Part shown: positions 1 through 64,000 of the stretch, in pieces
Layout of the letters: every line of letters starts with the position of its first letter
Numbering within the stretch: position 1 is the first letter of the stretch
DNA from: Brachyspira sp. SAP_772
GTDB taxonomy: Bacteria > Spirochaetota > Brachyspiria > Brachyspirales > Brachyspiraceae
Length of the DNA: 64,000 nucleotides
Assembly: GCF_009755885.1 (NCBI RefSeq)
Contig: NZ_VYIX01000002.1
Location: 843,585 to 907,584, forward strand
Direction: 5' to 3'
Notes under the pieces: model-generated
Database searches by the model: none
Seen by the model: only the letters and a program-made list of their open reading frames with translations
What the model was told of the DNA's origin: nothing
Program-made: the position numbers and the translations under genes

Positions 1-45
1 AATAAAAAAAATCAAAATATAATTTTTTTATATAAACTAATATTT

Positions 46-927
46 TTATAATCTATTTCTTAGCTTGCCCAAGAACACTTTTGATGCCTCTGAAAATATT
101 TGGTTTCGCTTCCATATAACCCTCGATTCTATTTCCAATTTCGGCTTAAATGGAACAAAGCAAAGTTCTTCTGAATTGTTTACTAGTTTATCCATAGTTA
201 CAACATATCCAATATTCGCTTCAGCCATAATGGCGGCATTGTAAATAAGATTGTAGGTTAATATAATATTTAATTTGTCAAAATCTTTTCCTATCCATTC
301 ATCAAACTTTGAAGTTTGCATTCTATTGTTAAAAAATATCTTAGGGCACATTATAGGTATGTTAAGCAAATCTTTTTTTTCTATAAATTTCTTTTTTGAC
401 AGAGGCGAATCTTTTTTCATTAATAGTCCATAAACTTCTTTGTATGGTATCTCCAAGCATTCATATTTGGAAGAGTCAAAATTACCTATCACAACTCCAA
501 AATCCAAAAGCCCTTTGTCAAGTTTTTCTGTAATCTCTGAATATGCACCGCTATGTATATGATAAATTATATTAGGATACTCCTCTCTCATATTTTTTAT
601 AACATCAGCAATAAGCTTAACATAATAAGTTTCAGCACTTCCTATATGAATGTCGCCTGCTATAATTTCATCAGAGGATTTAAACTCTTTTTTAGTTTTT
701 TCCATCAAGTCAATAATCTCTTCAGCTCTTTTTTTTAGAAGCATTCCGTCGGAGGTGAGTTTTATGGTGTAGTTGCTTCTAATAAACAATTTCTTTCCTA
801 TTTCTTTTTCTAAATTAGAAATTTGTCTTGATAGGTTAGGCTGAGTGAGATTAAGAGAGTTTGCTGCTTTTGTGATGCTTCCTTCTCTTGCGGAAATTAG
901 AAAATATTTCAAAGCTTTTATGTCCAT
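46..927 (-). CDS. LysR family transcriptional regulator
   Basis: 293 aa, the usual LysR length. The N-terminus (residues about 1-62) has the typical winged helix-turn-helix, with a KAANSLNLTQPNLSRQISNLE recognition region followed by an effector-binding substrate domain (about 90-293). It is transcribed away from the flavodoxin island to its right, so it may be the island's regulator, which is inference. No ligand can be read from the sequence. A short 45-base tail after the stop reaches the window edge. Confidence 0.93.
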   Translation of the reverse strand: MDIKALKYFLISAREGSITKAANSLNLTQPNLSRQISNLEKEIGKKLFIRSNYTIKLTSDGMLLKKRAEEIIDLMEKTKKEFKSSDEIIAGDIHIGSAETYYVKLIADVIKNMREEYPNIIYHIHSGAYSEITEKLDKGLLDFGVVIGNFDSSKYECLEIPYKEVYGLLMKKDSPLSKKKFIEKKDLLNIPIMCPKIFFNNRMQTSKFDEWIGKDFDKLNIILTYNLIYNAAIMAEANIGYVVTMDKLVNNSEELCFVPFKPKLEIESRVIWKRNQIFSEASKVFLGKLRNRL

Positions 928-962
928 TATAGTACCTCATAGATTTATAAATGTATTTTTAA

Positions 963-1227
963 TTTTTTTATTTGTGGTGGCTTTGCCCCCTGCGAAGCGT
1001 GCCCTTAGGGTACACACCCCCACTTCTTTTGGTGTCCCAAAGAACCAAAAGGAATGCATTTAATAAAGTATAATTTTTTAGATATATACAAAATATAAAT
1101 ACTATTTCATATATTTAAAAATGTAAAGCTAAAATACTCGCACTTTTTGGTTCTTTGACGAAGTCCGCACCGTGTAGCTGCGGGAAAAAGAACAACATAA
1201 AAATTGACAAACTTAAAAATTTTTAGT
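963..1227. repeat. GC-rich intergenic hairpin mosaic, copy 1 (modules A and B)
   Basis: Non-coding between the LysR gene and the flavodoxin fusion. The first half (about 963-1065) is nearly the same as 9850-9955, with GGCTTTGCCCCCTGCGAAGC followed by a CTTCTTTTGG.../...CCAAAAGGA hairpin. The second half (1139-1196) is module B: GCACTTTTTGGTTCTTTG ... GCGGGAAAAAGAACAAC, able to fold as GTTCTTT/AAAGAAC. The G+C is far above the surrounding DNA. Short open frames inside are not credible genes. Confidence 0.8.
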
Positions 1228-1302
1228 GTATATAAAAACTTTATCCATAATATATTTTCAATAAAAAATTATAAAAAAATTAAAAATTATAATAATTAGC
1301 TA

Positions 1303-1333
1303 TTGACATTGAAGTTCACTCTAATGATAAAAT
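1303..1333 (+). promoter_or_regulatory. MerR-type promoter (19-bp dyad spacer)
   Basis: The -35 element TTGACA (1303-1308) and -10 element TAAAAT (1328-1333) are 19 bp apart, 2 bp longer than the sigma-70 optimum. The spacer contains GAAGTTCACTC, an approximate dyad. A long spacer holding a dyad is the hallmark of promoters activated by MerR-family regulators. It lies about 150 bases before the flavodoxin fusion gene. The same arrangement occurs on the other strand at 5187-5217. Confidence 0.65.
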
Positions 1334-1484
1334 CAGAATACAATTTATTAATACATAAAGAAGCAGAGATATAAAACTATTTCCATTATAACACTAATAA
1401 TGTTAATAACTTACAGTATGCTGCTTATAAAAGTATAAATTAATAAATATTCATAATTTTTATTAATCAATGGAGGATAAATTT

Positions 1485-2960
1485 ATGAAAAATAAAAAAA
1501 TAACATCAACATTCACCGTTTTAAGTATTATTTTAATAGCTGGTATAATATTTTTTACATCACAAAAAAACAATAACAATATAATACCTGAACAAAAAAT
1601 TTTTGCTCAAGATATTAATATAAACAATTCAGGAGATATTCAAATGGTTAATGACGGTTTTATATTATTAAAAGGCGGCAGCTTCATGATGGGAAGTCCA
1701 GACAATGAAGCTCAACGAGATAAAGATGAAGTTTTGCATGAAGTTATAATAAATCCATTTTATGCAGATCCTTATGAAGTTACACAAAAAGATTATCAAA
1801 CAGTAATGGGAGAAAATCCAAGCTATTTTAAAGGAGAAAATTTACCTGTAGAAAATATCACTTGGTATGATGCTGTAGAATACTGCAACAGATTAAGTGA
1901 AATGAGAGGACTAAAACCTGTATATATAATAAATGGCAATAATGTAACTTGGGATAGAAGTGCCAACGGTTACAGACTTTTAACAGAAGCAGAATGGGAA
2001 TATGCTGCAAGAGCAGGTACAAGAACCATATTTAATTCAGTTAATCATATTACAAGTGATAATGCTAATTTTGAAGGGAGCTATCCTTATCTTATAGAAG
2101 AAAATTATGTTAACCATCATAATCCTAATGTAAAAACAAGCCGTTACAGAGGAGAAACTATAGAAGTTGATAGTTTAAGCCCAAATCAATTTGGACTTTA
2201 TAATATGCATGGAAATGTTTCTGAATGGTGCTTTGATTATTATGGAGAATATGACATAGCAAATAAAAATAATCCTACCGGAGCAAGTAATGGATATTTA
2301 AGAGTAAGCAGAGGCGGAAGCTATATTGATTTTGCAAAACATTTAAGGTCTGCATATCGTTCTGCATGCAATCCTTTAAGTACTGACAGAAATACTGGAT
2401 TTAGAATAGCAAGAAATGCAAATGCAATTAATGATGTTATAGCAACAAGACATTCATTAAATATAGAAATACCAAAAAATCCAAAAATATTAATAGCATA
2501 TTTTTCTTACTCTGGAAATACTAGAAATGCAGCAAATATTATAAAACAAAAAACAGGTGCGGATATAATAGAAATTGAAATGAAAACGCCATACAGAGGC
2601 AGAGGAAATATATATGAAGTATCTCAAATAGATTTAAATAGAAATGTTTATCCGGAATTAACTCAGCATGTAAATAACATGTCGCAATATGATGTAATAT
2701 TACTTGGCTACCCTACTTGGTGGGCAACTATGCCTATGCCTGTATTTTCATTTATAAGAGAATATGATTTTACAGGAAAAACAGTTATTACATTCAGCAG
2801 TCATGGAGGTACTATGTTTGGTGAAAGTGTATCTGATTTGGCTAAACTTATACCTAATGCTTATGTAGGATTGGCATTAGAATTTAATTATTCAGGAGGA
2901 AGAGGATTAGAAAATAGAATTTCTGATTGGCTAAAATTAAACGGCATTCAAGAGAAATAA
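1485..2960 (+). CDS. Formylglycine-generating-enzyme-like (SUMF1) domain fused to flavodoxin, exported
   Basis: 491 aa. GGAGG at 1472-1476 fixes the start at 1485; an ATG at 1470 overlaps that ribosome site and is not the start. Residues about 10-25 form a signal anchor or signal peptide. Residues about 57-309 are an FGE/sulfatase-modifying-factor domain (GGSFMMGSPDNEAQRDKDE, LLTEAEWEYAARAG, NMHGNVSEWC, SRGGSYID, GFRIAR). Residues about 331-491 are a flavodoxin (ILIAYFSYSGNTRNAA phosphate loop, GYPTWWATMPMP, TFSSHGG). FGE-like domains without sulfatases are often protein-binding or scaffold units, so enzymatic activity is not claimed. The fusion and its export are unusual. Two more exported flavodoxins lie at 7561 and 9023. 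Confidence 0.9.
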   Translation: MKNKKITSTFTVLSIILIAGIIFFTSQKNNNNIIPEQKIFAQDININNSGDIQMVNDGFILLKGGSFMMGSPDNEAQRDKDEVLHEVIINPFYADPYEVTQKDYQTVMGENPSYFKGENLPVENITWYDAVEYCNRLSEMRGLKPVYIINGNNVTWDRSANGYRLLTEAEWEYAARAGTRTIFNSVNHITSDNANFEGSYPYLIEENYVNHHNPNVKTSRYRGETIEVDSLSPNQFGLYNMHGNVSEWCFDYYGEYDIANKNNPTGASNGYLRVSRGGSYIDFAKHLRSAYRSACNPLSTDRNTGFRIARNANAINDVIATRHSLNIEIPKNPKILIAYFSYSGNTRNAANIIKQKTGADIIEIEMKTPYRGRGNIYEVSQIDLNRNVYPELTQHVNNMSQYDVILLGYPTWWATMPMPVFSFIREYDFTGKTVITFSSHGGTMFGESVSDLAKLIPNAYVGLALEFNYSGGRGLENRISDWLKLNGIQEK

Positions 2961-3054
2961 ATAATAATATATTTTTTATTTTGTTTCACTTTTTAATATA
3001 GTTTTACAGCTTATGATTTAATAAATATAATTAAAAATTTATAAGTCTGTATAA

Positions 3055-3085
3055 GCCTCTAGTTTAATTATAAACAACTAGAGGC
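3055..3085. other. Perfect 10-bp hairpin between genes
   Basis: GCCTCTAGTT (3055-3064) and AACTAGAGGC (3076-3085) pair perfectly around an 11-base loop. There is no T-run on either strand, so it is not a standard intrinsic terminator. It may protect the 3' end of the upstream mRNA or separate it from the next gene. Confidence 0.55.
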
Positions 3086-3119
3086 TCCTAATAAAATATT
3101 AGTTATATGAGAAGATTAT

Positions 3120-3782
3120 ATGAAAACATTAATAAAAAAAATTATTAAAATCATTATAGATATTGTAATGTTTATTATATTCATTTACCTTATGAGTTAC
3201 AGACCCGGCAGAGGATTATCACAGCATGGAATTCTAGGCTTTACATTATTTGTTTTATTTATACTTCATCATATTTTAAATATAAAATGGTATGGAACTA
3301 TAATTAAAGGCAAATATACGTTTGCTAAAAAAATGTTCATAATAATAAATATGATATTATTTTTAGATATGATTATTATGGCAATAAGCTCTATTATGAT
3401 GTCTGGAGATATATTTGCATTTTCGCCTTTTACATCAACACAGTTTGCAAGAAATATACATGTATCATCAACGGCATGGGGATTTATATTTATGATACTT
3501 CATATAGGACTGCATACTCATAATATATTCAAAAAAATATATACAAGTTTAAATAAAACATATTTTAAATATATTTATACGGCAATATTTACAGCAATAT
3601 TATGTTTGGGTGTATATTGTTTTATAACAAGCAAAATAATTAATTCTATGCTGCTTATACCTAAACAAAATCATTCATTTTATGCTTTATATTTTTATTT
3701 TGAATATATAATGATGACTATAGCAGCATCGCAAATTATTCATTTGATTTTTAAAATTAGAACTATTATAAAAAAACAATAA
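3120..3782 (+). CDS. DUF4405-like multi-helix membrane protein, copy A
   Basis: 220 aa with about five hydrophobic helices. Paired histidines near helix ends (FILHHILNIKWY, HVSSTAWGFIFMILHIGLH) are typical of the DUF4405/cytochrome-b-like family and could bind haem or face a quinone. It is clearly related to the protein at 10186, sharing YLMSY/LMAYH, LFILHHILN, KGKY(T/N)F and the RxxHxxS/SxAW(G/A)FIFM block. It follows the exported flavodoxin fusion by 160 bases, so a role as its membrane electron donor is plausible but unproven. Confidence 0.75.
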   Translation: MKTLIKKIIKIIIDIVMFIIFIYLMSYRPGRGLSQHGILGFTLFVLFILHHILNIKWYGTIIKGKYTFAKKMFIIINMILFLDMIIMAISSIMMSGDIFAFSPFTSTQFARNIHVSSTAWGFIFMILHIGLHTHNIFKKIYTSLNKTYFKYIYTAIFTAILCLGVYCFITSKIINSMLLIPKQNHSFYALYFYFEYIMMTIAASQIIHLIFKIRTIIKKQ

Positions 3783-3879
3783 TAATTATTTTTTATAAAG
3801 TTTATCTCATAATATTTTTGAATCTTTTGAAAATACTTCTTTATAATTTTTTATAAAATCATAAAACAAATATTTATCA

Positions 3880-3929
3880 ATACTTTTTTATTATAACTAA
3901 TTATAAGATATAAGTATTTAATATATTTC
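3880..3929 (+). promoter_or_regulatory. Duplicated promoter/operator block, copy 1 (orphan)
   Basis: These 50 bases match 5306-5355 at about 46 of 50 positions, and every difference is a transition. The block has ATACTT at one end, AAGTAT 32 bases on, and TTATAA...TTATAA inside. The second copy sits just before the cupin lipoprotein operon, whereas this one is followed only by a degenerate stretch. It is probably a duplicated regulatory region whose gene has decayed. Confidence 0.5.
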
Positions 3930-3954
3930 AATAATAACTTAAAATTAACTCATA

Positions 3955-4090
3955 AAACAATAAAGGGAGGACATCATAACTATATCATAAATAATAAAAT
4001 CAATAGGTTCATCAAAAGATACTTTGAGAGATTATAAAAAATAGGAATAATATCTGAAATATGCAAAATAAAAGCGGTATTATAAATTAA
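3955..4090 (+). pseudogene. Possible decayed gene fragment behind the orphan promoter block
   Basis: AAAGGGAGGACA (about 3962-3973) looks like a strong ribosome site but has no open frame after it. Short coding-like stretches follow in two frames (IKSIGSSKDTLRDYKK, then IISEICKIKAVL before a stop), separated by stops. The product cannot be identified. The call rests on context and could be wrong. Confidence 0.25.
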
Positions 4091-4159
4091 AATGATTATA
4101 ATTTGCAATGCATGAAATTCTCAAAGTCAATGCACTATATTGGAATATATACTGAAAAT

Positions 4160-4470
4160 TTTTAACTTTGTCAATTTTTTTATTCAACTTTTTCCCGCCT
4201 TCGCACCAATACCTAAAGGTACTTCCTACGGTCGCCCTGAAGGACTCCCTTTGGTCGCAGGCACTTCCTTCGGTCGCTTTGCGGACTTCGTCAAAAGAAC
4301 CAAAAAGTGCAAATGTTTTAGCTTTATATCTTGGAATATATAAAATAATATTTATATTTTGTATATACATAAAAAGTTATACTTCATTAAATGCAGTTCT
4401 TTTGGTTCTTTTATACCAATAAAAGAACTGGGGTGCGGGGCAAAGCCCTGCAAATATCATAAATTAAAAA
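4160..4470. repeat. GC-rich intergenic hairpin mosaic, copy 2 (B then A)
   Basis: Module B in reverse orientation runs from CAACTTTTTCCCGCC to AAAAAGTGCAAATGTTTTAGC (about 4185-4322). A 70-base AT spacer follows. Module A occupies 4391-4455: CAGTTCTTTT pairs with AAAAGAACTG, and GCGGGGC AAA GCCCTGC forms a second tight hairpin. Module A is almost identical to 7460-7524. Short open frames on both strands of this block are repeat artefacts. Confidence 0.8.
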
Positions 4471-4515
4471 ATTAATTTTATACAAAATATATTTATCTTA
4501 CATTTTTTACTATAT

Positions 4516-4562
4516 GTTAAAAAGAAATTGGCATATTTTAAAAAGCTATACCAATTTCTTAA
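4516..4562 (-). terminator. Intrinsic terminator of the iron-sulfur flavoprotein gene
   Basis: AAGAAATTGG (4522-4531) and CCAATTTCTT (4551-4560) form a 10-bp stem. Read on the minus strand the stem is followed by TTTCTTTTTAAC, giving the T-run. It lies about 50 bases past the stop at 4615. Confidence 0.65.
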
Positions 4563-4614
4563 TTATATTGAAATAAATTATATGACTTACTTTTTAAGCC
4601 TAAAAATTAAATAA

Positions 4615-5154
4615 TCAAACATTCAATCCCATATTGTATGCTTCTTGCATGAACTTTTTATCATTGATTTCGCCTTTATTCCAAACGCTATGTGCTAATA
4701 TAATTCCTCTCTCTCTAATATCTTCTAAACAATCCAAAAATCCTCTAAAACCGTCAATAGTTCTCTCCATCTCTTTTTCATCTTCGGTAGCAGCGGTTGC
4801 GATAAAATAAAAATCTTTGTTTTTGATTTCTAAATATCTAGTAACACATCTGTCTATAAATGTTTTCATTTGAGCATTCATTGTGTAAAAGTAAACAGGT
4901 GTAGCCATTACTATTACATCAGCCTCAACCATTTTCTCTAATATTCCTTCCATATCATCTTTTTGTACGCAAGGCTTATTATTTTTATAGCAAGTTCCGC
5001 AATCTTCGCAGTAATTAATTTTTTTATCTTTAAGAAATATTTTTTCAGCATTATGTCCTTTTTCTTTAGCACCCTTTAAAAACTCATCGCATAATGTATC
5101 AGAATTGCCGCCTTTTCTTGGGCTAGATGATATTATCAATACTTTTTTACTCAT
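4615..5154 (-). CDS. Iron-sulfur flavoprotein, NADPH-dependent FMN reductase family
   Basis: 179 aa. VLIISSSPRKGGNSDTL is the FMN phosphate-binding loop of this flavodoxin-fold family. NYCEDCGTCYKNNKPC gives the C-x2-C-x2-C-x5-C cluster motif of iron-sulfur flavoproteins. PVYFYTMNAQMKTFIDR is the conserved flavin-contact segment. A MerR-type promoter lies just upstream on the same strand, suggesting induction by a stress or metabolite. It is cytoplasmic, unlike the exported flavodoxins nearby. Confidence 0.9.
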   Translation of the reverse strand: MSKKVLIISSSPRKGGNSDTLCDEFLKGAKEKGHNAEKIFLKDKKINYCEDCGTCYKNNKPCVQKDDMEGILEKMVEADVIVMATPVYFYTMNAQMKTFIDRCVTRYLEIKNKDFYFIATAATEDEKEMERTIDGFRGFLDCLEDIRERGIILAHSVWNKGEINDKKFMQEAYNMGLNV

Positions 5155-5186
5155 TTTATAACCTCTTATTTATTTTTATTAATTAT

Positions 5187-5217
5187 ATTATAGCATTAGA
5201 GTATACTCCAATGTCAA
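5187..5217 (-). promoter_or_regulatory. MerR-type promoter (19-bp dyad spacer)
   Basis: On the minus strand TTGACA (5212-5217) and a consensus TATAAT (5187-5192) are separated by 19 bp holding GGAGTATACTC, a near-perfect dyad centred in the spacer. The geometry matches promoters untwisted by MerR/SoxR-type activators. It drives the iron-sulfur flavoprotein gene starting at 5154. No MerR gene is in the window. Confidence 0.75.
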
Positions 5218-5305
5218 ATGATTTAGAAAGTTTTTTTATATTTTTTTATTTAATAGAAAATGATATTTTGATTGAGTGTAAAAAAACTATATTCTCTAAA
5301 TATAT

Positions 5306-5355
5306 ATACTTTTTTGTTATAATTAATTATAAGACATAAGTATTTGATATATTTC
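5306..5355 (+). promoter_or_regulatory. Duplicated promoter/operator block, copy 2
   Basis: Near-copy of 3880-3929. It includes GTTATAAT, a plausible -10, and the ATACTT/AAGTAT arms. It lies 58 bases before the cupin lipoprotein start, so it is the likely promoter-operator of that operon. Conservation of a 50-base non-coding block in two places suggests one regulator binds both. Confidence 0.5.
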
Positions 5356-5412
5356 TCTTTTTAGTTAGAATAAAGCCAAGTGTTAAGAACAATATTACAA
5401 AAAGGAGAAAAT

Positions 5413-5916
5413 ATGAAAATAGTAGCATTAATTATATTATTGGTTATGATAATATCATGTAATTCAAACAATTCAAACTCTTATTCCTATCAAAAATCGC
5501 CAACAGAAACTGTATTAATAAAAAACGGTGAAGGACAAAAATCAAAAGGCTCAGCAGATTATTTTACAGGAGATGTTGAAGTAGAAATTATAACTAATCC
5601 AAATGAAACATCTAAGTTTTCTGTAGCTTATGTTACTTTTCAGGCAGGGGCAAGAAGTGCATGGCATACTCACCCAGCAGGCCAGCATTTAATAGTTGTT
5701 GAAGGAATAGGGCTTACTCAGGAAGAAGGAAAACCTATACAAGAGTTTAGAGCGGGGGATACTTTATATTGCCCTTCTAATATTAAGCATTGGCATGGTG
5801 CTTCTTATGATTCTCCTATGAAGCATATTGCTATTACAGGAGATTCTAATGGAAATAATGTTACTTGGATGGAGCATGTTACTGATGAGGAGTATTATAG
5901 ATATACTAATCAATAA
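5413..5916 (+). CDS. Cupin-domain lipoprotein
   Basis: 167 aa. AAAGGAG at 5401-5407 sets the start at 5413; an in-frame ATG at 5380 has no such site. MKIVALIILLVMIISC is a lipoprotein signal with the lipid-accepting Cys at residue 16. A single cupin barrel follows, with metal ligands in WHTHPAGQHLIVVEG and KHWHGA. Similar cupins sit next to carboxymuconolactone decarboxylase and flavodoxin genes in other gut bacteria. First gene of a run with 5934 and 6408; substrate unknown. Confidence 0.88.
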   Translation: MKIVALIILLVMIISCNSNNSNSYSYQKSPTETVLIKNGEGQKSKGSADYFTGDVEVEIITNPNETSKFSVAYVTFQAGARSAWHTHPAGQHLIVVEGIGLTQEEGKPIQEFRAGDTLYCPSNIKHWHGASYDSPMKHIAITGDSNGNNVTWMEHVTDEEYYRYTNQ

Positions 5917-5933
5917 TAGAGGGTTTAATATTT

Positions 5934-6362
5934 ATGAAAAAAATTGTTGCAGCTTTTTTATTATTTGCGGGGTTATTCACTATGAACGCTTTTACACAAA
6001 CTACTAGAATAAAATTAACATTCAATAATAATGAAGTTTATGCGGTAATAAACAATTCAAAAGCAGGAAACGATTTTTTATCTCTTCTTCCTTTAAGTGT
6101 TAAAGCAGAAGATTTTAACTCCACAGAAAAAATATTTTATTTAAGCAAAAAATTAAATACTCAAAATGAACCAGACGGCATAAATCCAAAAGCAGGTGAT
6201 ATCACATACTATGCTCCTTGGGGAAACATTGCCATATTTTATAAAAACTTTAGATATTCAAATAATTTAATTTATTTAGGTAAGTTTGAAAATGCATTGG
6301 ATGCAGAAAAACTTTCAAACATTAAAGGAGATTTTTACATACGAATTGAGAGGGCGAATTAA
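5934..6362 (+). CDS. Secreted cyclophilin-like domain protein
   Basis: 142 aa. Residues 1-21 form a signal peptide ending near NAFTQ. The rest (IKLTFNNNEVYAVINNSKAG, LPLSVKAEDF, GDITYYAPWGNIAIFYKN, YLGKFENALD) matches the bacterial cyclophilin-like fold (Cyclophil_like2) often found beside flavodoxins. It is probably not an active prolyl isomerase. It follows the cupin gene by 17 bases and is likely co-transcribed. Confidence 0.8.
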   Translation: MKKIVAAFLLFAGLFTMNAFTQTTRIKLTFNNNEVYAVINNSKAGNDFLSLLPLSVKAEDFNSTEKIFYLSKKLNTQNEPDGINPKAGDITYYAPWGNIAIFYKNFRYSNNLIYLGKFENALDAEKLSNIKGDFYIRIERAN

Positions 6363-6407
6363 AGAACTATATATAAATTAAAAAATAATTAGGATAGGAG
6401 GATTAAA

Positions 6408-7232
6408 ATGAAAAATATATTAAAAATTATTATTTTGCCATTAATTTTATTTTCATGCGTGGAAAACTCGCAAAGCAAAGGAGGAAATCTAATTATGACA
6501 GAAAAAGCAAAAACTAAATACAATGAACTCTTGAAAAGAGAAGCCGCTTCAACAAAGCCTAATGATGAAGAATTAGAGAGCATATTTAATAATTTTGTTT
6601 ATGGAGAAGTTTATAATCACGGCACAACATTAGAGCCTAAATTAAGAGAGCTTGTAACATTAGTTTCTCTAACAGCTTCACAGGGTACTGATATGATAAA
6701 AGAGCATGTTGAAATAGCTTTGAATGTTGGGGCTAGCGGAGAGGAGATAAAAGAGGCATTATATCAATGTGCTCCTTATGTTGGTTATCCGAGGGTGTTT
6801 GCTGCATTAGAAAAAGCAAATGAAGTTTTTAAACAAAAAAATATAACAGTAAAATCTCAGGCAACCGTTACAGAAGATACAAGATTTGACAAGGGCTTAG
6901 AAACACAGGTAAGCATATTTGGAGATATAATATTATCTGCTCATTCTAATGCTGCTCCTAATCAAAAGCATATACAGAATTTTTTATCGGCTAATTGTTT
7001 TGGAGATTTTTACACAAGAGAAGGTTTAGATTTACAAACAAGAGAGTTATTAACATTTATAATGATAATATCTTTAGGGGGAGCAGAGCCTCAAGCGACA
7101 GCACATGCGAATGCCAATATTAAGATGGGCAACAGTAAAGATATGATGCTTGAAGCAGTAACACAATGTTTGCCTTACATAGGCTACCCAAGAACCTTGA
7201 ACGCCATAACAATAATTAATAATATAGAATGA
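6408..7232 (+). CDS. Carboxymuconolactone decarboxylase-family lipoprotein, two domains
   Basis: 274 aa, start set by AGGAGG at about 6397-6402. MKNILKIIILPLILFSC is a lipoprotein signal. Two tandem CMD/AhpD-like repeats follow. The first, about residues 35-135, contains RELVTLVSLTASQGTDMIKEH and EALYQCAPYVGYPR; the second, about 160-272, contains TRELLTFIMIISLGGAEPQA and EAVTQCLPYIGYPR. The AhpD CxxC pair is absent, so a thiol-peroxidase role is unlikely. Third gene of the lipoprotein run; reaction unknown. Confidence 0.88.
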   Translation: MKNILKIIILPLILFSCVENSQSKGGNLIMTEKAKTKYNELLKREAASTKPNDEELESIFNNFVYGEVYNHGTTLEPKLRELVTLVSLTASQGTDMIKEHVEIALNVGASGEEIKEALYQCAPYVGYPRVFAALEKANEVFKQKNITVKSQATVTEDTRFDKGLETQVSIFGDIILSAHSNAAPNQKHIQNFLSANCFGDFYTREGLDLQTRELLTFIMIISLGGAEPQATAHANANIKMGNSKDMMLEAVTQCLPYIGYPRTLNAITIINNIE

Positions 7233-7324
7233 GATGTATTAAGAAAGGTTGTTACATACTGAAAAATTAGTTTTTACATTTTATATTTGTGCTGACAGGG
7301 GGGAGTTCCTCTCAAATAATTAAA

Positions 7325-7525
7325 AAGTTGTTGTTCTTTTTCCCGCGTACGAGCTATACCACCTTGCCGCACGGTAATGCTATGCTTTAACTATAACTTC
7401 TTAGTCGTGCGGGGGAGTGCATTTTAATGTACAATTAAATTATAAAATTTATAATAAAAATGTAGTTCTTTTGGTTCTTTTATACCAATAAAAGAACTGG
7501 GGTGCGGGGCAAAGCCCTGCAAATA
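7325..7525. repeat. GC-rich intergenic hairpin mosaic, copy 3 (B, C and A)
   Basis: A fragment of module B (GTTGTTCTTTTTCCCGC) is followed by module C, CCGCACGG with CGTGCGG about 45 bases on, which pair. Module A then follows at 7460-7524. The CCGCACGG/CGTGCGG arms recur at 14080-14160. The element fills most of the gap between the decarboxylase-like gene and the next flavodoxin. Confidence 0.78.
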
Positions 7526-7560
7526 ATTAAAATAAAAAATTCATTAAAGGAAGGTTTATA

Positions 7561-8112
7561 ATGATGAAAATAATTAAAACAATGTTAATGTCATTGCTTA
7601 TTTCAAGCACATTATTAGTTGGAGGATTAAACGCTCAAAGCTCAAAAACTTTAATAGTGTATTTCTCTTGGGGCGGAAACACTAGAACCGCTGCCAATAT
7701 GGTTAAAAACATCACTCAAGCAGATATGTTTGAAATAAAAACTGCTGAAAGCTATCCAACTTCTTATAATGACACTGTGAATCAGGCAAGAAAAGAATTA
7801 AATGATAATTTTTTACCAAGATTGAGTGCTAATATAAATAATTTAGATAACTACGACACTATAATATTATGTTACCCTAATTGGTGGGGCACTATCCCTC
7901 AGGCGGTAAAACAATTATTATTAACTCATAATTTCAGCGGTAAGAAAATTGCTCCTTTATGTACTCATGGAGGCGGAGGAGTTGGAAGAAGCATAAACGA
8001 TATAAAAAATTTATGCCCTAATTCTACTATATTAGATAGCTTGAGTATATCAGGAAGAAGAGTAAATAGTTCAGAAGATAGTATTAGAGAGTGGCTAAGA
8101 AACATTAATTAA
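7561..8112 (+). CDS. Exported flavodoxin
   Basis: 183 aa. Residues 1-26 form a signal peptide ending near GGLNAQS. TLIVYFSWGGNTRTAANMV is the FMN phosphate loop, LCYPNWWGTIPQAV carries a flavin-stacking aromatic pair, and LCTHGGGGVGRSI is the second flavin loop. AAGGAAGG lies upstream; ATG at 7561 and 7564 are equally possible starts. Flavodoxins are normally cytoplasmic, so export is notable. It is most similar to the lipoprotein at 9023 and the domain at 1485. Confidence 0.9.
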   Translation: MMKIIKTMLMSLLISSTLLVGGLNAQSSKTLIVYFSWGGNTRTAANMVKNITQADMFEIKTAESYPTSYNDTVNQARKELNDNFLPRLSANINNLDNYDTIILCYPNWWGTIPQAVKQLLLTHNFSGKKIAPLCTHGGGGVGRSINDIKNLCPNSTILDSLSISGRRVNSSEDSIREWLRNIN

Positions 8113-8149
8113 AACATTATAAGAATTTAATTATAGGAGAATTTAAAAA

Positions 8150-8977
8150 ATGAAAAAAGATGTTCTTGTTTTAATAGGTGCGGGTTCTATTGGAATTGCT
8201 ATAGCAAGAAGAGTAGGAATTGGAAAGCATATTGTGCTTGCCGATTTCAATATAGAAAATGCTAAAAGAGAATCACAAATATTATACAATGCAGGGTTTG
8301 AAACTTCTGTATTTGAAACGGATATTTCTTCAAGAGAATCAATTTTAAAACTTATAGATTTCTTAAAAGGTTTAGGAAAAGTAAAATATTTTGTTAATGC
8401 TGCAGGCGTTTCACCATCTCAGGCGTCTATCGAAGATATTTTGAAAGTTGATTTATATGGAACTGCAGTTTTGCTTGAAGAGTTCGGCAAGGTGATAGAA
8501 GATGGAGGAAGCGGAGTGATAATATCTTCTCAGTCTGGTTATCGTTTGGGCTCTCTCACAGACGAAGAAAATAAAATACTTGCTACCACTCCAACAGAAC
8601 AATTATTATCTTTGCCAATACTTGAAAAAGCTTCAGACACATTAAAAGCCTATCAATTATCAAAAAGATGCAACTGTCTTAGGGTGATGTATGAGTCTAG
8701 CAATTGGGGCAAGAGGGGAGCAAGGTTAAACTCAATAAGCCCGGGCATAATAATAACTCCATTAGCAAACGATGAATTAAACGGACCAAGGGGAGCGATG
8801 TATAAAAGAATGCTAGAGCTTTGTCCTTCAAAAAGGGCAGGCACTCCTGACGATGTTGCTAATGTTGCTGAATTATTGATGACAGAGAGAGGTTCATTTA
8901 TTTCTGGAAGCGATTTTCTTATGGACGGGGGAGTAACAGCATCTTGGTGGTACGGCGAATTATCAGAGAGTAAATAA
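8150..8977 (+). CDS. SDR-family NAD(P)-dependent oxidoreductase
   Basis: 275 aa Rossmann-fold short-chain dehydrogenase. LIGAGSIGIAIARRVG is the nucleotide-binding loop, FVNAAGVSP the NAG-like motif, and YQLSK the catalytic Tyr-x3-Lys. SGSDFLMDGG is near the C-terminus. It has no signal peptide, so it acts in the cytoplasm while its neighbours are exported. GGAG precedes the start. Substrate unknown. It is between two flavodoxin genes, with 37- and 45-base gaps, and is likely in one operon. Confidence 0.9.
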   Translation: MKKDVLVLIGAGSIGIAIARRVGIGKHIVLADFNIENAKRESQILYNAGFETSVFETDISSRESILKLIDFLKGLGKVKYFVNAAGVSPSQASIEDILKVDLYGTAVLLEEFGKVIEDGGSGVIISSQSGYRLGSLTDEENKILATTPTEQLLSLPILEKASDTLKAYQLSKRCNCLRVMYESSNWGKRGARLNSISPGIIITPLANDELNGPRGAMYKRMLELCPSKRAGTPDDVANVAELLMTERGSFISGSDFLMDGGVTASWWYGELSESK

Positions 8978-9022
8978 AGTTTTTTTAAATTGCAAACTAA
9001 AAAATTATTAAGGAGTGTATTA

Positions 9023-9724
9023 ATGAGAGTATTTAAAATAATATTTATGCTTTTATCAATAATTATGTTATCTTGCAGTAATAATGATACTCAAAAAAAA
9101 GATTATATAGTTTCTAATATTGAGAGTTTAGAAAGTTCAGAAAACATTAATGCTCTGAATATTAACGGCACTCAAAACAAAATATTAATAGCATATTTTA
9201 CATGGTCAGACAACACAATAGTAGAAAATCCTTCATCTATTGACGTAGACGCTGAAACTTCTGCAAGTGTGTTATCTCCGGGCAATGCCGAATTAATTGC
9301 TAATTGGATAGCTGAAGAGACAGGAGGAGATTTATTTAGCATAAAGACACAAAATAAATATTCAAGCGATTATGATGAATGTTTGAATCAGGCAAGAAGG
9401 GAGAGAGACAACAATGAAAGACCAGCGTTAGTAGGCAGAGTTAATAACATTGATGATTATGATGTTATATTTTTAGGCTTTCCGAACTGGTGGTATACAT
9501 GCCCAATGGCAGTTTTTACATTTGTTGAAAGCTATGATTTATCAGGCAAAACAATAATACCATTTTGCACACATGGTACAGGAGGACTTTCAAGAACAAT
9601 AAGAGATTTAAAAAACTTACTTCCAGCAAACTGCGAAGTGTTAGAGGCTATAGGGGTGTATAGACCAGAAGTAAAGAACTCAAAAAGTAGAGTTTTGGAT
9701 TGGCTAAGGAAGCTTGGCTATTAA
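9023..9724 (+). CDS. Flavodoxin lipoprotein
   Basis: 233 aa. AAGGAG at 9010-9015 sets the ATG at 9023; an in-frame TTG at 8990 is not needed. MRVFKIIFMLLSIIMLSC is a lipoprotein signal. The flavodoxin domain begins about residue 52 (ILIAYFTWSDNT), with a 20-residue insertion after the first strand (VENPSSIDVDAETSASVLSP), then GFPNWWYTCPMAVFTF and FCTHGTGGLS. The insertion and the weak phosphate loop set it apart from its neighbour at 7561. Confidence 0.9.
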   Translation: MRVFKIIFMLLSIIMLSCSNNDTQKKDYIVSNIESLESSENINALNINGTQNKILIAYFTWSDNTIVENPSSIDVDAETSASVLSPGNAELIANWIAEETGGDLFSIKTQNKYSSDYDECLNQARRERDNNERPALVGRVNNIDDYDVIFLGFPNWWYTCPMAVFTFVESYDLSGKTIIPFCTHGTGGLSRTIRDLKNLLPANCEVLEAIGVYRPEVKNSKSRVLDWLRKLGY

Positions 9725-9804
9725 AGTTTATAAGATGTTTTTATAAAAATAAAATGCCTGTAGTTTTTATATTGTAAAAATATAGATATAAAACAATACT
9801 TATA

Positions 9805-10135
9805 CTTAAAAATGCAGCCTTTTTGGTTCTTTGATGAAGTCCGCAATTTTTTGTTATTTGTGGTGGCTTTGCCCCCTGCGAAGCGTGCCCTTAGGGTACA
9901 CACCCCCACTTCTTTTGGTGACCCAAAGAAGCAAAAGGACTGCATTTAATAAAGTATAGCTTTTTATGATATACAAAATATAGATATTATTTTATATATT
10001 CCAAGATATAAAGCTAAAACATTTGCACTTTTTGCAACTTTTTGCGGCGGGAAAAAGTTGAATAAAAATAAAAACATAAACATTATTTTAGATTTATATA
10101 TTCCAAAATATGGAGCTAAAACACTCGCACTTTAA
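9805..10135. repeat. GC-rich intergenic hairpin mosaic, copy 4
   Basis: It carries the same sequence as copy 1 at 9850-9955 (GGCTTTGCCCCCTGCGAAGC through CCAAAGAAGC). It then has module B at about 10020-10068 (GCACTTTTTGCAACTTTTTG, GGCGGGAAAAAGTTGAA), which folds as CAACTTTTT/AAAAAGTTG. A second truncated GCACTTT end is at about 10126-10135. Nothing else is seen in this 460-base gap. Confidence 0.8.
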
Positions 10136-10185
10136 ATAATTAAAATATGTGAAACTATAAAACAGCAAACTAAGGAGAAGCTTCG

Positions 10186-10815
10186 ATGAAAAAAATAATT
10201 AAAATTACTGTAGACATAATAATGACGCTGCTCTTTTTTGTTTTAATGGCATATCACTTTACAGGTGATGCCATGCATGAATATTTGGGCTTTATGCTTT
10301 TTATATTTTTTATACTTCATCATATACTCAATTTTAATTGGTATAAAAATATTTATAAAGGCAAATATAATTTTAATAGAATATTAAACACATTCATTAA
10401 CACTATGCTTTTTTTGTGTATGGCGGGACTCATGATTAGCGGAATATTATTTTCTCAAAGAGTGTTAGGTTTTCTTAATATTCACAACAGTGGAATGTTT
10501 ACAAGACGCCTTCATATGATTTCAAACTCTTGGGCTTTTATATTTATGTCGGCACATTTGGGAATGCATTGGGGTATGTTTATAAATAAAAAGTTTATTA
10601 AAAAACAAATATCTATAATAATAGCTTTGTTTGTTTCTATATACGGAGTTGTTTCATTTATTAAAAGAGGATTATACAACAAAATGTTTCTGCTTGTGGA
10701 TTTTGCTTTTTTTGATTATGAAGAGCCTGTAATATTTTTCTTTATGGATTATGTATCTATAATGGGGCTGTTTATATTTATAACATATTGCTTAAGAAAA
10801 ATATCAAAAGGATAA
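10186..10815 (+). CDS. DUF4405-like multi-helix membrane protein, copy B
   Basis: 209 aa with about five hydrophobic helices and histidines in LMAYHFTGDAMHEYLGF, FILHHILNFNWY, RRLHMISNSWAFIFMSAHLGMHWG. It is homologous to the protein at 3120 but clearly diverged. AAGGAG precedes the ATG. The two copies bracket the flavodoxin/lipoprotein cluster, each downstream of a flavodoxin gene, which supports membrane electron transfer to exported flavodoxins as a hypothesis. Confidence 0.75.
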   Translation: MKKIIKITVDIIMTLLFFVLMAYHFTGDAMHEYLGFMLFIFFILHHILNFNWYKNIYKGKYNFNRILNTFINTMLFLCMAGLMISGILFSQRVLGFLNIHNSGMFTRRLHMISNSWAFIFMSAHLGMHWGMFINKKFIKKQISIIIALFVSIYGVVSFIKRGLYNKMFLLVDFAFFDYEEPVIFFFMDYVSIMGLFIFITYCLRKISKG

Positions 10816-10822
10816 ATTTTAT

Positions 10823-11752
10823 TTAATTAAATATCATGTTTAGTCTTTGCTGAACATTTTCTAAGCTTATATTATTGTTAATAGTCTCTTCGCTTTCTAA
10901 TGCAAGCATAGACATAATGGCAGCAAACTTTACTTTGTAGTCCAAATCAAAATTGTTGTATATAGAATAAATTATTCCAGCCATAAATGCATCTCCCGCT
11001 CCAGAAGCATTTAAAATGTTTACTTTGGGTGCTTTTAGATGTGCGGGCTTTGTTTTGTATGAGGCGTAGCATATTCCTTTCTCTGCGAACGTTATGTATA
11101 TTTCTGATACTCCTATATCTATAAATCTACCCACCGCCTCCAAACCTTCTTCTATAGTGCTAATGTCTTTATTTAAGAGAAATGAAGCCTCGTTTGAATT
11201 AAGCTTCAATGCATATATATGTTTTTCTAACCCTTTTATATTTTCTGCTTTTTTTACAGATACAGCATCGCATAATAATTTTTTTTCTGGAAAGTTTTTT
11301 ATTAAATATTCAAAAATCTCTCTTTTTATTACGGCATCTATTGTGATGAACTTTGCATTTTTTATTATTTCTTTTATGCTTTCTAAATATTCTATAGTAA
11401 TGTTTTCATCAAGAGCGTCCATATCAGAAACGCCTAAATACATATCTTTATCATTATTCATAATAGCCATATATGTGGTAGATGAGCCTTTTTTTATGAT
11501 ATATGAAGTGTCTATATTAAGAGATTTTATATTGTTTAGAAGAATGTCGCCGAATATATCATTTCCTATGGATGTGATAAACTTAATATTATGAAGACCT
11601 AAGTTTGATAGGTTATGAACAATGTTTCTTTCAACGCCTCCTGCACATATATTAATTTTTGCAGGATTTGATTCTCTTAATAAAATATTTTCCTTAGAGA
11701 AGCCTTGTATATCTATATTAGAGCCGCCTATAGAAACTATATACTCATTCAT
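10823..11752 (-). CDS. PfkB-family carbohydrate (pseudouridine- or ribokinase-like) kinase
   Basis: 309 aa. SIGGSNIDIQGFS at the N-terminus, CAGGVERNIVHNLSNLG (substrate-binding GG) and NASGAGDAFMAGI (anion hole and catalytic Asp) place it in the PfkB family. The GGSNIDIQG start resembles pseudouridine kinases more than fructokinases, but no pseudouridine-5'-phosphate glycosidase gene is adjacent, so the substrate stays open. It is convergent with the DUF4405 gene at 10815 with a 7-base gap. Confidence 0.88.
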   Translation of the reverse strand: MNEYIVSIGGSNIDIQGFSKENILLRESNPAKINICAGGVERNIVHNLSNLGLHNIKFITSIGNDIFGDILLNNIKSLNIDTSYIIKKGSSTTYMAIMNNDKDMYLGVSDMDALDENITIEYLESIKEIIKNAKFITIDAVIKREIFEYLIKNFPEKKLLCDAVSVKKAENIKGLEKHIYALKLNSNEASFLLNKDISTIEEGLEAVGRFIDIGVSEIYITFAEKGICYASYKTKPAHLKAPKVNILNASGAGDAFMAGIIYSIYNNFDLDYKVKFAAIMSMLALESEETINNNISLENVQQRLNMIFN

Positions 11753-11855
11753 AAACTGTTTTTCCTTTTTTGTTTTTTTATGTTATATTAAAAGACATCA
11801 TTTGACAATATGTTTTATATATTTTTTTGATATAAATATTTATGAGTTTTAGTTT

Positions 11856-12416
11856 ATGATAAGCGGTATAATAAATAAATTAGACGTTTCTGCAATAGAG
11901 TTTGTACATAGTTTGCATAATAATTTTAATTACTTGGACTATTTTTTTTCATTAGTTACAAATATGGGGGAGGCTTTATTTTTGTGTGCAGTGATTATAA
12001 CTTTTTTGATATTTAGAAAAACTAGACTCTGCGGCATAAATATGGCCATTAGTTGTTTTATAGTATTCATCATTACAGCTGTTATATTAAAGCCTTTGAT
12101 AGCGAGAGAGCGTCCATTTACAGAATATTATGATTATTGGGTCGCTGTAGGCAGTCACATTGAAACATCATTCTCTTGCCCGTCATCTCATGCCGCTCTC
12201 TCTTTTGCTGTGTACTTTCCTATATTTTTATATTTTAATAAATTATATAGCTCTTTGGCTGTAATTATTGCTTTGATTATAAGTTTTTCGAGGGTCTATT
12301 TGATAGTGCATTATGCAAGCGATGTTATTTTTGGGGCTTTGATTGGGCTTATTGTTTCATCTATTGTATATATTATTATAAATAAAAATAGGTTATTATT
12401 TTATAAGTTTACATAA
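11856..12416 (+). CDS. PAP2-family membrane phosphatase
   Basis: 186 aa with five to six membrane helices. The three phosphatase motifs are intact: KPLIARERP (motif 1), PSSHAA (motif 2) and SRVYLIVHYASDV (motif 3, catalytic His). The family dephosphorylates lipid pyrophosphates such as undecaprenyl-PP or phosphatidyl phosphates at the outer face of the inner membrane. It is divergent from the PfkB kinase with a 103-base gap. Single gene. Confidence 0.9.
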   Translation: MISGIINKLDVSAIEFVHSLHNNFNYLDYFFSLVTNMGEALFLCAVIITFLIFRKTRLCGINMAISCFIVFIITAVILKPLIARERPFTEYYDYWVAVGSHIETSFSCPSSHAALSFAVYFPIFLYFNKLYSSLAVIIALIISFSRVYLIVHYASDVIFGALIGLIVSSIVYIIINKNRLLFYKFT

Positions 12417-12569
12417 TATAATAGTAGAAAAGTTTTAATAAATCTTCGCAGTTGTTTCTTAATGAGGCAGAGGATTTTATAAAGGCCATAAAATATTTTA
12501 AGTTAAAGGAAGAATAATAGTATATAACTATGTTTTGTAGAAAAGTTTTTATTTTTTGTGTATGTCTTT

Positions 12570-12700
12570 AATAAAATTGCATTTTCGTAAAGCGTGCCCA
12601 GATGGCAAAAACTTTGACGAAGTCCTCAGAGCGACCGAAGGAAGTGCCTTTAGATATGGGTGCGTAGGCGGGAAAAAGTTAAATAAAAATACAAACATAC
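12570..12700. repeat. GC-rich intergenic hairpin mosaic, copy 5 (module B type)
   Basis: It contains GTAAAGCGTGCCCAGATGGC, GACGAAGTCC, GACCGAAGGAAGTGCC and GGCGGGAAAAAGTTAAA, matching pieces of copies 2, 7 and 11 in a new order. The gap 12417-12569 before it shows no gene. Confidence 0.7.
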
Positions 12701-12743
12701 AAGATAAAATTTAATTATTTAGATATATATAAACTCAAAAAAT

Positions 12744-12776
12744 AAAAGCACTATTTATTAAATAGTGCTTTTTTAT
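12744..12776. terminator. Bidirectional terminator
   Basis: AAAAGCACTATTT (12744-12756) and AAATAGTGCTTTT (12760-12772) form a 13-bp stem with a 3-base loop and T/A runs on both sides. It terminates the minus-strand flavoprotein gene ending at 12803 and can serve the plus strand too. Confidence 0.85.
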
Positions 12777-12802
12777 TATATAAAAAGTTTTATTAACCGC
12801 TA

Positions 12803-13753
12803 TTATTTTATAGTTTCAAATTTCATCTCTCTAAATCTTTTATATTCTTCTTCTATCTCAGGCTTTTTAGACATGAAATTAGCCCTTGTCTCCATTATCT
12901 CTTGTAAATGTACTGCTCTTGCTTCGTTAATGTTTCTGTCTCTTATAAGACCGTTTTCAGCAAGCACAAATTTATATTGTCCATCTTCTCCTTTTACTAA
13001 ATCGCCACCCGCACCACAAACAGCACATTCAAAATTAAACTTAACTCCGTCCCAATGCTCTTCACCCGGATATATTAAAGAGGAATGACATCTTGGGCAT
13101 AAACCTAAATTAGGATCTCCAAGCCATTTTCTCTCTTCAACAGGAGTGTTAATTGCTTGGGCAATGTTTTTTCCCATTTTGTAAGCTCTCTCCAAATAGT
13201 CTTTATGTATGAGAACATTTCCTGGTCTTCCAACACTTGTAGCTAAATACATATCAACTACTGTAATAGATTGAGTAAACATTGTAGCAGCAAGTCCTTC
13301 CAAACTCATAGTCTGCCAGTCATGTTTAGAGCCGCCAACTCCTATAAGGCCTGCTACTGTGTGAGGGTCTTTTTTTACTTGTCCTATCTTTATTCTAAAT
13401 GATAACTCATAAGCCAAGAATCTCTGAGCGAATGATAAATATAATGAAGAAGGAAGCAAATCATAAGTAGGGCAGCCCACTATTATTCCTTCGCATTCAT
13501 TCATAACATTAACTATCTTGTCCATATCATCTTTTTCTTTGTAGATGCAGCCTTTATATTCTTTTTTTTCTTTGAATGCTTTCTCCATACCTATTGTACA
13601 TGATTCGCATCCTGAACAAGGCTTTATATCATAATCAAATAAATTAATAAGTATTGCTTCGCCTCCTGCATCTTTCACTGCTGTTAAAGCTTGTTTTACT
13701 AAAATTTCGCTGTTTCCATTATGTCTGCCAGCAACTATTCCCATAACTTTCAT
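12803..13753 (-). CDS. Iron-sulfur flavoprotein with C-terminal zinc ribbon
   Basis: 316 aa, long for the FMN-reductase family. The flavodoxin-like N-terminus (MGIVAGRHNGNSEILVKQAL) carries CSGCESC plus a fourth Cys at KGCIYKEKDD, an iron-sulfur-type cluster. Residues about 218-250 hold two CxxC pairs (CPRCHSS, CAVCGAG), a probable rubredoxin-like or zinc ribbon. The domain could be a built-in electron or structural unit. A structured leader lies upstream. Not part of an operon. Confidence 0.85.
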   Translation of the reverse strand: MKVMGIVAGRHNGNSEILVKQALTAVKDAGGEAILINLFDYDIKPCSGCESCTIGMEKAFKEKKEYKGCIYKEKDDMDKIVNVMNECEGIIVGCPTYDLLPSSLYLSFAQRFLAYELSFRIKIGQVKKDPHTVAGLIGVGGSKHDWQTMSLEGLAATMFTQSITVVDMYLATSVGRPGNVLIHKDYLERAYKMGKNIAQAINTPVEERKWLGDPNLGLCPRCHSSLIYPGEEHWDGVKFNFECAVCGAGGDLVKGEDGQYKFVLAENGLIRDRNINEARAVHLQEIMETRANFMSKKPEIEEEYKRFREMKFETIK

Positions 13754-13784
13754 AGAATATAATTCTCCTTTTTTATTAAAATCA

Positions 13785-13882
13785 CTGGATAGGCTGCCAG
13801 TCTTCGTATTTTGATTTAAAAAATGATATTATCGAAGTTTATCGGAAATCTTATATTTGTTACTAAATATAAGCACCTACCT
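13785..13882 (-). promoter_or_regulatory. Structured 5' leader, class not recognised
   Basis: Minus-strand RNA before the flavoprotein gene can fold as a closed unit. GGUAGG pairs with CCUAUC near the two ends; CUUAUAUUU pairs with AAAUAUAAG; CUUCG pairs with CGAAG. Conserved-looking single strands (UUUCCGAUAAA, ACUGGCAG) lie between. This resembles a small riboswitch or regulatory leader, but it matches no class I can name (TPP, SAM, FMN, cobalamin and purine were compared by eye). Confidence 0.35.
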
Positions 13883-13966
13883 TATTTTGATTAATTTATT
13901 ATACATTATAATTTAGAAAAAATCAAGAAAAAAAGTTTATTATGTTTTTTGCTCTTTTTTAATCCC

Positions 13967-14290
13967 CGCCCTATTGGCTTTTGTGTTTATATACAAAATA
14001 TTGTTTTAATATTCTTTATTGCATAATTAAAAAAAGCACACCCACCCAAGCTTTGATTAGACTAATAATCTATTTTCCCGCACGGTAAATATTTTTTAGA
14101 AAAATAATAAAAATCGTATTTCAAATTAAAATTATATATTTTGTTTTGCTTAACGTGCGGTGTGATAATTTTTTAATTTAAAAACCACTTGGGTGGGGCG
14201 CTAAAAATTCTCATTGTGCAATGAATATAGAGAAAGTTTAAATTTAAAATTAGAGCAGAAAGATAAAAGGGTGGGGTGTGTAAATAAAAT
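13967..14290. repeat. Nested inverted-repeat element, module C
   Basis: The outer arms CCACCCAAG (14044-14052) and CTTGGGTGG (14188-14196) enclose inner arms CCGCACG (14080-14086) and CGTGCGG (14154-14160). The inner arms occur also in copy 3 (about 7358-7412). The block is GC-rich compared with its AT-rich filling and carries no gene. With the leader above it fills the gap 13754-14365. Confidence 0.6.
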
Positions 14291-14292
14291 TT

Positions 14293-14339
14293 TTTAAGGA
14301 ATAAAATACTATACTTAAAATAGCACTTTATTCCTTAAA
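14293..14339 (-). terminator. Probable terminator of the binding-protein gene
   Basis: TTTAAGGAATAAA (14293-14305) and TTTATTCCTTAAA (14327-14339) pair over 13 bp. On the minus strand the stem is followed by AAAAAATTTT, so the T-run is weak and displaced. It lies 27 bases past the stop codon at 14366. Confidence 0.5.
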
Positions 14340-14365
14340 TTTATTAAAATTATAATTTATTAAAA

Positions 14366-16006
14366 CTACTCTTCTATATATGCATAATTAAATTTATATC
14401 TTCCCAAAGGCTCATCAATATAATTTTTTAATTTTGGATTAACAACTAAAAAATCTGTTCTATATATAAAAGGTATTATAGGTGCCTCTTCAAAAAGAAT
14501 AGCCTCTGCTTCTTTTAAAGCTTCCATTCTATCTTTTTCATTTGTTGAAGTAGTGGCAAAGTTTATTAAATAGTCATATCTTTCATTTGAAAATCCGCCG
14601 TAGTTTATATCACTGTCGCTTGTCATAATCTGAAGAATTGTAAGCGGGTCATTATAATCGCCTGTCCAGCTTGTTCTAGCTATTTGGTAATTGCCTGATT
14701 GTCTGAAAGGAAGTGTGATTTTTGACTCTTCTGTTCTAACTGCAACATCAATATTCAAATTATTTTTCCACATCTGCTGAATTGCTTCTAATACAGTGGT
14801 ATAGAAACCAGATGAAACTTTTACTTCTAATATAGGGAAATTTTCTCCGTTAGGGTATCCTGCTTCGGCTAATAATTTTTTTGCTTCTATTATATTATTG
14901 CTGTAATTGTTCGCTATTATAAAATTGCTGCTCTCTTCTCTAAAAGATTTTTCAAAACCTTTTACAACAGGAGCAACAAAGCTTTCTGCTGCTATTAGTC
15001 TGCCGTAGCCAATATTGCTTACAATGTAATTTCTGTCTATTGCCAAAGATAATGCTTTTCTTACTCTCTTGTCGGATAATGTTTTATCTTTTGTGTTTAA
15101 ATCTAAATAATATACTCCTATAATATCGCTTACAGCCATGAGATTTTCTTTTATTAGGTTTTCTATTTCACCAATAGGAGGAGCATTAATAGAAAAGTCA
15201 ACATTTCCTGTTCTCACAGCATTAAGAGATATGTATTCATCAGCTATCAAAACAAAATTGATTTTTTTAGCAATCTGATTTTTGTAATCCCAATAATTAG
15301 TATTAAGTTCAAATGCAATAAGTTCATCAGGCTTTCTATCTGTCATCTTATAAGCACCATTTCCAATATAGCTTTCAGGTTTCCATGTCCAATCATCGCC
15401 GTATTTATTTATAATGTCCTCTCTCACAGGAACATAACAACCACCAGAAGCTAAAATATCTTCAAAGTATAATGTAGGGTTTTCAAGTTCTATTGTAAGA
15501 GTGTTTTCGTCTACCGCAGTAACGCCTAAACTTTCAACAGGCTTTTTGCTCATGTTTATATCTTTTGCATTTTTTATATAATACATTAAATATGCTATAG
15601 GTGAAGCTGTTTTAGGATCAACCACTCTTCTATATGAATAAACAAAATCATTGGCTGTTAGTTTTTTACCGTCGCTCCATTTGGCGTCTTCTCTTATGTG
15701 GAATGTATATTTTAATTTATCTTCGCTTATCTCCCATTTATCTGAAGAGCCTCCAACTATTTTGTTGCTTATATCTTTTGTTAATAATCCTTCAAAAGCA
15801 TGATTAATATAAATAAACCCATATGTTTCATCGTTTATTGCTGGGTCAATGGATTGAAGCTCATATCCTAAGTTTATTGTAAGTTCATCTTTAATGTTTT
15901 TTGTTTCTTTGCTGCAAGAGATGATTAGCAAGAAAGTTAGAAAAATAAAAAATGTTTTAAATAAACTCTTAATAAAAAAGTTTTTTGTTTTAAGATTATA
16001 AGTCAT
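14366..16006 (-). CDS. OppA-type (SBP_bac_5) ABC substrate-binding lipoprotein under TPP riboswitch control
   Basis: 546 aa, normal for peptide-type binding proteins. TFFIFLTFLLIISC is a lipoprotein signal. The family segments are present: ELQSIDPAINDE, WSDGKKLTANDFVYSYRRVVDP near residue 120, then ALSLAIDRNYIV and NFPILEVKV. AGGAG precedes the start. Relatives bind oligopeptides, nickel or other ligands. Here a TPP riboswitch precedes the gene, so import of thiamine or a precursor is a reasonable inference. No permease or ATPase gene is adjacent; Opp-type permeases lie at 20759-23217. Confidence 0.92.
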   Translation of the reverse strand: MTYNLKTKNFFIKSLFKTFFIFLTFLLIISCSKETKNIKDELTINLGYELQSIDPAINDETYGFIYINHAFEGLLTKDISNKIVGGSSDKWEISEDKLKYTFHIREDAKWSDGKKLTANDFVYSYRRVVDPKTASPIAYLMYYIKNAKDINMSKKPVESLGVTAVDENTLTIELENPTLYFEDILASGGCYVPVREDIINKYGDDWTWKPESYIGNGAYKMTDRKPDELIAFELNTNYWDYKNQIAKKINFVLIADEYISLNAVRTGNVDFSINAPPIGEIENLIKENLMAVSDIIGVYYLDLNTKDKTLSDKRVRKALSLAIDRNYIVSNIGYGRLIAAESFVAPVVKGFEKSFREESSNFIIANNYSNNIIEAKKLLAEAGYPNGENFPILEVKVSSGFYTTVLEAIQQMWKNNLNIDVAVRTEESKITLPFRQSGNYQIARTSWTGDYNDPLTILQIMTSDSDINYGGFSNERYDYLINFATTSTNEKDRMEALKEAEAILFEEAPIIPFIYRTDFLVVNPKLKNYIDEPLGRYKFNYAYIEE

Positions 16007-16102
16007 AAAAAACTCCTAAAAATATTAAATAGAGATTTTTATAACGCCGTTTGTCTTGTTTTAATTAATTATTTTTAGTCTTGTTATTGATATAGTCTAA
16101 TT

Positions 16103-16138
16103 TAATAAAACAAGACCAACATTAGAAAAGGTCTCATT
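16103..16138 (-). terminator. Expression-platform terminator of the TPP riboswitch
   Basis: On the minus strand AAUGAGACC pairs with GGUCUUGUU (plus-strand 16130-16138 and 16109-16117) and is followed by a U-rich tract. The same GGUCUUGUU can pair instead with AACAAGAC further on (plus-strand 16078-16085). This gives two mutually exclusive hairpins, as expected of a riboswitch platform. Confidence 0.55.
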
Positions 16139-16169
16139 TTATTAATTTATTTAGAATTAAGTAATAAAA

Positions 16170-16270
16170 GAGATAATTCCCTACGCTGGCATTACCCAAA
16201 CAGGTTATAAGGGTCGAAGTTTAATTATGTAAACTTCCTCTCAGCCTTTTATAAGCTCCCCATGTTGATA
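16170..16270 (-). promoter_or_regulatory. TPP (THI-box) riboswitch
   Basis: The minus strand carries the conserved parts in order: GGGGAGC, GGCUGAGAGGAAG, the stem CUUCGACCC, AACCUG, then GGGUAAUGCCAGCGUAGGGA. These are the CUGAGA and AUGCCAGCGUAGGGA signatures of the thiamine pyrophosphate aptamer. It lies about 160 bases upstream of the OppA-type gene at 16006, with a terminator-like platform between. Confidence 0.95.
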
Positions 16271-16319
16271 ATATGATATAATATTTTCATTTTTTTATCA
16301 ATATTTTATAATTAATATT

Positions 16320-16841
16320 TTATGAAACTATTCTAAAATAATCATATAGTAATAAATATATTAAAATTTGTATAATTATTAATAGGGATATATATGCTAA
16401 TATGAGTTTATTTTCTTTGATTATTGAAAATATATAAAATAAAAATATAAGAAATAAATATATTATAAAAGCGTATAAGTATACATTGTTTTTTATTTTT
16501 AAAGTATATTGTATGTTGTCAATTTTATTATTTGTATCTATTGGCTCAGTAGTTATTAATCTACCAAAAGGACTTCCGTTTTCTCCCATTTTAATTTCTT
16601 TTATAAAACTATTATCTTTAAGGATTTTATCAATATTTAAATATACTCCATAAACATCTCCATTTCTAAAAACTTTATCATAATAATTTATTTTAAATGA
16701 GTATGTGTTATTTTCAATATGTTTTATATTTGTTAAATATCCTATTCTATTTATATTGCCTAAAATTACAAAAGTTGCTAATAAAATTAATGTGAAAATC
16801 ATTGAAATAATGCAAATAAAAAGAGTTTTTTTATTTTTCAT
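16320..16841 (-). CDS. Hypothetical membrane protein
   Basis: 173 aa from the ATG at 16841 (AAGG about 10 bases upstream); in-frame ATGs at 16886 and 16877 have no ribosome site. One N-terminal helix (residues about 5-27), a hydrophilic domain (about 30-105), and two C-terminal helices ending in LLLYDYFRIVS. No family recognised. It is transcribed away from the MBOAT operon, with about 230 bases between the starts. Confidence 0.6.
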   Translation of the reverse strand: MKNKKTLFICIISMIFTLILLATFVILGNINRIGYLTNIKHIENNTYSFKINYYDKVFRNGDVYGVYLNIDKILKDNSFIKEIKMGENGSPFGRLITTEPIDTNNKIDNIQYTLKIKNNVYLYAFIIYLFLIFLFYIFSIIKENKLILAYISLLIIIQILIYLLLYDYFRIVS

Positions 16842-16914
16842 AAATAAGACCTTATAAGTATTAAATCTAATGTACATGATATACAAAAAAAATCAAGTAA
16901 TTTACATATTTTTG

Positions 16915-16942
16915 TTGATTTTTATTTGTTATAATATATAAT
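16915..16942 (+). promoter_or_regulatory. Sigma-70-type promoter of the MBOAT operon
   Basis: TTGATT (16915-16920), a 16-bp spacer and a consensus TATAAT (16937-16942). Transcription would start near 16949, placing the whole pentamer tract in the mRNA leader. Confidence 0.55.
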
Positions 16943-16964
16943 AAATTGTCATGATTATAGTTAA

Positions 16965-17034
16965 CCAAACCAAACCAAACCAAACCAAACCAAACCAAAC
17001 CAAACCAAACCAAACCAAACCAAACCAAACCAAA
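16965..17034 (+). repeat. Pentanucleotide repeat CCAAA x 14
   Basis: Fourteen perfect copies of CCAAA in 70 bases, ending 36 bases before the MBOAT start codon and 24 before its ribosome site. Simple tracts of this length change copy number by slippage. It is the only long perfect short-unit tract in the window. Confidence 0.95.
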
Positions 17035-17070
17035 TAGAATACTTTTGCATTTTTTTCTGGGAGTTAAATA

Positions 17071-18546
17071 ATGCTGTTTAATTCCACAGAATTTATGATC
17101 TTTTTTCCTATAACACTCGTTTTATACTGGATATTTCCAAAAAAGTATAGATATATTTGTTTGTTTATAGCTAGCTATACATTTTATATGTTTTGGAACC
17201 CTAAGTATGCTTTATTAATGGCTACTTCTACAGTTGTAACATTTTTAAGCGGTATATTAATAGAAAAACTAAAATATAGAAGAACAGTAGTTGCTTTTAG
17301 TTTTATTATCAATCTTGCTATATTGGTATTTTTCAAATATTTTGATTTTCTTCTACAGAATATTAATATTTTATTGTCAGTATTTAATATAAAATTGGTA
17401 GAAAAGCCTCTTGATATTATTTTACCTGTAGGAATATCTTTTTATACTTTTCAGGCATTAAGCTACACAATAGATGTTTACAGAGGTGAGATAAAGTCAG
17501 AGAAAAATATTATTAAGTATGCGTTGTTTGTATCATTCTTCCCTCAATTAGTAGCAGGGCCAATAGAGCGTTCTAAAAATTTGCTTATTCAGGTAGAAAA
17601 TTTAGATAAAGTAAAAAGATTCGATTATGATAGAATGACAGAAGGTTTATTATTAATGCTTTTTGGTTATTTTCAAAAGATGGTCATAGCAGACAGAGCA
17701 GCAATATTAGTAGATACAGTATTTAATAGTTATTATGAGTATAACAGTATGGCTTTAATTTTAGCAGCAGTATTTTTTTCTATTCAGATATACTGTGATT
17801 TTGGAAGTTATTCATTAATAGCGATTGGAACAGCTAAAGTTATGGGAATCAATTTAATGGAGAATTTTAACACTCCATATTTTGCTAGAGGGATAAAGGA
17901 GTTTTGGGGTAGATGGCATATATCATTATCTACTTGGTTTAGAGATTATCTTTATATACCTTTGGGCGGAAATAGATGTTCAAAGCTTAGAAAAAGTTTT
18001 AACATATTAGTAACGTTTTTAGTAAGCGGACTTTGGCATGGAGCTAATTTTACCTTCATTGCTTGGGGAGCTATACATGGTATTTGTCATATAATAGAAG
18101 AACAATTAAAACCTATCAAAGAAAAATATTTAAATAAGTTTAATATTAGAACAAATGTCTTTAGTTTCATTATATTAGAAATAATCATTACTTTTATAAT
18201 AGTAGATTTAGCTTGGATATTTTTTAGGGCTGAAACTATATATGATGCCCTTCTTTATATAAAAAGAATATTTACAAGAATAGATTTATGGACATTGTTT
18301 GATGGTACTTTATATAATTTGGGATTGAACATTTTTGAGATGAATATACTCATAATAGCTTTATTTATATTGATATCAATAGATTTAATAAAGTACATAA
18401 GAAAAGAGAGTATATTTGAGTTTTTAAGTAAGCAAAATCTATATTTTAGATGGTTTGTGATGTTATTTTTAATTTTTTACATAATTGTTTATGGTAAATA
18501 TGGAGCAGGATTTGACCCTAAACAGTTTATATATTTCCAATTTTAA
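17071..18546 (+). CDS. MBOAT-family membrane O-acyltransferase (AlgI/DltB type)
   Basis: 491 aa with about ten membrane helices, GGGAG 7 bases before the start. The family core is present: FFPQLVAGPIERSKN, then KEFWGRWHISLSTWFRDYLY near residue 280, and LVSGLWHGANFTFIAWG with the invariant membrane histidine near residue 320. The family moves acyl groups (usually acetyl) across the membrane to polysaccharides, teichoic acids or alginate. The SGNH-like partner follows after 15 bases. Expression may vary through the upstream pentamer. Confidence 0.95.
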   Translation: MLFNSTEFMIFFPITLVLYWIFPKKYRYICLFIASYTFYMFWNPKYALLMATSTVVTFLSGILIEKLKYRRTVVAFSFIINLAILVFFKYFDFLLQNINILLSVFNIKLVEKPLDIILPVGISFYTFQALSYTIDVYRGEIKSEKNIIKYALFVSFFPQLVAGPIERSKNLLIQVENLDKVKRFDYDRMTEGLLLMLFGYFQKMVIADRAAILVDTVFNSYYEYNSMALILAAVFFSIQIYCDFGSYSLIAIGTAKVMGINLMENFNTPYFARGIKEFWGRWHISLSTWFRDYLYIPLGGNRCSKLRKSFNILVTFLVSGLWHGANFTFIAWGAIHGICHIIEEQLKPIKEKYLNKFNIRTNVFSFIILEIIITFIIVDLAWIFFRAETIYDALLYIKRIFTRIDLWTLFDGTLYNLGLNIFEMNILIIALFILISIDLIKYIRKESIFEFLSKQNLYFRWFVMLFLIFYIIVYGKYGAGFDPKQFIYFQF

Positions 18547-18561
18547 TATTGTGAGAGAATT

Positions 18562-19983
18562 ATGAAAATAAAAATTATTAAAATTGTACTTTTTATATCT
18601 ATTTTTATATTTATTTTTATCAAAATAAATAAAACTCTTATTTTAAAAAGTACTTACGGTATCAATCAGTTTAATATTTTTTATAAACAAGAAAAAAGAT
18701 CTGTAGATGTACTATTTTTTGGAAGCAGTAGGGTATTTTTTGGCATTAATCCTGGAATATTGTATAAAGATTATGGAATATCATCCTACAATTTGGCTAC
18801 TTCTTTAACTCCATTTTGGCAGATATATTTTTCTGTAAAAGAATCATTAAAGACTCAAACCCCAAAACTTATAGTTATTGAAGCTTATACTACAGTATTT
18901 GTACGAGAATACACTACAAAAAGTAGTATATTAAATTTTATTTCTGGATTAAAAATATCAGAATTAAAATTAAATGCTATAAAGGTTAGTGTACCAAAAA
19001 AAGAAATAGATAAGTATTTTAATTTTATGTATCAATATCATGATAGATATTCTATTCTGAAAAAGAATGATTTTATAAACGATAACAGTTTGCAATATTT
19101 TAAAGGATTTTCCTATCTTTATAATACAGAAAAAAATGTTAAATATAGCACTAATTTAGTGAGGGAGAATTTGAAACTTTATTCAAAAACAGAAGAATAT
19201 TACAGAAAAACTATAGAACTAGTAAAAAAATATGATATTCCTATTTTAATAATTCTTTCTCCATATATTAATATTCCATTGACATATAACCATAAAAAAA
19301 TTTTTAATAGTGCTGAAAATATAGCTAATGAATATGATATACCCTTTATTGATTTTAATTTATACTATGATGAGTATAAATTAAATTTTTATGAAGATTT
19401 CAATGATTGGACTCATTTAAACTATAAAGGTTCAACTAAATTTACGAGATATTTAGGAAAATATTTAAAAGAGAATTATGATTTAGCTGACAGACGAGGA
19501 GATCCTAAATATTATTCTTGGGAGATAAATGCTGAATATCAGGATAAAGAAATTTATAATTTTGAATTAAAACAATATACTAATTTAAATAAATATATAG
19601 AAAAAGTAAAAAATGCTGATGATTATGTTATAGGTATTACTATGCTTGGAAATTATCAAAGTAACGATATCATTGTTCAAAATATAATATCAAATTTTAA
19701 TATTAATGATATTTATTTACAAAATTCATCTTATGTAATAGATAATAATAAACTTATATATTCTTCATCTAGTTCAAATCAATATTTATTTTATGATGAA
19801 ATAGGAAACTATACTGATTTAGTTGTAGATAGTGGTAGAAAATTATCTATTAATAGGACAAACTATATTAAAACAACAAATGGAATTAATATGGTAATTT
19901 ATGATAAATTTACAGAAGAAATAGTTGATAATATATATTTGGAATATAAAGATAATTCTATTGACACTACAATTAAGAGATAA
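18562..19983 (+). CDS. SGNH-like O-acetyltransferase partner of the MBOAT protein (AlgJ/DltD-like)
   Basis: 473 aa with one N-terminal signal anchor (residues 4-25), so the rest is outside the membrane. VDVLFFGSSRVFFGINP is the SGNH block I Ser motif, and NDWTHLNYKGSTKF the D-x-x-H block V pair. This is the catalytic partner that typically follows an MBOAT gene and puts acetyl groups on an exported polymer. The C-terminal part, after about residue 330, has no recognisable family. Confidence 0.85.
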   Translation: MKIKIIKIVLFISIFIFIFIKINKTLILKSTYGINQFNIFYKQEKRSVDVLFFGSSRVFFGINPGILYKDYGISSYNLATSLTPFWQIYFSVKESLKTQTPKLIVIEAYTTVFVREYTTKSSILNFISGLKISELKLNAIKVSVPKKEIDKYFNFMYQYHDRYSILKKNDFINDNSLQYFKGFSYLYNTEKNVKYSTNLVRENLKLYSKTEEYYRKTIELVKKYDIPILIILSPYINIPLTYNHKKIFNSAENIANEYDIPFIDFNLYYDEYKLNFYEDFNDWTHLNYKGSTKFTRYLGKYLKENYDLADRRGDPKYYSWEINAEYQDKEIYNFELKQYTNLNKYIEKVKNADDYVIGITMLGNYQSNDIIVQNIISNFNINDIYLQNSSYVIDNNKLIYSSSSSNQYLFYDEIGNYTDLVVDSGRKLSINRTNYIKTTNGINMVIYDKFTEEIVDNIYLEYKDNSIDTTIKR

Positions 19984-20074
19984 TTATATTTTAAAAAAGT
20001 TTTTTATTTCTAATCAAGAGAGCATAGCATGAATTTTTAAGTTTGCTAATTTAGAGTTTTTTTATTTTATTATT

Positions 20075-20335
20075 TTTGGGATTAGACCTCAAGCCCAACT
20101 TCTTTTACCGAGTAGGTACATTTCGGTATTGGTATAAAAGAAGCCTATATCCTTCGGATACGCTTCTCGAAGAACTGCATTTAATGAAGCATAGTTTTTT
20201 ATATACATATATAAGTATAAACATTATTTTTATATATTCCAAAAATATAAATCTAAAGCATTTGCACTTTTCACTAAGCGTACCCGTAGGGTAAAAACTT
20301 TGCGGCGGGAAAAAGAACAACAAAAAAATTATATA
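20075..20335. repeat. GC-rich intergenic hairpin mosaic, copy 6
   Basis: It includes ACCGAGTAGGTACATTTCGG (compare ACCGAGTAGGTGCCTATCGG in copies 8 and 9) and GGTATAAAAGAAGC. A module B end follows: GCACTTTTC, AAGCGTACCCGTAGGG, GGCGGGAAAAAGAACAAC. It lies between the acetyltransferase gene and the stable RNA cluster. Confidence 0.75.
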
Positions 20336-20384
20336 GAAAAAGATGTTTATTTACATTAAAAAATCATTGTGAATAAAAAGGCCC

Positions 20385-20484
20385 CTTATAACAGGAGAAC
20401 TAGCACCCAGTTGGGTTGACTTACCGTTGCTTCCTTCCGAACCTGGCGGATTCATCATCAACTGCCGTAGAACCCCGTTATAAG
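20385..20484 (-). ncRNA. ffs: Signal recognition particle RNA (4.5S type)
   Basis: About 100 bases on the minus strand. The ends CTTATAAC and GTTATAAG pair perfectly, and the apical domain has the diagnostic CCAGGTTCGGAAGGAAGCAA followed by CGGTAAG. A GGGGCC then TTTTT past the 3' end suggests termination. It follows the two tRNAs closely and is likely processed from one transcript. It has no Alu-domain, as expected of the short bacterial form. Confidence 0.96.
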
Positions 20485-20504
20485 AGATGTAGGAAACTAA
20501 ACTA

Positions 20505-20589
20505 CGGAGAGAGTGGGATTCGAACCCACGGTACTGTTACATACACACGACTTCCAATCGTGCTCCTTCAACCGCTCGGACATCTCTCC
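20505..20589 (-). tRNA. tRNA-Ser (GGA)
   Basis: 85 bases with a long variable arm. The anticodon loop TTGGAAG gives anticodon GGA (UCC/UCU codons). GGAGAGA/TCTCTCC acceptor pairing, GGTTCGAATCC T-arm, discriminator G; CCA is not encoded. It is 20 bases before the SRP RNA on the same strand. Confidence 0.97.
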
Positions 20590-20605
20590 ATATATTTAAT
20601 TTAAA

Positions 20606-20679
20606 CGTGCCTGAGAAGATTTGAACTTCCAACCTTCAGAACCGCAATCTGATGCTCTATCCAATTGAGCTACAGGCAC
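20606..20679 (-). tRNA. tRNA-Arg (GCG)
   Basis: 74 bases. GTGCCTG acceptor, TCAGA/TCTGA anticodon stem, loop TTGCGGT giving anticodon GCG (CGC/CGU codons). T-arm GGAAGTTCAAATCTTCT; CCA is not encoded. Most bacteria read these codons with an A34 (inosine) tRNA-Arg, so GCG is uncommon. It is first of the stable-RNA cluster. Confidence 0.93.
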
Positions 20680-20699
20680 ATAGGTTTTATAGTTTAAAA

Positions 20700-20727
20700 A
20701 TTATAACATAAAAATATTTTTTTGCAA
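20700..20727 (-). promoter_or_regulatory. Promoter of the tRNA-Arg/tRNA-Ser/SRP RNA cluster
   Basis: On the minus strand TTGCAA (20722-20727), a 16-bp spacer and TATAAT (20700-20705), about 20 bases before tRNA-Arg. Confidence 0.65.
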
Positions 20728-20758
20728 ATATTTATTTTTATAATCTAATTAATTATTC

Positions 20759-22177
20759 TTATCTGCTCTTTAGTTTTGGATGAAGTATCTTATCTAATGC
20801 AAAACCCAAAAAGGCAAAAGACATTCCCAATATAGCAATTAATATTCCCGGAGGTATTATCCACCACCAAAGCCCAGAAAGCACAGCAGAACCCTTCATA
20901 GCATCATGCAAAATCTGCCCCCAAGTAACTATAGTGGCATCTCCAAGCCCAAGTAAAGATAATGAAGACTCATAAACTATGGCAGAAGGCACCGCCAAAG
21001 CCATAGAAGCAAATGAAAAAGGCAAAAGTAGCGGTGCTAAATGATTAAATATTATTCTAAAATGCGAAGCCCCTATTGTACGTGCTGCCTCAATGTATGT
21101 CTCTTCTTTAAGCTGCATAGCCATAGAACGAACAGTCATAACTGAACCAGTCCAAGAGAAAAATATCATCATGCTTATCATAGTCCATATTGTAGGCTTA
21201 AATATTGCACTCATTACTATCATTACAGGCAAAACAGGTATGCCTATAAATATCTGATACACAAACTGCATAAAACTATCAACAAACCCTCCAAAATATG
21301 CAGACACTATTCCATACATCACGCCAATTATAACCGATATAAAACTCGTAGCTATGCCTATAAATAATGCCCACTTAAGACCTGATATTAAACCAGAAAA
21401 TATATCTCGCTTCATATTGTCAGTGCCCATTATTCCAGACATTGAGCCTACCAACACCATATAAGGATTTTCAAAACTTGAATTAGCGTCAGAAAAATTA
21501 GCTGTTACTTCAAATTTATAAATACCTTTTAATGCCAAGAAATTTTTTGCCATATCATCTTTTTTTGTATTAAAAAGTATTTTCATTGGGTTGGTTGTGA
21601 GAGTGTCGATTTGTCTTGCTAGCATTCTAGGAACCGACTCTCTGTAAAACCTAAATATTCTATTTTTTGAATCATTAAATGCGGATATTCTTAAGTCGCC
21701 TTTTATATTATGTAAACTGTCTGATAGTGTGATTACTTCCCCGTCTGGTCTTGTTACATTCCAAACTAATGCAGAAGAATTATCTACATTAGCATGAAAG
21801 ATTAAATCAACGGGAGATTTATCAAATTTATAATCATATTCAAATACTGCTTTGTATACTGCTTGACTATCTATATAATTAGTTTCTACGCTTATAGGTT
21901 TTATATCTGTTGTAATTGCTGATTTTTCTCTGCTAAAGAAATTAAGCCATTCTGGTGGGGCTGATGCTGGGTTATCCTGCCAATATGTGATATCTCTCCA
22001 GCGTTTTGGTGCTTCTTTGTATGTGAGTATTAATGGCTCAAATAGCGAAACAAATATTGCCAAAACAAGTATGCATAAACCTACAACGCCTGTTTTATCT
22101 TTTTTAAACTCATTAAAAAATTCTATTAGAGGGGCAAGCTTTTTATTAAGATTATTTTTATTAATATCCTTACTCAT
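20759..22177 (-). CDS. Opp/Dpp-type ABC permease, OppC-like with large extracytoplasmic insertion
   Basis: 472 aa against about 300 for usual OppC. The first helix (about residues 33-55) is followed by a 200-residue hydrophilic insertion (about 60-250). The normal permease core then follows, with EAARTIGASHFRIIFNHLAP as the ATPase-contact EAA loop. Such long loops occur in YejE-like relatives. It overlaps its OppB partner by the TAATG stop/start. Neither an ATPase nor a binding protein gene is adjacent. Confidence 0.9.
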   Translation of the reverse strand: MSKDINKNNLNKKLAPLIEFFNEFKKDKTGVVGLCILVLAIFVSLFEPLILTYKEAPKRWRDITYWQDNPASAPPEWLNFFSREKSAITTDIKPISVETNYIDSQAVYKAVFEYDYKFDKSPVDLIFHANVDNSSALVWNVTRPDGEVITLSDSLHNIKGDLRISAFNDSKNRIFRFYRESVPRMLARQIDTLTTNPMKILFNTKKDDMAKNFLALKGIYKFEVTANFSDANSSFENPYMVLVGSMSGIMGTDNMKRDIFSGLISGLKWALFIGIATSFISVIIGVMYGIVSAYFGGFVDSFMQFVYQIFIGIPVLPVMIVMSAIFKPTIWTMISMMIFFSWTGSVMTVRSMAMQLKEETYIEAARTIGASHFRIIFNHLAPLLLPFSFASMALAVPSAIVYESSLSLLGLGDATIVTWGQILHDAMKGSAVLSGLWWWIIPPGILIAILGMSFAFLGFALDKILHPKLKSR

Positions 22178-23217
22178 TACATCTTGCCTCCAACTTTTAT
22201 TCTAGGGTCTAAGAATCCGTAAGATATATCAAGCACAACCAAACCAAATTGATAAAGAGCAGTAGTAATAGCTAAGTTTCCCATAAGCACAGGTATATCA
22301 TTTTGCTGAACGGATATCCAATAAAGATTGCCCAAACCCGGCCAAGAGAATATTCCTTCAAATATGATAGAGCCTGCAATAGAGCCAAGCAGTCCTAATA
22401 AAGTTATTGTAACTATAGGAGGAGCTGAACTTCTTAAAGTATGCCCTAGTAACACAGACTTTTCTGATATACCTCTAGCACGAGCCGCCATAATATAATC
22501 TTCTTGAAGAGTGGATAGCACTATATTTCTCACAACAAAAGAAAGCCCCCAAAATCCTATTGATGTTAATGTGAGCATAGGTAAAGCCATATGCCATAAC
22601 ATATCCAAATAATACATTATGCCTTCAGGTGTGGGTATGGAATGAACCCCTCCAGATGGAAACAAATTAAACTTATAAACAAATATCATTATAAGTATCA
22701 TAGAAAGCCACCAAGTAGGCATGCCGTAAACTATCATAGTGATAATGCTTGTAGTTCTGTCAAATAATCCGCCTGCTTTTCTTGCCTTTACAAGCCCTAT
22801 TATTAAACCTATTATCATTTGTATGATTGATGCTGTTGTAAAAAGTATTATAGAGCGGGGGAGGGCTTCTCCTATTATCTTTATAACATCTCTGTTTCCG
22901 TTAGAATCCATCATTATAGTAGATTTGCCAAATTGAAATGTAATAGTGTTAATTGCCCTTATAAATATTCTCTCACCAATGCTTCTGTTGAGCCAATATA
23001 TATCATAATAGTATGCTCTTCTCTCTTTAATAAAGTTTTCCACATCTTCTGTACGCATATTGCTAAGTCCGCGTACTTCGGCATTAATATTTTCTTCTAT
23101 CTGTGCTTTAAGAGTTTTTTCGCTCACAGTGTTAAATATAGCAGAAGACATAAACATAAGTATCACAAACATGATTATGCCTTTTAGTATTCGTTTGATT
23201 ACAAAATAAGTAAACAT
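22177..23217 (-). CDS. Opp/Dpp-type ABC permease, OppB-like
   Basis: 346 aa with six helices. The first helix is FVIKRILKGIIMFVILMFM; the EAA-type loop AARARGISEKSVLLGHTLRS and FEGIFSWPGLGNLYW near the C-terminus are family marks. It is the first gene of a two-gene unit with the OppC-like protein. It may work with the OppA-type protein at 14366, but the distance makes this only a possibility. Confidence 0.92.
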   Translation of the reverse strand: MFTYFVIKRILKGIIMFVILMFMSSAIFNTVSEKTLKAQIEENINAEVRGLSNMRTEDVENFIKERRAYYYDIYWLNRSIGERIFIRAINTITFQFGKSTIMMDSNGNRDVIKIIGEALPRSIILFTTASIIQMIIGLIIGLVKARKAGGLFDRTTSIITMIVYGMPTWWLSMILIMIFVYKFNLFPSGGVHSIPTPEGIMYYLDMLWHMALPMLTLTSIGFWGLSFVVRNIVLSTLQEDYIMAARARGISEKSVLLGHTLRSSAPPIVTITLLGLLGSIAGSIIFEGIFSWPGLGNLYWISVQQNDIPVLMGNLAITTALYQFGLVVLDISYGFLDPRIKVGGKM

Positions 23218-23341
23218 AATATTATCCTTACTTATGATTATACTAAAAAGAGTTAAAATTGTAAAGTATAATAGCTTAAATTATTTTTTATGGTTTTTAT
23301 TTATGATTTTTTATAATTATATAAACCTGAAATTTTCAATA

Positions 23342-23370
23342 TAGACTATTTTTTATATTTTAAGTATAAT
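23342..23370 (+). promoter_or_regulatory. Likely promoter of the ATPase/nuclease pair
   Basis: TAGACT (23342-23347), 17 bp and a consensus TATAAT (23365-23370), 27 bases before the ATPase start. Confidence 0.5.
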
Positions 23371-23396
23371 AGTTTTATATGATTAATGGAGATAAT

Positions 23397-24686
23397 ATGC
23401 AAAAAATAATTATTAAAAATTTACTTGTTGTAAAAGATTTTGAAATGGAAATTAATAAATTTAATTTAATTATAGGAGAACAATCTTCAGGTAAAAGCAC
23501 AATAAGTAAAGCCATATTTTTCTTCAAAGAAATAAACACTCAAATAAAAGTTTATATATTTGCTTATAAAAATAAAATACAATACAGGATAAAAGAAATA
23601 TATAATAATATAATAAAAGATTTTTTTATAAGTATATTTGGAAAATTGGAAAATATAGATGATAATTTATATTTGAAATATATATACAAATCTAATACTT
23701 ATATAGAAATTACAAAAAAAAATAATAATTTAAATATTAATTACAGTGAAGATATAATAGTATTTTTTAATAAATTGGAAATTGATATAAAAAAAATTTT
23801 TGAAGAATATTTAAATGTTAATAGTTTAATAATATTTGAAGATATTTTTGAAAGAGGTATAGGTAAAGAAATAAATGATTTTTTTGAAAATGAATTAATA
23901 ACTTACTATATACCAGCTTCAAGAAGTTCTATAGCATTATTGAATAATCAAAGAACTAGATTAGATTATAATACTATAGATCTTATATTTTATCCTTTTT
24001 TTACACTTGTTGAAAAAATTGAGTTCCTATTCAAAGATGGAGTTCGAAATTTTATAAATAATAGCAATGATGATAATAAAAAAATATTTCTAAATGAAAT
24101 GAATAAAAAAATAGAAAAATATATGGGTGGAGAATATTTTTGTGATGATAAGTTTGGGTATATAAAATTAGAAAATAGCAACAAAAAAATACCTGTAGAT
24201 AAAATATCATCTGGCCAGCAAGAAATATTATGGCTTTTAAATTGTTTATTAGGTATAGCATGGTTAAATAGAAAAAATATTTTTCTTATAATAGAAGAAC
24301 CTGAAGCTCATTTATATCCAAAAATGCAAAAAGAAATTATAGATTTTATTGTTAATTTTATGAATATGACTAATAACAGTATTTTAATTACAACTCATAG
24401 CCCTTATATATTGACAAGTGCTAATAATTTGCTTTATGCTGGAAAACTAAAAGAAAATTATAAAGACAATAAAGAAAAAATAGAAAAAATTAATAATATT
24501 GTAGGTGAATATGGAGCTATTAATCCTAATGAAATAAATGCTTTTAAATTATACTTAAATGATTTTAGATATACAAATCTTATTAATGAAGAACAGGAAA
24601 TTAACTCTGAAGAAATAGACGATGTATCTAATACTATTAATGAAACATATACAAAACTGTTTGATATGGAATTAAATAATGAATAA
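23397..24686 (+). CDS. ABC-type (AAA_15/AAA_21-like) ATPase of a putative two-gene defence system
   Basis: 429 aa from the ATG at 23397, set by GGAG 5 bases upstream; the ATG at 23379 overlaps that site. Walker A is GEQSSGKST (residues 27-35), the signature is ISSGQQE (about 269-275), Walker B LIIEEPEAHLYP (about 295-306), and the His switch TTHSPY (about 330-335). It has no TOPRIM domain after the switch, unlike OLD nucleases; the C-terminus is an acidic tail. It overlaps the next gene by 8 bases. It resembles the ATPases of Septu- or PARIS-type systems in design. Very AT-rich, flanked by a mosaic repeat. Confidence 0.85.
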   Translation: MQKIIIKNLLVVKDFEMEINKFNLIIGEQSSGKSTISKAIFFFKEINTQIKVYIFAYKNKIQYRIKEIYNNIIKDFFISIFGKLENIDDNLYLKYIYKSNTYIEITKKNNNLNINYSEDIIVFFNKLEIDIKKIFEEYLNVNSLIIFEDIFERGIGKEINDFFENELITYYIPASRSSIALLNNQRTRLDYNTIDLIFYPFFTLVEKIEFLFKDGVRNFINNSNDDNKKIFLNEMNKKIEKYMGGEYFCDDKFGYIKLENSNKKIPVDKISSGQQEILWLLNCLLGIAWLNRKNIFLIIEEPEAHLYPKMQKEIIDFIVNFMNMTNNSILITTHSPYILTSANNLLYAGKLKENYKDNKEKIEKINNIVGEYGAINPNEINAFKLYLNDFRYTNLINEEQEINSEEIDDVSNTINETYTKLFDMELNNE

Positions 24687-25188
24687 TAATTATGAACTAT
24701 TAAAAAAAGATGATAGAAAAACTTTATCAGATTCACAAACAAAACTTTATATAAAAGCAGAAAATGATATCTTTATCATAAAAGTGGATAATGGTATATT
24801 TAATGACAATGTAAAAAAATGTGATTATTTAGCATATAGAAAAAAAGAAGTTTCTAATTTTATAGAATTAAAAGGTGTAAAAATAGATAAAGCATATATT
24901 CAAATTATAGAAACAATAAAAAATATTTCAGACAACAATAAATTGAAACATTTAATAGATACTAAGAAAGTAAAAGCTTATATAGTTAGTAAAGAAAAAA
25001 ATAAAATTCCTCAAGGTATAGAAAATAAATCAAGAGAATTAGCAAAACTTTTATTTGCTAATTCTAAAATAAAACCTCAAAATATGTTTGAGTTAATTAA
25101 TTATGTTCTTGTGGTTTCTGATAAAGATAAAAGGCAATCTAATGGAAATAGAATAATATGTTCATCTAAAAAACCTTTAATATTATAA
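24679..25188 (+). CDS. Small PD-(D/E)XK-like protein coupled to the ATPase
   Basis: 169 aa. No family is recognised directly, but C48-D49-Y-L-A-Y, then F61-I-E63-L-K65, then Q75 at about ten-residue spacing has the look of a PD-(D/E)XK nuclease core (Asp, Glu-x-Lys, Gln). This follows an N-terminal beta-rich region. The start overlaps the ATPase stop by 8 bases, so the two are translationally coupled. A nuclease effector driven by the ATPase is the simplest reading. Activity is inference. Confidence 0.6.
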   Translation: MNNNYELLKKDDRKTLSDSQTKLYIKAENDIFIIKVDNGIFNDNVKKCDYLAYRKKEVSNFIELKGVKIDKAYIQIIETIKNISDNNKLKHLIDTKKVKAYIVSKEKNKIPQGIENKSRELAKLLFANSKIKPQNMFELINYVLVVSDKDKRQSNGNRIICSSKKPLIL

Positions 25189-25234
25189 TATATACATAAG
25201 CAGCTATATTTTTATCAAAAATAAATTTTTTAAA

Positions 25235-25380
25235 TTTAAAATGTTTGCAGGGCTTTGCCCTTAACGAAGTACACACTGAGCACTTCGCTTCTTTTGCGAC
25301 CGTATGGAGTCCTTCAGAACGACTGTAGGAAGTGCCCTCGACGCGCCACAAAGAAGCAAAAGGGCTATATTTTAGCTTAA
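25235..25380. repeat. GC-rich intergenic hairpin mosaic, copy 7
   Basis: It begins with TTTGCAGGGCTTTGCCC (the reverse of the module A end). GCACTTCGCTTCTTTTGCGA, GTAGGAAGTGCCCTCGACGC and CACAAAGAAGCAAAAGGG follow. It lies 47 bases past the putative nuclease gene. The rest of the gap to 25594 is AT-rich and empty. Confidence 0.78.
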
Positions 25381-25594
25381 ATTATTTATTATAGTTTTTA
25401 TTTACGATTTTTTTATAAAGTTATAAATATTTTGTAATATCTTCTATAATATTGTCTGTATAAATTATAATATAACCTTTATTTTACCGAAAATATTAAT
25501 ATACTATATAGTATTATACTTGAGTATTGGTTTATTAATGATATAATACTCTTTAAGGTATAAAATAAATACTACTATATATAAGCGGAGTATT

Positions 25595-26632
25595 ATGTCA
25601 GATAATAATTTAATGCCAGACAATAATTTAGTGTTGGATGAAACAGAAGTTCTTGCCGTAAGATTTATAGCAGAATATCCAGATTTGGACCAATATATAT
25701 ATTTCGTATTTTTTATAGATAAACTAACAATTAATCTTATTACCAAAACAGTATTAGTTTCAGATAATTATGAGTTATTTAAAGTATTAAATAGCTATGA
25801 TAATTATTTGGAGCTTTATAAATATATAGAAGTTTATAATAATCTAAATTATAAAGTAAATATAGCTTTAGATAAATTAAATAGCGATTTAGATTCTGTT
25901 TTGTCTAACAGAACAAATGTAGTTCATACCACTATGGCAGCTATTAATGATGATATTATTTCTATAATAGATATATTTTCAGATACATTAAATGTTTCTA
26001 TGGATTATAATATAGGCATATACGATGTAAGTTGTAAGGGGCTCGATATTGATGAAGTTAATAGTTTTATACAAGAGTTTAAAAAAGAGTTTGAAGGCAG
26101 CAATATAGATATAAGTCAATATAATTTAGATTCAAATAAAGATGAATCAAATAATGAAGAGAGTATTACATCAAAATATAAAATAGTAAATGGCGATTTT
26201 GTTGTGGCACCTATTATGGGCAGAGCTATAGCGGATATAAAGTTAGGTGATAAGATTATAGTAAAAGTAGATTATAGTTCTTTTTATCCAAGTATGACAT
26301 ATTTAGATGTGAATTCCAAAAAAAATAATAATAAATATTTGGTTGTAGGCGAGGTTATAGAGAAGACTGTTAATGAAGATTCTACAAGCATAGCATTAGC
26401 ATTAAGTAATGAACATTGTGCTATAATAGAGGAGACAGAGCCTATAAAAGTTAAGGTATTTAATCCTCAAAAAGATAATTATATAACACCAAACTCTTAT
26501 CAGGATAACACTAAAGAAGAGCAAATATATAGAATGTTATCACATTTTAATATGTTTAAGTTTTTATTATATGGATTAGGTTTTATTTCTTTATTTGTTT
26601 TGATTTATATTTTATTTGTTATAATACTATGA
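25595..26632 (+). CDS. Hypothetical protein with C-terminal membrane anchor
   Basis: 345 aa, GGAG 6 bases before the start. Mostly acidic and hydrophilic; residues about 1-150 are helical, residues about 190-290 look beta-rich (VAPIMGRAIADIKLGDKIIV), and residues about 320-345 form one C-terminal helix, suggesting a tail-anchored protein facing the cytoplasm. No family recognised. It lies 71 bases before dnaA and may be co-transcribed with it. Confidence 0.7.
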   Translation: MSDNNLMPDNNLVLDETEVLAVRFIAEYPDLDQYIYFVFFIDKLTINLITKTVLVSDNYELFKVLNSYDNYLELYKYIEVYNNLNYKVNIALDKLNSDLDSVLSNRTNVVHTTMAAINDDIISIIDIFSDTLNVSMDYNIGIYDVSCKGLDIDEVNSFIQEFKKEFEGSNIDISQYNLDSNKDESNNEESITSKYKIVNGDFVVAPIMGRAIADIKLGDKIIVKVDYSSFYPSMTYLDVNSKKNNNKYLVVGEVIEKTVNEDSTSIALALSNEHCAIIEETEPIKVKVFNPQKDNYITPNSYQDNTKEEQIYRMLSHFNMFKFLLYGLGFISLFVLIYILFVIIL

Positions 26633-26703
26633 TTGATTTTGATTAAAGTTTATAATGATTTAATACCGATAAAAGAGCAATTAAATTTTTTAAAGATAGA
26701 TAG

Positions 26704-28065
26704 ATGGAAAAGATAAAAGAATATTTTAATGAGTTTCTAGAGATAATATCAGAAAATGGAGAATATGCTGGGGTTGCTTTACTTAAGGGCAGTGTTTTTA
26801 GGGTTGATGATGAATATAATGTAAGTATTATTTGTTCGGGTGATTTTGCAGCTAATCATATAAAGAAAGATTTTTTAGAGCGTATAAAAAGTTATTTAAA
26901 AGATAAATCTGGATATGATATAAATATTCAAGTGTTAGTTGATGTAGAGATTGTTAATGAAGAAGAAAATAATATTGATGATGCTTCAGAAATAACAGTA
27001 ACAACAGAAAATAATAATAATAATACAAAAAATAAATATAAATCCAATTTAAATGAATATTTCAAGTTTGACAATTTTATAGAGGGAAGCAATAATAAAT
27101 TTGTTTTTGCTGCTGCCAAATTGGTTGCTGAGAAACCGGGCAGAGAATACAATCCTCTTTATATATATGGAAGTGTTGGTATAGGAAAAACTCATTTATT
27201 ACAAGCTATAGGCAATTATTACTTGGAAAATAATCCAGATGCAAAAGTTAATTATATAGATGGAAGCGGATTTAGAGATGAATATATATACGGTCTTCAA
27301 AGTAAAAAGTCTGATAACTTTAAAAAGAAATATAAATCTTTAGACATGTTTTTACTTGATGATTTGCAATTATTAGAAAGTGCTCAGGAGACTTCTAAAG
27401 AATTGTTTGAAATATTTCAGGCTTTAGATAATGGCTGTAAGCAGATGGTGTTTGTAAGTGATAAGCCTCCGAAGGAACTTAGAAACATTGAGGCAAGATT
27501 AAAAAACAGATTTGAAAAAAGTTTAATATTATCCATCGAGCCTCCGCAGTATGAAACAAGACTAGCCATAATAGAGAGAAAACTAATTGATTTAAATACA
27601 ACTATTGATGAAGAAGTAATAAAATATATGGCAGAAAATATTACAACAGATGTTCGTAAGATTGAAGGAGCTATTAGAGCTTATTTGTCTGTAAGAGATT
27701 TGATGAAAATAACTCCTACTGTTGAAGAGTGTGATAAATTAAATATATTCAAAGATTATTTTACTAACAAACCAAAATTAAAAAATGCTACTATAAAAGA
27801 AATAAAAAAAATAGTTGCAGATTATTACGGTATAGAGATGAGTGCCTTTACGAGCAGTGAGAGAACAAAGTTTATAGCTAAGGTTCGACATGTTGCTGTG
27901 TACTTAGCTTGTGAATATTCTAAAAAATCTGTTACGGAAATTGGCTTAGAGTTTAATAGAGACCATGCTTCTATAATACATGCCAGAGAAAAAATAAAAG
28001 AAGAGCTTAAAGCAGATTCACATGTTGCAAGAGAAATCAATGATATAATATCTTCTTTGTCTTAA
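26704..28065 (+). CDS. dnaA: Chromosomal replication initiator DnaA
   Basis: 453 aa. A variable domain I/II (about 1-110) leads to the AAA+ domain with Walker A YGSVGIGKTHLL, Walker B MFLLDDLQLL and the arginine-finger region EARLKNRFE. Domain IV has the DnaA box-binding signature RDHASIIHAREKI. It binds origin DNA and opens it. dnaN is not next to it; the neighbours are a membrane protein gene and grpE-dnaK. I see no cluster of TTATCCACA boxes in the flanks. The ribosome site before 26704 is weak. Confidence 0.95.
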   Translation: MEKIKEYFNEFLEIISENGEYAGVALLKGSVFRVDDEYNVSIICSGDFAANHIKKDFLERIKSYLKDKSGYDINIQVLVDVEIVNEEENNIDDASEITVTTENNNNNTKNKYKSNLNEYFKFDNFIEGSNNKFVFAAAKLVAEKPGREYNPLYIYGSVGIGKTHLLQAIGNYYLENNPDAKVNYIDGSGFRDEYIYGLQSKKSDNFKKKYKSLDMFLLDDLQLLESAQETSKELFEIFQALDNGCKQMVFVSDKPPKELRNIEARLKNRFEKSLILSIEPPQYETRLAIIERKLIDLNTTIDEEVIKYMAENITTDVRKIEGAIRAYLSVRDLMKITPTVEECDKLNIFKDYFTNKPKLKNATIKEIKKIVADYYGIEMSAFTSSERTKFIAKVRHVAVYLACEYSKKSVTEIGLEFNRDHASIIHAREKIKEELKADSHVAREINDIISSLS

Positions 28066-28147
28066 TTTATTAGAATTTAGCCAAATTTAAGCAAATTTAT
28101 ATAAAATTACTATAAAAAATAAATGTATGATATTTTGATATTTTTTC

Positions 28148-28175
28148 TTGACATTTATATAAATTCTTATATAAT
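28148..28175 (+). promoter_or_regulatory. Consensus sigma-70 promoter of a small RNA
   Basis: A perfect TTGACA (28148-28153), a 16-bp spacer and a perfect TATAAT (28170-28175). No gene follows before a terminator 80 bases on. Confidence 0.8.
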
Positions 28176-28181
28176 ATTACT

Positions 28182-28257
28182 TGTATTGTTAAATAATACA
28201 ATTTTTCATAAACCTCCTTATCACCCTGCAGATCCTTTCTCGGGGTGATACTTTTTT
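28182..28257 (+). ncRNA. Candidate 76-nt small RNA with Shine-Dalgarno-complementary core
   Basis: It starts about 7 bases after a consensus promoter and ends in a terminator: TATCACCC (28219-28226) pairs with GGGTGATA (28243-28250), then CTTTTTT. It contains no open frame with a ribosome site. CATAAACCTCCTT (28207-28219) is the exact reverse complement of AAGGAGGTTTATG, an ideal ribosome site plus start codon. This suggests it blocks translation of target mRNAs. On the minus strand the same bases give a ribosome site with a six-codon frame, a less likely alternative. Confidence 0.6.
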
Positions 28258-28509
28258 AAACACCTCTTTATAATTGCCTGTATAATTATTAAACATGTAT
28301 TATTTGTATAAATGTGTTATTATTGAACATAATATTTATTTTTAAAATAATATTTATTTTTTATAATTGTAAAACCATAACTTCTATGTAGTTTTGATGA
28401 TTTATAGCACACTCCAGTAAATAAAGCAGGTAATTTAAGCCTATATTAGTATTTTATGCTATTATTTTACTGTTTTTTAATAAATATAATAATAAAAAGA
28501 TAATATCTT

Positions 28510-28525
28510 TGGCACGATTATTGCA
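28510..28525 (+). promoter_or_regulatory. Sigma-54 (RpoN) promoter before grpE
   Basis: TGGCACG (28510-28516) and TTGCA (28521-28525) place GG and GC exactly 10 bases apart, as in the -24/-12 consensus. The expected start is near 28536, 44 bases before the grpE ATG. No CIRCE element (TTAGCACTC inverted repeat) is visible. About 250 bases of AT-rich DNA upstream could hold activator sites. Confidence 0.6.
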
Positions 28526-28579
28526 TATATTGCAGTGTAACTTCTGTGAATAATAAAAAGGAAATTAAAAGGAGATTAA

Positions 28580-29233
28580 ATGGAAGAAGAAATGAAAGAA
28601 GGCAATGAAACGGCTAATAATGAAAAGGTTAGCGAGGATATTGCAGAAAACAATTCTAATGCAGAAGCTAATGAAACTAATGAAGAAGAACAAAAAGAGG
28701 CTTGTGAATGTTGTGAATCTTGCGAATGTTCTGAGAATAATGAAGATGAAATTAGCATTCTAAAAAAGAGAATAGAAGAGTTAGAAAATGAAGTTTCTGA
28801 TATGAAAGATAAATATATGCGTGCTATGGCTGAGGCAGAGAATATTAGAAAGAGAACTGCCAAAGAAAAAGCTGACGGCATAAAGAGAGCTAATAAAGGT
28901 ATGTTATTATCTCTTATCAATTTTATGGATAATTTTGAGAGGGCATTAAAATCTTTTGATAATGATGAAACTATAAAGGGAAGCGAATATTACAAAGGCA
29001 TAGAATTAATACATAAGCAGTTTATAGATTTTTTAACTGATAATGGTGTAAGTGAGATAGAGGCATTAGGAGAGGAGTTTGACCCTAACTTGCATGAGGC
29101 ATTAACTATGATAGAGGTTCCTGATATTGATAAGGAGCAGGTTGTAGAAGTTTATGCTAAGGGCTACAAATTAAATGATGAACTTTTGAGAACGGCTAAA
29201 GTTGTAGTTGGAAAACCAAAAGCAACTGAATAA
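28580..29233 (+). CDS. grpE: GrpE nucleotide exchange factor
   Basis: 217 aa, AAAGGAG before the start. Residues about 55-110 are the coiled coil, and the typical AEAENIRKRTAKEKADGIKR and LDNFERAL-like (MDNFERALKS) segments follow. DPNLHEALTMIEVPD and VVEVYAKGYKLNDELLRTAKVVV complete the family end. It releases ADP from DnaK. The acidic N-terminal tail holds five cysteines in nine residues (42, 44, 45, 48, 50), unusual for GrpE. First gene of the grpE-orf-dnaK unit. Confidence 0.95.
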   Translation: MEEEMKEGNETANNEKVSEDIAENNSNAEANETNEEEQKEACECCESCECSENNEDEISILKKRIEELENEVSDMKDKYMRAMAEAENIRKRTAKEKADGIKRANKGMLLSLINFMDNFERALKSFDNDETIKGSEYYKGIELIHKQFIDFLTDNGVSEIEALGEEFDPNLHEALTMIEVPDIDKEQVVEVYAKGYKLNDELLRTAKVVVGKPKATE

Positions 29234-29275
29234 TAATAAATTTTTATTTACTTTATATTTTAAGGAGATTTTTAT

Positions 29276-29485
29276 ATGGCACATATTCAACTTTTTAGAG
29301 CTTATTTTGAACCTAAAGCATCAAAAACAGAAAGCATAAAACACATTGATAAGGTTTTGCAAGATTTAACAGATGAGATTAACAGACATATAGAAAACAG
29401 AGAAGTTATTAATGTTGATCTTAATACATCACATTTAGGAAATGGGCATACTGAATATATTGTAAGTGTTCTAACGAAGAACTAG
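29276..29485 (+). CDS. Small conserved-looking protein between grpE and dnaK
   Basis: 69 aa with a strong AAGGAG site about 8 bases before the ATG. Predicted helix (KHIDKVLQDLTDEINRHIENR) followed by strands ending IVSVLTKN. No family is recognised. Codon use and the ribosome site support a real gene. Position in the chaperone operon suggests a link to stress or folding; no function is claimed. Confidence 0.75.
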   Translation: MAHIQLFRAYFEPKASKTESIKHIDKVLQDLTDEINRHIENREVINVDLNTSHLGNGHTEYIVSVLTKN

Positions 29486-29549
29486 ACTTACAAAGTTTAA
29501 CAATACATAAATATATATTTAATTATTAACATTTAAGGAGAAGTTTATA

Positions 29550-31469
29550 ATGAGTAAAATTATTGGAATAGATTTAGGAACTACAAATTCATGTGTAGCG
29601 GTAATGGAAGGCGGTAAACCTGTAGTAATAACAAACAGTGAAGGAAACAGAACAACACCTTCTATAGTAGCATTTACAAATAAAGGGGAAGTATTAGTAG
29701 GACAGCCTGCTAAAAACCAAATGGTAACTAACCCAGAAAATACAATATTCTCTATAAAGAGATTTATGGGCAACACTTATGCAGAAGTATCAGAAGAGCG
29801 TTTAAGAATGCCTTATACAGTTATAGAGGAAGACGGAAAAGTAAAAATTAAAACACTTGAAGGAAACTTTACTCCTCAAGAGATAAGTGCTAGAACACTT
29901 CAAAAGATGAAACAAACAGCTGAAGAGTATTTAGGTGAAACAGTAACAGATGCAATCATCACAGTACCTGCATACTTTAATGACAGCCAAAGACAGGCAA
30001 CAAAAGATGCTGGAAGAATTGCTGGACTTAATGTATTAAGAATAATAAACGAGCCTACAGCTGCTGCTTTAGCTTATGGTATGGAGAAAAAGAAAGATGA
30101 GAAAATAGCAGTTTATGACTTGGGCGGCGGTACATTTGATATATCTATACTTGAATTAGCTGACGGAGTATTTGAAGTAAAAAGTACAAACGGTGATACA
30201 CATTTAGGCGGTGATGATTTTGACCAAGCTATAATTAATTGGCTAATAGAAGAGTTTAAGAAAGATACAAGCGTTGATTTAAATAACGACAAAATGGCTT
30301 TACAGAGATTAAAAGAAGCTGCTGAAAAAGCTAAAAAAGAACTTTCTAGCTCACTTCAAACAGATATTAATTTGCCGTACTTGACAGCAGATACATCAGG
30401 CCCTAAACACTTGAATGTATCTTTATCAAGAGCAAAATTTGAGGATTTAGTAAGAGGCTTAGTAGAGAAAACTCGTATCCCATGTGAAAAAGCATTGAAA
30501 GATGCAGGACTTTCTACTAGCGATATAGATGAAGTTATACTTGTTGGAGGTTCTACAAGAGTACCTTTAGTACAGGAAACAGTTAAAAACATATTTGGAA
30601 AAGAGCCGAACAAAAGCGTAAACCCAGACGAAGCAGTAGCAATGGGTGCTGCAGTACAGGGCGGTATAATTAAAGGTGATGTTAAAGACGTACTTCTTCT
30701 TGACGTTACTCCGCTTTCACTCGGTATTGAAACAGAAGGTTCAGTAATGACTGTTTTAATTAACAGAAACACTACTATACCTACAAACAAAAAACAAGTG
30801 TTCTCAACAGCAGCAGACAATCAATCATCTGTAACTATTAGAGTATTACAAGGTGAAAGAAAAATGGCTAATGACAACAGAGAGCTTGGAAGATTTGACT
30901 TAGTAGGCATACCTCCTGCACCAAGAGGCGTACCTCAAATTGAAGTTTCATTTGATATTGATGCTAATGGTATAGTACATGTTACAGCTAAAGATTTGGG
31001 TACTGGTAAAGAGCAGAAAGTAACATTGTCTTCTTCAAGCGGACTTAGCGAGGAAGAAATAAACAGAATGGTTCAGGATGCAGAAAAACATGCTGAAGAA
31101 GATAAAAAGAAAAAAGAGGAAGTTGAGGCTAAAAACAATGCTGACCATATGATTTATCAAACAGAAAAATTGTTGAAAGAAAACGGAGACAAATTACAGC
31201 CTTCAGATAAATCAGAGATTGAGTCAAAAATGAGTGCTTTAAAATCAGCAGTAGAATCTAACAATACAGACAGTATAAAAAGAGCTACAGACGATTTACA
31301 AGCGGCATGGAGCAAAGCTTCAGAGGCTCTTTACAAACAAGCAGGAGCACAGCAAGGTCAGGCAGATGCACAACAAGCACAGCCAGATAACAGCCAAGAT
31401 TCAGGCAGAAAAGATGATAGCGTAGTTGATGCTGACTATGAGGTTGTTGATGATAATGACAAAAAATAA
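29550..31469 (+). CDS. dnaK: Molecular chaperone DnaK (Hsp70)
   Basis: 639 aa, full length. [19 protein letters not shown], the [19 protein letters not shown] phosphate loop, [10 protein letters not shown]-like ([16 protein letters not shown]) and [11 protein letters not shown] are the family signatures. An ATPase domain (1-385), substrate-binding domain (about 390-505) and lid with a Gln/Ala-rich tail complete it. AAGGAG precedes the start. It works with GrpE, encoded just upstream; no dnaJ gene is in the window. Confidence 0.98.
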
Positions 31470-31508
31470 TTATAGATAAAAAGTAAAAGTTGAATATATA
31501 AAGTCTAG

Positions 31509-31562
31509 TAGGCGGTTGGAAGTTAATTTTTAATAGTTGATTTTCAGCCGCCTATATTTTTA
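31509..31562 (+). terminator. dnaK terminator
   Basis: TAGGCGGTTG (31509-31518) pairs with CAGCCGCCTA (31545-31554), one G-U pair, followed by TATTTTTAT. It closes the grpE-dnaK operon just before the ankyrin gene. Confidence 0.75.
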
Positions 31563-31575
31563 TGGAGTATATAAA

Positions 31576-33408
31576 ATGATTGAATTATTGGAAGCCTCTA
31601 AAAATAATGATTTAGAAACATTAAAAGCCTTAATAGAAAAAGGAGCTGATATAAATGCTAAAAATGATTATGGAAAAACAGCTTTGATGATAGCTTCAGA
31701 GAATGGGCATTTGGAAATTGTTAAGTATTTAATCGATAAAGGTGCAGATGTTAATAATGAAACCATGTATGGAGATACTGCTTTAGTATATGCTTCAGAG
31801 AATGGACATTTTGAGGTGGTAAAATATTTAATAGAAAAAGGAAGTGATATAATAAATCATAGCAGTGCTTTATGGTATGCTTCAAAAAATTGTCATAAAG
31901 AAATAGCTAAATTATTAATAGATTCTGGTGCAGATATTAATTTTAAAAATATATCAGATGTTACTGTTTTGATATTTGCTTCAATGAATAATCATTTAGA
32001 AATAGTAAAATTATTAGTAGATTCAGGAGCTGATATAAATGTTAAGGATAAAAAGGGTGGAACTGCTTTGAGATATGCTTTGGAAAAAGGGCATTTAGAA
32101 GTAGTAAAATATTTGATAGATAAAGGAGCTGATATAAATGCTAAAAATGATTATGGAGAAACAGCTTTGATGTGGGCTTCAATAGATGGGCATTTAGAAG
32201 TAGTAAAATATTTAATAGGTAAAGGTGCTGATGTAAATGCTAAATCTAACAATAATGGAACAGCTTTGATGAGTGCTTCAAGAAATGGGCATTTAGAAAT
32301 AGTGAAATATTTGCTAGATAAAGGTGCTGATATAAATGCTAAAAATAGTCATAATTGGACGGCTTTGATATTGGCTTCAAGAAATGGGCATTTAGAAGTA
32401 GTAAAATATTTGATAGATAAAGGAGCCGATATAAATGCCAAAGATAAATTTTATAATTGTACAGCTTTGATGTGGGCTTCAATAGATGGGCATTTAGAAG
32501 TAGTAAAATATTTATTAGATAAAGGAGCCGATATAAATGCCAAAGATAAAGATAATGGAACAGCTTTGATATTGGCTTCAAGAAATGGGCATTTAGAAGT
32601 AGTAAAATATTTAATAGGTAAAGGGGCTGATGTAAATGCTAAAGATGATAGTAATATTACAGCTTTGATATTTGTTTCTAAAAAAGGGTATTTGGAAATA
32701 GTAAAACTTTTAATAGATTCAGGAGCTGATATAAATGTTAATGATAAAAAGGGTGGAACTGCTTTGAGATATGCTGTGGAAAATGGGCATTTGGAAGTAG
32801 TAAAATATTTGATAGATAAAGGTGCTGATGTAAATGCTAAAAATAATAAAAATATTACAGCTTTGATGTTTGCTTCAATTAATGGGAATTTGGAAGTAGT
32901 AAAATATTTGATAGATTCAGGAGCTGATACAAATGTTAAGGATAAAAAGGGTAGAACTGCTTTGAGATATGCTGTGAAAAATGGGCATTTGGAAGTAGTA
33001 AAATATTTGATAGATAAAGGAGCTGATGATTTAAATGAAGTTTTGATGAGGGCTTCAAGAAATGGGCATTTAGAAGTAGTAAAATATTTGATAGATAAAG
33101 GATTTGATATAAATGCTAAAGATGATAGTAATATTACAGCTTTGATGAGGGCTTCAAGAAATGGGCATTTAGAAGTAGTAAAATATTTAATAGATAAAGG
33201 AGCTGATATAAATGCTAAAGATGATAGTAATATTACAGCTTTGATGTGGGCTTCAATTAATGGGAATTTGGAAGTAGTAAAATATTTGATAGATAAAGTA
33301 GCCGATGTAAATGCTAAAGATAATGATGGTAAAACAGTTTTGATGTGGGCTTCAAGAAATGGGCATTTAGAAGTAGCTGAATTTTTGAAAGCTAATGGAG
33401 CTATATAA
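31576..33408 (+). CDS. Ankyrin-repeat protein, about 18 repeats
   Basis: 610 aa from the ATG at 31576 (GGAG at 31564-31567); the longer frame from 31537 overlaps the dnaK terminator and is rejected. Almost the entire protein is 33-residue ankyrin repeats of the type DxxGxTALMxASxNGHLEVVKYLIDKGADIN. One repeat (about residues 480-510, KGADDLNEVLMRASRNGH) is shortened. There is no signal peptide. Family members bind proteins; the target is unknown. The DNA repeats are near-identical within the gene, so copy number can change by recombination. Confidence 0.92.
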   Translation: MIELLEASKNNDLETLKALIEKGADINAKNDYGKTALMIASENGHLEIVKYLIDKGADVNNETMYGDTALVYASENGHFEVVKYLIEKGSDIINHSSALWYASKNCHKEIAKLLIDSGADINFKNISDVTVLIFASMNNHLEIVKLLVDSGADINVKDKKGGTALRYALEKGHLEVVKYLIDKGADINAKNDYGETALMWASIDGHLEVVKYLIGKGADVNAKSNNNGTALMSASRNGHLEIVKYLLDKGADINAKNSHNWTALILASRNGHLEVVKYLIDKGADINAKDKFYNCTALMWASIDGHLEVVKYLLDKGADINAKDKDNGTALILASRNGHLEVVKYLIGKGADVNAKDDSNITALIFVSKKGYLEIVKLLIDSGADINVNDKKGGTALRYAVENGHLEVVKYLIDKGADVNAKNNKNITALMFASINGNLEVVKYLIDSGADTNVKDKKGRTALRYAVKNGHLEVVKYLIDKGADDLNEVLMRASRNGHLEVVKYLIDKGFDINAKDDSNITALMRASRNGHLEVVKYLIDKGADINAKDDSNITALMWASINGNLEVVKYLIDKVADVNAKDNDGKTVLMWASRNGHLEVAEFLKANGAI

Positions 33409-33448
33409 TTAAAACTATAGTGAGACAAATATATATAAAGTATTGAAA

Positions 33449-33668
33449 ATGCAGTTCTTTTGGTTCTTTTATACCAATACCGAGTAGGTGCCTATCGGCA
33501 AAAGAACTGGGGTGCGGGGCAAAGCCCTGCAAAATAAAAAACTTAAAAAAAATTTTTCGGCAAATTCAAATCATATATTCTAAAATAACTATATTTTGTT
33601 ATATGATTTTTTTGTTCAACTTTTTCCCGCAGCAAAAAGTTGCAAAAAATGCAAATGTTTTAGCTTTG
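33449..33668. repeat. GC-rich intergenic hairpin mosaic, copy 8 (left direct repeat)
   Basis: Module A at 33449-33534, with the 20-base insert ACCGAGTAGGTGCCTATCGG in its loop. An AT stretch then leads to a module B end (GTTCAACTTTTTCCCGCAGC, AAAAAGTTGCAAAAAATGCA). The first 90 bases are identical to 34953-35042, and 33583-33631 matches 35083-35129 again. It forms the left arm flanking the second ankyrin gene. Confidence 0.85.
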
Positions 33669-33839
33669 TATGTTGTTAATATATATAAATGAATGTAAGA
33701 TAATATCTGTATTTTTATTTTATAGATAAAGCTATATTTTATAAAATGCAGTTCTTTTGCTTTTTTACTAAAATATAAATTTATTTTGGGTAAAATGTAT
33801 TTGTTTCAGCATTATGGTTTTGAGTTATGATTTAGAGTA

Positions 33840-33885
33840 AGGAAATATAAAGATAGCAGAATTTTTAAAATATAATGGAGGCAGT
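33840..33885 (+). pseudogene. Remnant of an ankyrin gene tail forming the next gene's leader
   Basis: In frame with the next gene these bases read GNIKIAEFLKYNGGS. This matches the C-terminal ending GHLEVAEFLKANGA of both ankyrin genes. The GGAGG of the NGG codons now serves as ribosome site for the ATG at 33886. A stop just upstream shows it is no longer translated. Confidence 0.6.
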
Positions 33886-34866
33886 ATGAAAAAGAAAAAA
33901 GATGTTGAGTTAATAGAAGTTATTAAAAAGAATGATTTAGAAAGAGTAAAATTTTTAATATCAAATGGTGCTGATGTTAATATAAAAAACAGATATGGTA
34001 ATACTCCTTTAAATACAGCTTCAGGATTTGGTTATTTTGAAATTGTTAAATATTTGATAGATAAAGGAGCTGATGATTTAAACTTGGCTTTGGGTTATGC
34101 TTCAGAGAACGGTCATTTAGAAATAGTTAAATATTTGATAGATAAAGGAGCTGATGATTTAAACTTGGCTTTGAGACATGCTTCATATAGTGGGTATATA
34201 GAAGTAGTTAGATATTTGATAGATAATGGGGCTAATGACTTAAATGATGCTTTAAACTATTCTTCAGAGAACGGTCATTTAGAAATAGTCAAATATTTGG
34301 TAGATAAAGGGGCTAATGGCTTAAATGATGCTTTAAACTATGCTTCAGAGAGCGGTCATTTGGAAATAGTCAAATATTTAGTAGATAAAGGAGCTGATGA
34401 TTTAAATATGGCTTTGTGCTATGCTTCAGAGAGCGGTCATTTAGAAATAGTCAAATATTTGGTAGATAAAGGGGCAGATGTTAATAATGAAAATAGAGAT
34501 GGTGATACTGCTTTAGTATATGCTTCTGAGAATGGACATTTTGAGGTGGTAAAATATTTAATAGAAAAAGGAAGTGATGTAATAAATCATAGTAGTGCTT
34601 TATGGTATGCTTCAAAAAATTGTCATAAAGAAATAGTTAAATTATTAATAGATTCTGGGGCAGATATTAATTTAAAAAATATAGAAGATGTTACTGTTTT
34701 GATGCTTGCTTCAATGAATAATCATTTAGAAATAGTAAAATTATTAGTAGATTCAGGAGCTGATATAAATGTTAAGGATGAAAAGGGTAGAACTGCTTTG
34801 AGATATGCTGTGAAAAATGGGCATTCAGAAGTAGCGGAATTTTTGAAAGCTAATGGGGCTAAATAA
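33886..34866 (+). CDS. Ankyrin-repeat protein with 27-residue repeats
   Basis: 326 aa, GGAGG 5 bases before the ATG. The first half (about residues 60-200) consists of 27-residue units of the type DDLNLALGYASENGHLEIVK YLIDKGA, six shorter than the 33-residue standard. The second half returns to 33-residue repeats. Residues about 200-326 match the gene at 31576 closely (LVYASENGHFEVVKYLIEKG, HSSALWYASKNCHKEI), indicating duplication or gene conversion. Flanked by long direct repeats. Confidence 0.92.
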   Translation: MKKKKDVELIEVIKKNDLERVKFLISNGADVNIKNRYGNTPLNTASGFGYFEIVKYLIDKGADDLNLALGYASENGHLEIVKYLIDKGADDLNLALRHASYSGYIEVVRYLIDNGANDLNDALNYSSENGHLEIVKYLVDKGANGLNDALNYASESGHLEIVKYLVDKGADDLNMALCYASESGHLEIVKYLVDKGADVNNENRDGDTALVYASENGHFEVVKYLIEKGSDVINHSSALWYASKNCHKEIVKLLIDSGADINLKNIEDVTVLMLASMNNHLEIVKLLVDSGADINVKDEKGRTALRYAVKNGHSEVAEFLKANGAK

Positions 34867-34952
34867 TTATATTTTGTAATAGAAGTTTTTTGTTAAACTT
34901 TATATATTGGAATATTTATAGGTGCAAGATAATGCTTGTATTTTATTTAAAA

Positions 34953-35200
34953 ATGCAGTTCTTTTGGTTCTTTTATACCAATACCGAGTAGGTGCCTATC
35001 GGCAAAAGAACTGGGGTGCGGGGCAAAGCCCTGCAAAATAAAAAAACTTTTAGAAGCTTTAAAATTTTTAGTATGTAGTTAAATAACTATATTTTGTTAT
35101 ATGATTTTTTTCTTCAACTTTTTCCCGCATTACACCGTGTGGACTTCGTCAAAGTTTTAGCCATTCGGGCACGCTTCGTAGAGGGGCTAGCCCCCACAAA
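34953..35200. repeat. GC-rich intergenic hairpin mosaic, copy 9 (right direct repeat)
   Basis: Module A with the same 20-base loop insert at 34953-35038, then AT DNA and module B (CAACTTTTTCCCGCATTACA, GGACTTCGTCAAAGTTTTAG, GGCACGCTTCG). It is the right arm of the pair around the second ankyrin gene. Nothing else is seen to 35286. Confidence 0.85.
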
Positions 35201-35286
35201 TAAAAAACATATTTTCAACTTATAAGCCTAAATAATCAAATACATCACTCTTTGACAATTTTCTGCAACATTAGTATAATATACAC

Positions 35287-36171
35287 ATGAATAAGATTAA
35301 TCTATTAAATGACTTTTTTATCAGGTATCTTTTAGCTTCTAAAGGTGATGAGGATATACTTGAAAATATAGTGAATGCTGTACTTACTAATATTGGTTTT
35401 GAAACAGTTCATAATTTAGAGATAATTAATCCTTATAATCTTAAAGATAATCAATATTTAAAAGAATCTATTTTAGATGTAAAAGCTAAAACTAATGATA
35501 ATAAAAAAATCATAATAGAGTTTCAGCTCTTTGGAAATATAGATTTTTTAAAAAGAATTTATTATTATATATCAAAAAATATAGCTTTAGAATTAAAAAC
35601 TAATGAGGCTTACAGAGATATAAGTCAAATAATTAGTATAAATTTTTTAGATTTTAATTTAAACTTTAATGATAATGGAAAAGAGCATAGATGTTTTAAG
35701 CTTATAGATACTGATAATCATAATATAAGTTTAGATATGATTCAGATACATTTAATAGAGATAAAAAGATTTAAAAAAATATTAGAAACTTCAACCATTG
35801 AAGATATAAAGAAAAATAAATTACTTTCTTGGATAGAGTTTTTTACGTCAAAGGATTTAAATAAAATTATAGACAAGCTAAAGGAGGAAAACATCATTAT
35901 GAGCAAAGTTATAGAAAAATATAAAATATTTACTTCTGATGAAGAGAGTATGCAAGTTTATAATGCTCGTGAGGCTTTTCTATATGGACAGGAAGTTATG
36001 CTAAAGAGGGAGAGGGAAGAAGGTATAAAAGAAGGTATAGAAAAGGGTATTGAAAAAGGTATAGAAAAAGAAAAATATGCATTAGCTAAAAATATGAAAA
36101 CAGAAAATATAGATATTAATTTAATAAGTAAAATAACAGGTTTAAGCAAAGAAGAAATAGATAATTTATAA
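35287..36171 (+). CDS. Rpn-family PD-(D/E)XK nuclease (recombination-promoting / transposase-like)
   Basis: 294 aa. NLLNDFFIRYLLASKGDEDI at the N-terminus and ESILDVKAKTNDNKKIIIEF (Asp then Glu-x-Gln of the PD-(D/E)XK core) are typical of this family. The C-terminus has the tandem EGIKEGIEKGIEKGIEKEKY stretch these proteins share, ending in a short helix-turn-helix-like tail (LISKITGLSKEEI). Members promote RecA-independent recombination and spread as single genes without terminal repeats. Its position next to the repeated ankyrin/mosaic region is fitting. Confidence 0.88.
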   Translation: MNKINLLNDFFIRYLLASKGDEDILENIVNAVLTNIGFETVHNLEIINPYNLKDNQYLKESILDVKAKTNDNKKIIIEFQLFGNIDFLKRIYYYISKNIALELKTNEAYRDISQIISINFLDFNLNFNDNGKEHRCFKLIDTDNHNISLDMIQIHLIEIKRFKKILETSTIEDIKKNKLLSWIEFFTSKDLNKIIDKLKEENIIMSKVIEKYKIFTSDEESMQVYNAREAFLYGQEVMLKREREEGIKEGIEKGIEKGIEKEKYALAKNMKTENIDINLISKITGLSKEEIDNL

Positions 36172-36198
36172 TTCAATTATTTGCAAACGGATTTATAT

Positions 36199-36549
36199 AT
36201 GGAAAATAATATTAAAAACGAAACTACTTTTGACAATTTCCTTTCTCTCGACATTAGAGTAGGCACAATCATAGAGGCAGAAGATTTTCCAAAGGCTAAA
36301 AGACCTGCATACAAATTAAAAATTGATTTTGGAGAATTAGGAATAAAAGTATCATCTGCTCAAATTACTAAGCTCTACAAAAAAGAAGATTTAATTGGAA
36401 GAAAAATTGTTGCCGTTGTAAATTTCCCAAAAAAACAAATAGCTAACTTTTTTTCTGAATGCCTTGTTCTTGGTGCTGTAAAAGAAAATAATGAAGTTGT
36501 TTTACTTAGCATTAATGAAGAAGCAGAAAACGGTACTCCTATAGGCTAA
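36199..36549 (+). CDS. csaA: CsaA-type tRNA-binding domain protein
   Basis: 116 aa from the ATG at 36199, a usual CsaA length; an upstream TTG at 36181 is less likely. FLSLDIRVGTIIEAEDFPKA, DFGELGIKVSSAQIT and VVNFPKKQIANFFSECLVLG are the OB-fold tRNA-binding family blocks. CsaA is described as a chaperone with export-related activity and binds RNA in vitro. The ribosome site is weak. 27 bases after the Rpn-type gene. Confidence 0.85.
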   Translation: MENNIKNETTFDNFLSLDIRVGTIIEAEDFPKAKRPAYKLKIDFGELGIKVSSAQITKLYKKEDLIGRKIVAVVNFPKKQIANFFSECLVLGAVKENNEVVLLSINEEAENGTPIG

Positions 36550-36655
36550 TTTCTTTTAATTTAACATGCTCATTACAATTTGACTTTTTGTATAATTGAT
36601 TTATCATTATAGCCAAATACATTTATTATAAATATTTTTTATATTAGAGGAAAAT

Positions 36656-37510
36656 ATGGAAAAAATAAAAATAGAGAATGTAGAGCTAACATTATCGCAT
36701 CCTGATAATTTAAATATAAAATGGACAGGACAAAATGATTTAGTTAGGCAGATAATGGCTTCTTGGCATATAATATCTGAAGATGATATACCACTAAACC
36801 CTAGAATTGTGGGTAAGCCCGGTGCTGGAAAAACTACTCTCTCATATTATGTAGCTAAAGAACTTCTTAAAAGAGATGTTTATATATTTCAATGTACAGT
36901 GGACACTAGACCAGAGGATTTAATAATAATACCTGTAATATCAGAAAATAACACAATAAGTTATCATGCTTCAAGTTTGGTTACTGCAATGATTAAGGGT
37001 GGGGTTGCAATACTTGATGAAGGAAACAGAATGAGTGAGAAAACTTGGGCTTCACTTGCTCCGCTTCTTGATGACAGAAGATATGTTGAAAGTGTGATTG
37101 CGGGTATAAAAATAAAGGCTCATCCAGATTTTAGAGTTATAGTTACAATGAATGATGATGCGAGCACTTTTGAACTTCCTGAATATATACATTCTCGTTT
37201 GCAGCCTACAATAGAGCTTCCTTTTCCAGATGTTAAAGAAGAGTATGACATATTAAAAATGAATCTTCCTTTTGCTGATGATGAAATATTAAAAATTACT
37301 GTTGGTTTTTTACAGAAGTCGCATATACATAATGCTTCTTTTTCTGTGAGAGATGGTATTAGCATGGCGAGATACGCTATGAAGCTTTATAATAGTAATA
37401 TTGCCCATAGTAAAGATTCTGCTTTTTTAATAGCTTTAAAATCTGTGCTTGGTAATGAGGGCATTAGAATATTATCACTTAATATTGATGAGAATAACAA
37501 AGATGAATAA
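36656..37510 (+). CDS. MoxR-type AAA+ ATPase
   Basis: 284 aa. Walker A is GKPGAGKTTLS (about residues 57-67), Walker B GGVAILDEGNRM, sensor VIVTMNDDAS. A lid region with SVRDGISMARYAMKLYN follows. The MoxR group assists assembly or activation of other proteins, usually with VWA-domain partners, but no such gene is adjacent. It overlaps thiE by 8 bases. Confidence 0.85.
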   Translation: MEKIKIENVELTLSHPDNLNIKWTGQNDLVRQIMASWHIISEDDIPLNPRIVGKPGAGKTTLSYYVAKELLKRDVYIFQCTVDTRPEDLIIIPVISENNTISYHASSLVTAMIKGGVAILDEGNRMSEKTWASLAPLLDDRRYVESVIAGIKIKAHPDFRVIVTMNDDASTFELPEYIHSRLQPTIELPFPDVKEEYDILKMNLPFADDEILKITVGFLQKSHIHNASFSVRDGISMARYAMKLYNSNIAHSKDSAFLIALKSVLGNEGIRILSLNIDENNKDE

Positions 37511-38192
37511 TTTTAAAAATTTAAAAAACAAAAAAGAGAAAAGAGATTATTTAAAAGAGAATTATTTTAATAAGTCTATATACTGTGTTACTGCTGAAGA
37601 TTTTTCTAAGGGACGAAATAATATTGAAGTAGTAGGCTCTATGCTTGAGGCAGGTATAAAGATTATTCAATATAGAGAAAAAGAAAATCCTAAAAAATAT
37701 ATGCGTGAGAAGTATGAAGAATGTGTTAAGATAAGGGAGATGACAAAAAAAAGCAATGCATTATTTTTAGTAGATGATTATGCTGATTTGGCTTTGGCGG
37801 CGGATGCTGATGGGGTGCATATTGGTCAAAATGACATGCCTATAGAAGTAGTTAGAAAGATTGTTGGAGAGGATATGATTATAGGGCTTTCTACAAAAAA
37901 TATTAATGAAGCTAATGAGGCTTTAAATAGCAGTGCTGATTATATTGGTATTGGTCCTATATTTGATACTAATACTAAAATTGATGCTAATAATGCTGTG
38001 GGTATTGAGTATTTGGATTATATTGCTAAAAATATTGATATGCCTTTTGTTTGTATTGGGGGCATTAAACTTAATAATATGGATTTGCTTATAGAGCATA
38101 ATGCAAAATGTTTATGCATGCTTACTGAGATTGTTGCTTCTGATGATATTAAAAATAAATGCGAAACTTTAATAAAAAAAATGCATTCTTAA
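37503..38192 (+). CDS. thiE: Thiamine-phosphate synthase ThiE
   Basis: 229 aa from the ATG at 37503, inside the MoxR gene end; earlier in-frame ATGs run deep into that gene and are rejected. ThiE joins HMP-pyrophosphate and thiazole phosphate. IKIIQYREKE, FLVDDYADLALAADADGVHI, GLSTKNINEANEAL, YIGIGPIFDTNTK and FVCIGGI are the conserved barrel segments. There is no separate TPP riboswitch before it. Its end overlaps the nuclease-like gene by 34 bases. Confidence 0.93.
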   Translation: MNNFKNLKNKKEKRDYLKENYFNKSIYCVTAEDFSKGRNNIEVVGSMLEAGIKIIQYREKENPKKYMREKYEECVKIREMTKKSNALFLVDDYADLALAADADGVHIGQNDMPIEVVRKIVGEDMIIGLSTKNINEANEALNSSADYIGIGPIFDTNTKIDANNAVGIEYLDYIAKNIDMPFVCIGGIKLNNMDLLIEHNAKCLCMLTEIVASDDIKNKCETLIKKMHS

Positions 38193-39031
38193 TAATAATT
38201 ATTTCATTTGTTTTTTTATTTGCTCTAAGTAATTTTTTATTTAATGATAAAGAAGCATTATTTATAGATGATGCTTCTATTGAGGCATTTATTAAAAACT
38301 CTAACACTCAAATAATATATGATTATATAAAATTTAGAGAAGATGTTTTTGTTGTTGTAGATAATGATAGTAAATCATTAGACAATATAAAAAATGTTTT
38401 TCCAAGTGCTAAATTTATAGGTGAGTTTCGTTTTAAAATATATTCAAGATTAAGAAAAAATATATTATGTTTTTTTAGCGATGATAGTCTAATAGAATAT
38501 GCTTACAAAAATAAAATAGCGTATTATAAAGTTGTATTAGATATTAATAGTATAAATAAAAATGAGTATATTACATTAAGAGATTCTAATAATTCAAAAA
38601 TATTTTTATCTATTACAAATGAAAATAACAATTATTATAATATTGATAAAGATTCTATAAAAGTTTTGGACGGCGACACCATAACATATAATAATAATAT
38701 TTATAGGTTTATAGGGCTTGATGCACCAGAGTTGGAACAAGTTTACGGCAAAGAGGCAAAGGACTATGTTTCTAATTTAATAAAAAATAGTGAAAAAGTT
38801 TCTATACTCGTTTCTTCCTATGATGTATTTGATAGGATATTATGTCATATTTTAGTTGATGATGTGCCTTTAGCTTATTATATGATAGAAGAAAAGTTAG
38901 CAAAAGAGACTATATTAAAATATGGAGATAATGGTTTTGATGAAATTGCTAGCAATATAGTTTATTTATCGAAGTTTCAGGGTAGGCGAAAGTTTATAGA
39001 CCCAGCGAGATACAGAAGAGAAAACCGCTAA
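38159..39031 (+). CDS. Membrane-anchored thermonuclease-like (SNase) protein
   Basis: 290 aa. A signal anchor (residues about 9-29) is followed by a 140-residue region of unknown type. The staphylococcal nuclease-like domain (about 172-265) follows: VLDGDTITYNNNIYRFIGLD with the catalytic Arg, APELEQVYGKEA and VFDRILCHILVDD with the second Arg. The catalytic Asp, Arg, Asp, Glu and Arg set is intact, so it may be active outside the membrane. It overlaps thiE by 34 bases in another frame. Confidence 0.85.
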   Translation: MRNFNKKNAFLIIIISFVFLFALSNFLFNDKEALFIDDASIEAFIKNSNTQIIYDYIKFREDVFVVVDNDSKSLDNIKNVFPSAKFIGEFRFKIYSRLRKNILCFFSDDSLIEYAYKNKIAYYKVVLDINSINKNEYITLRDSNNSKIFLSITNENNNYYNIDKDSIKVLDGDTITYNNNIYRFIGLDAPELEQVYGKEAKDYVSNLIKNSEKVSILVSSYDVFDRILCHILVDDVPLAYYMIEEKLAKETILKYGDNGFDEIASNIVYLSKFQGRRKFIDPARYRRENR

Positions 39032-39124
39032 TTTTGTTTAAGATTTTTTAATTATAAATATTAGTATAAATGATATTAATTTTATTTTAAATGTAGTATA
39101 AAGTATATATTTTAGCTAAAAAAT

Positions 39125-39320
39125 AGCCTTTTTGCTTCTTTGTGGCACGCCGCAAGGGCACTTCCTTCGGTCGCAAAAGAAGTGGGGTCTGGGGCAAAGC
39201 CCCAGATATAAAACAAAAATATAAATATTATTTTAGCTTTATATATTAAAAAAAATATTAGCTATAGTATTTGCACTTTTTGCAACTTTTTGCGGCGGGA
39301 AAAAGTTGAACAAAAAACTT
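39125..39320. repeat. GC-rich intergenic hairpin mosaic, copy 10
   Basis: Module A variant: CTTCTTTGTGGCACGCCGCA, GGGCACTTCCTTCGGTCGC, GAAGTGGGGTCTGGGGCAAA and GCCCCAG, closing with CTGGGGCAAAGCCCCAG (perfect hairpin). Module B at about 39268-39312 is nearly identical to copy 4 (GCACTTTTTGCAACTTTTTG). It lies between the convergent nuclease and PTS genes. Confidence 0.8.
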
Positions 39321-39350
39321 GTATAACAAAATATATTTGTTTCAGTATAT

Positions 39351-39380
39351 AAAAAAAGGAGCTTAAAAAAATTAAGCCCC
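39351..39380 (-). terminator. PTS gene terminator
   Basis: On the minus strand GGGGCTTAA pairs with TTAAGCTCC and is followed by TTTTTTT, 20 bases past the stop at 39402. Confidence 0.8.
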
Positions 39381-39401
39381 TTTATAGTTATTTATTAATT
39401 A

Positions 39402-41564
39402 TTATTTTTTAACATCAATGAGTTTGTCTAAAGCATTTACACTAGCAGATGATGTTGGCTCTATATTAGCATAATCATCAGAGTTAGTGACAATTACAGG
39501 AGTAACTGTAGGGTAGCCTGCGGCTTTTATTCCCTCAATGTTAAACTCTAATAATAAATCGCCTTTCTTAATTTTCTGACCATCTTCAATATGAGAAGTA
39601 AAATGCTCACCATTGAGTTTAACAGTATCCATACCTATATGGATTAACAACTCAACGCCTTTATCAGAAGTAAGCCCAATAGCATGTTTTGTAGGGAAAG
39701 CAGTCTCTATTATTCCGTCAAAAGGAGCATATACTTTGCCTTCAGCTGGGTCAATAGCAATGCCCTTACCCATAGCACCAGAAGAAAATGCTTCGTCTTT
39801 AACATCTTCAAGTTTAACAATACTTCCTTTAATAGGAGCATAAACAGTGTCAACAAGTTCATTACTGCTAGCAGATGCTGATTCTTGCTTTTTAGGTTCA
39901 TTAGCAGCAGTGCTTTCACTAGAAGCAGCAGTAGCATTATTTTCATTGTCGCTTATAGGGTCATTCAAATACTCTTCAAGTCTTGATTTTATTACTGTAA
40001 CTTTTGGTCCATATATAACCTGTATTCCATTACCTTTTTTGATTATACCAGCAGCACCGCTAGCTTTTAATGTAGCATCAACAACTTTTGAAGGGTCAAA
40101 TACTGTTACACGAAGTCTTGTAGCACAGCAATCAACATCGCTAATGTTTTTCTTACCGCCAAGTCCTGCAGTTATTAAAGGAGCCTCTTCGTATTGGAAT
40201 AGTGGATTTGTATCAACTTTCTCTCCGCTTGCAGCAGCCTTAGCAGCAGCAACATCCGCTCTTCTATAAAGTTTAGGCTCTTCACTGTCTGGTTCTCTTC
40301 CCGGTGTTTTCCAATCAAATTTCTTAATCAAAGCAGAGAATAAGAAATAGTAAATAAAGAAATAAACAGCACCAACTACTACAATCCATATCCAATTAGT
40401 TTTAGCATTTCCTTGTATTACACCAAATAATAGTAAGTCTATTAAACCGCCAGAGAATGTCATACCAACTGTAACATGAAGTATATGCATAAGCATAAAA
40501 GATATACCAGCAAGTACACAGTGTATAGCATAGAATATTGGAGCTACAAATAGGAATGTAAATTCTATAGGCTCAGTAATACCTGTAATCATAGCTGTTA
40601 GAGCAGCAGAGAAAAGTAAAGCACCTACAACTTGTTTTTTCTCTGGTCTAGAAGTCTTATACATTGCCAAAGCAGCACCCGGTAAACCAAATATCATGAA
40701 TGGGAATTTACCAGTCATAAAACGAGTAGCATCAACACTGAATGCAGTTGTAGTAGGAGAGCCTAACTGAGCAAAGAATATATTTTGTGCACCTTCTACT
40801 AATGTACCGTCTATAACCATAGTACCGCCAAGTGAAGTTTGCCATAAAGGTGTATAGAATACGTGGTGAAGACCGAAAGGTATTAATGCTCTTTCTATGA
40901 TACCATAGAATAAAGTACCCACATAACCAGAACCAGCTATTAAATCTCCGAGTTTATTCATTACAACCTGTATAGGAGGCCATACAAAATACATTAATAT
41001 ACCCACTACCAAGAAAGTAATAGCAGATATTATAGGCACAAATCTTGTACCGCCGAAAAATGATAATACTTGAGGAAGCTCTATAGTATAGAATCTGTTA
41101 TGTAAAGCAGCTACTCCTAATCCTACTATAATACCTCCAAATACACCCATCTGAAGTGATAATATACCAACAACATTAGTAGTAGAACCAGCTAATAATT
41201 TATCAGCTCCCCCCATAACTGTTATCATCTTACCAATAGAAGCATGCATTACAAAAAATGCTATAGCTCCAGATAAAGCAGCAACCTCTTTTTCTTTCTT
41301 TGCCATACCAATAGCTACACTCATAGCAAATATTATAGGCAAGTTTCCAAATATAATATTACCAGCCTCACTTAATACTGATAATATATCATAAGCAATA
41401 GTGCCCGGACCTAAAATCCCCATGAGATTATAAGTTTCAAGCATAGTTGTGTTTGTAAGAGAGCTGCCTATACCCAAAAAGAGCCCTGCTACAGGAAGCA
41501 CAGCTATAGGAAGCATGAATGACCTTCCTACTCTTTGCAATACTCCAAAAAGTTTATCCTTCAT
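39402..41564 (-). CDS. ptsG: PTS glucose/N-acetylglucosamine-type permease EIICBA
   Basis: 720 aa from the ATG at 41564; the in-frame TTG at 41579 overlaps the GGAG site. Domains in order: EIIC (about 1-410, 8-10 helices, MLPIAVLPVAGLFLGIG), EIIB (about 455-530, phosphorylated Cys in DVDCCATRLRV) and EIIA (about 575-720, active His in LLIHIGMDTVKLNG). It moves and phosphorylates a hexose, taking phosphate from HPr. Glucose versus GlcNAc cannot be told for certain. A Ser/Ala-rich linker (about 535-570) separates B and A. Confidence 0.93.
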   Translation of the reverse strand: MKDKLFGVLQRVGRSFMLPIAVLPVAGLFLGIGSSLTNTTMLETYNLMGILGPGTIAYDILSVLSEAGNIIFGNLPIIFAMSVAIGMAKKEKEVAALSGAIAFFVMHASIGKMITVMGGADKLLAGSTTNVVGILSLQMGVFGGIIVGLGVAALHNRFYTIELPQVLSFFGGTRFVPIISAITFLVVGILMYFVWPPIQVVMNKLGDLIAGSGYVGTLFYGIIERALIPFGLHHVFYTPLWQTSLGGTMVIDGTLVEGAQNIFFAQLGSPTTTAFSVDATRFMTGKFPFMIFGLPGAALAMYKTSRPEKKQVVGALLFSAALTAMITGITEPIEFTFLFVAPIFYAIHCVLAGISFMLMHILHVTVGMTFSGGLIDLLLFGVIQGNAKTNWIWIVVVGAVYFFIYYFLFSALIKKFDWKTPGREPDSEEPKLYRRADVAAAKAAASGEKVDTNPLFQYEEAPLITAGLGGKKNISDVDCCATRLRVTVFDPSKVVDATLKASGAAGIIKKGNGIQVIYGPKVTVIKSRLEEYLNDPISDNENNATAASSESTAANEPKKQESASASSNELVDTVYAPIKGSIVKLEDVKDEAFSSGAMGKGIAIDPAEGKVYAPFDGIIETAFPTKHAIGLTSDKGVELLIHIGMDTVKLNGEHFTSHIEDGQKIKKGDLLLEFNIEGIKAAGYPTVTPVIVTNSDDYANIEPTSSASVNALDKLIDVKK

Positions 41565-41785
41565 ATGTAAAAACTCCAATTTTTTTGATATAATATAATA
41601 TTATCAATATTTTTTTATATGTCAAATGATATTTTGTTTTAACGATACCTTTATCACAAAAAAAGATAAATATTAGCAAATTATAGAATAATAACTATAA
41701 TAAATATTGAAAATAAATACTTGATTTTTTCGCTTTTACTATTATAATTAAATACTAAAAATAATGAAATTAATAAGAGGATATT

Positions 41786-42484
41786 ATGTCTGAAAATACT
41801 ACTACATCTAAACTTCAAAAAAATGCGGAATTAATATTTACTTATGTATATAACAATAGAATAATTTTTATATCTGGTTTTGTGTTGATAATAGCAATTA
41901 TAGCTGGTATTTTAATTTATAATATGAATATAGAAAATGCTGATAAAGAAACAGCAGCAAATTTTGAAGAAGCTTTGGCATTATACGGTATGTATCAAAC
42001 AGCAAATATTCCTCAGGAACAATTAAACAACCCCGCTTTAATAGTAGATATTACTACAAGAGTTCAAAAAACTTATAATGAAGCTAAAGGAAAAACTCTA
42101 AAACTTAGAGCAGCTTTTACTTTGGGCGGGCTTTATTTTGATGTTGCTAACTATAACGAAGCTAAAAAATATTATCAGGAAGTGGCAAACTCTAGAGGCT
42201 TTTATTTGCAGCCTGCCGCTTCATACAATTTGGCTAATGTATTAATAGAACAAACTAATTATGCAGAGGCTGCTGCTGTTTTAGAAAACTTTACTAAAGC
42301 ATATCCTAAAAGTTATTTAACTCCTCAAGCAACTTTAACTTTATCTGATGTATATAGAAAACAAAATGATAAAACTAAAGCTATTAATGTATTAAGAACT
42401 TGGGTAAATAATAACACTAATAATACAGAATATTTTAATATATTTAATGAAACTATTACTCTTATAGAAAACAATATATATTAA
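41786..42484 (+). CDS. Single-pass TPR protein (YfgM/BamD-like architecture)
   Basis: 232 aa. One membrane helix at about residues 27-49 (IIFISGFVLIIAIIAGILIY). Tetratricopeptide repeats follow (ALYGMYQTA; FTLGGLYFDVANYNEAKKYY; SYNLANVLIEQTNYAEAAAV; TLSDVYRKQNDKTKAINVL). Such proteins act as periplasmic scaffolds. GAGG about 7 bases before the ATG. An 11-bp tandem repeat follows the stop directly. Confidence 0.85.
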   Translation: MSENTTTSKLQKNAELIFTYVYNNRIIFISGFVLIIAIIAGILIYNMNIENADKETAANFEEALALYGMYQTANIPQEQLNNPALIVDITTRVQKTYNEAKGKTLKLRAAFTLGGLYFDVANYNEAKKYYQEVANSRGFYLQPAASYNLANVLIEQTNYAEAAAVLENFTKAYPKSYLTPQATLTLSDVYRKQNDKTKAINVLRTWVNNNTNNTEYFNIFNETITLIENNIY

Positions 42485-42533
42485 TTTTTTATTAATTTTT
42501 TATTAATTTTTTATTAATTTTTTATTAATTTTT
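42481..42533 (+). repeat. 11-bp tandem repeat TTAATTTTTTA, 4.8 copies
   Basis: Four perfect copies (42481-42524) and a partial fifth. It begins at the TPR gene's stop and ends beside the AAGGA ribosome site of the helicase gene. Slippage here would alter only the gap between the two genes. Confidence 0.92.
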
Positions 42534-42545
42534 AAGGAAAAAACA

Positions 42546-44243
42546 TTGAATAATAATGCTCCTATCATAGTTCAGGGCGATGGCACTATTTTATTGGATG
42601 TAAGTACAGAGCATTTTGAAGAAATAAGAAATTTTTTGCTTGTATTTGCTGAGCTTGTAAAGAGTCCTGAATATATTCACACATATAGAATTACATTAGT
42701 ATCATTATGGAATGCTGCTAGCTTAAATTATAGTGCCGAGTCTATAATAGATTTTTTAAAGAAATATTCTTCTTATGATATACCAAAAAACATTGTAAAA
42801 CAAATAGAAAGCAGTATATCAAAATATGGAAAAATAAAGATTATTAAAGAAGATGATGATAAATATTATCTTGTAAGCGATGATGAAACTATTATAGAAG
42901 AAGTATTGCATTATAAGGCAATGGTAAAATATATTAAAAGAGAAGTTAATGATAATAAAATAGAGATAGACCCAATTTACAGAGGGCATATAAAATTAGC
43001 TCTCATAAATATAGGATATCCTGTAGAAGATTTAGCGGGGTATAAAACAGGAGAAGAGTATCATTTTAATTTACGTAATAAGCTTTTATCTAATGGGGAA
43101 GATTTTTCTTTGAGGGAGTATCAATTAAATGCAATAGATGCCTTTTATGCAAATGGACGTCCTGAGGGTGGTGCTGGTGTTATAGCTTTGCCTTGCGGTA
43201 CTGGTAAGACGGTTGTAGGAATAGCTGCTATGAGTAAGATGCAGACAAAAACTCTTATAATAGTTACAGGTGTTACAGCTTGCAGGCAGTGGAGAGATGA
43301 GATATTAGATAAAACAGATATACCAAAAGAGGATATTGGCGAATATAACGGACTCAACAAAGAAATAAAACCTATCACAATAGCCACATACAAAATACTT
43401 ACATATAGAAAAGACAAAGAATCTCCTTTTGTGCATTTTGAATTATTTTTTAAGCATAATTGGGGGCTTATAATATATGATGAGGTTCATTTGCTTCCTG
43501 CTCCTATAATAAAGCTTACCAGTGAAATTCAGAGTATGAGAAGGCTTGGGCTTACTGCTACTTTGGTGCGTGAAGATGGGCTTGAAAAAGATGTATTTTG
43601 TTTAATTGGTCCTAAGAAGTTTGATATGCCTTGGAGGGAGCTTGAAGAGAAGAAGTTTATTGCTGAGGCTTATTGTTATGATTTGAGAATACCTTTAGAT
43701 AATACACAGAGAGCTGATTATGTGGTGTCAAGCGATAAAGTGAAGTTTAGAATTGCTAGTGAAAATATACTTAAATATGAAATAGTAAAAAAAATTATAA
43801 AAAAACTTGAAGGTAAAAATATACTTATTATAGGGCAGTATTTAAATCAGCTTAATGAAATGAAAAGACAGACTGGATATACCATTATTACAGGTAAAAC
43901 TCCTCAGGCTGAAAGAGATGAGATTTATAAAAAGTTTAAGTCTGGCGAGATAAAAATACTTATAGTAAGTAAAGTAGCTAATTTGGCGGTTGATTTGCCC
44001 GATGCTAATGTATTAATACAAATATCTGGTACTTTCGGCTCTAGACAGGAAGAAGCTCAAAGGTTAGGGCGTGTTCTTCGTCCTAAAAAAGGTGAAAACA
44101 AAAGTTATTTCTTTTCGGTTATTACAAGCGACACAAAAGAAGAAGATTTCTCTCATAAGAGACAATTATTTCTTACAGAGCAGGGATATCATTATGAGCT
44201 TTTGGATATGGCTTCTTTTGAAGAGCTTACTTTTTCAAAATAA
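42546..44243 (+). CDS. XPB/Ssl2-like DEAH-family DNA helicase
   Basis: 565 aa. It starts with TTG at 42546, chosen because AAGGAAA lies 8 bases upstream and no ATG fits. Motif I is LPCGTGKTVVG (about residue 217), motif II IIYDEVHLLP, motif III LGLTATLVREDG, and motif VI QRLGRVLRPKKGE. The order and spacing match bacterial XPB-type 3'-5' helicases. The N-terminal 190 residues are the XPB damage-recognition-like region. It probably acts in repair or transcription-coupled unwinding. Confidence 0.9.
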   Translation: MNNNAPIIVQGDGTILLDVSTEHFEEIRNFLLVFAELVKSPEYIHTYRITLVSLWNAASLNYSAESIIDFLKKYSSYDIPKNIVKQIESSISKYGKIKIIKEDDDKYYLVSDDETIIEEVLHYKAMVKYIKREVNDNKIEIDPIYRGHIKLALINIGYPVEDLAGYKTGEEYHFNLRNKLLSNGEDFSLREYQLNAIDAFYANGRPEGGAGVIALPCGTGKTVVGIAAMSKMQTKTLIIVTGVTACRQWRDEILDKTDIPKEDIGEYNGLNKEIKPITIATYKILTYRKDKESPFVHFELFFKHNWGLIIYDEVHLLPAPIIKLTSEIQSMRRLGLTATLVREDGLEKDVFCLIGPKKFDMPWRELEEKKFIAEAYCYDLRIPLDNTQRADYVVSSDKVKFRIASENILKYEIVKKIIKKLEGKNILIIGQYLNQLNEMKRQTGYTIITGKTPQAERDEIYKKFKSGEIKILIVSKVANLAVDLPDANVLIQISGTFGSRQEEAQRLGRVLRPKKGENKSYFFSVITSDTKEEDFSHKRQLFLTEQGYHYELLDMASFEELTFSK

Positions 44244-44281
44244 AATTTTATATAAAGTTCTTATTTTTTATATTTTAAATA

Positions 44282-44313
44282 AAAAAAACACTCTATAGAG
44301 AACCTATAGAGTG
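44282..44313 (-). terminator. Second minus-strand terminator, without its own gene
   Basis: CACTCTATAG (44289-44298) and CTATAGAGTG (44304-44313) form a perfect 10-bp stem. On the minus strand it is followed by eight T. The nearest minus-strand gene already has a terminator 160 bases upstream, so this may end a small RNA from about 44400. Confidence 0.75.
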
Positions 44314-44468
44314 AAAGTAATGGGTTTGTATATATATCTTAAGAGTGCAACAAATGACTTTTGTGCTATTTATATAAACATATAATAATAAAAATAGTAA
44401 AATATTATATAAAAATAATGTGAAAAATGCTATAAAAAATATTATAAAAATTAGTAAAAGATGATGTA

Positions 44469-44500
44469 AAAAAATGGGCCTGTGAAAAAATCACAAGCCC
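44469..44500 (-). terminator. Terminator of the GT2 gene
   Basis: On the minus strand GGGCTTGTGA and TCACAGGCCC pair (one G-U) and are followed by A then seven T. It lies 100 bases past the GT2 stop at 44602. The rest of the gap 44244-44601 is AT-rich. Confidence 0.8.
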
Positions 44501-44601
44501 TTCATAATAGTGTTAGGAGTCTGATAATAATGAATAATTACTTATCTTTTAGTTATACTTATATAACCTAATAATTTAATTTAGGTAAAAATATATTTAT
44601 A

Positions 44602-45435
44602 TTATTTATTTTTATATATATTTTCTTTTTTTGATATGTTAAATTTTGATAATATATAAACTATTCCAATTAGAAATCTTAAAAAATACATAGATATTGT
44701 ATAAATAGGGTGAGATAGTAATTTTTTCCATTTGCCTTTTTCTATATATACTCCAAAATATCTATAAAATAATCCAAACTGCTTTTTGGTGATTTCATCA
44801 TATCCCCATTTTTCAAAATAATTATTAAAGTTTGAAGCATAGTAGCTTTTTTTTATTATATATTGTTTAAGAGTATGATTTTCATGATGATATAGGGGAG
44901 ATTTTATTATATCAACATCTCCCATTTGTTTTATGCGTCTGTCAATATCCCAATCTTCAGCACTATTTAAGTTTGAATCGAATCCACCTATTTTTATAAA
45001 AGCCTCTCTTCTAAAAAAACGAACACCGTCTATTACAGTGGCATCATAAAAAGAGCGTTCGAAATTTCTTACTTTATTAAAAAAAGTGTTGCCATATATT
45101 TTTTCTGGTATGTATAAAGCCTGAATATTTTTGTTGCTATTAAAAACTTCTAAGCATTCTGATATAACATTTTCTGATAAAGTCATATCAACATCTAAAA
45201 AGCCTATTATTTCACCAGACGACATTTCAGCACCATAGTTTCTTTGAGCAGAGCGTTCTGGGCCTTTAATAAAAGTTTTTGCCCCTAACTCTTTTGCTAT
45301 TTCTACGGTTCTGTCGGATGAATTATTGTCTACTAATATTATTTCTATGTCTTTATAATTAGAGTTTTTTACAGCATTTATGCAATCTGCAATAAAGTTT
45401 TCAGAGTTTCTTGTTGTGATGATTATGCTTACCAT
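44602..45435 (-). CDS. Glycosyltransferase family 2
   Basis: 277 aa from the ATG at 45435. VSIIITTRNSENFIADCINA at the start, IILVDNNSSDRTVEIA and FLDVDMTLSENVI (the DxD metal site) are the GT-A fold marks; SAEDWDIDRRIKQMG follows. One C-terminal helix (LRFLIGIVYIL) suggests membrane attachment. It probably adds sugars to a surface polysaccharide or lipid. Donor unknown. Confidence 0.9.
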   Translation of the reverse strand: MVSIIITTRNSENFIADCINAVKNSNYKDIEIILVDNNSSDRTVEIAKELGAKTFIKGPERSAQRNYGAEMSSGEIIGFLDVDMTLSENVISECLEVFNSNKNIQALYIPEKIYGNTFFNKVRNFERSFYDATVIDGVRFFRREAFIKIGGFDSNLNSAEDWDIDRRIKQMGDVDIIKSPLYHHENHTLKQYIIKKSYYASNFNNYFEKWGYDEITKKQFGLFYRYFGVYIEKGKWKKLLSHPIYTISMYFLRFLIGIVYILSKFNISKKENIYKNK

Positions 45436-45595
45436 TAGTATTTCCAAAAGTATTTTTTAAAAAAGTTATATATAAATAACTATATTTTATAAAAAATAAA
45501 TTTAGAGTTTTTCCTATAACTGTATGTAAAGCTATATTCAACTCTAATAATTTATCTTCCATATAAAGTATAATTATTTTGATATTGTTTTTAAC

Positions 45596-45640
45596 TTGCA
45601 CTTTTTGGTTCTTTTTGATGCGGGAAAAAGAACAACAAAA
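45596..45640. repeat. GC-rich intergenic hairpin mosaic, copy 11 (short module B)
   Basis: TTGCACTTTTTGGTTCTTTT then GATGCGGGAAAAAGAACAAC: the minimal module B, with GTTCTTTTT/AAAAAGAAC pairing. Confidence 0.75.
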
Positions 45641-45661
45641 AAAACACAAACTTAAAATTAT

Positions 45662-45703
45662 ACAAAAAAATAACAAGAGTTATTAATAAAAGCTCTTGTT
45701 ATT
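45662..45703 (-). terminator. Terminator of the AhpD-like gene
   Basis: AATAACAAGAG (45669-45679) and CTCTTGTTATT (45693-45703) give an 11-bp stem. On the minus strand TTTTTTTG follows. It lies 20 bases past the stop at 45722. Confidence 0.8.
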
Positions 45704-45721
45704 TAATTTCAAAAAATAAAA

Positions 45722-46279
45722 TTAATTGTTCTTAGCTCTCCAAGTTTCTTTTTCAAACTCGCCTTTTATAGGTATTAAAGATTCATCTAAATCTATTTCA
45801 AGTGTAGAGTTAAAAATATTATAAGCTATCATCCAAGATACAAAGCCTACTATAACAACTATTTCTTGGTCGTTGAAATATTTTTTTAATTTAGCCATAA
45901 ACTCATCAGTAACACCATTAGGGTCTTTTACCATTTGTTTACCTAATTCTGATAATAACTCTTCTTTTTCAGTAAGTTTAAGATTTTTAGGGTCATCGCC
46001 TATAGCTTTCAAATCTCTTATAAAAAATAATGAACATAATATACAGCCGTTAGTAGTAGAAACTGAATGTGCTAATATCATAGCAGCTCTCTCTCCTACA
46101 ACTTCAACGAGTCTGTCATATGAAGTATACCAACCCATCATAGTGTCATAAGTAACATAATCATTAAGAAGTGCTTTTTTCATATTTGTTACACTTCCGC
46201 TTTTTTTGATATGATAATCAAAAGCATCCTTTACTTTGCCTTGTGCTTCTTCATATTCTACAAATTTTACTCTTGCCAT
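45722..46279 (-). CDS. AhpD-like / carboxymuconolactone decarboxylase-family protein
   Basis: 185 aa, GGAG before the ATG. GERAAMILAHSVSTTNGCILCS contains the CxxC pair of AhpD-type proteins and the preceding conserved His. AhpD-type members reduce peroxidases through their CxxC thiols. Distinct from the two-domain lipoprotein at 6408, which lacks the CxxC pair. Partner and exact reaction are unknown. Confidence 0.82.
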   Translation of the reverse strand: MARVKFVEYEEAQGKVKDAFDYHIKKSGSVTNMKKALLNDYVTYDTMMGWYTSYDRLVEVVGERAAMILAHSVSTTNGCILCSLFFIRDLKAIGDDPKNLKLTEKEELLSELGKQMVKDPNGVTDEFMAKLKKYFNDQEIVVIVGFVSWMIAYNIFNSTLEIDLDESLIPIKGEFEKETWRAKNN

Positions 46280-46499
46280 AATTTTACTCCTAATATAAAA
46301 GCTTTATAAAAAATTATTGGTTTTATATTAAAATATAATTTTTTAATGCTATAATGATAAACAACATTTATAATAAGTCAAGCAGTTTTATTATGTTTAA
46401 AAGTGTTTGTATAAAATAAAAAACTATTATATAATTTTTTATTATTATGTAAAATATAGGTTATTATTATTTATAAAATTCAAATTAGATATGGACATT

Positions 46500-48236
46500 A
46501 TGAAAAAAATAGCAATTATAATTTTTATACTATCATTTAATTTATTATTCGCACAAGAAGAAGAGAAGCTTCCGCCTATGCCTCCAGATAATCCAGAGGT
46601 AATACCTATGAGTGAAATAAAAGAGGGTATGGAAGGAGTAGGCTACACTGTAATACACGGCACAAATGTAGAGCCATTTAAAGTAACGGTAATATCTGTA
46701 TTAAAAAAGATGTGGAACGGAAGCGATGCTATACTTATACAGTTAGAGGGACTTAATTTAGAGCATTCTGGAACGGTTGCAGGAATGAGCGGTTCACCTA
46801 TATATTTTGATGGCAAAATAGCCGGTGCTTTGGCTTTTGGATGGAATTATTCTAAAGACCCTATTGCAGGGGTTACTCCTATAGAAGAGATGTATAAATT
46901 ATATAATGACACTAATGTGAGACCTACAGGATTAAAGAGCGGAAATGCTTTGCAGACTCCTTTAATGTTTTCGGGCTTTAATTCTGATTCTTTTAATGAA
47001 TATTCTTCAAAGTTTAAAGAGATGGGTTTTTACCCTATGCAGGCTGGCGGAACTGTATCTGACACTAATCAAAGCAGCAAGTTTTTGTTTGGGGATTCTG
47101 TTGCTATAGTTTTGGTTGATGGAGATTTATCTATAGCTGGAGTTGGTACTGTTTCGCATACTGATGATGAGAAGTTTTTGCTTTTTGGGCACTCTATGTG
47201 GGGCAAGGGGCATTTGAGGGCTCCTGTTTCTAGGGCTTATATTAATCATATAGTGGCATCTGTTGCTTCTTCTTTTAAGATAGGTGCTGCTTATTCTAAT
47301 TATTTGGGTTATACTGTTTATGACGGCACTTTTGGGGTGTCTGGTGTATATGGCGAAGTGCCTGAAGATACTATGATACCTGTTAGTCTTAAAGTTGAAG
47401 ACCAGAATTTCTTAAACAGAGATTTTAATTTAAGAGTATTAAATGACCCTACATATTTCTCTCAGCTTCTTTCTATGGCTATATATGAGGCTATTAGCTC
47501 TACTGCTGGAACAGAAGAAGAAGGGGTATTTAGTATAAGCTATGAGATTGAAACTGATTATTTTGATGAGCCTTATAAAATAGAAGAGAGAATACTCTCT
47601 TATTCTTCAAAAGATGCTTTTAGAGAGGCTATTAATCAGCTTGTAGCTCCTGTAGATTTCTTTATATACAATAATTTTAATAGGGTGGCTATAAAATCTA
47701 TAAAATTATCTGTAAAGAGAAGCAATTTAGAATATGGTTTTATTAATGATATTACATTGTTAGAGCCTAGAGCAGTGGCAGGAGAGACTATACATTTAAG
47801 AGTTGGTGTTACTCCTTACGGAAAAGAGAAAACTTATGTAGATATACCTGTAAAATTGCCTGTTAATCTAAGCACTGATGTTTATTCTATATATGCTGCC
47901 AATGAATATATATATGCTTATGCACAAAAATTGTTTATGCCGAATAAATATAAAATTAGAAGTTTAGATGATGTGATGAAATATTATAATGAGTCTTATG
48001 ATGATAAGGCATTAAAGGTTTGGCTGTATTCATCATCGAGGGGGGTTCAGATAGGGGAGTATTCTTATCCAACGCTTCCTATGTCTAAATATGGTGTAAT
48101 GGCAAAGGATGCTACATCAGATAAGGCTGCTGTCATTACAGATATAAATGGAAATTATGATATGCCATATTCTATACTTGGTTTAATAAAAATAGATATA
48201 ATAATTGAAGGGGCTAAAAAATATGAAAATCGCTAA
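46500..48236 (+). CDS. SpoIVB-type (S55) serine peptidase-domain protein, secreted
   Basis: 578 aa. The ATG at 46500 is chosen over the frame's earlier ATG at 46407 because it gives a good signal peptide (MKKIAIIIFILSFNLLFAQ). Residues about 30-200 hold the S55 signature: EGMEGVGYTVI, EHSGTVAGMSGSPIYFDGKI with the catalytic Ser, AGALAFGW and DPIAGVTPIEEM. The remainder is a beta-rich domain of unknown type. Spirochaetes do not sporulate, so this is an envelope protease or scaffold. It overlaps the next gene by 14 bases. Confidence 0.88.
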   Translation: MKKIAIIIFILSFNLLFAQEEEKLPPMPPDNPEVIPMSEIKEGMEGVGYTVIHGTNVEPFKVTVISVLKKMWNGSDAILIQLEGLNLEHSGTVAGMSGSPIYFDGKIAGALAFGWNYSKDPIAGVTPIEEMYKLYNDTNVRPTGLKSGNALQTPLMFSGFNSDSFNEYSSKFKEMGFYPMQAGGTVSDTNQSSKFLFGDSVAIVLVDGDLSIAGVGTVSHTDDEKFLLFGHSMWGKGHLRAPVSRAYINHIVASVASSFKIGAAYSNYLGYTVYDGTFGVSGVYGEVPEDTMIPVSLKVEDQNFLNRDFNLRVLNDPTYFSQLLSMAIYEAISSTAGTEEEGVFSISYEIETDYFDEPYKIEERILSYSSKDAFREAINQLVAPVDFFIYNNFNRVAIKSIKLSVKRSNLEYGFINDITLLEPRAVAGETIHLRVGVTPYGKEKTYVDIPVKLPVNLSTDVYSIYAANEYIYAYAQKLFMPNKYKIRSLDDVMKYYNESYDDKALKVWLYSSSRGVQIGEYSYPTLPMSKYGVMAKDATSDKAAVITDINGNYDMPYSILGLIKIDIIIEGAKKYENR

Positions 48237-50277
48237 GATAATTTTTATACTGCAAACTATACTAATATTATCATCTTCTAACGTTTTTGCTGTTGTAACA
48301 AGAAATTATGCCAGCACAAAAAAGGGTTTTTATGATAATGGACTTTATAATGGAATAATGCTTACAGAGCAGGGTTCTTTAAGTTTAGCTCCTCTAATAG
48401 AGAAAGAAAGTTCTATAGACGGCAAATATATATGGAAAATCTATCCTGCTAAAGACGGCAGTATGTATGCTGCTATAAGCGGAAGCGGTGCTGAATTATA
48501 TAAAAAAAATGCTAATGAAACTAATTTCAGCCTTTTTATAAAATCTGACAATGACAATGCTTTTACTGCTGTAATTAGTGATGATGCGGGCAATGTTTAT
48601 GCGGCAGTTGGACCTTATGCTAGAATTATGAAATATGATAATAGTGGTCAAGAGATTTGGGCTCAAAATGTTGATGACACTTATATATGGGATATGAAGT
48701 TTGATGCTAACGGCAACTTATATTTAGCTACAGGCGGAAACAATGCAAGAGTATTAAAAGTGTCTGCTGCTGATGGAGAGATTACTGAAATATTAAAAAC
48801 AGAAGAACAGCATGCTATGTCATTATATTATGATAAAAAACAAAATAGATTATATGTAGGCACTGCTGGAAGGGGCTTAGTATTATATATTGATTTATCT
48901 ACAAATGTTGAAAACCCTTCATATAATGTGCTTTATGACACAGCACAAAACGAAGTATATGCCATCACTATGGATAATATAGGCAATTTATATTTTGGTA
49001 CAGCTACAAGAGAGCCATCATATTTAATACTTCCTTCTATAATAGACAGCGGCAAAACAGTAGAAGACAGTGATAAAGAGTTTAGAAACTCTCTATATAA
49101 AGCAGATACAAACGGCACAGTTCAAAGACTTTTCTTCTTAAATCAAACATTAGTATTTGCTATGAGCAGCGACAACAACAATAATATATATTTTGTTACA
49201 GGCGATTCTGCTGATGTTTATAGAATCAATGGAAATGACGGCTTATTATCATATATAGGCGGCTTAAGAAATAAGATATTATCAACCTTTGCTGCTACAG
49301 ATGATGGACTTTATTTTGCAATATCAAAGACTGGTGAAATATACAAAATGGACAACGAATACCCAACAGAAGGTAGTTTCACAAGCGATACTTTAGATTT
49401 GAGAGTGCTTAGCAAATTTGGAAGTTTAAATGCTGTAACTACTACTCCTGAGGGTTCTAGCGTTACTATAGAAATTAGAAGCGGAAATGTTGCTAGAGTT
49501 GATGAGACTTGGAGCGAGTTTAAGCCTGTTGCAAACAATAGTGGCAAAATAGAAGCTCCTGACGGAAGATTTTTACAATATAAAGTTACAATGAAAACTA
49601 CAAATCCAGAGATAAGCCCTATATTAAGCTCTATGGATTTTACTTATGTAGAAAATAATTTAGCTCCTGATGTTATTAATGGAGGTTTGGCTACATATTA
49701 CAGACAGCAAAATGATTCTTCTGAAAATAAAACTCCTCAATTAGAAGAAAATGAGGCTATGGTATATTGGAAGGGGACTGACCCTAATGGAGATAAACTA
49801 TCATATACTTTAGAATATAGATTAAAGGGTGAACAAAATTATAAGCTTATTGCTGATAATATAGAAAATCAATATTATAAGTTTAAGTCTTATTTGCTTC
49901 CTTCTGGAGTTTATGATTTTAAAATAACTGCTAGCGATAAATATGATAATCCTGTGGGAGATATTAAAACAAAATCTCTTGAGGTATTTAATATAAAATA
50001 TGATAATGAACCTCCTCAGTTGCTTGATTTTAATTCTGTTTCTGAAGGAAATATAAGAAAAATTACATTTAAATTATCAGACAAACTATCATTCTTAAAA
50101 ACTGTAAGATATTCTACTATTAACAATGAGTGGTTATATATAGTTCCAGATGATGGAGTGTTAGATTCTATGAATGAGAGTTTTACTATCACTATAGAAG
50201 ATGAAAATATATCATCTATTACTATAGAGGCTATGGATGTTGAGGGTAATATTAAGTATTATTCTTTTATAATATAA
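48223..50277 (+). CDS. Secreted beta-propeller protein with Fn3-like C-terminus
   Basis: 684 aa from the ATG at 48223; an in-frame TTG at 48205 is rejected. MKIAKIIFILQTILILSSSN starts a signal peptide. Residues about 50-370 are repeated strands of the type DNIGNLYFGTATRE and DDAGNVYAAVGP (propeller blades). The C-terminal part (about 480-680) is Ig/Fn3-like (MVYWKGTDPNGDKLSYTLEY). Tight coupling to the S55 peptidase suggests the two work together on the envelope. Confidence 0.82.
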   Translation: MKIAKIIFILQTILILSSSNVFAVVTRNYASTKKGFYDNGLYNGIMLTEQGSLSLAPLIEKESSIDGKYIWKIYPAKDGSMYAAISGSGAELYKKNANETNFSLFIKSDNDNAFTAVISDDAGNVYAAVGPYARIMKYDNSGQEIWAQNVDDTYIWDMKFDANGNLYLATGGNNARVLKVSAADGEITEILKTEEQHAMSLYYDKKQNRLYVGTAGRGLVLYIDLSTNVENPSYNVLYDTAQNEVYAITMDNIGNLYFGTATREPSYLILPSIIDSGKTVEDSDKEFRNSLYKADTNGTVQRLFFLNQTLVFAMSSDNNNNIYFVTGDSADVYRINGNDGLLSYIGGLRNKILSTFAATDDGLYFAISKTGEIYKMDNEYPTEGSFTSDTLDLRVLSKFGSLNAVTTTPEGSSVTIEIRSGNVARVDETWSEFKPVANNSGKIEAPDGRFLQYKVTMKTTNPEISPILSSMDFTYVENNLAPDVINGGLATYYRQQNDSSENKTPQLEENEAMVYWKGTDPNGDKLSYTLEYRLKGEQNYKLIADNIENQYYKFKSYLLPSGVYDFKITASDKYDNPVGDIKTKSLEVFNIKYDNEPPQLLDFNSVSEGNIRKITFKLSDKLSFLKTVRYSTINNEWLYIVPDDGVLDSMNESFTITIEDENISSITIEAMDVEGNIKYYSFII

Positions 50278-50293
50278 TAGGAGAGTGCATATA

Positions 50294-50575
50294 ATGGCAG
50301 TTAATTGTGTATGGTGCGGCAAGAAAATAGATGATGTTGCAGGGCAGGCTACAATGGACACTTGTGATGAGTGTGAGGAGTTTTTTGAAGAGCATATTGA
50401 TGATATAGCAAAGTCATTAAATGAGCTTCTTAAAAAAAATGAATCCTCTTCCTCAAAGCCAGATGAGAAAAAGGCTTGGATTAGCTATTCACTCATAACT
50501 GCTATACATATGCTAAGCTCAAAGCCTTGTATTGAGTTTAAGGATTCTAAATATAAAGATATTTTATCAGAATAA
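50294..50575 (+). CDS. Small zinc-ribbon protein
   Basis: 93 aa from the ATG at 50294, with GGAGAG upstream. NCVWCGKKIDD and DTCDECEEFF give two CxxC pairs of a zinc ribbon. The rest is helical. The function is not recognisable. It follows the propeller gene after 16 bases. Confidence 0.7.
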   Translation: MAVNCVWCGKKIDDVAGQATMDTCDECEEFFEEHIDDIAKSLNELLKKNESSSSKPDEKKAWISYSLITAIHMLSSKPCIEFKDSKYKDILSE

Positions 50576-50578
50576 TTT

Positions 50579-50896
50579 ATGAACACAAAATTATTATTAT
50601 TATTTATATTGTCTGTTTTTTTTATTTTATCTATGTCTAGAAATAAGCAGACTCTCTATTGTGAAAGATGCGGTTTAACTTTTAGAAATTTAGATGAATT
50701 ATTATCTCAAAGATGTGAAAAGGCTCCCGAAGGTCCTTATTTAAATAGGCATAAACTTTATGAAGGCACAGAGAAAGAGATGTATACCTGTAAATATTGC
50801 GGCTATCAGTATAAAACTATAAGACTTCTTACTTCATTAAAATGCACCAAACACCCAGACGGAGAATATAAGGGCGATCATGCTCCTGAATTATAA
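50579..50896 (+). CDS. Exported tandem CxxC/C-H zinc-finger-like protein
   Basis: 105 aa. An N-terminal hydrophobic segment (residues 3-19) precedes two 32-residue repeats: CERCGLTFRNLDELLSQRC ... PEGPYLNRH, and CKYCGYQYKTIRLLTSLKC ... PDGEYKGDH. Each keeps C-x2-C, a later Cys and a His, consistent with zinc. Exported zinc fingers are uncommon. It starts 3 bases after the preceding stop. Confidence 0.7.
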   Translation: MNTKLLLLFILSVFFILSMSRNKQTLYCERCGLTFRNLDELLSQRCEKAPEGPYLNRHKLYEGTEKEMYTCKYCGYQYKTIRLLTSLKCTKHPDGEYKGDHAPEL

Positions 50897-50973
50897 TAAC
50901 TTTTTTGCTTGATAATAGAAAAAAAATAAAGTATAATCATATAAATTTAAATACAAAAAGAGGAAATTGTATT

Positions 50974-51678
50974 ATGAAACAAACTGTGCTTCTTAAGATA
51001 TCAGGTGAAGCTTTGCTTGGAGAAAAGGATTATGGCATAGATAATAATGTTGTAGACAGAATAGCTATGGAAATGAAAGAGGCTGGAAACAATACTCAAA
51101 TAGCTGTTGTTGTGGGAGGAGGCAACATATTTAGAGGAATGCAGCTTTCTAACAAAACAGGTATGGTGAGAGCTACAGCAGATTCTATGGGTATGCTTGC
51201 AACTATAATGAATGCCATTGCTTTAAAAGACAGATTTATGGCTGCTGGCACTCCTACACAAATACTTTCTGCTTTTAATATTGAAGGCATGATAGAGGGC
51301 TTTGAAAGAGATAAGGCTATTCGTATATTAGAGAGAGGTAATGTGCTTATAATAGCAGGAGGTACATCTAACCCTTACTTTACTACAGACAGCACTTCTA
51401 TATTGAGAGCTTTAGAGATTGGGGCATCTATTGTATTAAAGGGTACTAATGTTGATGGAGTTTACAATAAAGATCCTAAAACTAATAAAGATGCTGTTAT
51501 GTATAATGATATTACTTTTAAAGAGGCTATTAATCAGAATTTACGCGTTATGGACATGACTGCTTTTGCTATGGCTAATGATAATAATATGCCTATAAGG
51601 GTGTTTAATATGAATAAGATGGGCAATATTACAAGAGCTATTAAGGGCGAAAATATAGGAACTTATGTTCATAATTAA
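50974..51678 (+). CDS. pyrH: UMP kinase PyrH
   Basis: 234 aa from the ATG at 50974 (GAGGA 9 bases upstream). VLLKISGEALLG, VVVGGGNIFRGM and RILERGNVLIIAGGT are the amino-acid-kinase-fold motifs, and GTNVDGVYNKDPKTNKDA the UMP/ATP contact region. It makes UDP from UMP. In most bacteria it sits with frr and tsf; here its neighbours are the zinc-ribbon genes and floA. Confidence 0.96.
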   Translation: MKQTVLLKISGEALLGEKDYGIDNNVVDRIAMEMKEAGNNTQIAVVVGGGNIFRGMQLSNKTGMVRATADSMGMLATIMNAIALKDRFMAAGTPTQILSAFNIEGMIEGFERDKAIRILERGNVLIIAGGTSNPYFTTDSTSILRALEIGASIVLKGTNVDGVYNKDPKTNKDAVMYNDITFKEAINQNLRVMDMTAFAMANDNNMPIRVFNMNKMGNITRAIKGENIGTYVHN

Positions 51679-51706
51679 AATATAAAAAATAAAAATTAAG
51701 GAGATT

Positions 51707-52720
51707 ATGATGTTTGATTTATTTTGGGGGGCTGGAGTGGCACCTATGTTTGTTGGAATAGTAATTATAGTAATATTTTTAATTATTTTCTTTAGGTTTT
51801 TCCCATTAGGTTTATGGGTTACTGCTTTATTTTCTGGGGTGAGAATTAGTATAATTACTTTGCTTACTATGCGTTTGAGGAGAGTTAATCCTTCTTTAAT
51901 AGTATTGAATCAAATTAAGTTATGGAAGGCAGGCTTAAAAATAAACAGCAATGAACTTGAGGCACATTATTTAGCTGGAGGTAATCCTACTGCTGTTGCT
52001 GATGCTTTGATTGCTGCTGATAAAGCTTCATTAGATTTAAGCTTTGAGAGGGCTGCTGCTATAGACTTAGCTGGTAGAGATTTAGTTGATGCTATAAGAA
52101 CATCAGTTTCTCCAAGAGTTATAGCTACACCATTAATTGCTGCTGTTGCTAAAGACGGTATACAGGTAAAAGCTACTGCAAGGGTTACTGTTAGAACAAA
52201 CATTAACAGACTTGTTGGAGGTGCTGGAGAAGAGACTATTATTGCGAGAGTAGGTGAGGGTATTGTTACTACTATTGGTAGTGCTGCTACACATAAAGAG
52301 GTATTAGAAAATCCTGATAGAATATCTCAGGTTGTTTCTGCTAAGGGGCTTGATTCTGGTACTGCTTTTGAGATACTTTCTATAGATATTGCTGATGTGG
52401 ATGTTGGAAGCAATATTGGTGCTGTTCTTCAAATTGACCAAGCTGAGGCAGATAAGAAAATTGCTCAGGCTAAGGCTGAAGAGAGACGCGTTATGGCTAT
52501 TGCACGTGAACAAGAGATGAAAGCTCAAGTTGAAGAGATGAAAGCTAAAGTTGTTGAGGCTGAGAGTCAGTTACCGCTTGCTATTGCTGAGGCTTTGAAA
52601 AATGGTAATATTGGAGTATTAGATTATTATAACATGAAAAATATTATGGCTGATACTGAGATGCGTTATAGTATATCTGGAATGGATACAACAAGCAAAA
52701 ATAATTCTTCTAATAAATAA
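51707..52720 (+). CDS. floA: Flotillin-like protein FloA
   Basis: 337 aa. One N-terminal helix (about 10-31), then the SPFH-like region with [20 protein letters not shown] and a coiled coil of [20 protein letters not shown] and [20 protein letters not shown]. It gathers in membrane microdomains. AAGGAG precedes an ATGATG start; either ATG may be used. Confidence 0.92.
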
Positions 52721-52745
52721 TTAATTTTTTATAAATAAGCGGGCT

Positions 52746-52771
52746 ATTAATTTTTAGCTCGCTTTTTTATT
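52746..52771 (+). terminator. floA terminator
   Basis: GCGGGCTA and TAGCTCGC pair (one G-U), followed by six T, just after the floA stop. Confidence 0.85.
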
Positions 52772-52810
52772 TATTAAATTTTATATAAAACATTCTATTT
52801 AAAACACTTT

Positions 52811-53431
52811 ATGGAAATATTAGATTTAGATAGAGCCGAGTATGAATTAAATAAGGCTTATAAATTAAATCCAACTCCTTGGGCTAATCATTCAAGATAT
52901 GTGGCAAAGGCTGCTAAAATTATAGTAAGCGAATATAATAAAAAAAGCTCTTCTAATAAAAAACTTAATGAAGATGATGCGTATATATTTGGTTTATTAC
53001 ATGATATAGGAAGGTATACTGGCATAAGTGCTGAGAGGCATTTAATTGATGGATATAAATATTGTATTAGTTATGGTTGGGAGAAGATGGCTCAAATATG
53101 TATAAGTCATGCTTTTATGATAAAAGATATTAATAGTGCAATAGCTGCTTTTGATATGAGCGATGAGGATTATAATTTTATTAAAAAGTTTCTAAATAAT
53201 GTTCAATATGATGATTATGATTTGCTTATTCAATTATGCGATAGTTTAGCTTTGCCTGATGGTTTTTGTATATTAGAAAAAAGATTTGTGGATGTTGCTT
53301 TAAGATATGGAACCTTTCCGCAAAGTGCATTAAGATGGAAAAAAATATTTGAAATAAAAGAGTATTTTGAATCTACTATTTCTAATTCAATATATGATTT
53401 ACTTCCAAATATAAAAGATAATATTTACTAA
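52811..53431 (+). CDS. HD-domain hydrolase
   Basis: 206 aa. WANHSRYVAKAAKIIV, FGLLHDIGRYTGISAERHLID and ISHAF carry the H...HD...D metal pattern of HD phosphohydrolases. There is no regulatory domain, so a nucleotide substrate is more likely than a signalling role. The ribosome site is weak. Alone between floA and the HisC-like gene. Confidence 0.85.
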   Translation: MEILDLDRAEYELNKAYKLNPTPWANHSRYVAKAAKIIVSEYNKKSSSNKKLNEDDAYIFGLLHDIGRYTGISAERHLIDGYKYCISYGWEKMAQICISHAFMIKDINSAIAAFDMSDEDYNFIKKFLNNVQYDDYDLLIQLCDSLALPDGFCILEKRFVDVALRYGTFPQSALRWKKIFEIKEYFESTISNSIYDLLPNIKDNIY

Positions 53432-53473
53432 ACTAATTTGTTTTTATATGTCTTTTAATATATAATAGCTCTT

Positions 53474-54454
53474 ATGAAAAAAGAAAAAAAAGAAATTTAT
53501 TTAGATAAAAATGAAAACCCATACAAACCTTCAAAAAATATTATAAAAGAACTTGAGAGTTTTGATATAGAATCTTTTAGGCTTTTTCCAGATTATAGTG
53601 CTAAAGAATTAGATTTAGCTATGGCAAATAATCTTAACATTGACAAAGATAATATTATATCTGTTAATGGAATGTATGAAGCTTTTTACTGTGTGCTAAA
53701 TTCATTTGAAAATAAAAAAATATTTCTTCAAGAGCCTTATAGGGATTTATATAAAAACATTTTAGAATATTCAAAAATTGATTTTGAAATTATAAAAGCA
53801 AAAGAAGATTATAATATAGATTTGGATGCTTTTAATAGTATAAAGAAAAGCATAATAATAACAAGCAACCCAAATGCAGAAACGGGACTTTTTATAGAAA
53901 ATATAGAAAAATATATAAACAATAATAATATATATGTAATAGATGAGTCCTATATAAGTTTTGCTTGGAATAGTGCTTTGAGGTTAATAGATAAATACGA
54001 TAATTTAATAATAATATCATCAATAGCTCATTCTCATTCACTCTCAGCACTTAATATAAACTTTTTAATATCAAATAAAATTAATATAGAAAAGTTTTCT
54101 AACATAAGACAAAAATATGGCATAAATAAATTATCAGAAAAAATAGCTATATCTTCAATTAATGATAAAGAAACAGTTTTGAAAAATGTAAGTTCTATAG
54201 TGTTAGAAAGAGATAAAATGGAGAGTTCTTTAAGTAAAGAAGGTTTTTTAGTGCTGCCGTCAAAAGCAAATTTCCTTCTTATAAAACACCCAAATAAAAG
54301 CTCTAAATATATATATGACGAGCTTAAAAAGAACAGTATTTTTGTAAAAAGCTATGAAGATAGCAGCGTATTAAAAGATTTTTTAAGAATTACCATATCA
54401 GACAGTAAAACAAATAATATATTACTAAAAACTTTATATAATATACTTAATTAA
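53474..54454 (+). CDS. HisC-like PLP-fold protein lacking the catalytic lysine
   Basis: 326 aa. Fold type I aminotransferase of the histidinol-phosphate (HisC) kind: IYLDKNENPYKPSKNI, LFPDYSAKELDLAMANNLNI, IIITSNPNAETGLFIEN and VIDESYISFA are conserved. The family's SKAFGLAGLR-like site instead reads SSIAHSHSLSALNIN (about residues 179-193): His replaces the PLP lysine and Asn the phosphate-contacting Arg. The codons were checked at 54017-54064. A non-transaminating or regulatory role is likely. It is convergent with atpG, with an 8-base overlap. Confidence 0.85.
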   Translation: MKKEKKEIYLDKNENPYKPSKNIIKELESFDIESFRLFPDYSAKELDLAMANNLNIDKDNIISVNGMYEAFYCVLNSFENKKIFLQEPYRDLYKNILEYSKIDFEIIKAKEDYNIDLDAFNSIKKSIIITSNPNAETGLFIENIEKYINNNNIYVIDESYISFAWNSALRLIDKYDNLIIISSIAHSHSLSALNINFLISNKINIEKFSNIRQKYGINKLSEKIAISSINDKETVLKNVSSIVLERDKMESSLSKEGFLVLPSKANFLLIKHPNKSSKYIYDELKKNSIFVKSYEDSSVLKDFLRITISDSKTNNILLKTLYNILN

Positions 54455-55328
54455 TAGCCTCAGAACCGCCTATAATATCAAGAAGTTCATTAGTAATATG
54501 TTCTTGTCTAGCTCTATTAGCTTTATTTTTCAAGTCTTCTAAAAGTCTTTCGGCATTATCAGTAGCATTTCTCATGGCAATAGCTCTCTCAGCATTCTCT
54601 GACAAAAAAGAACTAGTAATCATAAAGTAAAAATAAGTCTTTATAGCTAATGGAACAACCTCTTTTAATACATCATCAATATTGGGCTCTATCAAATAAT
54701 CAAGCTGTTTTTTTATTTTTCTTCCCTCAATATCTTCTTCATCTGGAATCATAGGTATTAAGCTTTTAATTTTAGGAATATGAACCACTCTTGTATAATA
54801 TCTTGTATATATAACTTCCACTCTAGAAGCATTGTCTACAACATAATCATGCATGAAACGCTGTACAACAGTAGCACAATCATCAAAAGTAGACTCTTCA
54901 TCTATACGCGGATATTTACGAGATATAGGTATATTTTGCTTTTCAAAGTATACTTCACCCTTTTTACCCAATACGTGAAGTTCAACAGTTCTTCCATGTC
55001 TGTAGTGGTGTCTAATTCTCTCCATTGCTTCATCTAATATTTTTGTATTATAAGAACCGCATAATCCTCTGCTTGATGTTATTACAAATAATATAATATT
55101 TTTTATTGTTTTTTTTGGAGAGAGCAGCGGATGTAAATGATCCATATCTGAATGTGAAAGCTCTTCTACTATTCTGTTTAATTTTTGAGTATAAGGTCTC
55201 ATGCCTTGCTCTACTGTAAGTATTTTAGCAGTTTTAGAGCGAGCTATCATATCCATAGTTTTAGTAATTTTATGTGTGCTTGTTACAGCTTTAATTCTTG
55301 CTTTTAATACATTAAGTTTCTCTGCCAT
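54447..55328 (-). CDS. atpG: ATP synthase F1 gamma subunit
   Basis: 293 aa. MAEKLNVLKARIKAVTSTHK, ITKTMDMIARSKTAKIL and ITSSRGLCGSYN are the family N-terminal motifs, and RMRNATDNA-like (MRNATDNAERLLEDLKNKAN) the conserved C-terminus. It is the rotor shaft linking F1 and FO. Its start lies one base after the stop of the inserted glycosyltransferase. No atpD or atpC follows it. Confidence 0.96.
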   Translation of the reverse strand: MAEKLNVLKARIKAVTSTHKITKTMDMIARSKTAKILTVEQGMRPYTQKLNRIVEELSHSDMDHLHPLLSPKKTIKNIILFVITSSRGLCGSYNTKILDEAMERIRHHYRHGRTVELHVLGKKGEVYFEKQNIPISRKYPRIDEESTFDDCATVVQRFMHDYVVDNASRVEVIYTRYYTRVVHIPKIKSLIPMIPDEEDIEGRKIKKQLDYLIEPNIDDVLKEVVPLAIKTYFYFMITSSFLSENAERAIAMRNATDNAERLLEDLKNKANRARQEHITNELLDIIGGSEAIN

Positions 55329-55329
55329 A

Positions 55330-56166
55330 TCATTTTACCTCTAAATCTTTATATAGCTTATCTATTATATTGTTGTCAATATTCTCATCAAATTTACGTG
55401 CGAATAAATTATTATTAATATTATTTTTTATATTATCATAATCTTTCATTTGTAAATTAAATGGAGTACCTCCATTCCATATAAGGTATCTTAAACAATC
55501 ATTCACGCAATTATTTTTAAACTCGCTATTAATAAGTATAGACTGAAAATAAAATTCATCACTTCCCCAAGTATAATTAAATCTTTTAAGAAAGCTAGGA
55601 TTTTTTTCTGTATAATCTAATATATATTTAATAGCATTATTTGTTAAATTCCACCACTGAGAGCCATAATAAATGTTTTCTGGAGTAATGCGTTTTATAA
55701 GCGGAAAGTTGGATAATAACTCTCTTATATTTCTATGTAAAATTAGTCTATATAGTTTTCCAAAGTTATATGAATTTAATCTAAAAGACATCTCTTTATA
55801 CATAGATTCATTATTTTTAATATTTTCGTATGATATATATTCTTTATTTTTGTTTGTATAAAAGAAGTCAATAATCTCTTTATTTGTTTTTAGAGGTAGA
55901 TCTTGACCGCTGATAAAGATATATCTATCATAATTATTTTTGTAAGCTTCTTTTATTAAGAATAAAGTAGCTATAACTAAACTAATATCGCCATGATAAG
56001 TTTTGAATTTATTATAAACTTTTACATTATCAAAGCTTTTTATGTTTAATTTATTTCTTTTATCTATATGCACATATAAATCAAAATCAGTTTTAAGATG
56101 ATTAATTAACCTCATTATCTGATTATGATTTTTATGTGCCAAGATTAAAATACAATTTTTATTCAT
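55330..56166 (-). CDS. GT14 (core-2/I-branching type) glycosyltransferase embedded in the atp operon
   Basis: 278 aa. CILILAHKNHNQIMRLINHL, FDLYVHIDKRNK, FISGQDLPLKTNKE, YYGSQWWNLTNNAIKYIL and WGSDEFYFQSIL are the Branch-family landmarks. Bacterial relatives decorate surface glycans. It begins 2 bases after atpA and ends 1 base before atpG, so it must be co-transcribed with ATP synthase. There is no biochemical reason for that, and insertion of a foreign gene is likely. Confidence 0.88.
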   Translation of the reverse strand: MNKNCILILAHKNHNQIMRLINHLKTDFDLYVHIDKRNKLNIKSFDNVKVYNKFKTYHGDISLVIATLFLIKEAYKNNYDRYIFISGQDLPLKTNKEIIDFFYTNKNKEYISYENIKNNESMYKEMSFRLNSYNFGKLYRLILHRNIRELLSNFPLIKRITPENIYYGSQWWNLTNNAIKYILDYTEKNPSFLKRFNYTWGSDEFYFQSILINSEFKNNCVNDCLRYLIWNGGTPFNLQMKDYDNIKNNINNNLFARKFDENIDNNIIDKLYKDLEVK

Positions 56167-56168
56167 TA

Positions 56169-57668
56169 TTAGAATTTAGCCTTAAACTCTTCTATGATGC
56201 TGCTAAGTTCATCAACGTTTTCAATATCTTTCTTTTCTTTTATGCTGTCTAATATATACTGCTTATCAGCCTTCATATATTGAAGAAGTCTCCATTCAAA
56301 CTCAGGTACTCTTTCTAATTCCACATTATCCAAAAAGCCCTTTGTAGCGGCAAATAATATAACAACTTGCTCTTCCATAGGTATTGGGCTGTATTGTTTT
56401 TGTTTTAGAAGCTCAACCATTTTAGCACCTCTGTCTAATTGAGCCAAAGTAGCCTTATCAAGACCTATACCAAGCTGAGAGAAAGCCTCAAGAGACCTAT
56501 ATGATGCCAAATCAAGTCTCAAAGTACCAGCAACCTTTTTCATAGCCTTAGTTTGAGCATTACCGCCTACACGAGAAACCGATATACCAACATCAATAGC
56601 AGGACGAACACCGCTCATAAATAAACTTGGAAGCAAATATATCTGTCCGTCAGTAATTGATATTACGTTTGTAGGAATGTATGCAGATACTTCATTATCT
56701 TGAGTTTCAATGATAGGTAATGCAGTTAAAGAACCAGCCCCCAATTCATCGCTCAATTTTGAAGCTCTTTCTAATAATCTTGAATGCAAATAAAATACAT
56801 CGCCGGGGAAAGCTTCTCTTCCGGGAGGTCTTCTAAGAAGAAGTGATATTTGTCTGTATGCATTAGCCTGTTTAGATAAGTCATCGTATATTATGAGAGT
56901 GTCTTTTTTCTCCTCATACATAAAATATTCTGCCATCGCACAACCAGCATAAGGAGCAATATATAATAGCGGAGCAGAATCTGAAGCAGTAGCTGCAACC
57001 ACTATAGTATAATCTAAAGCACCATGCTGTCTTAAAGTTTCAACAACACCTGCAACAGTAGAAGCTTTTTGACCTATAGCTACATATACACATATAACAC
57101 CAGTATCTTTTTGATTGATAATTGTATCAAGAGCAATGGAAGTTTTACCAGTGCTTCTGTCTCCAATAATAAGCTGTCTTTGTCCTCTTCCTATTGGAGT
57201 CATAGAGTCTATTGCTTTTATACCAGTTTGAAGCGGTTGTTTTACAGCCTGTCTATCTGCAATTCCCGGAGCAGGATATTCTATTACTCTTCTTTTGCTT
57301 GTAGTAATATCACCCTTACCGTCTAAAGGAACCCCCAAAGGATTAACAACTCTTCCTAAAAGCTCTTCTCCAACAGGAACTTCTAATATTCTTTTTAATC
57401 TGCTAACCTTACTTCCTTCTTTTATGCCAACATAATCACCTAAAACAATAGCACCAATAGTCTCTTCTTCCAAGTTAAAAGCTATTCCTATAGCACCGCA
57501 TTCAAATTTAATCATCTCATTAGCCATAATATGCGGAAGTCCAACTATCCTTGCTATACCATCACCAACCTCTACTACTACACCAACCTCATTAGGAGCA
57601 AAATCTGCTTTATAATTTTTTATCTCCTCTTTAAGTAAAGCAGCAATTTCATTAGCTTTTATATTCAT
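56169..57668 (-). CDS. atpA: ATP synthase F1 alpha subunit
   Basis: 499 aa. [15 protein letters not shown] is the Walker A of the alpha type; [20 protein letters not shown] and [18 protein letters not shown] are conserved. Non-catalytic nucleotide-binding partner of beta. The beta gene is not beside it in this window. Confidence 0.97.
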
Positions 57669-57721
57669 AAAACGTTTCCTTAAAAATTATTCGCAAAAAT
57701 TATTCTGCAATTATTTTTCAA

Positions 57722-58348
57722 TTATTCTGCAAGAAGAGAATCTTTTACACTATTTAAAAGCCTCTTCATACTATAATCATATATAATATCTTCTATCTCT
57801 ACTATAATACCGCCTATAATAGATTCATTAATATCAATATAAAAATGAACATTCTTATTAACCATTTTTATAATATCTTTTTTCAATTCTTCAATGCCTT
57901 CTAACTCTTTAGCAATAGTAATTCTCACAGAGAGTATATCATAAAACTCATTACATAAGTTTTCATATTCTACTATTATAGCAGGTAAAATATTAAATAA
58001 ATCTTTCTCTACCAATATAGATAACAAATTAAGAGTCTCATGAGATATTTTGTTCTCATACACCCTTCTAATAACATCAACTCTTACATTGCCATCTATA
58101 AAATTTGAAGTGAAAAAAGAAAAAGTATCCTTATCTTCAAATAAAGATGAATAAATAACATCAAAATCTTTTTTAATAATATCTATTTTTTTTAATTCAT
58201 TAGCCGCATCAAACATAGCCTTAGCATAGTTTTTAGCACTTGCCTCATTTTTTACTATTCGCTTAAATCTAGCGGTTTTTTCTTTCTGAACCTCATGGAA
58301 TATTTCAGTTTTTAAATTTGTAAAAATTTCAGCAGCTATAGGATCCAT
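57722..58348 (-). CDS. ATP synthase delta-type subunit, second copy
   Basis: 208 aa with an N-terminal extension of about 36 residues. NYAKAMFDAANELKKID is the usual start of delta, and IDINESIIGGIIVEIEDIIY then DYSMKRLLNSVK the conserved C-terminal motif. It follows the first delta after 25 bases and diverges strongly from it. Both may join the stator, or one may have another role. Confidence 0.82.
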   Translation of the reverse strand: MDPIAAEIFTNLKTEIFHEVQKEKTARFKRIVKNEASAKNYAKAMFDAANELKKIDIIKKDFDVIYSSLFEDKDTFSFFTSNFIDGNVRVDVIRRVYENKISHETLNLLSILVEKDLFNILPAIIVEYENLCNEFYDILSVRITIAKELEGIEELKKDIIKMVNKNVHFYIDINESIIGGIIVEIEDIIYDYSMKRLLNSVKDSLLAE

Positions 58349-58373
58349 ATTCTCCTCTATAAACTAATAATTA

Positions 58374-58910
58374 TTAAACAAATCTATTTTTCATCATATT
58401 TATTTGATTCTTTATACTATAATCATAAACCGTATTGCCAATATTAACTATTATACCGCCAATTAAGCTATCATCTATCTCTATAGTATATTCTATTTTT
58501 TTATCAGAAAATGATTTTATAGTGTCTATTATTTGTTTTATAGTATCTTCATTTATGCTGCAAGAAGCTATAATCTTTACTCTCACAGTATTATTATATT
58601 CATCAAACATTGCACCATAAATATCTACTATATTAGCTAATTCATCTATAAGCTCATTTTCTATAAGTAAATTGACAAAAGAAAAAATCTCCTTAGAAAA
58701 TATTGGTTTTAATTTCTTTTCTACAAGTTTTACCTTTTCTCTTTTATCTATTTTTTTATCATCAAAATATTTTTTTATCTCTTCATCTTCAAATAATTTA
58801 GAGCATTCTTTAAGTTCTTTATATATTTCATTTATTAAACCAGCATCTTTAGCTATATTAAATATAGCACTAGCGGCTGGTGTTAATAATTTTTCATCAT
58901 TACTGTTCAT
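58374..58910 (-). CDS. atpH: ATP synthase F1 delta subunit, first copy
   Basis: 178 aa, the usual length. TPAASAIFNIAKDAG matches the N-terminal helix, and IDDSLIGGIIVNIGNTVYDY then SIKNQINMMKNRF the C-terminal OSCP motif. It follows atpF in the standard order, so it is taken as the canonical delta. Confidence 0.88.
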   Translation of the reverse strand: MNSNDEKLLTPAASAIFNIAKDAGLINEIYKELKECSKLFEDEEIKKYFDDKKIDKREKVKLVEKKLKPIFSKEIFSFVNLLIENELIDELANIVDIYGAMFDEYNNTVRVKIIASCSINEDTIKQIIDTIKSFSDKKIEYTIEIDDSLIGGIIVNIGNTVYDYSIKNQINMMKNRFV

Positions 58911-58948
58911 TTTAACAAAGCCCTATCTTTATTAGAGATACATATTTT

Positions 58949-59449
58949 TTATTTATTGTTATCTTTTTCAAAATTATTCACAAACTCATTTATCAAAGCT
59001 TGATTATCATTTTTATCTATATTTCTTTTTAATATAGTTTCAGCCATAACAACAGCAATGTCTACCGCCTGTTTTCGTACATTTCCCATAGCTTCATCTT
59101 TAGCTCTGTCAATTTCAGAGAGTATTTTACTTCTATGAGATTCAGCCTCTTCACGAGCATTGCCAATAATTTTATCTCTAACCCTATTAGCCTCAATCCT
59201 AGCATTTTCTATTATAGAACTAGCCTCTGCCTTAGCATTATCAATCTGCTCTCTGTATGCAGCCAAAGATTTTTTAGCATTTTCCCTAGTTTTTTCTGCC
59301 TCTTCCAAGTCCTCTTGTATCTTATCTGCACGTGCATTCAAGCCTTTAAGAATTATCTTCCAAGTAGAAGCTCCAAGTACAGCAAGAACTAGTAAAAACG
59401 TTATCCAAGTCCATATAATAATACCCGGATCTATCTTTAAAAGTGCCAT
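58949..59449 (-). CDS. atpF: ATP synthase FO b subunit
   Basis: 166 aa. One membrane helix (about 9-29, IIWTWITFLLVLAVLGASTW) and a long Ala/Glu/Lys-rich coiled coil (LEEAEKTRENAKKSLAAYRE). It forms the peripheral stalk with delta. It sits between atpE and atpH. Confidence 0.94.
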   Translation of the reverse strand: MALLKIDPGIIIWTWITFLLVLAVLGASTWKIILKGLNARADKIQEDLEEAEKTRENAKKSLAAYREQIDNAKAEASSIIENARIEANRVRDKIIGNAREEAESHRSKILSEIDRAKDEAMGNVRKQAVDIAVVMAETILKRNIDKNDNQALINEFVNNFEKDNNK

Positions 59450-59497
59450 AGGTATTTACCCCCATTTATCTTTTATTATAATCAGTATTATTAAATG

Positions 59498-59755
<258 letters not shown>

Positions 59756-59761
59756 TTATAA

Positions 59762-60670
59762 TTAATGCTCATCGCTAATGGCAATCTGTATATAAACCGC
59801 CGACAACAATGAGAATATATAAGCTTGTAAAACAGCGACAAACATCTCAAGTACATATATAAAACTTAAAAATAATACCGCAAAAGGTGATACCAATAAA
59901 GTTCCAGACATAATGATAAGATAAGGTATTACTATCATCATTATGTGTCCGCCTGTGATGTTCGCAAATAAACGAATAGTTAAAGCAAATGCTCTATTAA
60001 ACAAAGTTATAAACTCTAAAACCCATATTATAGGTATTAGAGGTATTGGAAGACCTTTTGGTACTAATTTTATCCAATATTTTATTATTCCTTTCTTTCT
60101 TATTCCTGCGAATATGTAGACAACAAATACTAATAAAGCAATAGCACCTGTAAAACCAATATTAGCTCCTAAACCGCCTGCCAAATAAGCATAATGTCCA
60201 TCTTCTGTAGGTAGTTTTATTAAGGCTGGTAAAAGTCCTAAAAGATTAGAAAATAATACGAATAAAAATACAGTTAAACAAAAAGGTACATATTTTTTGC
60301 CTTCTTCACCTAAAGCTGCCCCTATAACGTCTTTATTCATATAATCTATTATAATTTCTAATAGGTTTTGTAAATATGTTGGCTTATTAAATGGTCTTTT
60401 TAATTTATGAGCCAAATATTTCATACTTAGTATTGATAAAATACCTGCTACTGTTACTAAAATAATATGTTTTGTTATTTTAAAGTCGAAATCTATATAA
60501 TGTCCTAATTTTATAGGGATTGAGAAGAAAGGATGTTCTGTGTTATCTCCTATCTCTTCCATAATATAGTCATTAATGCTTTCTGCTGCAAATACTTCAC
60601 CATTTGAAAAAATACTGAAACAAATTAAAAACATTATAAAAACATTTCTAATAAAAATTAATCTATTCAT
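59762..60670 (-). CDS. atpB: ATP synthase FO a subunit
   Basis: 302 aa, helix-rich. FNRAFALTIRLFANITGGH carries the essential stator Arg. An N-terminal signal-like segment (about 5-28) precedes the first core helix, so an exported tail is likely. First gene of the operon; about 80 bases separate it from the STAS gene. Confidence 0.93.
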   Translation of the reverse strand: MNRLIFIRNVFIMFLICFSIFSNGEVFAAESINDYIMEEIGDNTEHPFFSIPIKLGHYIDFDFKITKHIILVTVAGILSILSMKYLAHKLKRPFNKPTYLQNLLEIIIDYMNKDVIGAALGEEGKKYVPFCLTVFLFVLFSNLLGLLPALIKLPTEDGHYAYLAGGLGANIGFTGAIALLVFVVYIFAGIRKKGIIKYWIKLVPKGLPIPLIPIIWVLEFITLFNRAFALTIRLFANITGGHIMMIVIPYLIIMSGTLLVSPFAVLFLSFIYVLEMFVAVLQAYIFSLLSAVYIQIAISDEH

Positions 60671-60751
60671 AACTTCTTTTCTTTACTATAATTTTATAAA
60701 TATAATTTGATATTAATTGTATAACTATTAAATAAAAAATCAAGAATTATT

Positions 60752-61087
60752 TTACAACTTTTCTATAGCATCTGATACTGTCATAAATATAGGAAAGAAG
60801 CTTATTATTTTTGTTAATTCAAAAACTTTTCTTACATTTTCTGTAATTTTTACTATTCCTATTTTGCCGTTTACCTTTTTAAAAGAGCCGATTGCAAATA
60901 CAAAAACTCCTATTCCGCTGCTGTCTATATAATATACATCTTCCATATCTATAATTATTCTTTTTGCCCCGAAGTCTATTTGTGAGTTTATAGCATCTTT
61001 TAAATCTGAAGAAGTATAAACATCAATATCTCCTACTAATCTTATAACAGAAGTATTATTTTCTAACTCTTCAATACTTATTTCCAT
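60752..61087 (-). CDS. STAS-domain anti-sigma factor antagonist
   Basis: 111 aa from the ATG at 61087 (GGAG 9 bases upstream); the in-frame TTG at 61102 overlaps that site. VIRLVGDIDVYTSSDLKDAI and VYYIDSSGIGVFVFA with the phosphorylatable Ser are typical of the SpoIIAA/RsbV family. It would bind an anti-sigma kinase, which is not in the window. Confidence 0.9.
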   Translation of the reverse strand: MEISIEELENNTSVIRLVGDIDVYTSSDLKDAINSQIDFGAKRIIIDMEDVYYIDSSGIGVFVFAIGSFKKVNGKIGIVKITENVRKVFELTKIISFFPIFMTVSDAIEKL

Positions 61088-61183
61088 ATTTTTAAACTCC
61101 AATAAAATTATATAATATTATATATATAAAAATTAACATATATACTAATTTTTTACAAGGATATTTTAAAAAGCATTCTATAA

Positions 61184-61220
61184 AAAATAAAGAGCCTGCT
61201 TCATTAAAAAAACAGACTCT
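61184..61220 (-). terminator. 5'-nucleotidase gene terminator
   Basis: On the minus strand AGAGTCTG pairs with CAGGCTCT (one G-U), followed by TTATTTTTT. It lies 23 bases past the stop at 61243. Confidence 0.7.
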
Positions 61221-61242
61221 CTAAATGGAATATTATATTATT

Positions 61243-62790
61243 TTATTCAAATATTACTCTAGGATTATTATCTATATAGCTTTCTGGTATATTGTTAAGC
61301 TCTTTGATTTTTGATATTATAGCATCACGCATATCATTACCAGTCATAACTATATTTTTACCCTTTTGCCCTATAGGATTGCCGTCAGCATCCTTATAGC
61401 CATCTCCTCCATCTAAAATGAAGTCTGATATGATTATTACATAATCTTTATTTTCTGTTATGTCTTCTCCATTTAATTTAGCTGAAATTAATTTTCCATC
61501 TGTGCCGTATTTTACTTCAACACCTCTTGAATATTGTAAAAATCCGCCGCCGCCTTTTTTGGTATAAGATATTTTTATCATATCAAGTAAATCTTTTCCA
61601 TTTAGCATTACTATTACAGCCTGATTATTAAATGGAAAAAACTCATTTTGTATTTTACCTAAAGTTATATCTCCATATGGCAAAGATGTTCTTAATGCTC
61701 CTGAGTTTATTATAGCAATATCTACGTTGTCATAAGAATCTAACACCAAATCACAGGCAAAATTTCCTATAGCCATAGAATTAGTTCTTATTCCATCTTG
61801 ACTAAGCTCTATAGGTAAACTTCCTATTCTTACATTAAACTCTTTATCTACTGTGCCTTTCATCTCATCAATAAATGCAAGCATATCAGTATCTTGTTCT
61901 ATATTGCTGTCCATAGGTATAAGTTTATAATCAATTTTTTCTATTTTTCCATTATTTACAGATAAATCTATTTGTCCTAAATACATTCCATAACTTCCAG
62001 CCTGCACTATAGGCGTACCGTTAACAATATCTGCTTCTTCCAAAACAGTATGGCTATGTCCTCCAATTATTACATCAAAAGTTTTAGGAAAAGCTTCGGC
62101 AATCTTTTTGTCAATTTCATAACCAACATGGCTTAAAAGTATTGTAACATCATTAGTTGTATTAAGCGGGGTAGATTTTAAGAAATTTTTTAATGATTCT
62201 ATCTCTTCTTCAAATACTAAATCTTTAATGCTTGATGCACTATATACTGATTCTGTAGTTGTAATGCCTATTATAGCTACATTAAGATCGTTTACATTTG
62301 TAACAATATGTGGCAAAGCATAATAACTATTGTCGTTTTTATTTTTTATGTTTATAGATAGAGTAGGGAATTTTCTCTCTTTCATTATTTGAGTAAAATT
62401 ATCAAGCCCATAATCTACAAAATGGTTTCCAACTGTAGCTGCATCGACCCCAATCATGTTCATAATATCAACTTCATCTCTGCCCATAAATACTGTAGAA
62501 TAAACGCTTCCTGTAATAGTGTCTCCCGCATGAAGAATTAAAACATTATTATTTGTCTCTTCTACATCTTTTATATATTTAGCTCTTCTTGCAGCCCCAT
62601 ACATATAATTAGTTTCTGCAGGAGTTACTTCTTTGTTTACTATCATTTCTTCTTCATCTCGTCCATGTGTATCATTCATATGTATGATAGTTAATTTGCC
62701 ATTGTTTGTAGATTTTTTTTCTGTATTATTATTATTGCATGATGATAAAACAAAAAAAATCATTAGTAAAATAATGCTAACTTTTTTCAT
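61243..62790 (-). CDS. UshA-like 5'-nucleotidase lipoprotein
   Basis: 515 aa from the ATG at 62790 (GGAG 9 bases upstream). MKKVSIILLMIFFVLSSC is a lipoprotein signal. The metallophosphatase half (about 30-270) has IIHMNDTHGRDEE, ILHAGDTITGSVYS, VGNHFVDYGLDNF and IGGHSHTVL. The nucleotide-recognition half (about 315-515) has LVLDSYDNVDIAIINSGALR. The usual GNHEFD motif reads GNHFVD here, keeping His. It frees nucleosides and phosphate outside the inner membrane. Confidence 0.92.
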   Translation of the reverse strand: MKKVSIILLMIFFVLSSCNNNNTEKKSTNNGKLTIIHMNDTHGRDEEEMIVNKEVTPAETNYMYGAARRAKYIKDVEETNNNVLILHAGDTITGSVYSTVFMGRDEVDIMNMIGVDAATVGNHFVDYGLDNFTQIMKERKFPTLSINIKNKNDNSYYALPHIVTNVNDLNVAIIGITTTESVYSASSIKDLVFEEEIESLKNFLKSTPLNTTNDVTILLSHVGYEIDKKIAEAFPKTFDVIIGGHSHTVLEEADIVNGTPIVQAGSYGMYLGQIDLSVNNGKIEKIDYKLIPMDSNIEQDTDMLAFIDEMKGTVDKEFNVRIGSLPIELSQDGIRTNSMAIGNFACDLVLDSYDNVDIAIINSGALRTSLPYGDITLGKIQNEFFPFNNQAVIVMLNGKDLLDMIKISYTKKGGGGFLQYSRGVEVKYGTDGKLISAKLNGEDITENKDYVIIISDFILDGGDGYKDADGNPIGQKGKNIVMTGNDMRDAIISKIKELNNIPESYIDNNPRVIFE

Positions 62791-62858
62791 ATATATAAAC
62801 TCCAATATTTTATATATAAATAGTATATTTTACTAATGACTATTGTCAATTAATTATA

Positions 62859-64000: not shown

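Follow-up and report, generated by a model that had tools for sequence, protein, structure and literature searches.

A candidate phase-variable translational-coupling switch formed by a CCAAA tract in the leader of a Brachyspira O-acylation operon, and related pentamer tracts in the genus

The window, which is the whole 64,000-nucleotide stretch of the Brachyspira sp. SAP_772 genome analysed here, contains a CCAAA pentamer tract in the leader of an operon that begins with an MBOAT (membrane-bound O-acyltransferase) gene. Judging from the sequence and from predicted RNA structure, we consider this locus to be probably a phase-variable translational-coupling switch, which would now stand in its uncoupled phase (14 copies, leader ending at TAG). 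It looks like one member of a so far unreported, genus-wide set of random on/off switches.

The MBOAT gene (17071-18546, plus strand) encodes an AlgI/PatA/DltB-like protein of 491 aa. The protein matched Pfam PF03062 with an E value of 1.7e-29 (103.6 bits, above the gathering score of 27) and DltB in the PDB (8jem/6bug) with E about 1e-26; in the NCBIfam search it stayed below the cut-off of the DltB equivalog TIGR04091 (165 vs 375 bits). By these sequence matches, it is related to the DltB/AlgI-type acyltransferases. A partner ORF begins 15 nt past the MBOAT gene (18562-19983, plus strand) and encodes an SGNH-like, membrane-anchored protein of 473 aa, as assigned from motifs and a structure model. 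It had no sequence family match; its GSS and DxxH motifs were conserved, and the core of the model, of low confidence (mean pLDDT 51), matched SGNH acylhydrolases, PatB and DltD. On the strength of the MBOAT family match, the partner motifs and the SGNH-type model core, the two genes are well supported, at family level, as an O-acylation operon.

The tract occupies 16965-17034 (plus strand) with 14 CCAAA units, all perfect, within a maximal period-5 run at 16963-17034 (14.4 copies, 100% matches, TRF score 144). Four-copy CCAAA matches with up to two mismatches numbered 11 in the window, all inside the tract, vs 0.00 expected in shuffled sequences, and four consecutive AACCA units were found at a single place in the 3.04 Mb genome, the tract itself. 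As is characteristic of simple-sequence-repeat (SSR) contingency loci, the repeat is short, tandem and perfect, with a unit length not divisible by three. The run itself was predicted to be unstructured. Upstream of it lies a sigma-70-like promoter match (TTGATT, 16 nt, TATAAT; 16915-16942, plus strand), in a stretch where promoter-like matches were no more numerous than expected by chance, and downstream of it lie GGGAG (17059-17063) and the MBOAT ATG (17071). A sequence-only reading of this DNA had already reported a perfect 70-base tract of fourteen units between promoter and MBOAT ribosome site, in an interval (16965-17071) that covers tract plus leader, and the repeat search and shuffles bore this out. 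Because the tract is located downstream of the -10 box, changes of copy number would leave the promoter spacing as it is. The tract is followed by a TAGAA unit (17035-17039, plus strand), which orthologue comparison identified as the carrier of the stop codon used in the present phase. This unit occurs in one to three near-tandem copies among the orthologues; where it is doubled, only one of the three exit frames stays open.

Close orthologues of the gene, hereafter MBOAT-A, were found in seven other Brachyspira species with 88-94% identity, and all eight, including that of the window, carry the tract. The copies number 14 (window), 10, at least 5, 18, 10, 8, 12 and 16; at the orthologue with at least five, the tract meets the contig end, and the complete leaders are seven, with 8-18 copies. 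The upstream 110 nt are only 71-97% identical among the orthologues, and yet every CCAAA unit is perfect, which is the pattern that active slippage gives. Copy number thus differs between relatives while the units stay perfect, as in SSR contingency loci, and the earlier suggestion, that a tract prone to slippage stands in the leader of an operon for surface modification, holds. A paralogue, MBOAT-B (about 81% identical, in most species), has no tract. Two of the eight species have stop codons within MBOAT-A (L015 in genome G006 and L016 in genome G005), with tract and hairpin (described below) intact.

The same reading had placed the tract outside the reading frame, and this did not survive the comparison of leaders. 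In the window, a leader mini-ORF (16951-17037, plus strand, in the present phase) runs from an ATG through the tract to a TAG. It reads ATG ATT ATA GTT (AAC CAA ACC AAA CCA)n and so on to the TAG, and would encode MIIV followed by NQTKP repeats. All seven complete orthologous leaders have an ATG 8 or 11 nt past a conserved TATAAT that opens a frame through the tract; two species have lost the ATG at position 8, and both have an in-frame ATG at 11. The ATG in the window lies 8 nt after the -10 box, and the MBOAT-A mini-ORF has no Shine-Dalgarno sequence. Because of this short distance the mini-ORF is perhaps leaderless, and from its sequence it would have to start either in that way or weakly.

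Three exit frames follow the tract. One ends at TAG (17035-17037), 33 nt before the MBOAT ATG; one ends at UAAUG (17069-17073, plus strand), where the leader stop overlaps the MBOAT start codon; and one ends at a stop 11 nt inside MBOAT. By arithmetic, 14 copies in the window lead to TAG, 15 to UAAUG and 16 to the stop inside the gene. The upstream ORF therefore ends at or near the downstream start, as in coupled genes, in two of three phases (one of three at many other loci), and the 14-copy phase falls 33 nt short. Among the seven complete leaders, five currently exit at the TAG cluster, one at UAAUG (G005) and one at +11 (G015), and one of the five with TAG exit has a second, upstream ATG that leads to +11. 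An N-terminal extension of MBOAT was ruled out by a TAG and a TAA upstream of the ATG in the MBOAT frame, and no terminator was seen in the 36-nt spacer of the window.

The MBOAT start is predicted to be locked in a hairpin (17055-17091, plus strand; 16 bp, about -16 kcal/mol). Its 5' arm (17055-17070) holds the ribosome site, with the Shine-Dalgarno sequence GGGAG at 17059-17063 (plus strand); the AUGC loop is at 17071-17074, the 3' arm is at 17075-17091, and there is one bulge. A hairpin over the ribosome site and AUG was predicted for eight of eight MBOAT-A orthologues (-13.9 to -17.8 kcal/mol), with z scores of -4 to -5.4 against shuffles in the seven tested, so in silico the downstream start is masked in all of them, as coupling would need. 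It was absent from all 18 tract-less MBOAT-B paralogues (mean -3.3 kcal/mol), whose opening codons hardly differ from those of MBOAT-A, and for 52 tract-free control genes the mean start folding was -3.9 kcal/mol, the lowest being -9.7. According to these folding predictions, tract and locked start co-occur. Hardly any variation is seen in the MBOAT-A hairpin, too little for a covariation test, and its 3' arm belongs to the coding region; at a third paralogue, MBOAT-C, the pairing is preserved mostly through one-sided changes. For both reasons we make no claim of covariation.

MBOAT-C, about 40% identical and located at C1:355091 in the genome of the window, showed the same layout with other units. 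A mini-ORF, a pentamer tract and a predicted start hairpin (-9 to -19 kcal/mol) were found in 15 of 15 species examined, the tract of one species having five copies only, and the mini-ORF ATG was preceded by a Shine-Dalgarno sequence in 14 of the 15. The unit varies by species (ACCGC, ACAGC, GCACA, AGCAC, ATCGC, CAATA) and the layout is kept. In the present phase the leader frame reaches the start in eight species and does not in seven. FkbM methyltransferase genes also share a common leader layout, with CCAAA in G020 and AAGTC in G025 and G021.

Searching both strands across the genus for any C repeated at 5-nt intervals, a design that favours C-containing units, we obtained matches in 24 of 26 Brachyspira genomes. 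The genome of the window (G000) has eight clear pentamer tracts of at least 8 copies each. The seven others (L262-L268) are at C1:354963, 511680 and 783752, at C2:269456, 914368 and 965329, and at C3:156220; they precede MBOAT-C, a glycosyltransferase and genes without clear family, and one long ORF has its C-terminal (RPDQT)n tail encoded by the tract at C1:783752. Of 91 tracts fetched, 78 were within 260 nt upstream of a gene, 59 of them in leaders and 19 at the 3' end of a long ORF that precedes the gene. Several upstream ORFs of the latter kind (about 19: L268, L271, L284, L311, L317, L320 and others) have a WWIPxKKxR motif, and such tracts would yield variable C-terminal tails plus coupling to the next gene. 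By membership, MBOAT, FkbM methyltransferase, glycosyltransferase 2 and radical SAM were the biggest target families; type IIG restriction-modification was one of the smaller ones, and such targets are typical contingency functions. Differences of copy number were also found elsewhere in the genus: 8 vs 11 at two near-identical loci of one contig, and 12 vs 20 within one genome.

Open reading frames around these tracts were enriched, in counts that are not independent trials, the loci being partly related by descent within and between species and several gene starts being inferred. An ATG within 45 nt was open into the tract at 53 of 59 leader tracts, vs 28.2 expected. For the open-frame count we used the 67 loci whose spacers measure at least 60 nt. 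All three frames were closed within 30 nt past the tract at one of the 67 (11 expected), and at 50 of them at least one frame ran without a stop to 25 nt or less from the next start (12.8 expected in shuffles). Shuffled spacers as the sole null for open frames were rejected as too lenient, because real control genes score higher (13/34), and matched control genes were used for this reason. Against these, an off-frame ORF ending 1-30 nt inside the gene was found at 23/67 loci (4.3 +/- 1.9 in controls), and one open to the start at 37/67 (20 +/- 3.6). The off-frame open-to-start signal in these sequences is strong, not universal. The furthest-reaching frames end mostly at +4 (ATGA), +8 and +11, with a few at +1 (UAAUG). 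Of the leader loci with a single clear leader ORF, 24 are at present in a phase that extends to the gene start, as against 27 in which it falls short; at nine loci one phase gives an in-frame fusion, which is the classical repeat-in-gene design. The absence of stops from the repeat units was discarded as evidence of translation, since unit composition already gives it a probability of about 0.07 and the search favoured C-containing units.

Hairpins resembling intrinsic terminators were found between tract and gene in 24 of the 67 spacers (0.7 expected), often where the spacer is longer, so that read-through may act by antitermination at those loci.

Some further repeats were noted. Two type IIG restriction-methyltransferase genes (L288, L332) have an AGCAC tract near the start, in frame in only one of the two genomes, and form a possible phasevarion. 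Contig G007:C2 (32.6 kb; L311-L315), which is probably extrachromosomal, has at least five pentamer tracts, and 44 IMG/VR stretches (L170-L213) each have five CCAAA units. In the window, the 11-mer TATTAATTTTT is repeated five times without error at 42479-42533, between TPR-like and helicase-like genes; it holds stops and is therefore not read through. Long ankyrin-type repeat arrays with a 99-nt period occupy 31968-34817.

The locus would probably work as follows. Slipped-strand mispairing would add or remove 5-nt units and change the exit frame of the leader, and copy number modulo three would set whether ribosomes reach and open the locked start. A ribosome translating a leader ORF that extends as far as the MBOAT start would melt the hairpin, and MBOAT and its SGNH partner would be translated; with a leader ORF ending at the TAG, the hairpin would stay closed and expression would be low. 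The sign of the same frame switch might be reversed, with leader ribosomes at or past the MBOAT start blocking initiation and the TAG phase being ON. The strong GGGAG, well spaced from its AUG, and the +11 frame, which covers the start site, would suit a reversed sign, but the predicted hairpin locks the start and would be left closed by a stop 33 nt upstream, and the furthest-reaching exits cluster at positions typical of coupling (+4, +8, +11, few at +1). We consider the reversed sign unlikely.

Effects without any leader translation were also weighed. The sequence-only reading had expected a graded or promoter-related effect, and its observation of the tract stands; its interpretation holds in part, and the reading did not notice the mini-ORF, the hairpin over the start site, the orthologues or the wider family of tracts in the genus. 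The position of the tract 3' of the -10 box and the conserved open frame led us to set aside promoter spacing or a graded effect as first choice, and the hairpin and the frame-dependent pattern at dozens of tracts speak against such an effect as well. A role as an untranslated spacer, by which mRNA level or stability is graded with tract length as by the AGAT repeats of Moraxella uspA2, would agree with the location in the 5' leader, with the unstructured CCAAA run and with graded effects of upstream repeats described in PMC7302503. The conserved ATG with its frame open into the tract, the frame structure past the tract and the start-site hairpin make it quite improbable. Slippage can make tandem repeats anywhere, and the tract persists in the two species where MBOAT-A is broken, as selfish or neutral growth without regulatory role would allow; we hold such growth to be very improbable given that the tracts stand specifically in front of surface-glycan and restriction-modification genes, that orthologous genes share the design while their units differ, and that frames and hairpins are enriched. 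From the conserved open frame, the start-site hairpin and the frame-dependent genus pattern together, the effect to be expected of the coupling switch is on/off, modulo three.

We also lean, on the basis of the genome comparison, towards a switch that is programmed by frame across Brachyspira: pentamers in leader ORFs or at the 3' ends of upstream genes would govern coupling or antitermination through copy number modulo three, acting on surface-glycan and restriction-modification genes, with the MBOAT/SGNH operon of the window among them. If this is true, each genome in a genus of gut spirochaetes carries between several and a few dozen switches, acting on genes of surface-glycan modification and restriction-modification and on others, with a proposed mechanism different from the usual repeat-in-gene switch and with a bearing on the antigen instability and phage sensitivity of Brachyspira.

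Simple-repeat phase variation has been studied extensively in Haemophilus, Neisseria, Moraxella and Campylobacter. For Brachyspira, our searches of the open-licence literature gave no report of phase variation driven by pentanucleotide or other simple sequence repeats, and the B. hyodysenteriae genome paper, searched by terms, gave no mention of repeats of this kind. Surface genes that vary in phase through repeats are well known; what would be new, as read from these sequences, is a contingency locus that uses a separate leader ORF together with a locked start. In Haemophilus influenzae, SSR contingency loci include lic1A, lic2A, oafA and others (PMC2651432, PMC6479036). The Brachyspira loci resemble them in perfect short repeats, in surface-glycan targets (there including the O-acetyltransferase oafA) and in modulo-3 on/off logic. 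They differ in that the H. influenzae repeats are tetramers and mostly lie inside the effector ORF, whereas the Brachyspira pentamers lie in a separate leader ORF, before an effector start locked by predicted RNA structure, and in a different phylum. Closest in logic is lex2A/lex2B of H. influenzae, where a short, repeat-bearing first ORF precedes and governs the transferase gene; we know of no hairpin-locked start or intergenic terminator there. The GCAA tract of lex2A and its ON/OFF numbers are given in PMC6479036.

In Moraxella catarrhalis, a CAACG pentamer upstream of the modO ORF is linked to a 20-fold transcript difference, and an AGAT repeat is located upstream of the uspA2 ORF (PMC7302503, available part). 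These share with Brachyspira a repeat upstream of the annotated ORF, at modO also a pentamer, whereas their effects are described there at transcript level and that part of the source describes no leader ORF. In classical translational coupling and attenuation, translation of a leader ORF melts the hairpin that covers the following start, or keeps a terminator from forming. In Brachyspira, by contrast, the leader frame would be set by a mutable repeat, so that the state would be heritable and random instead of ligand-responsive.
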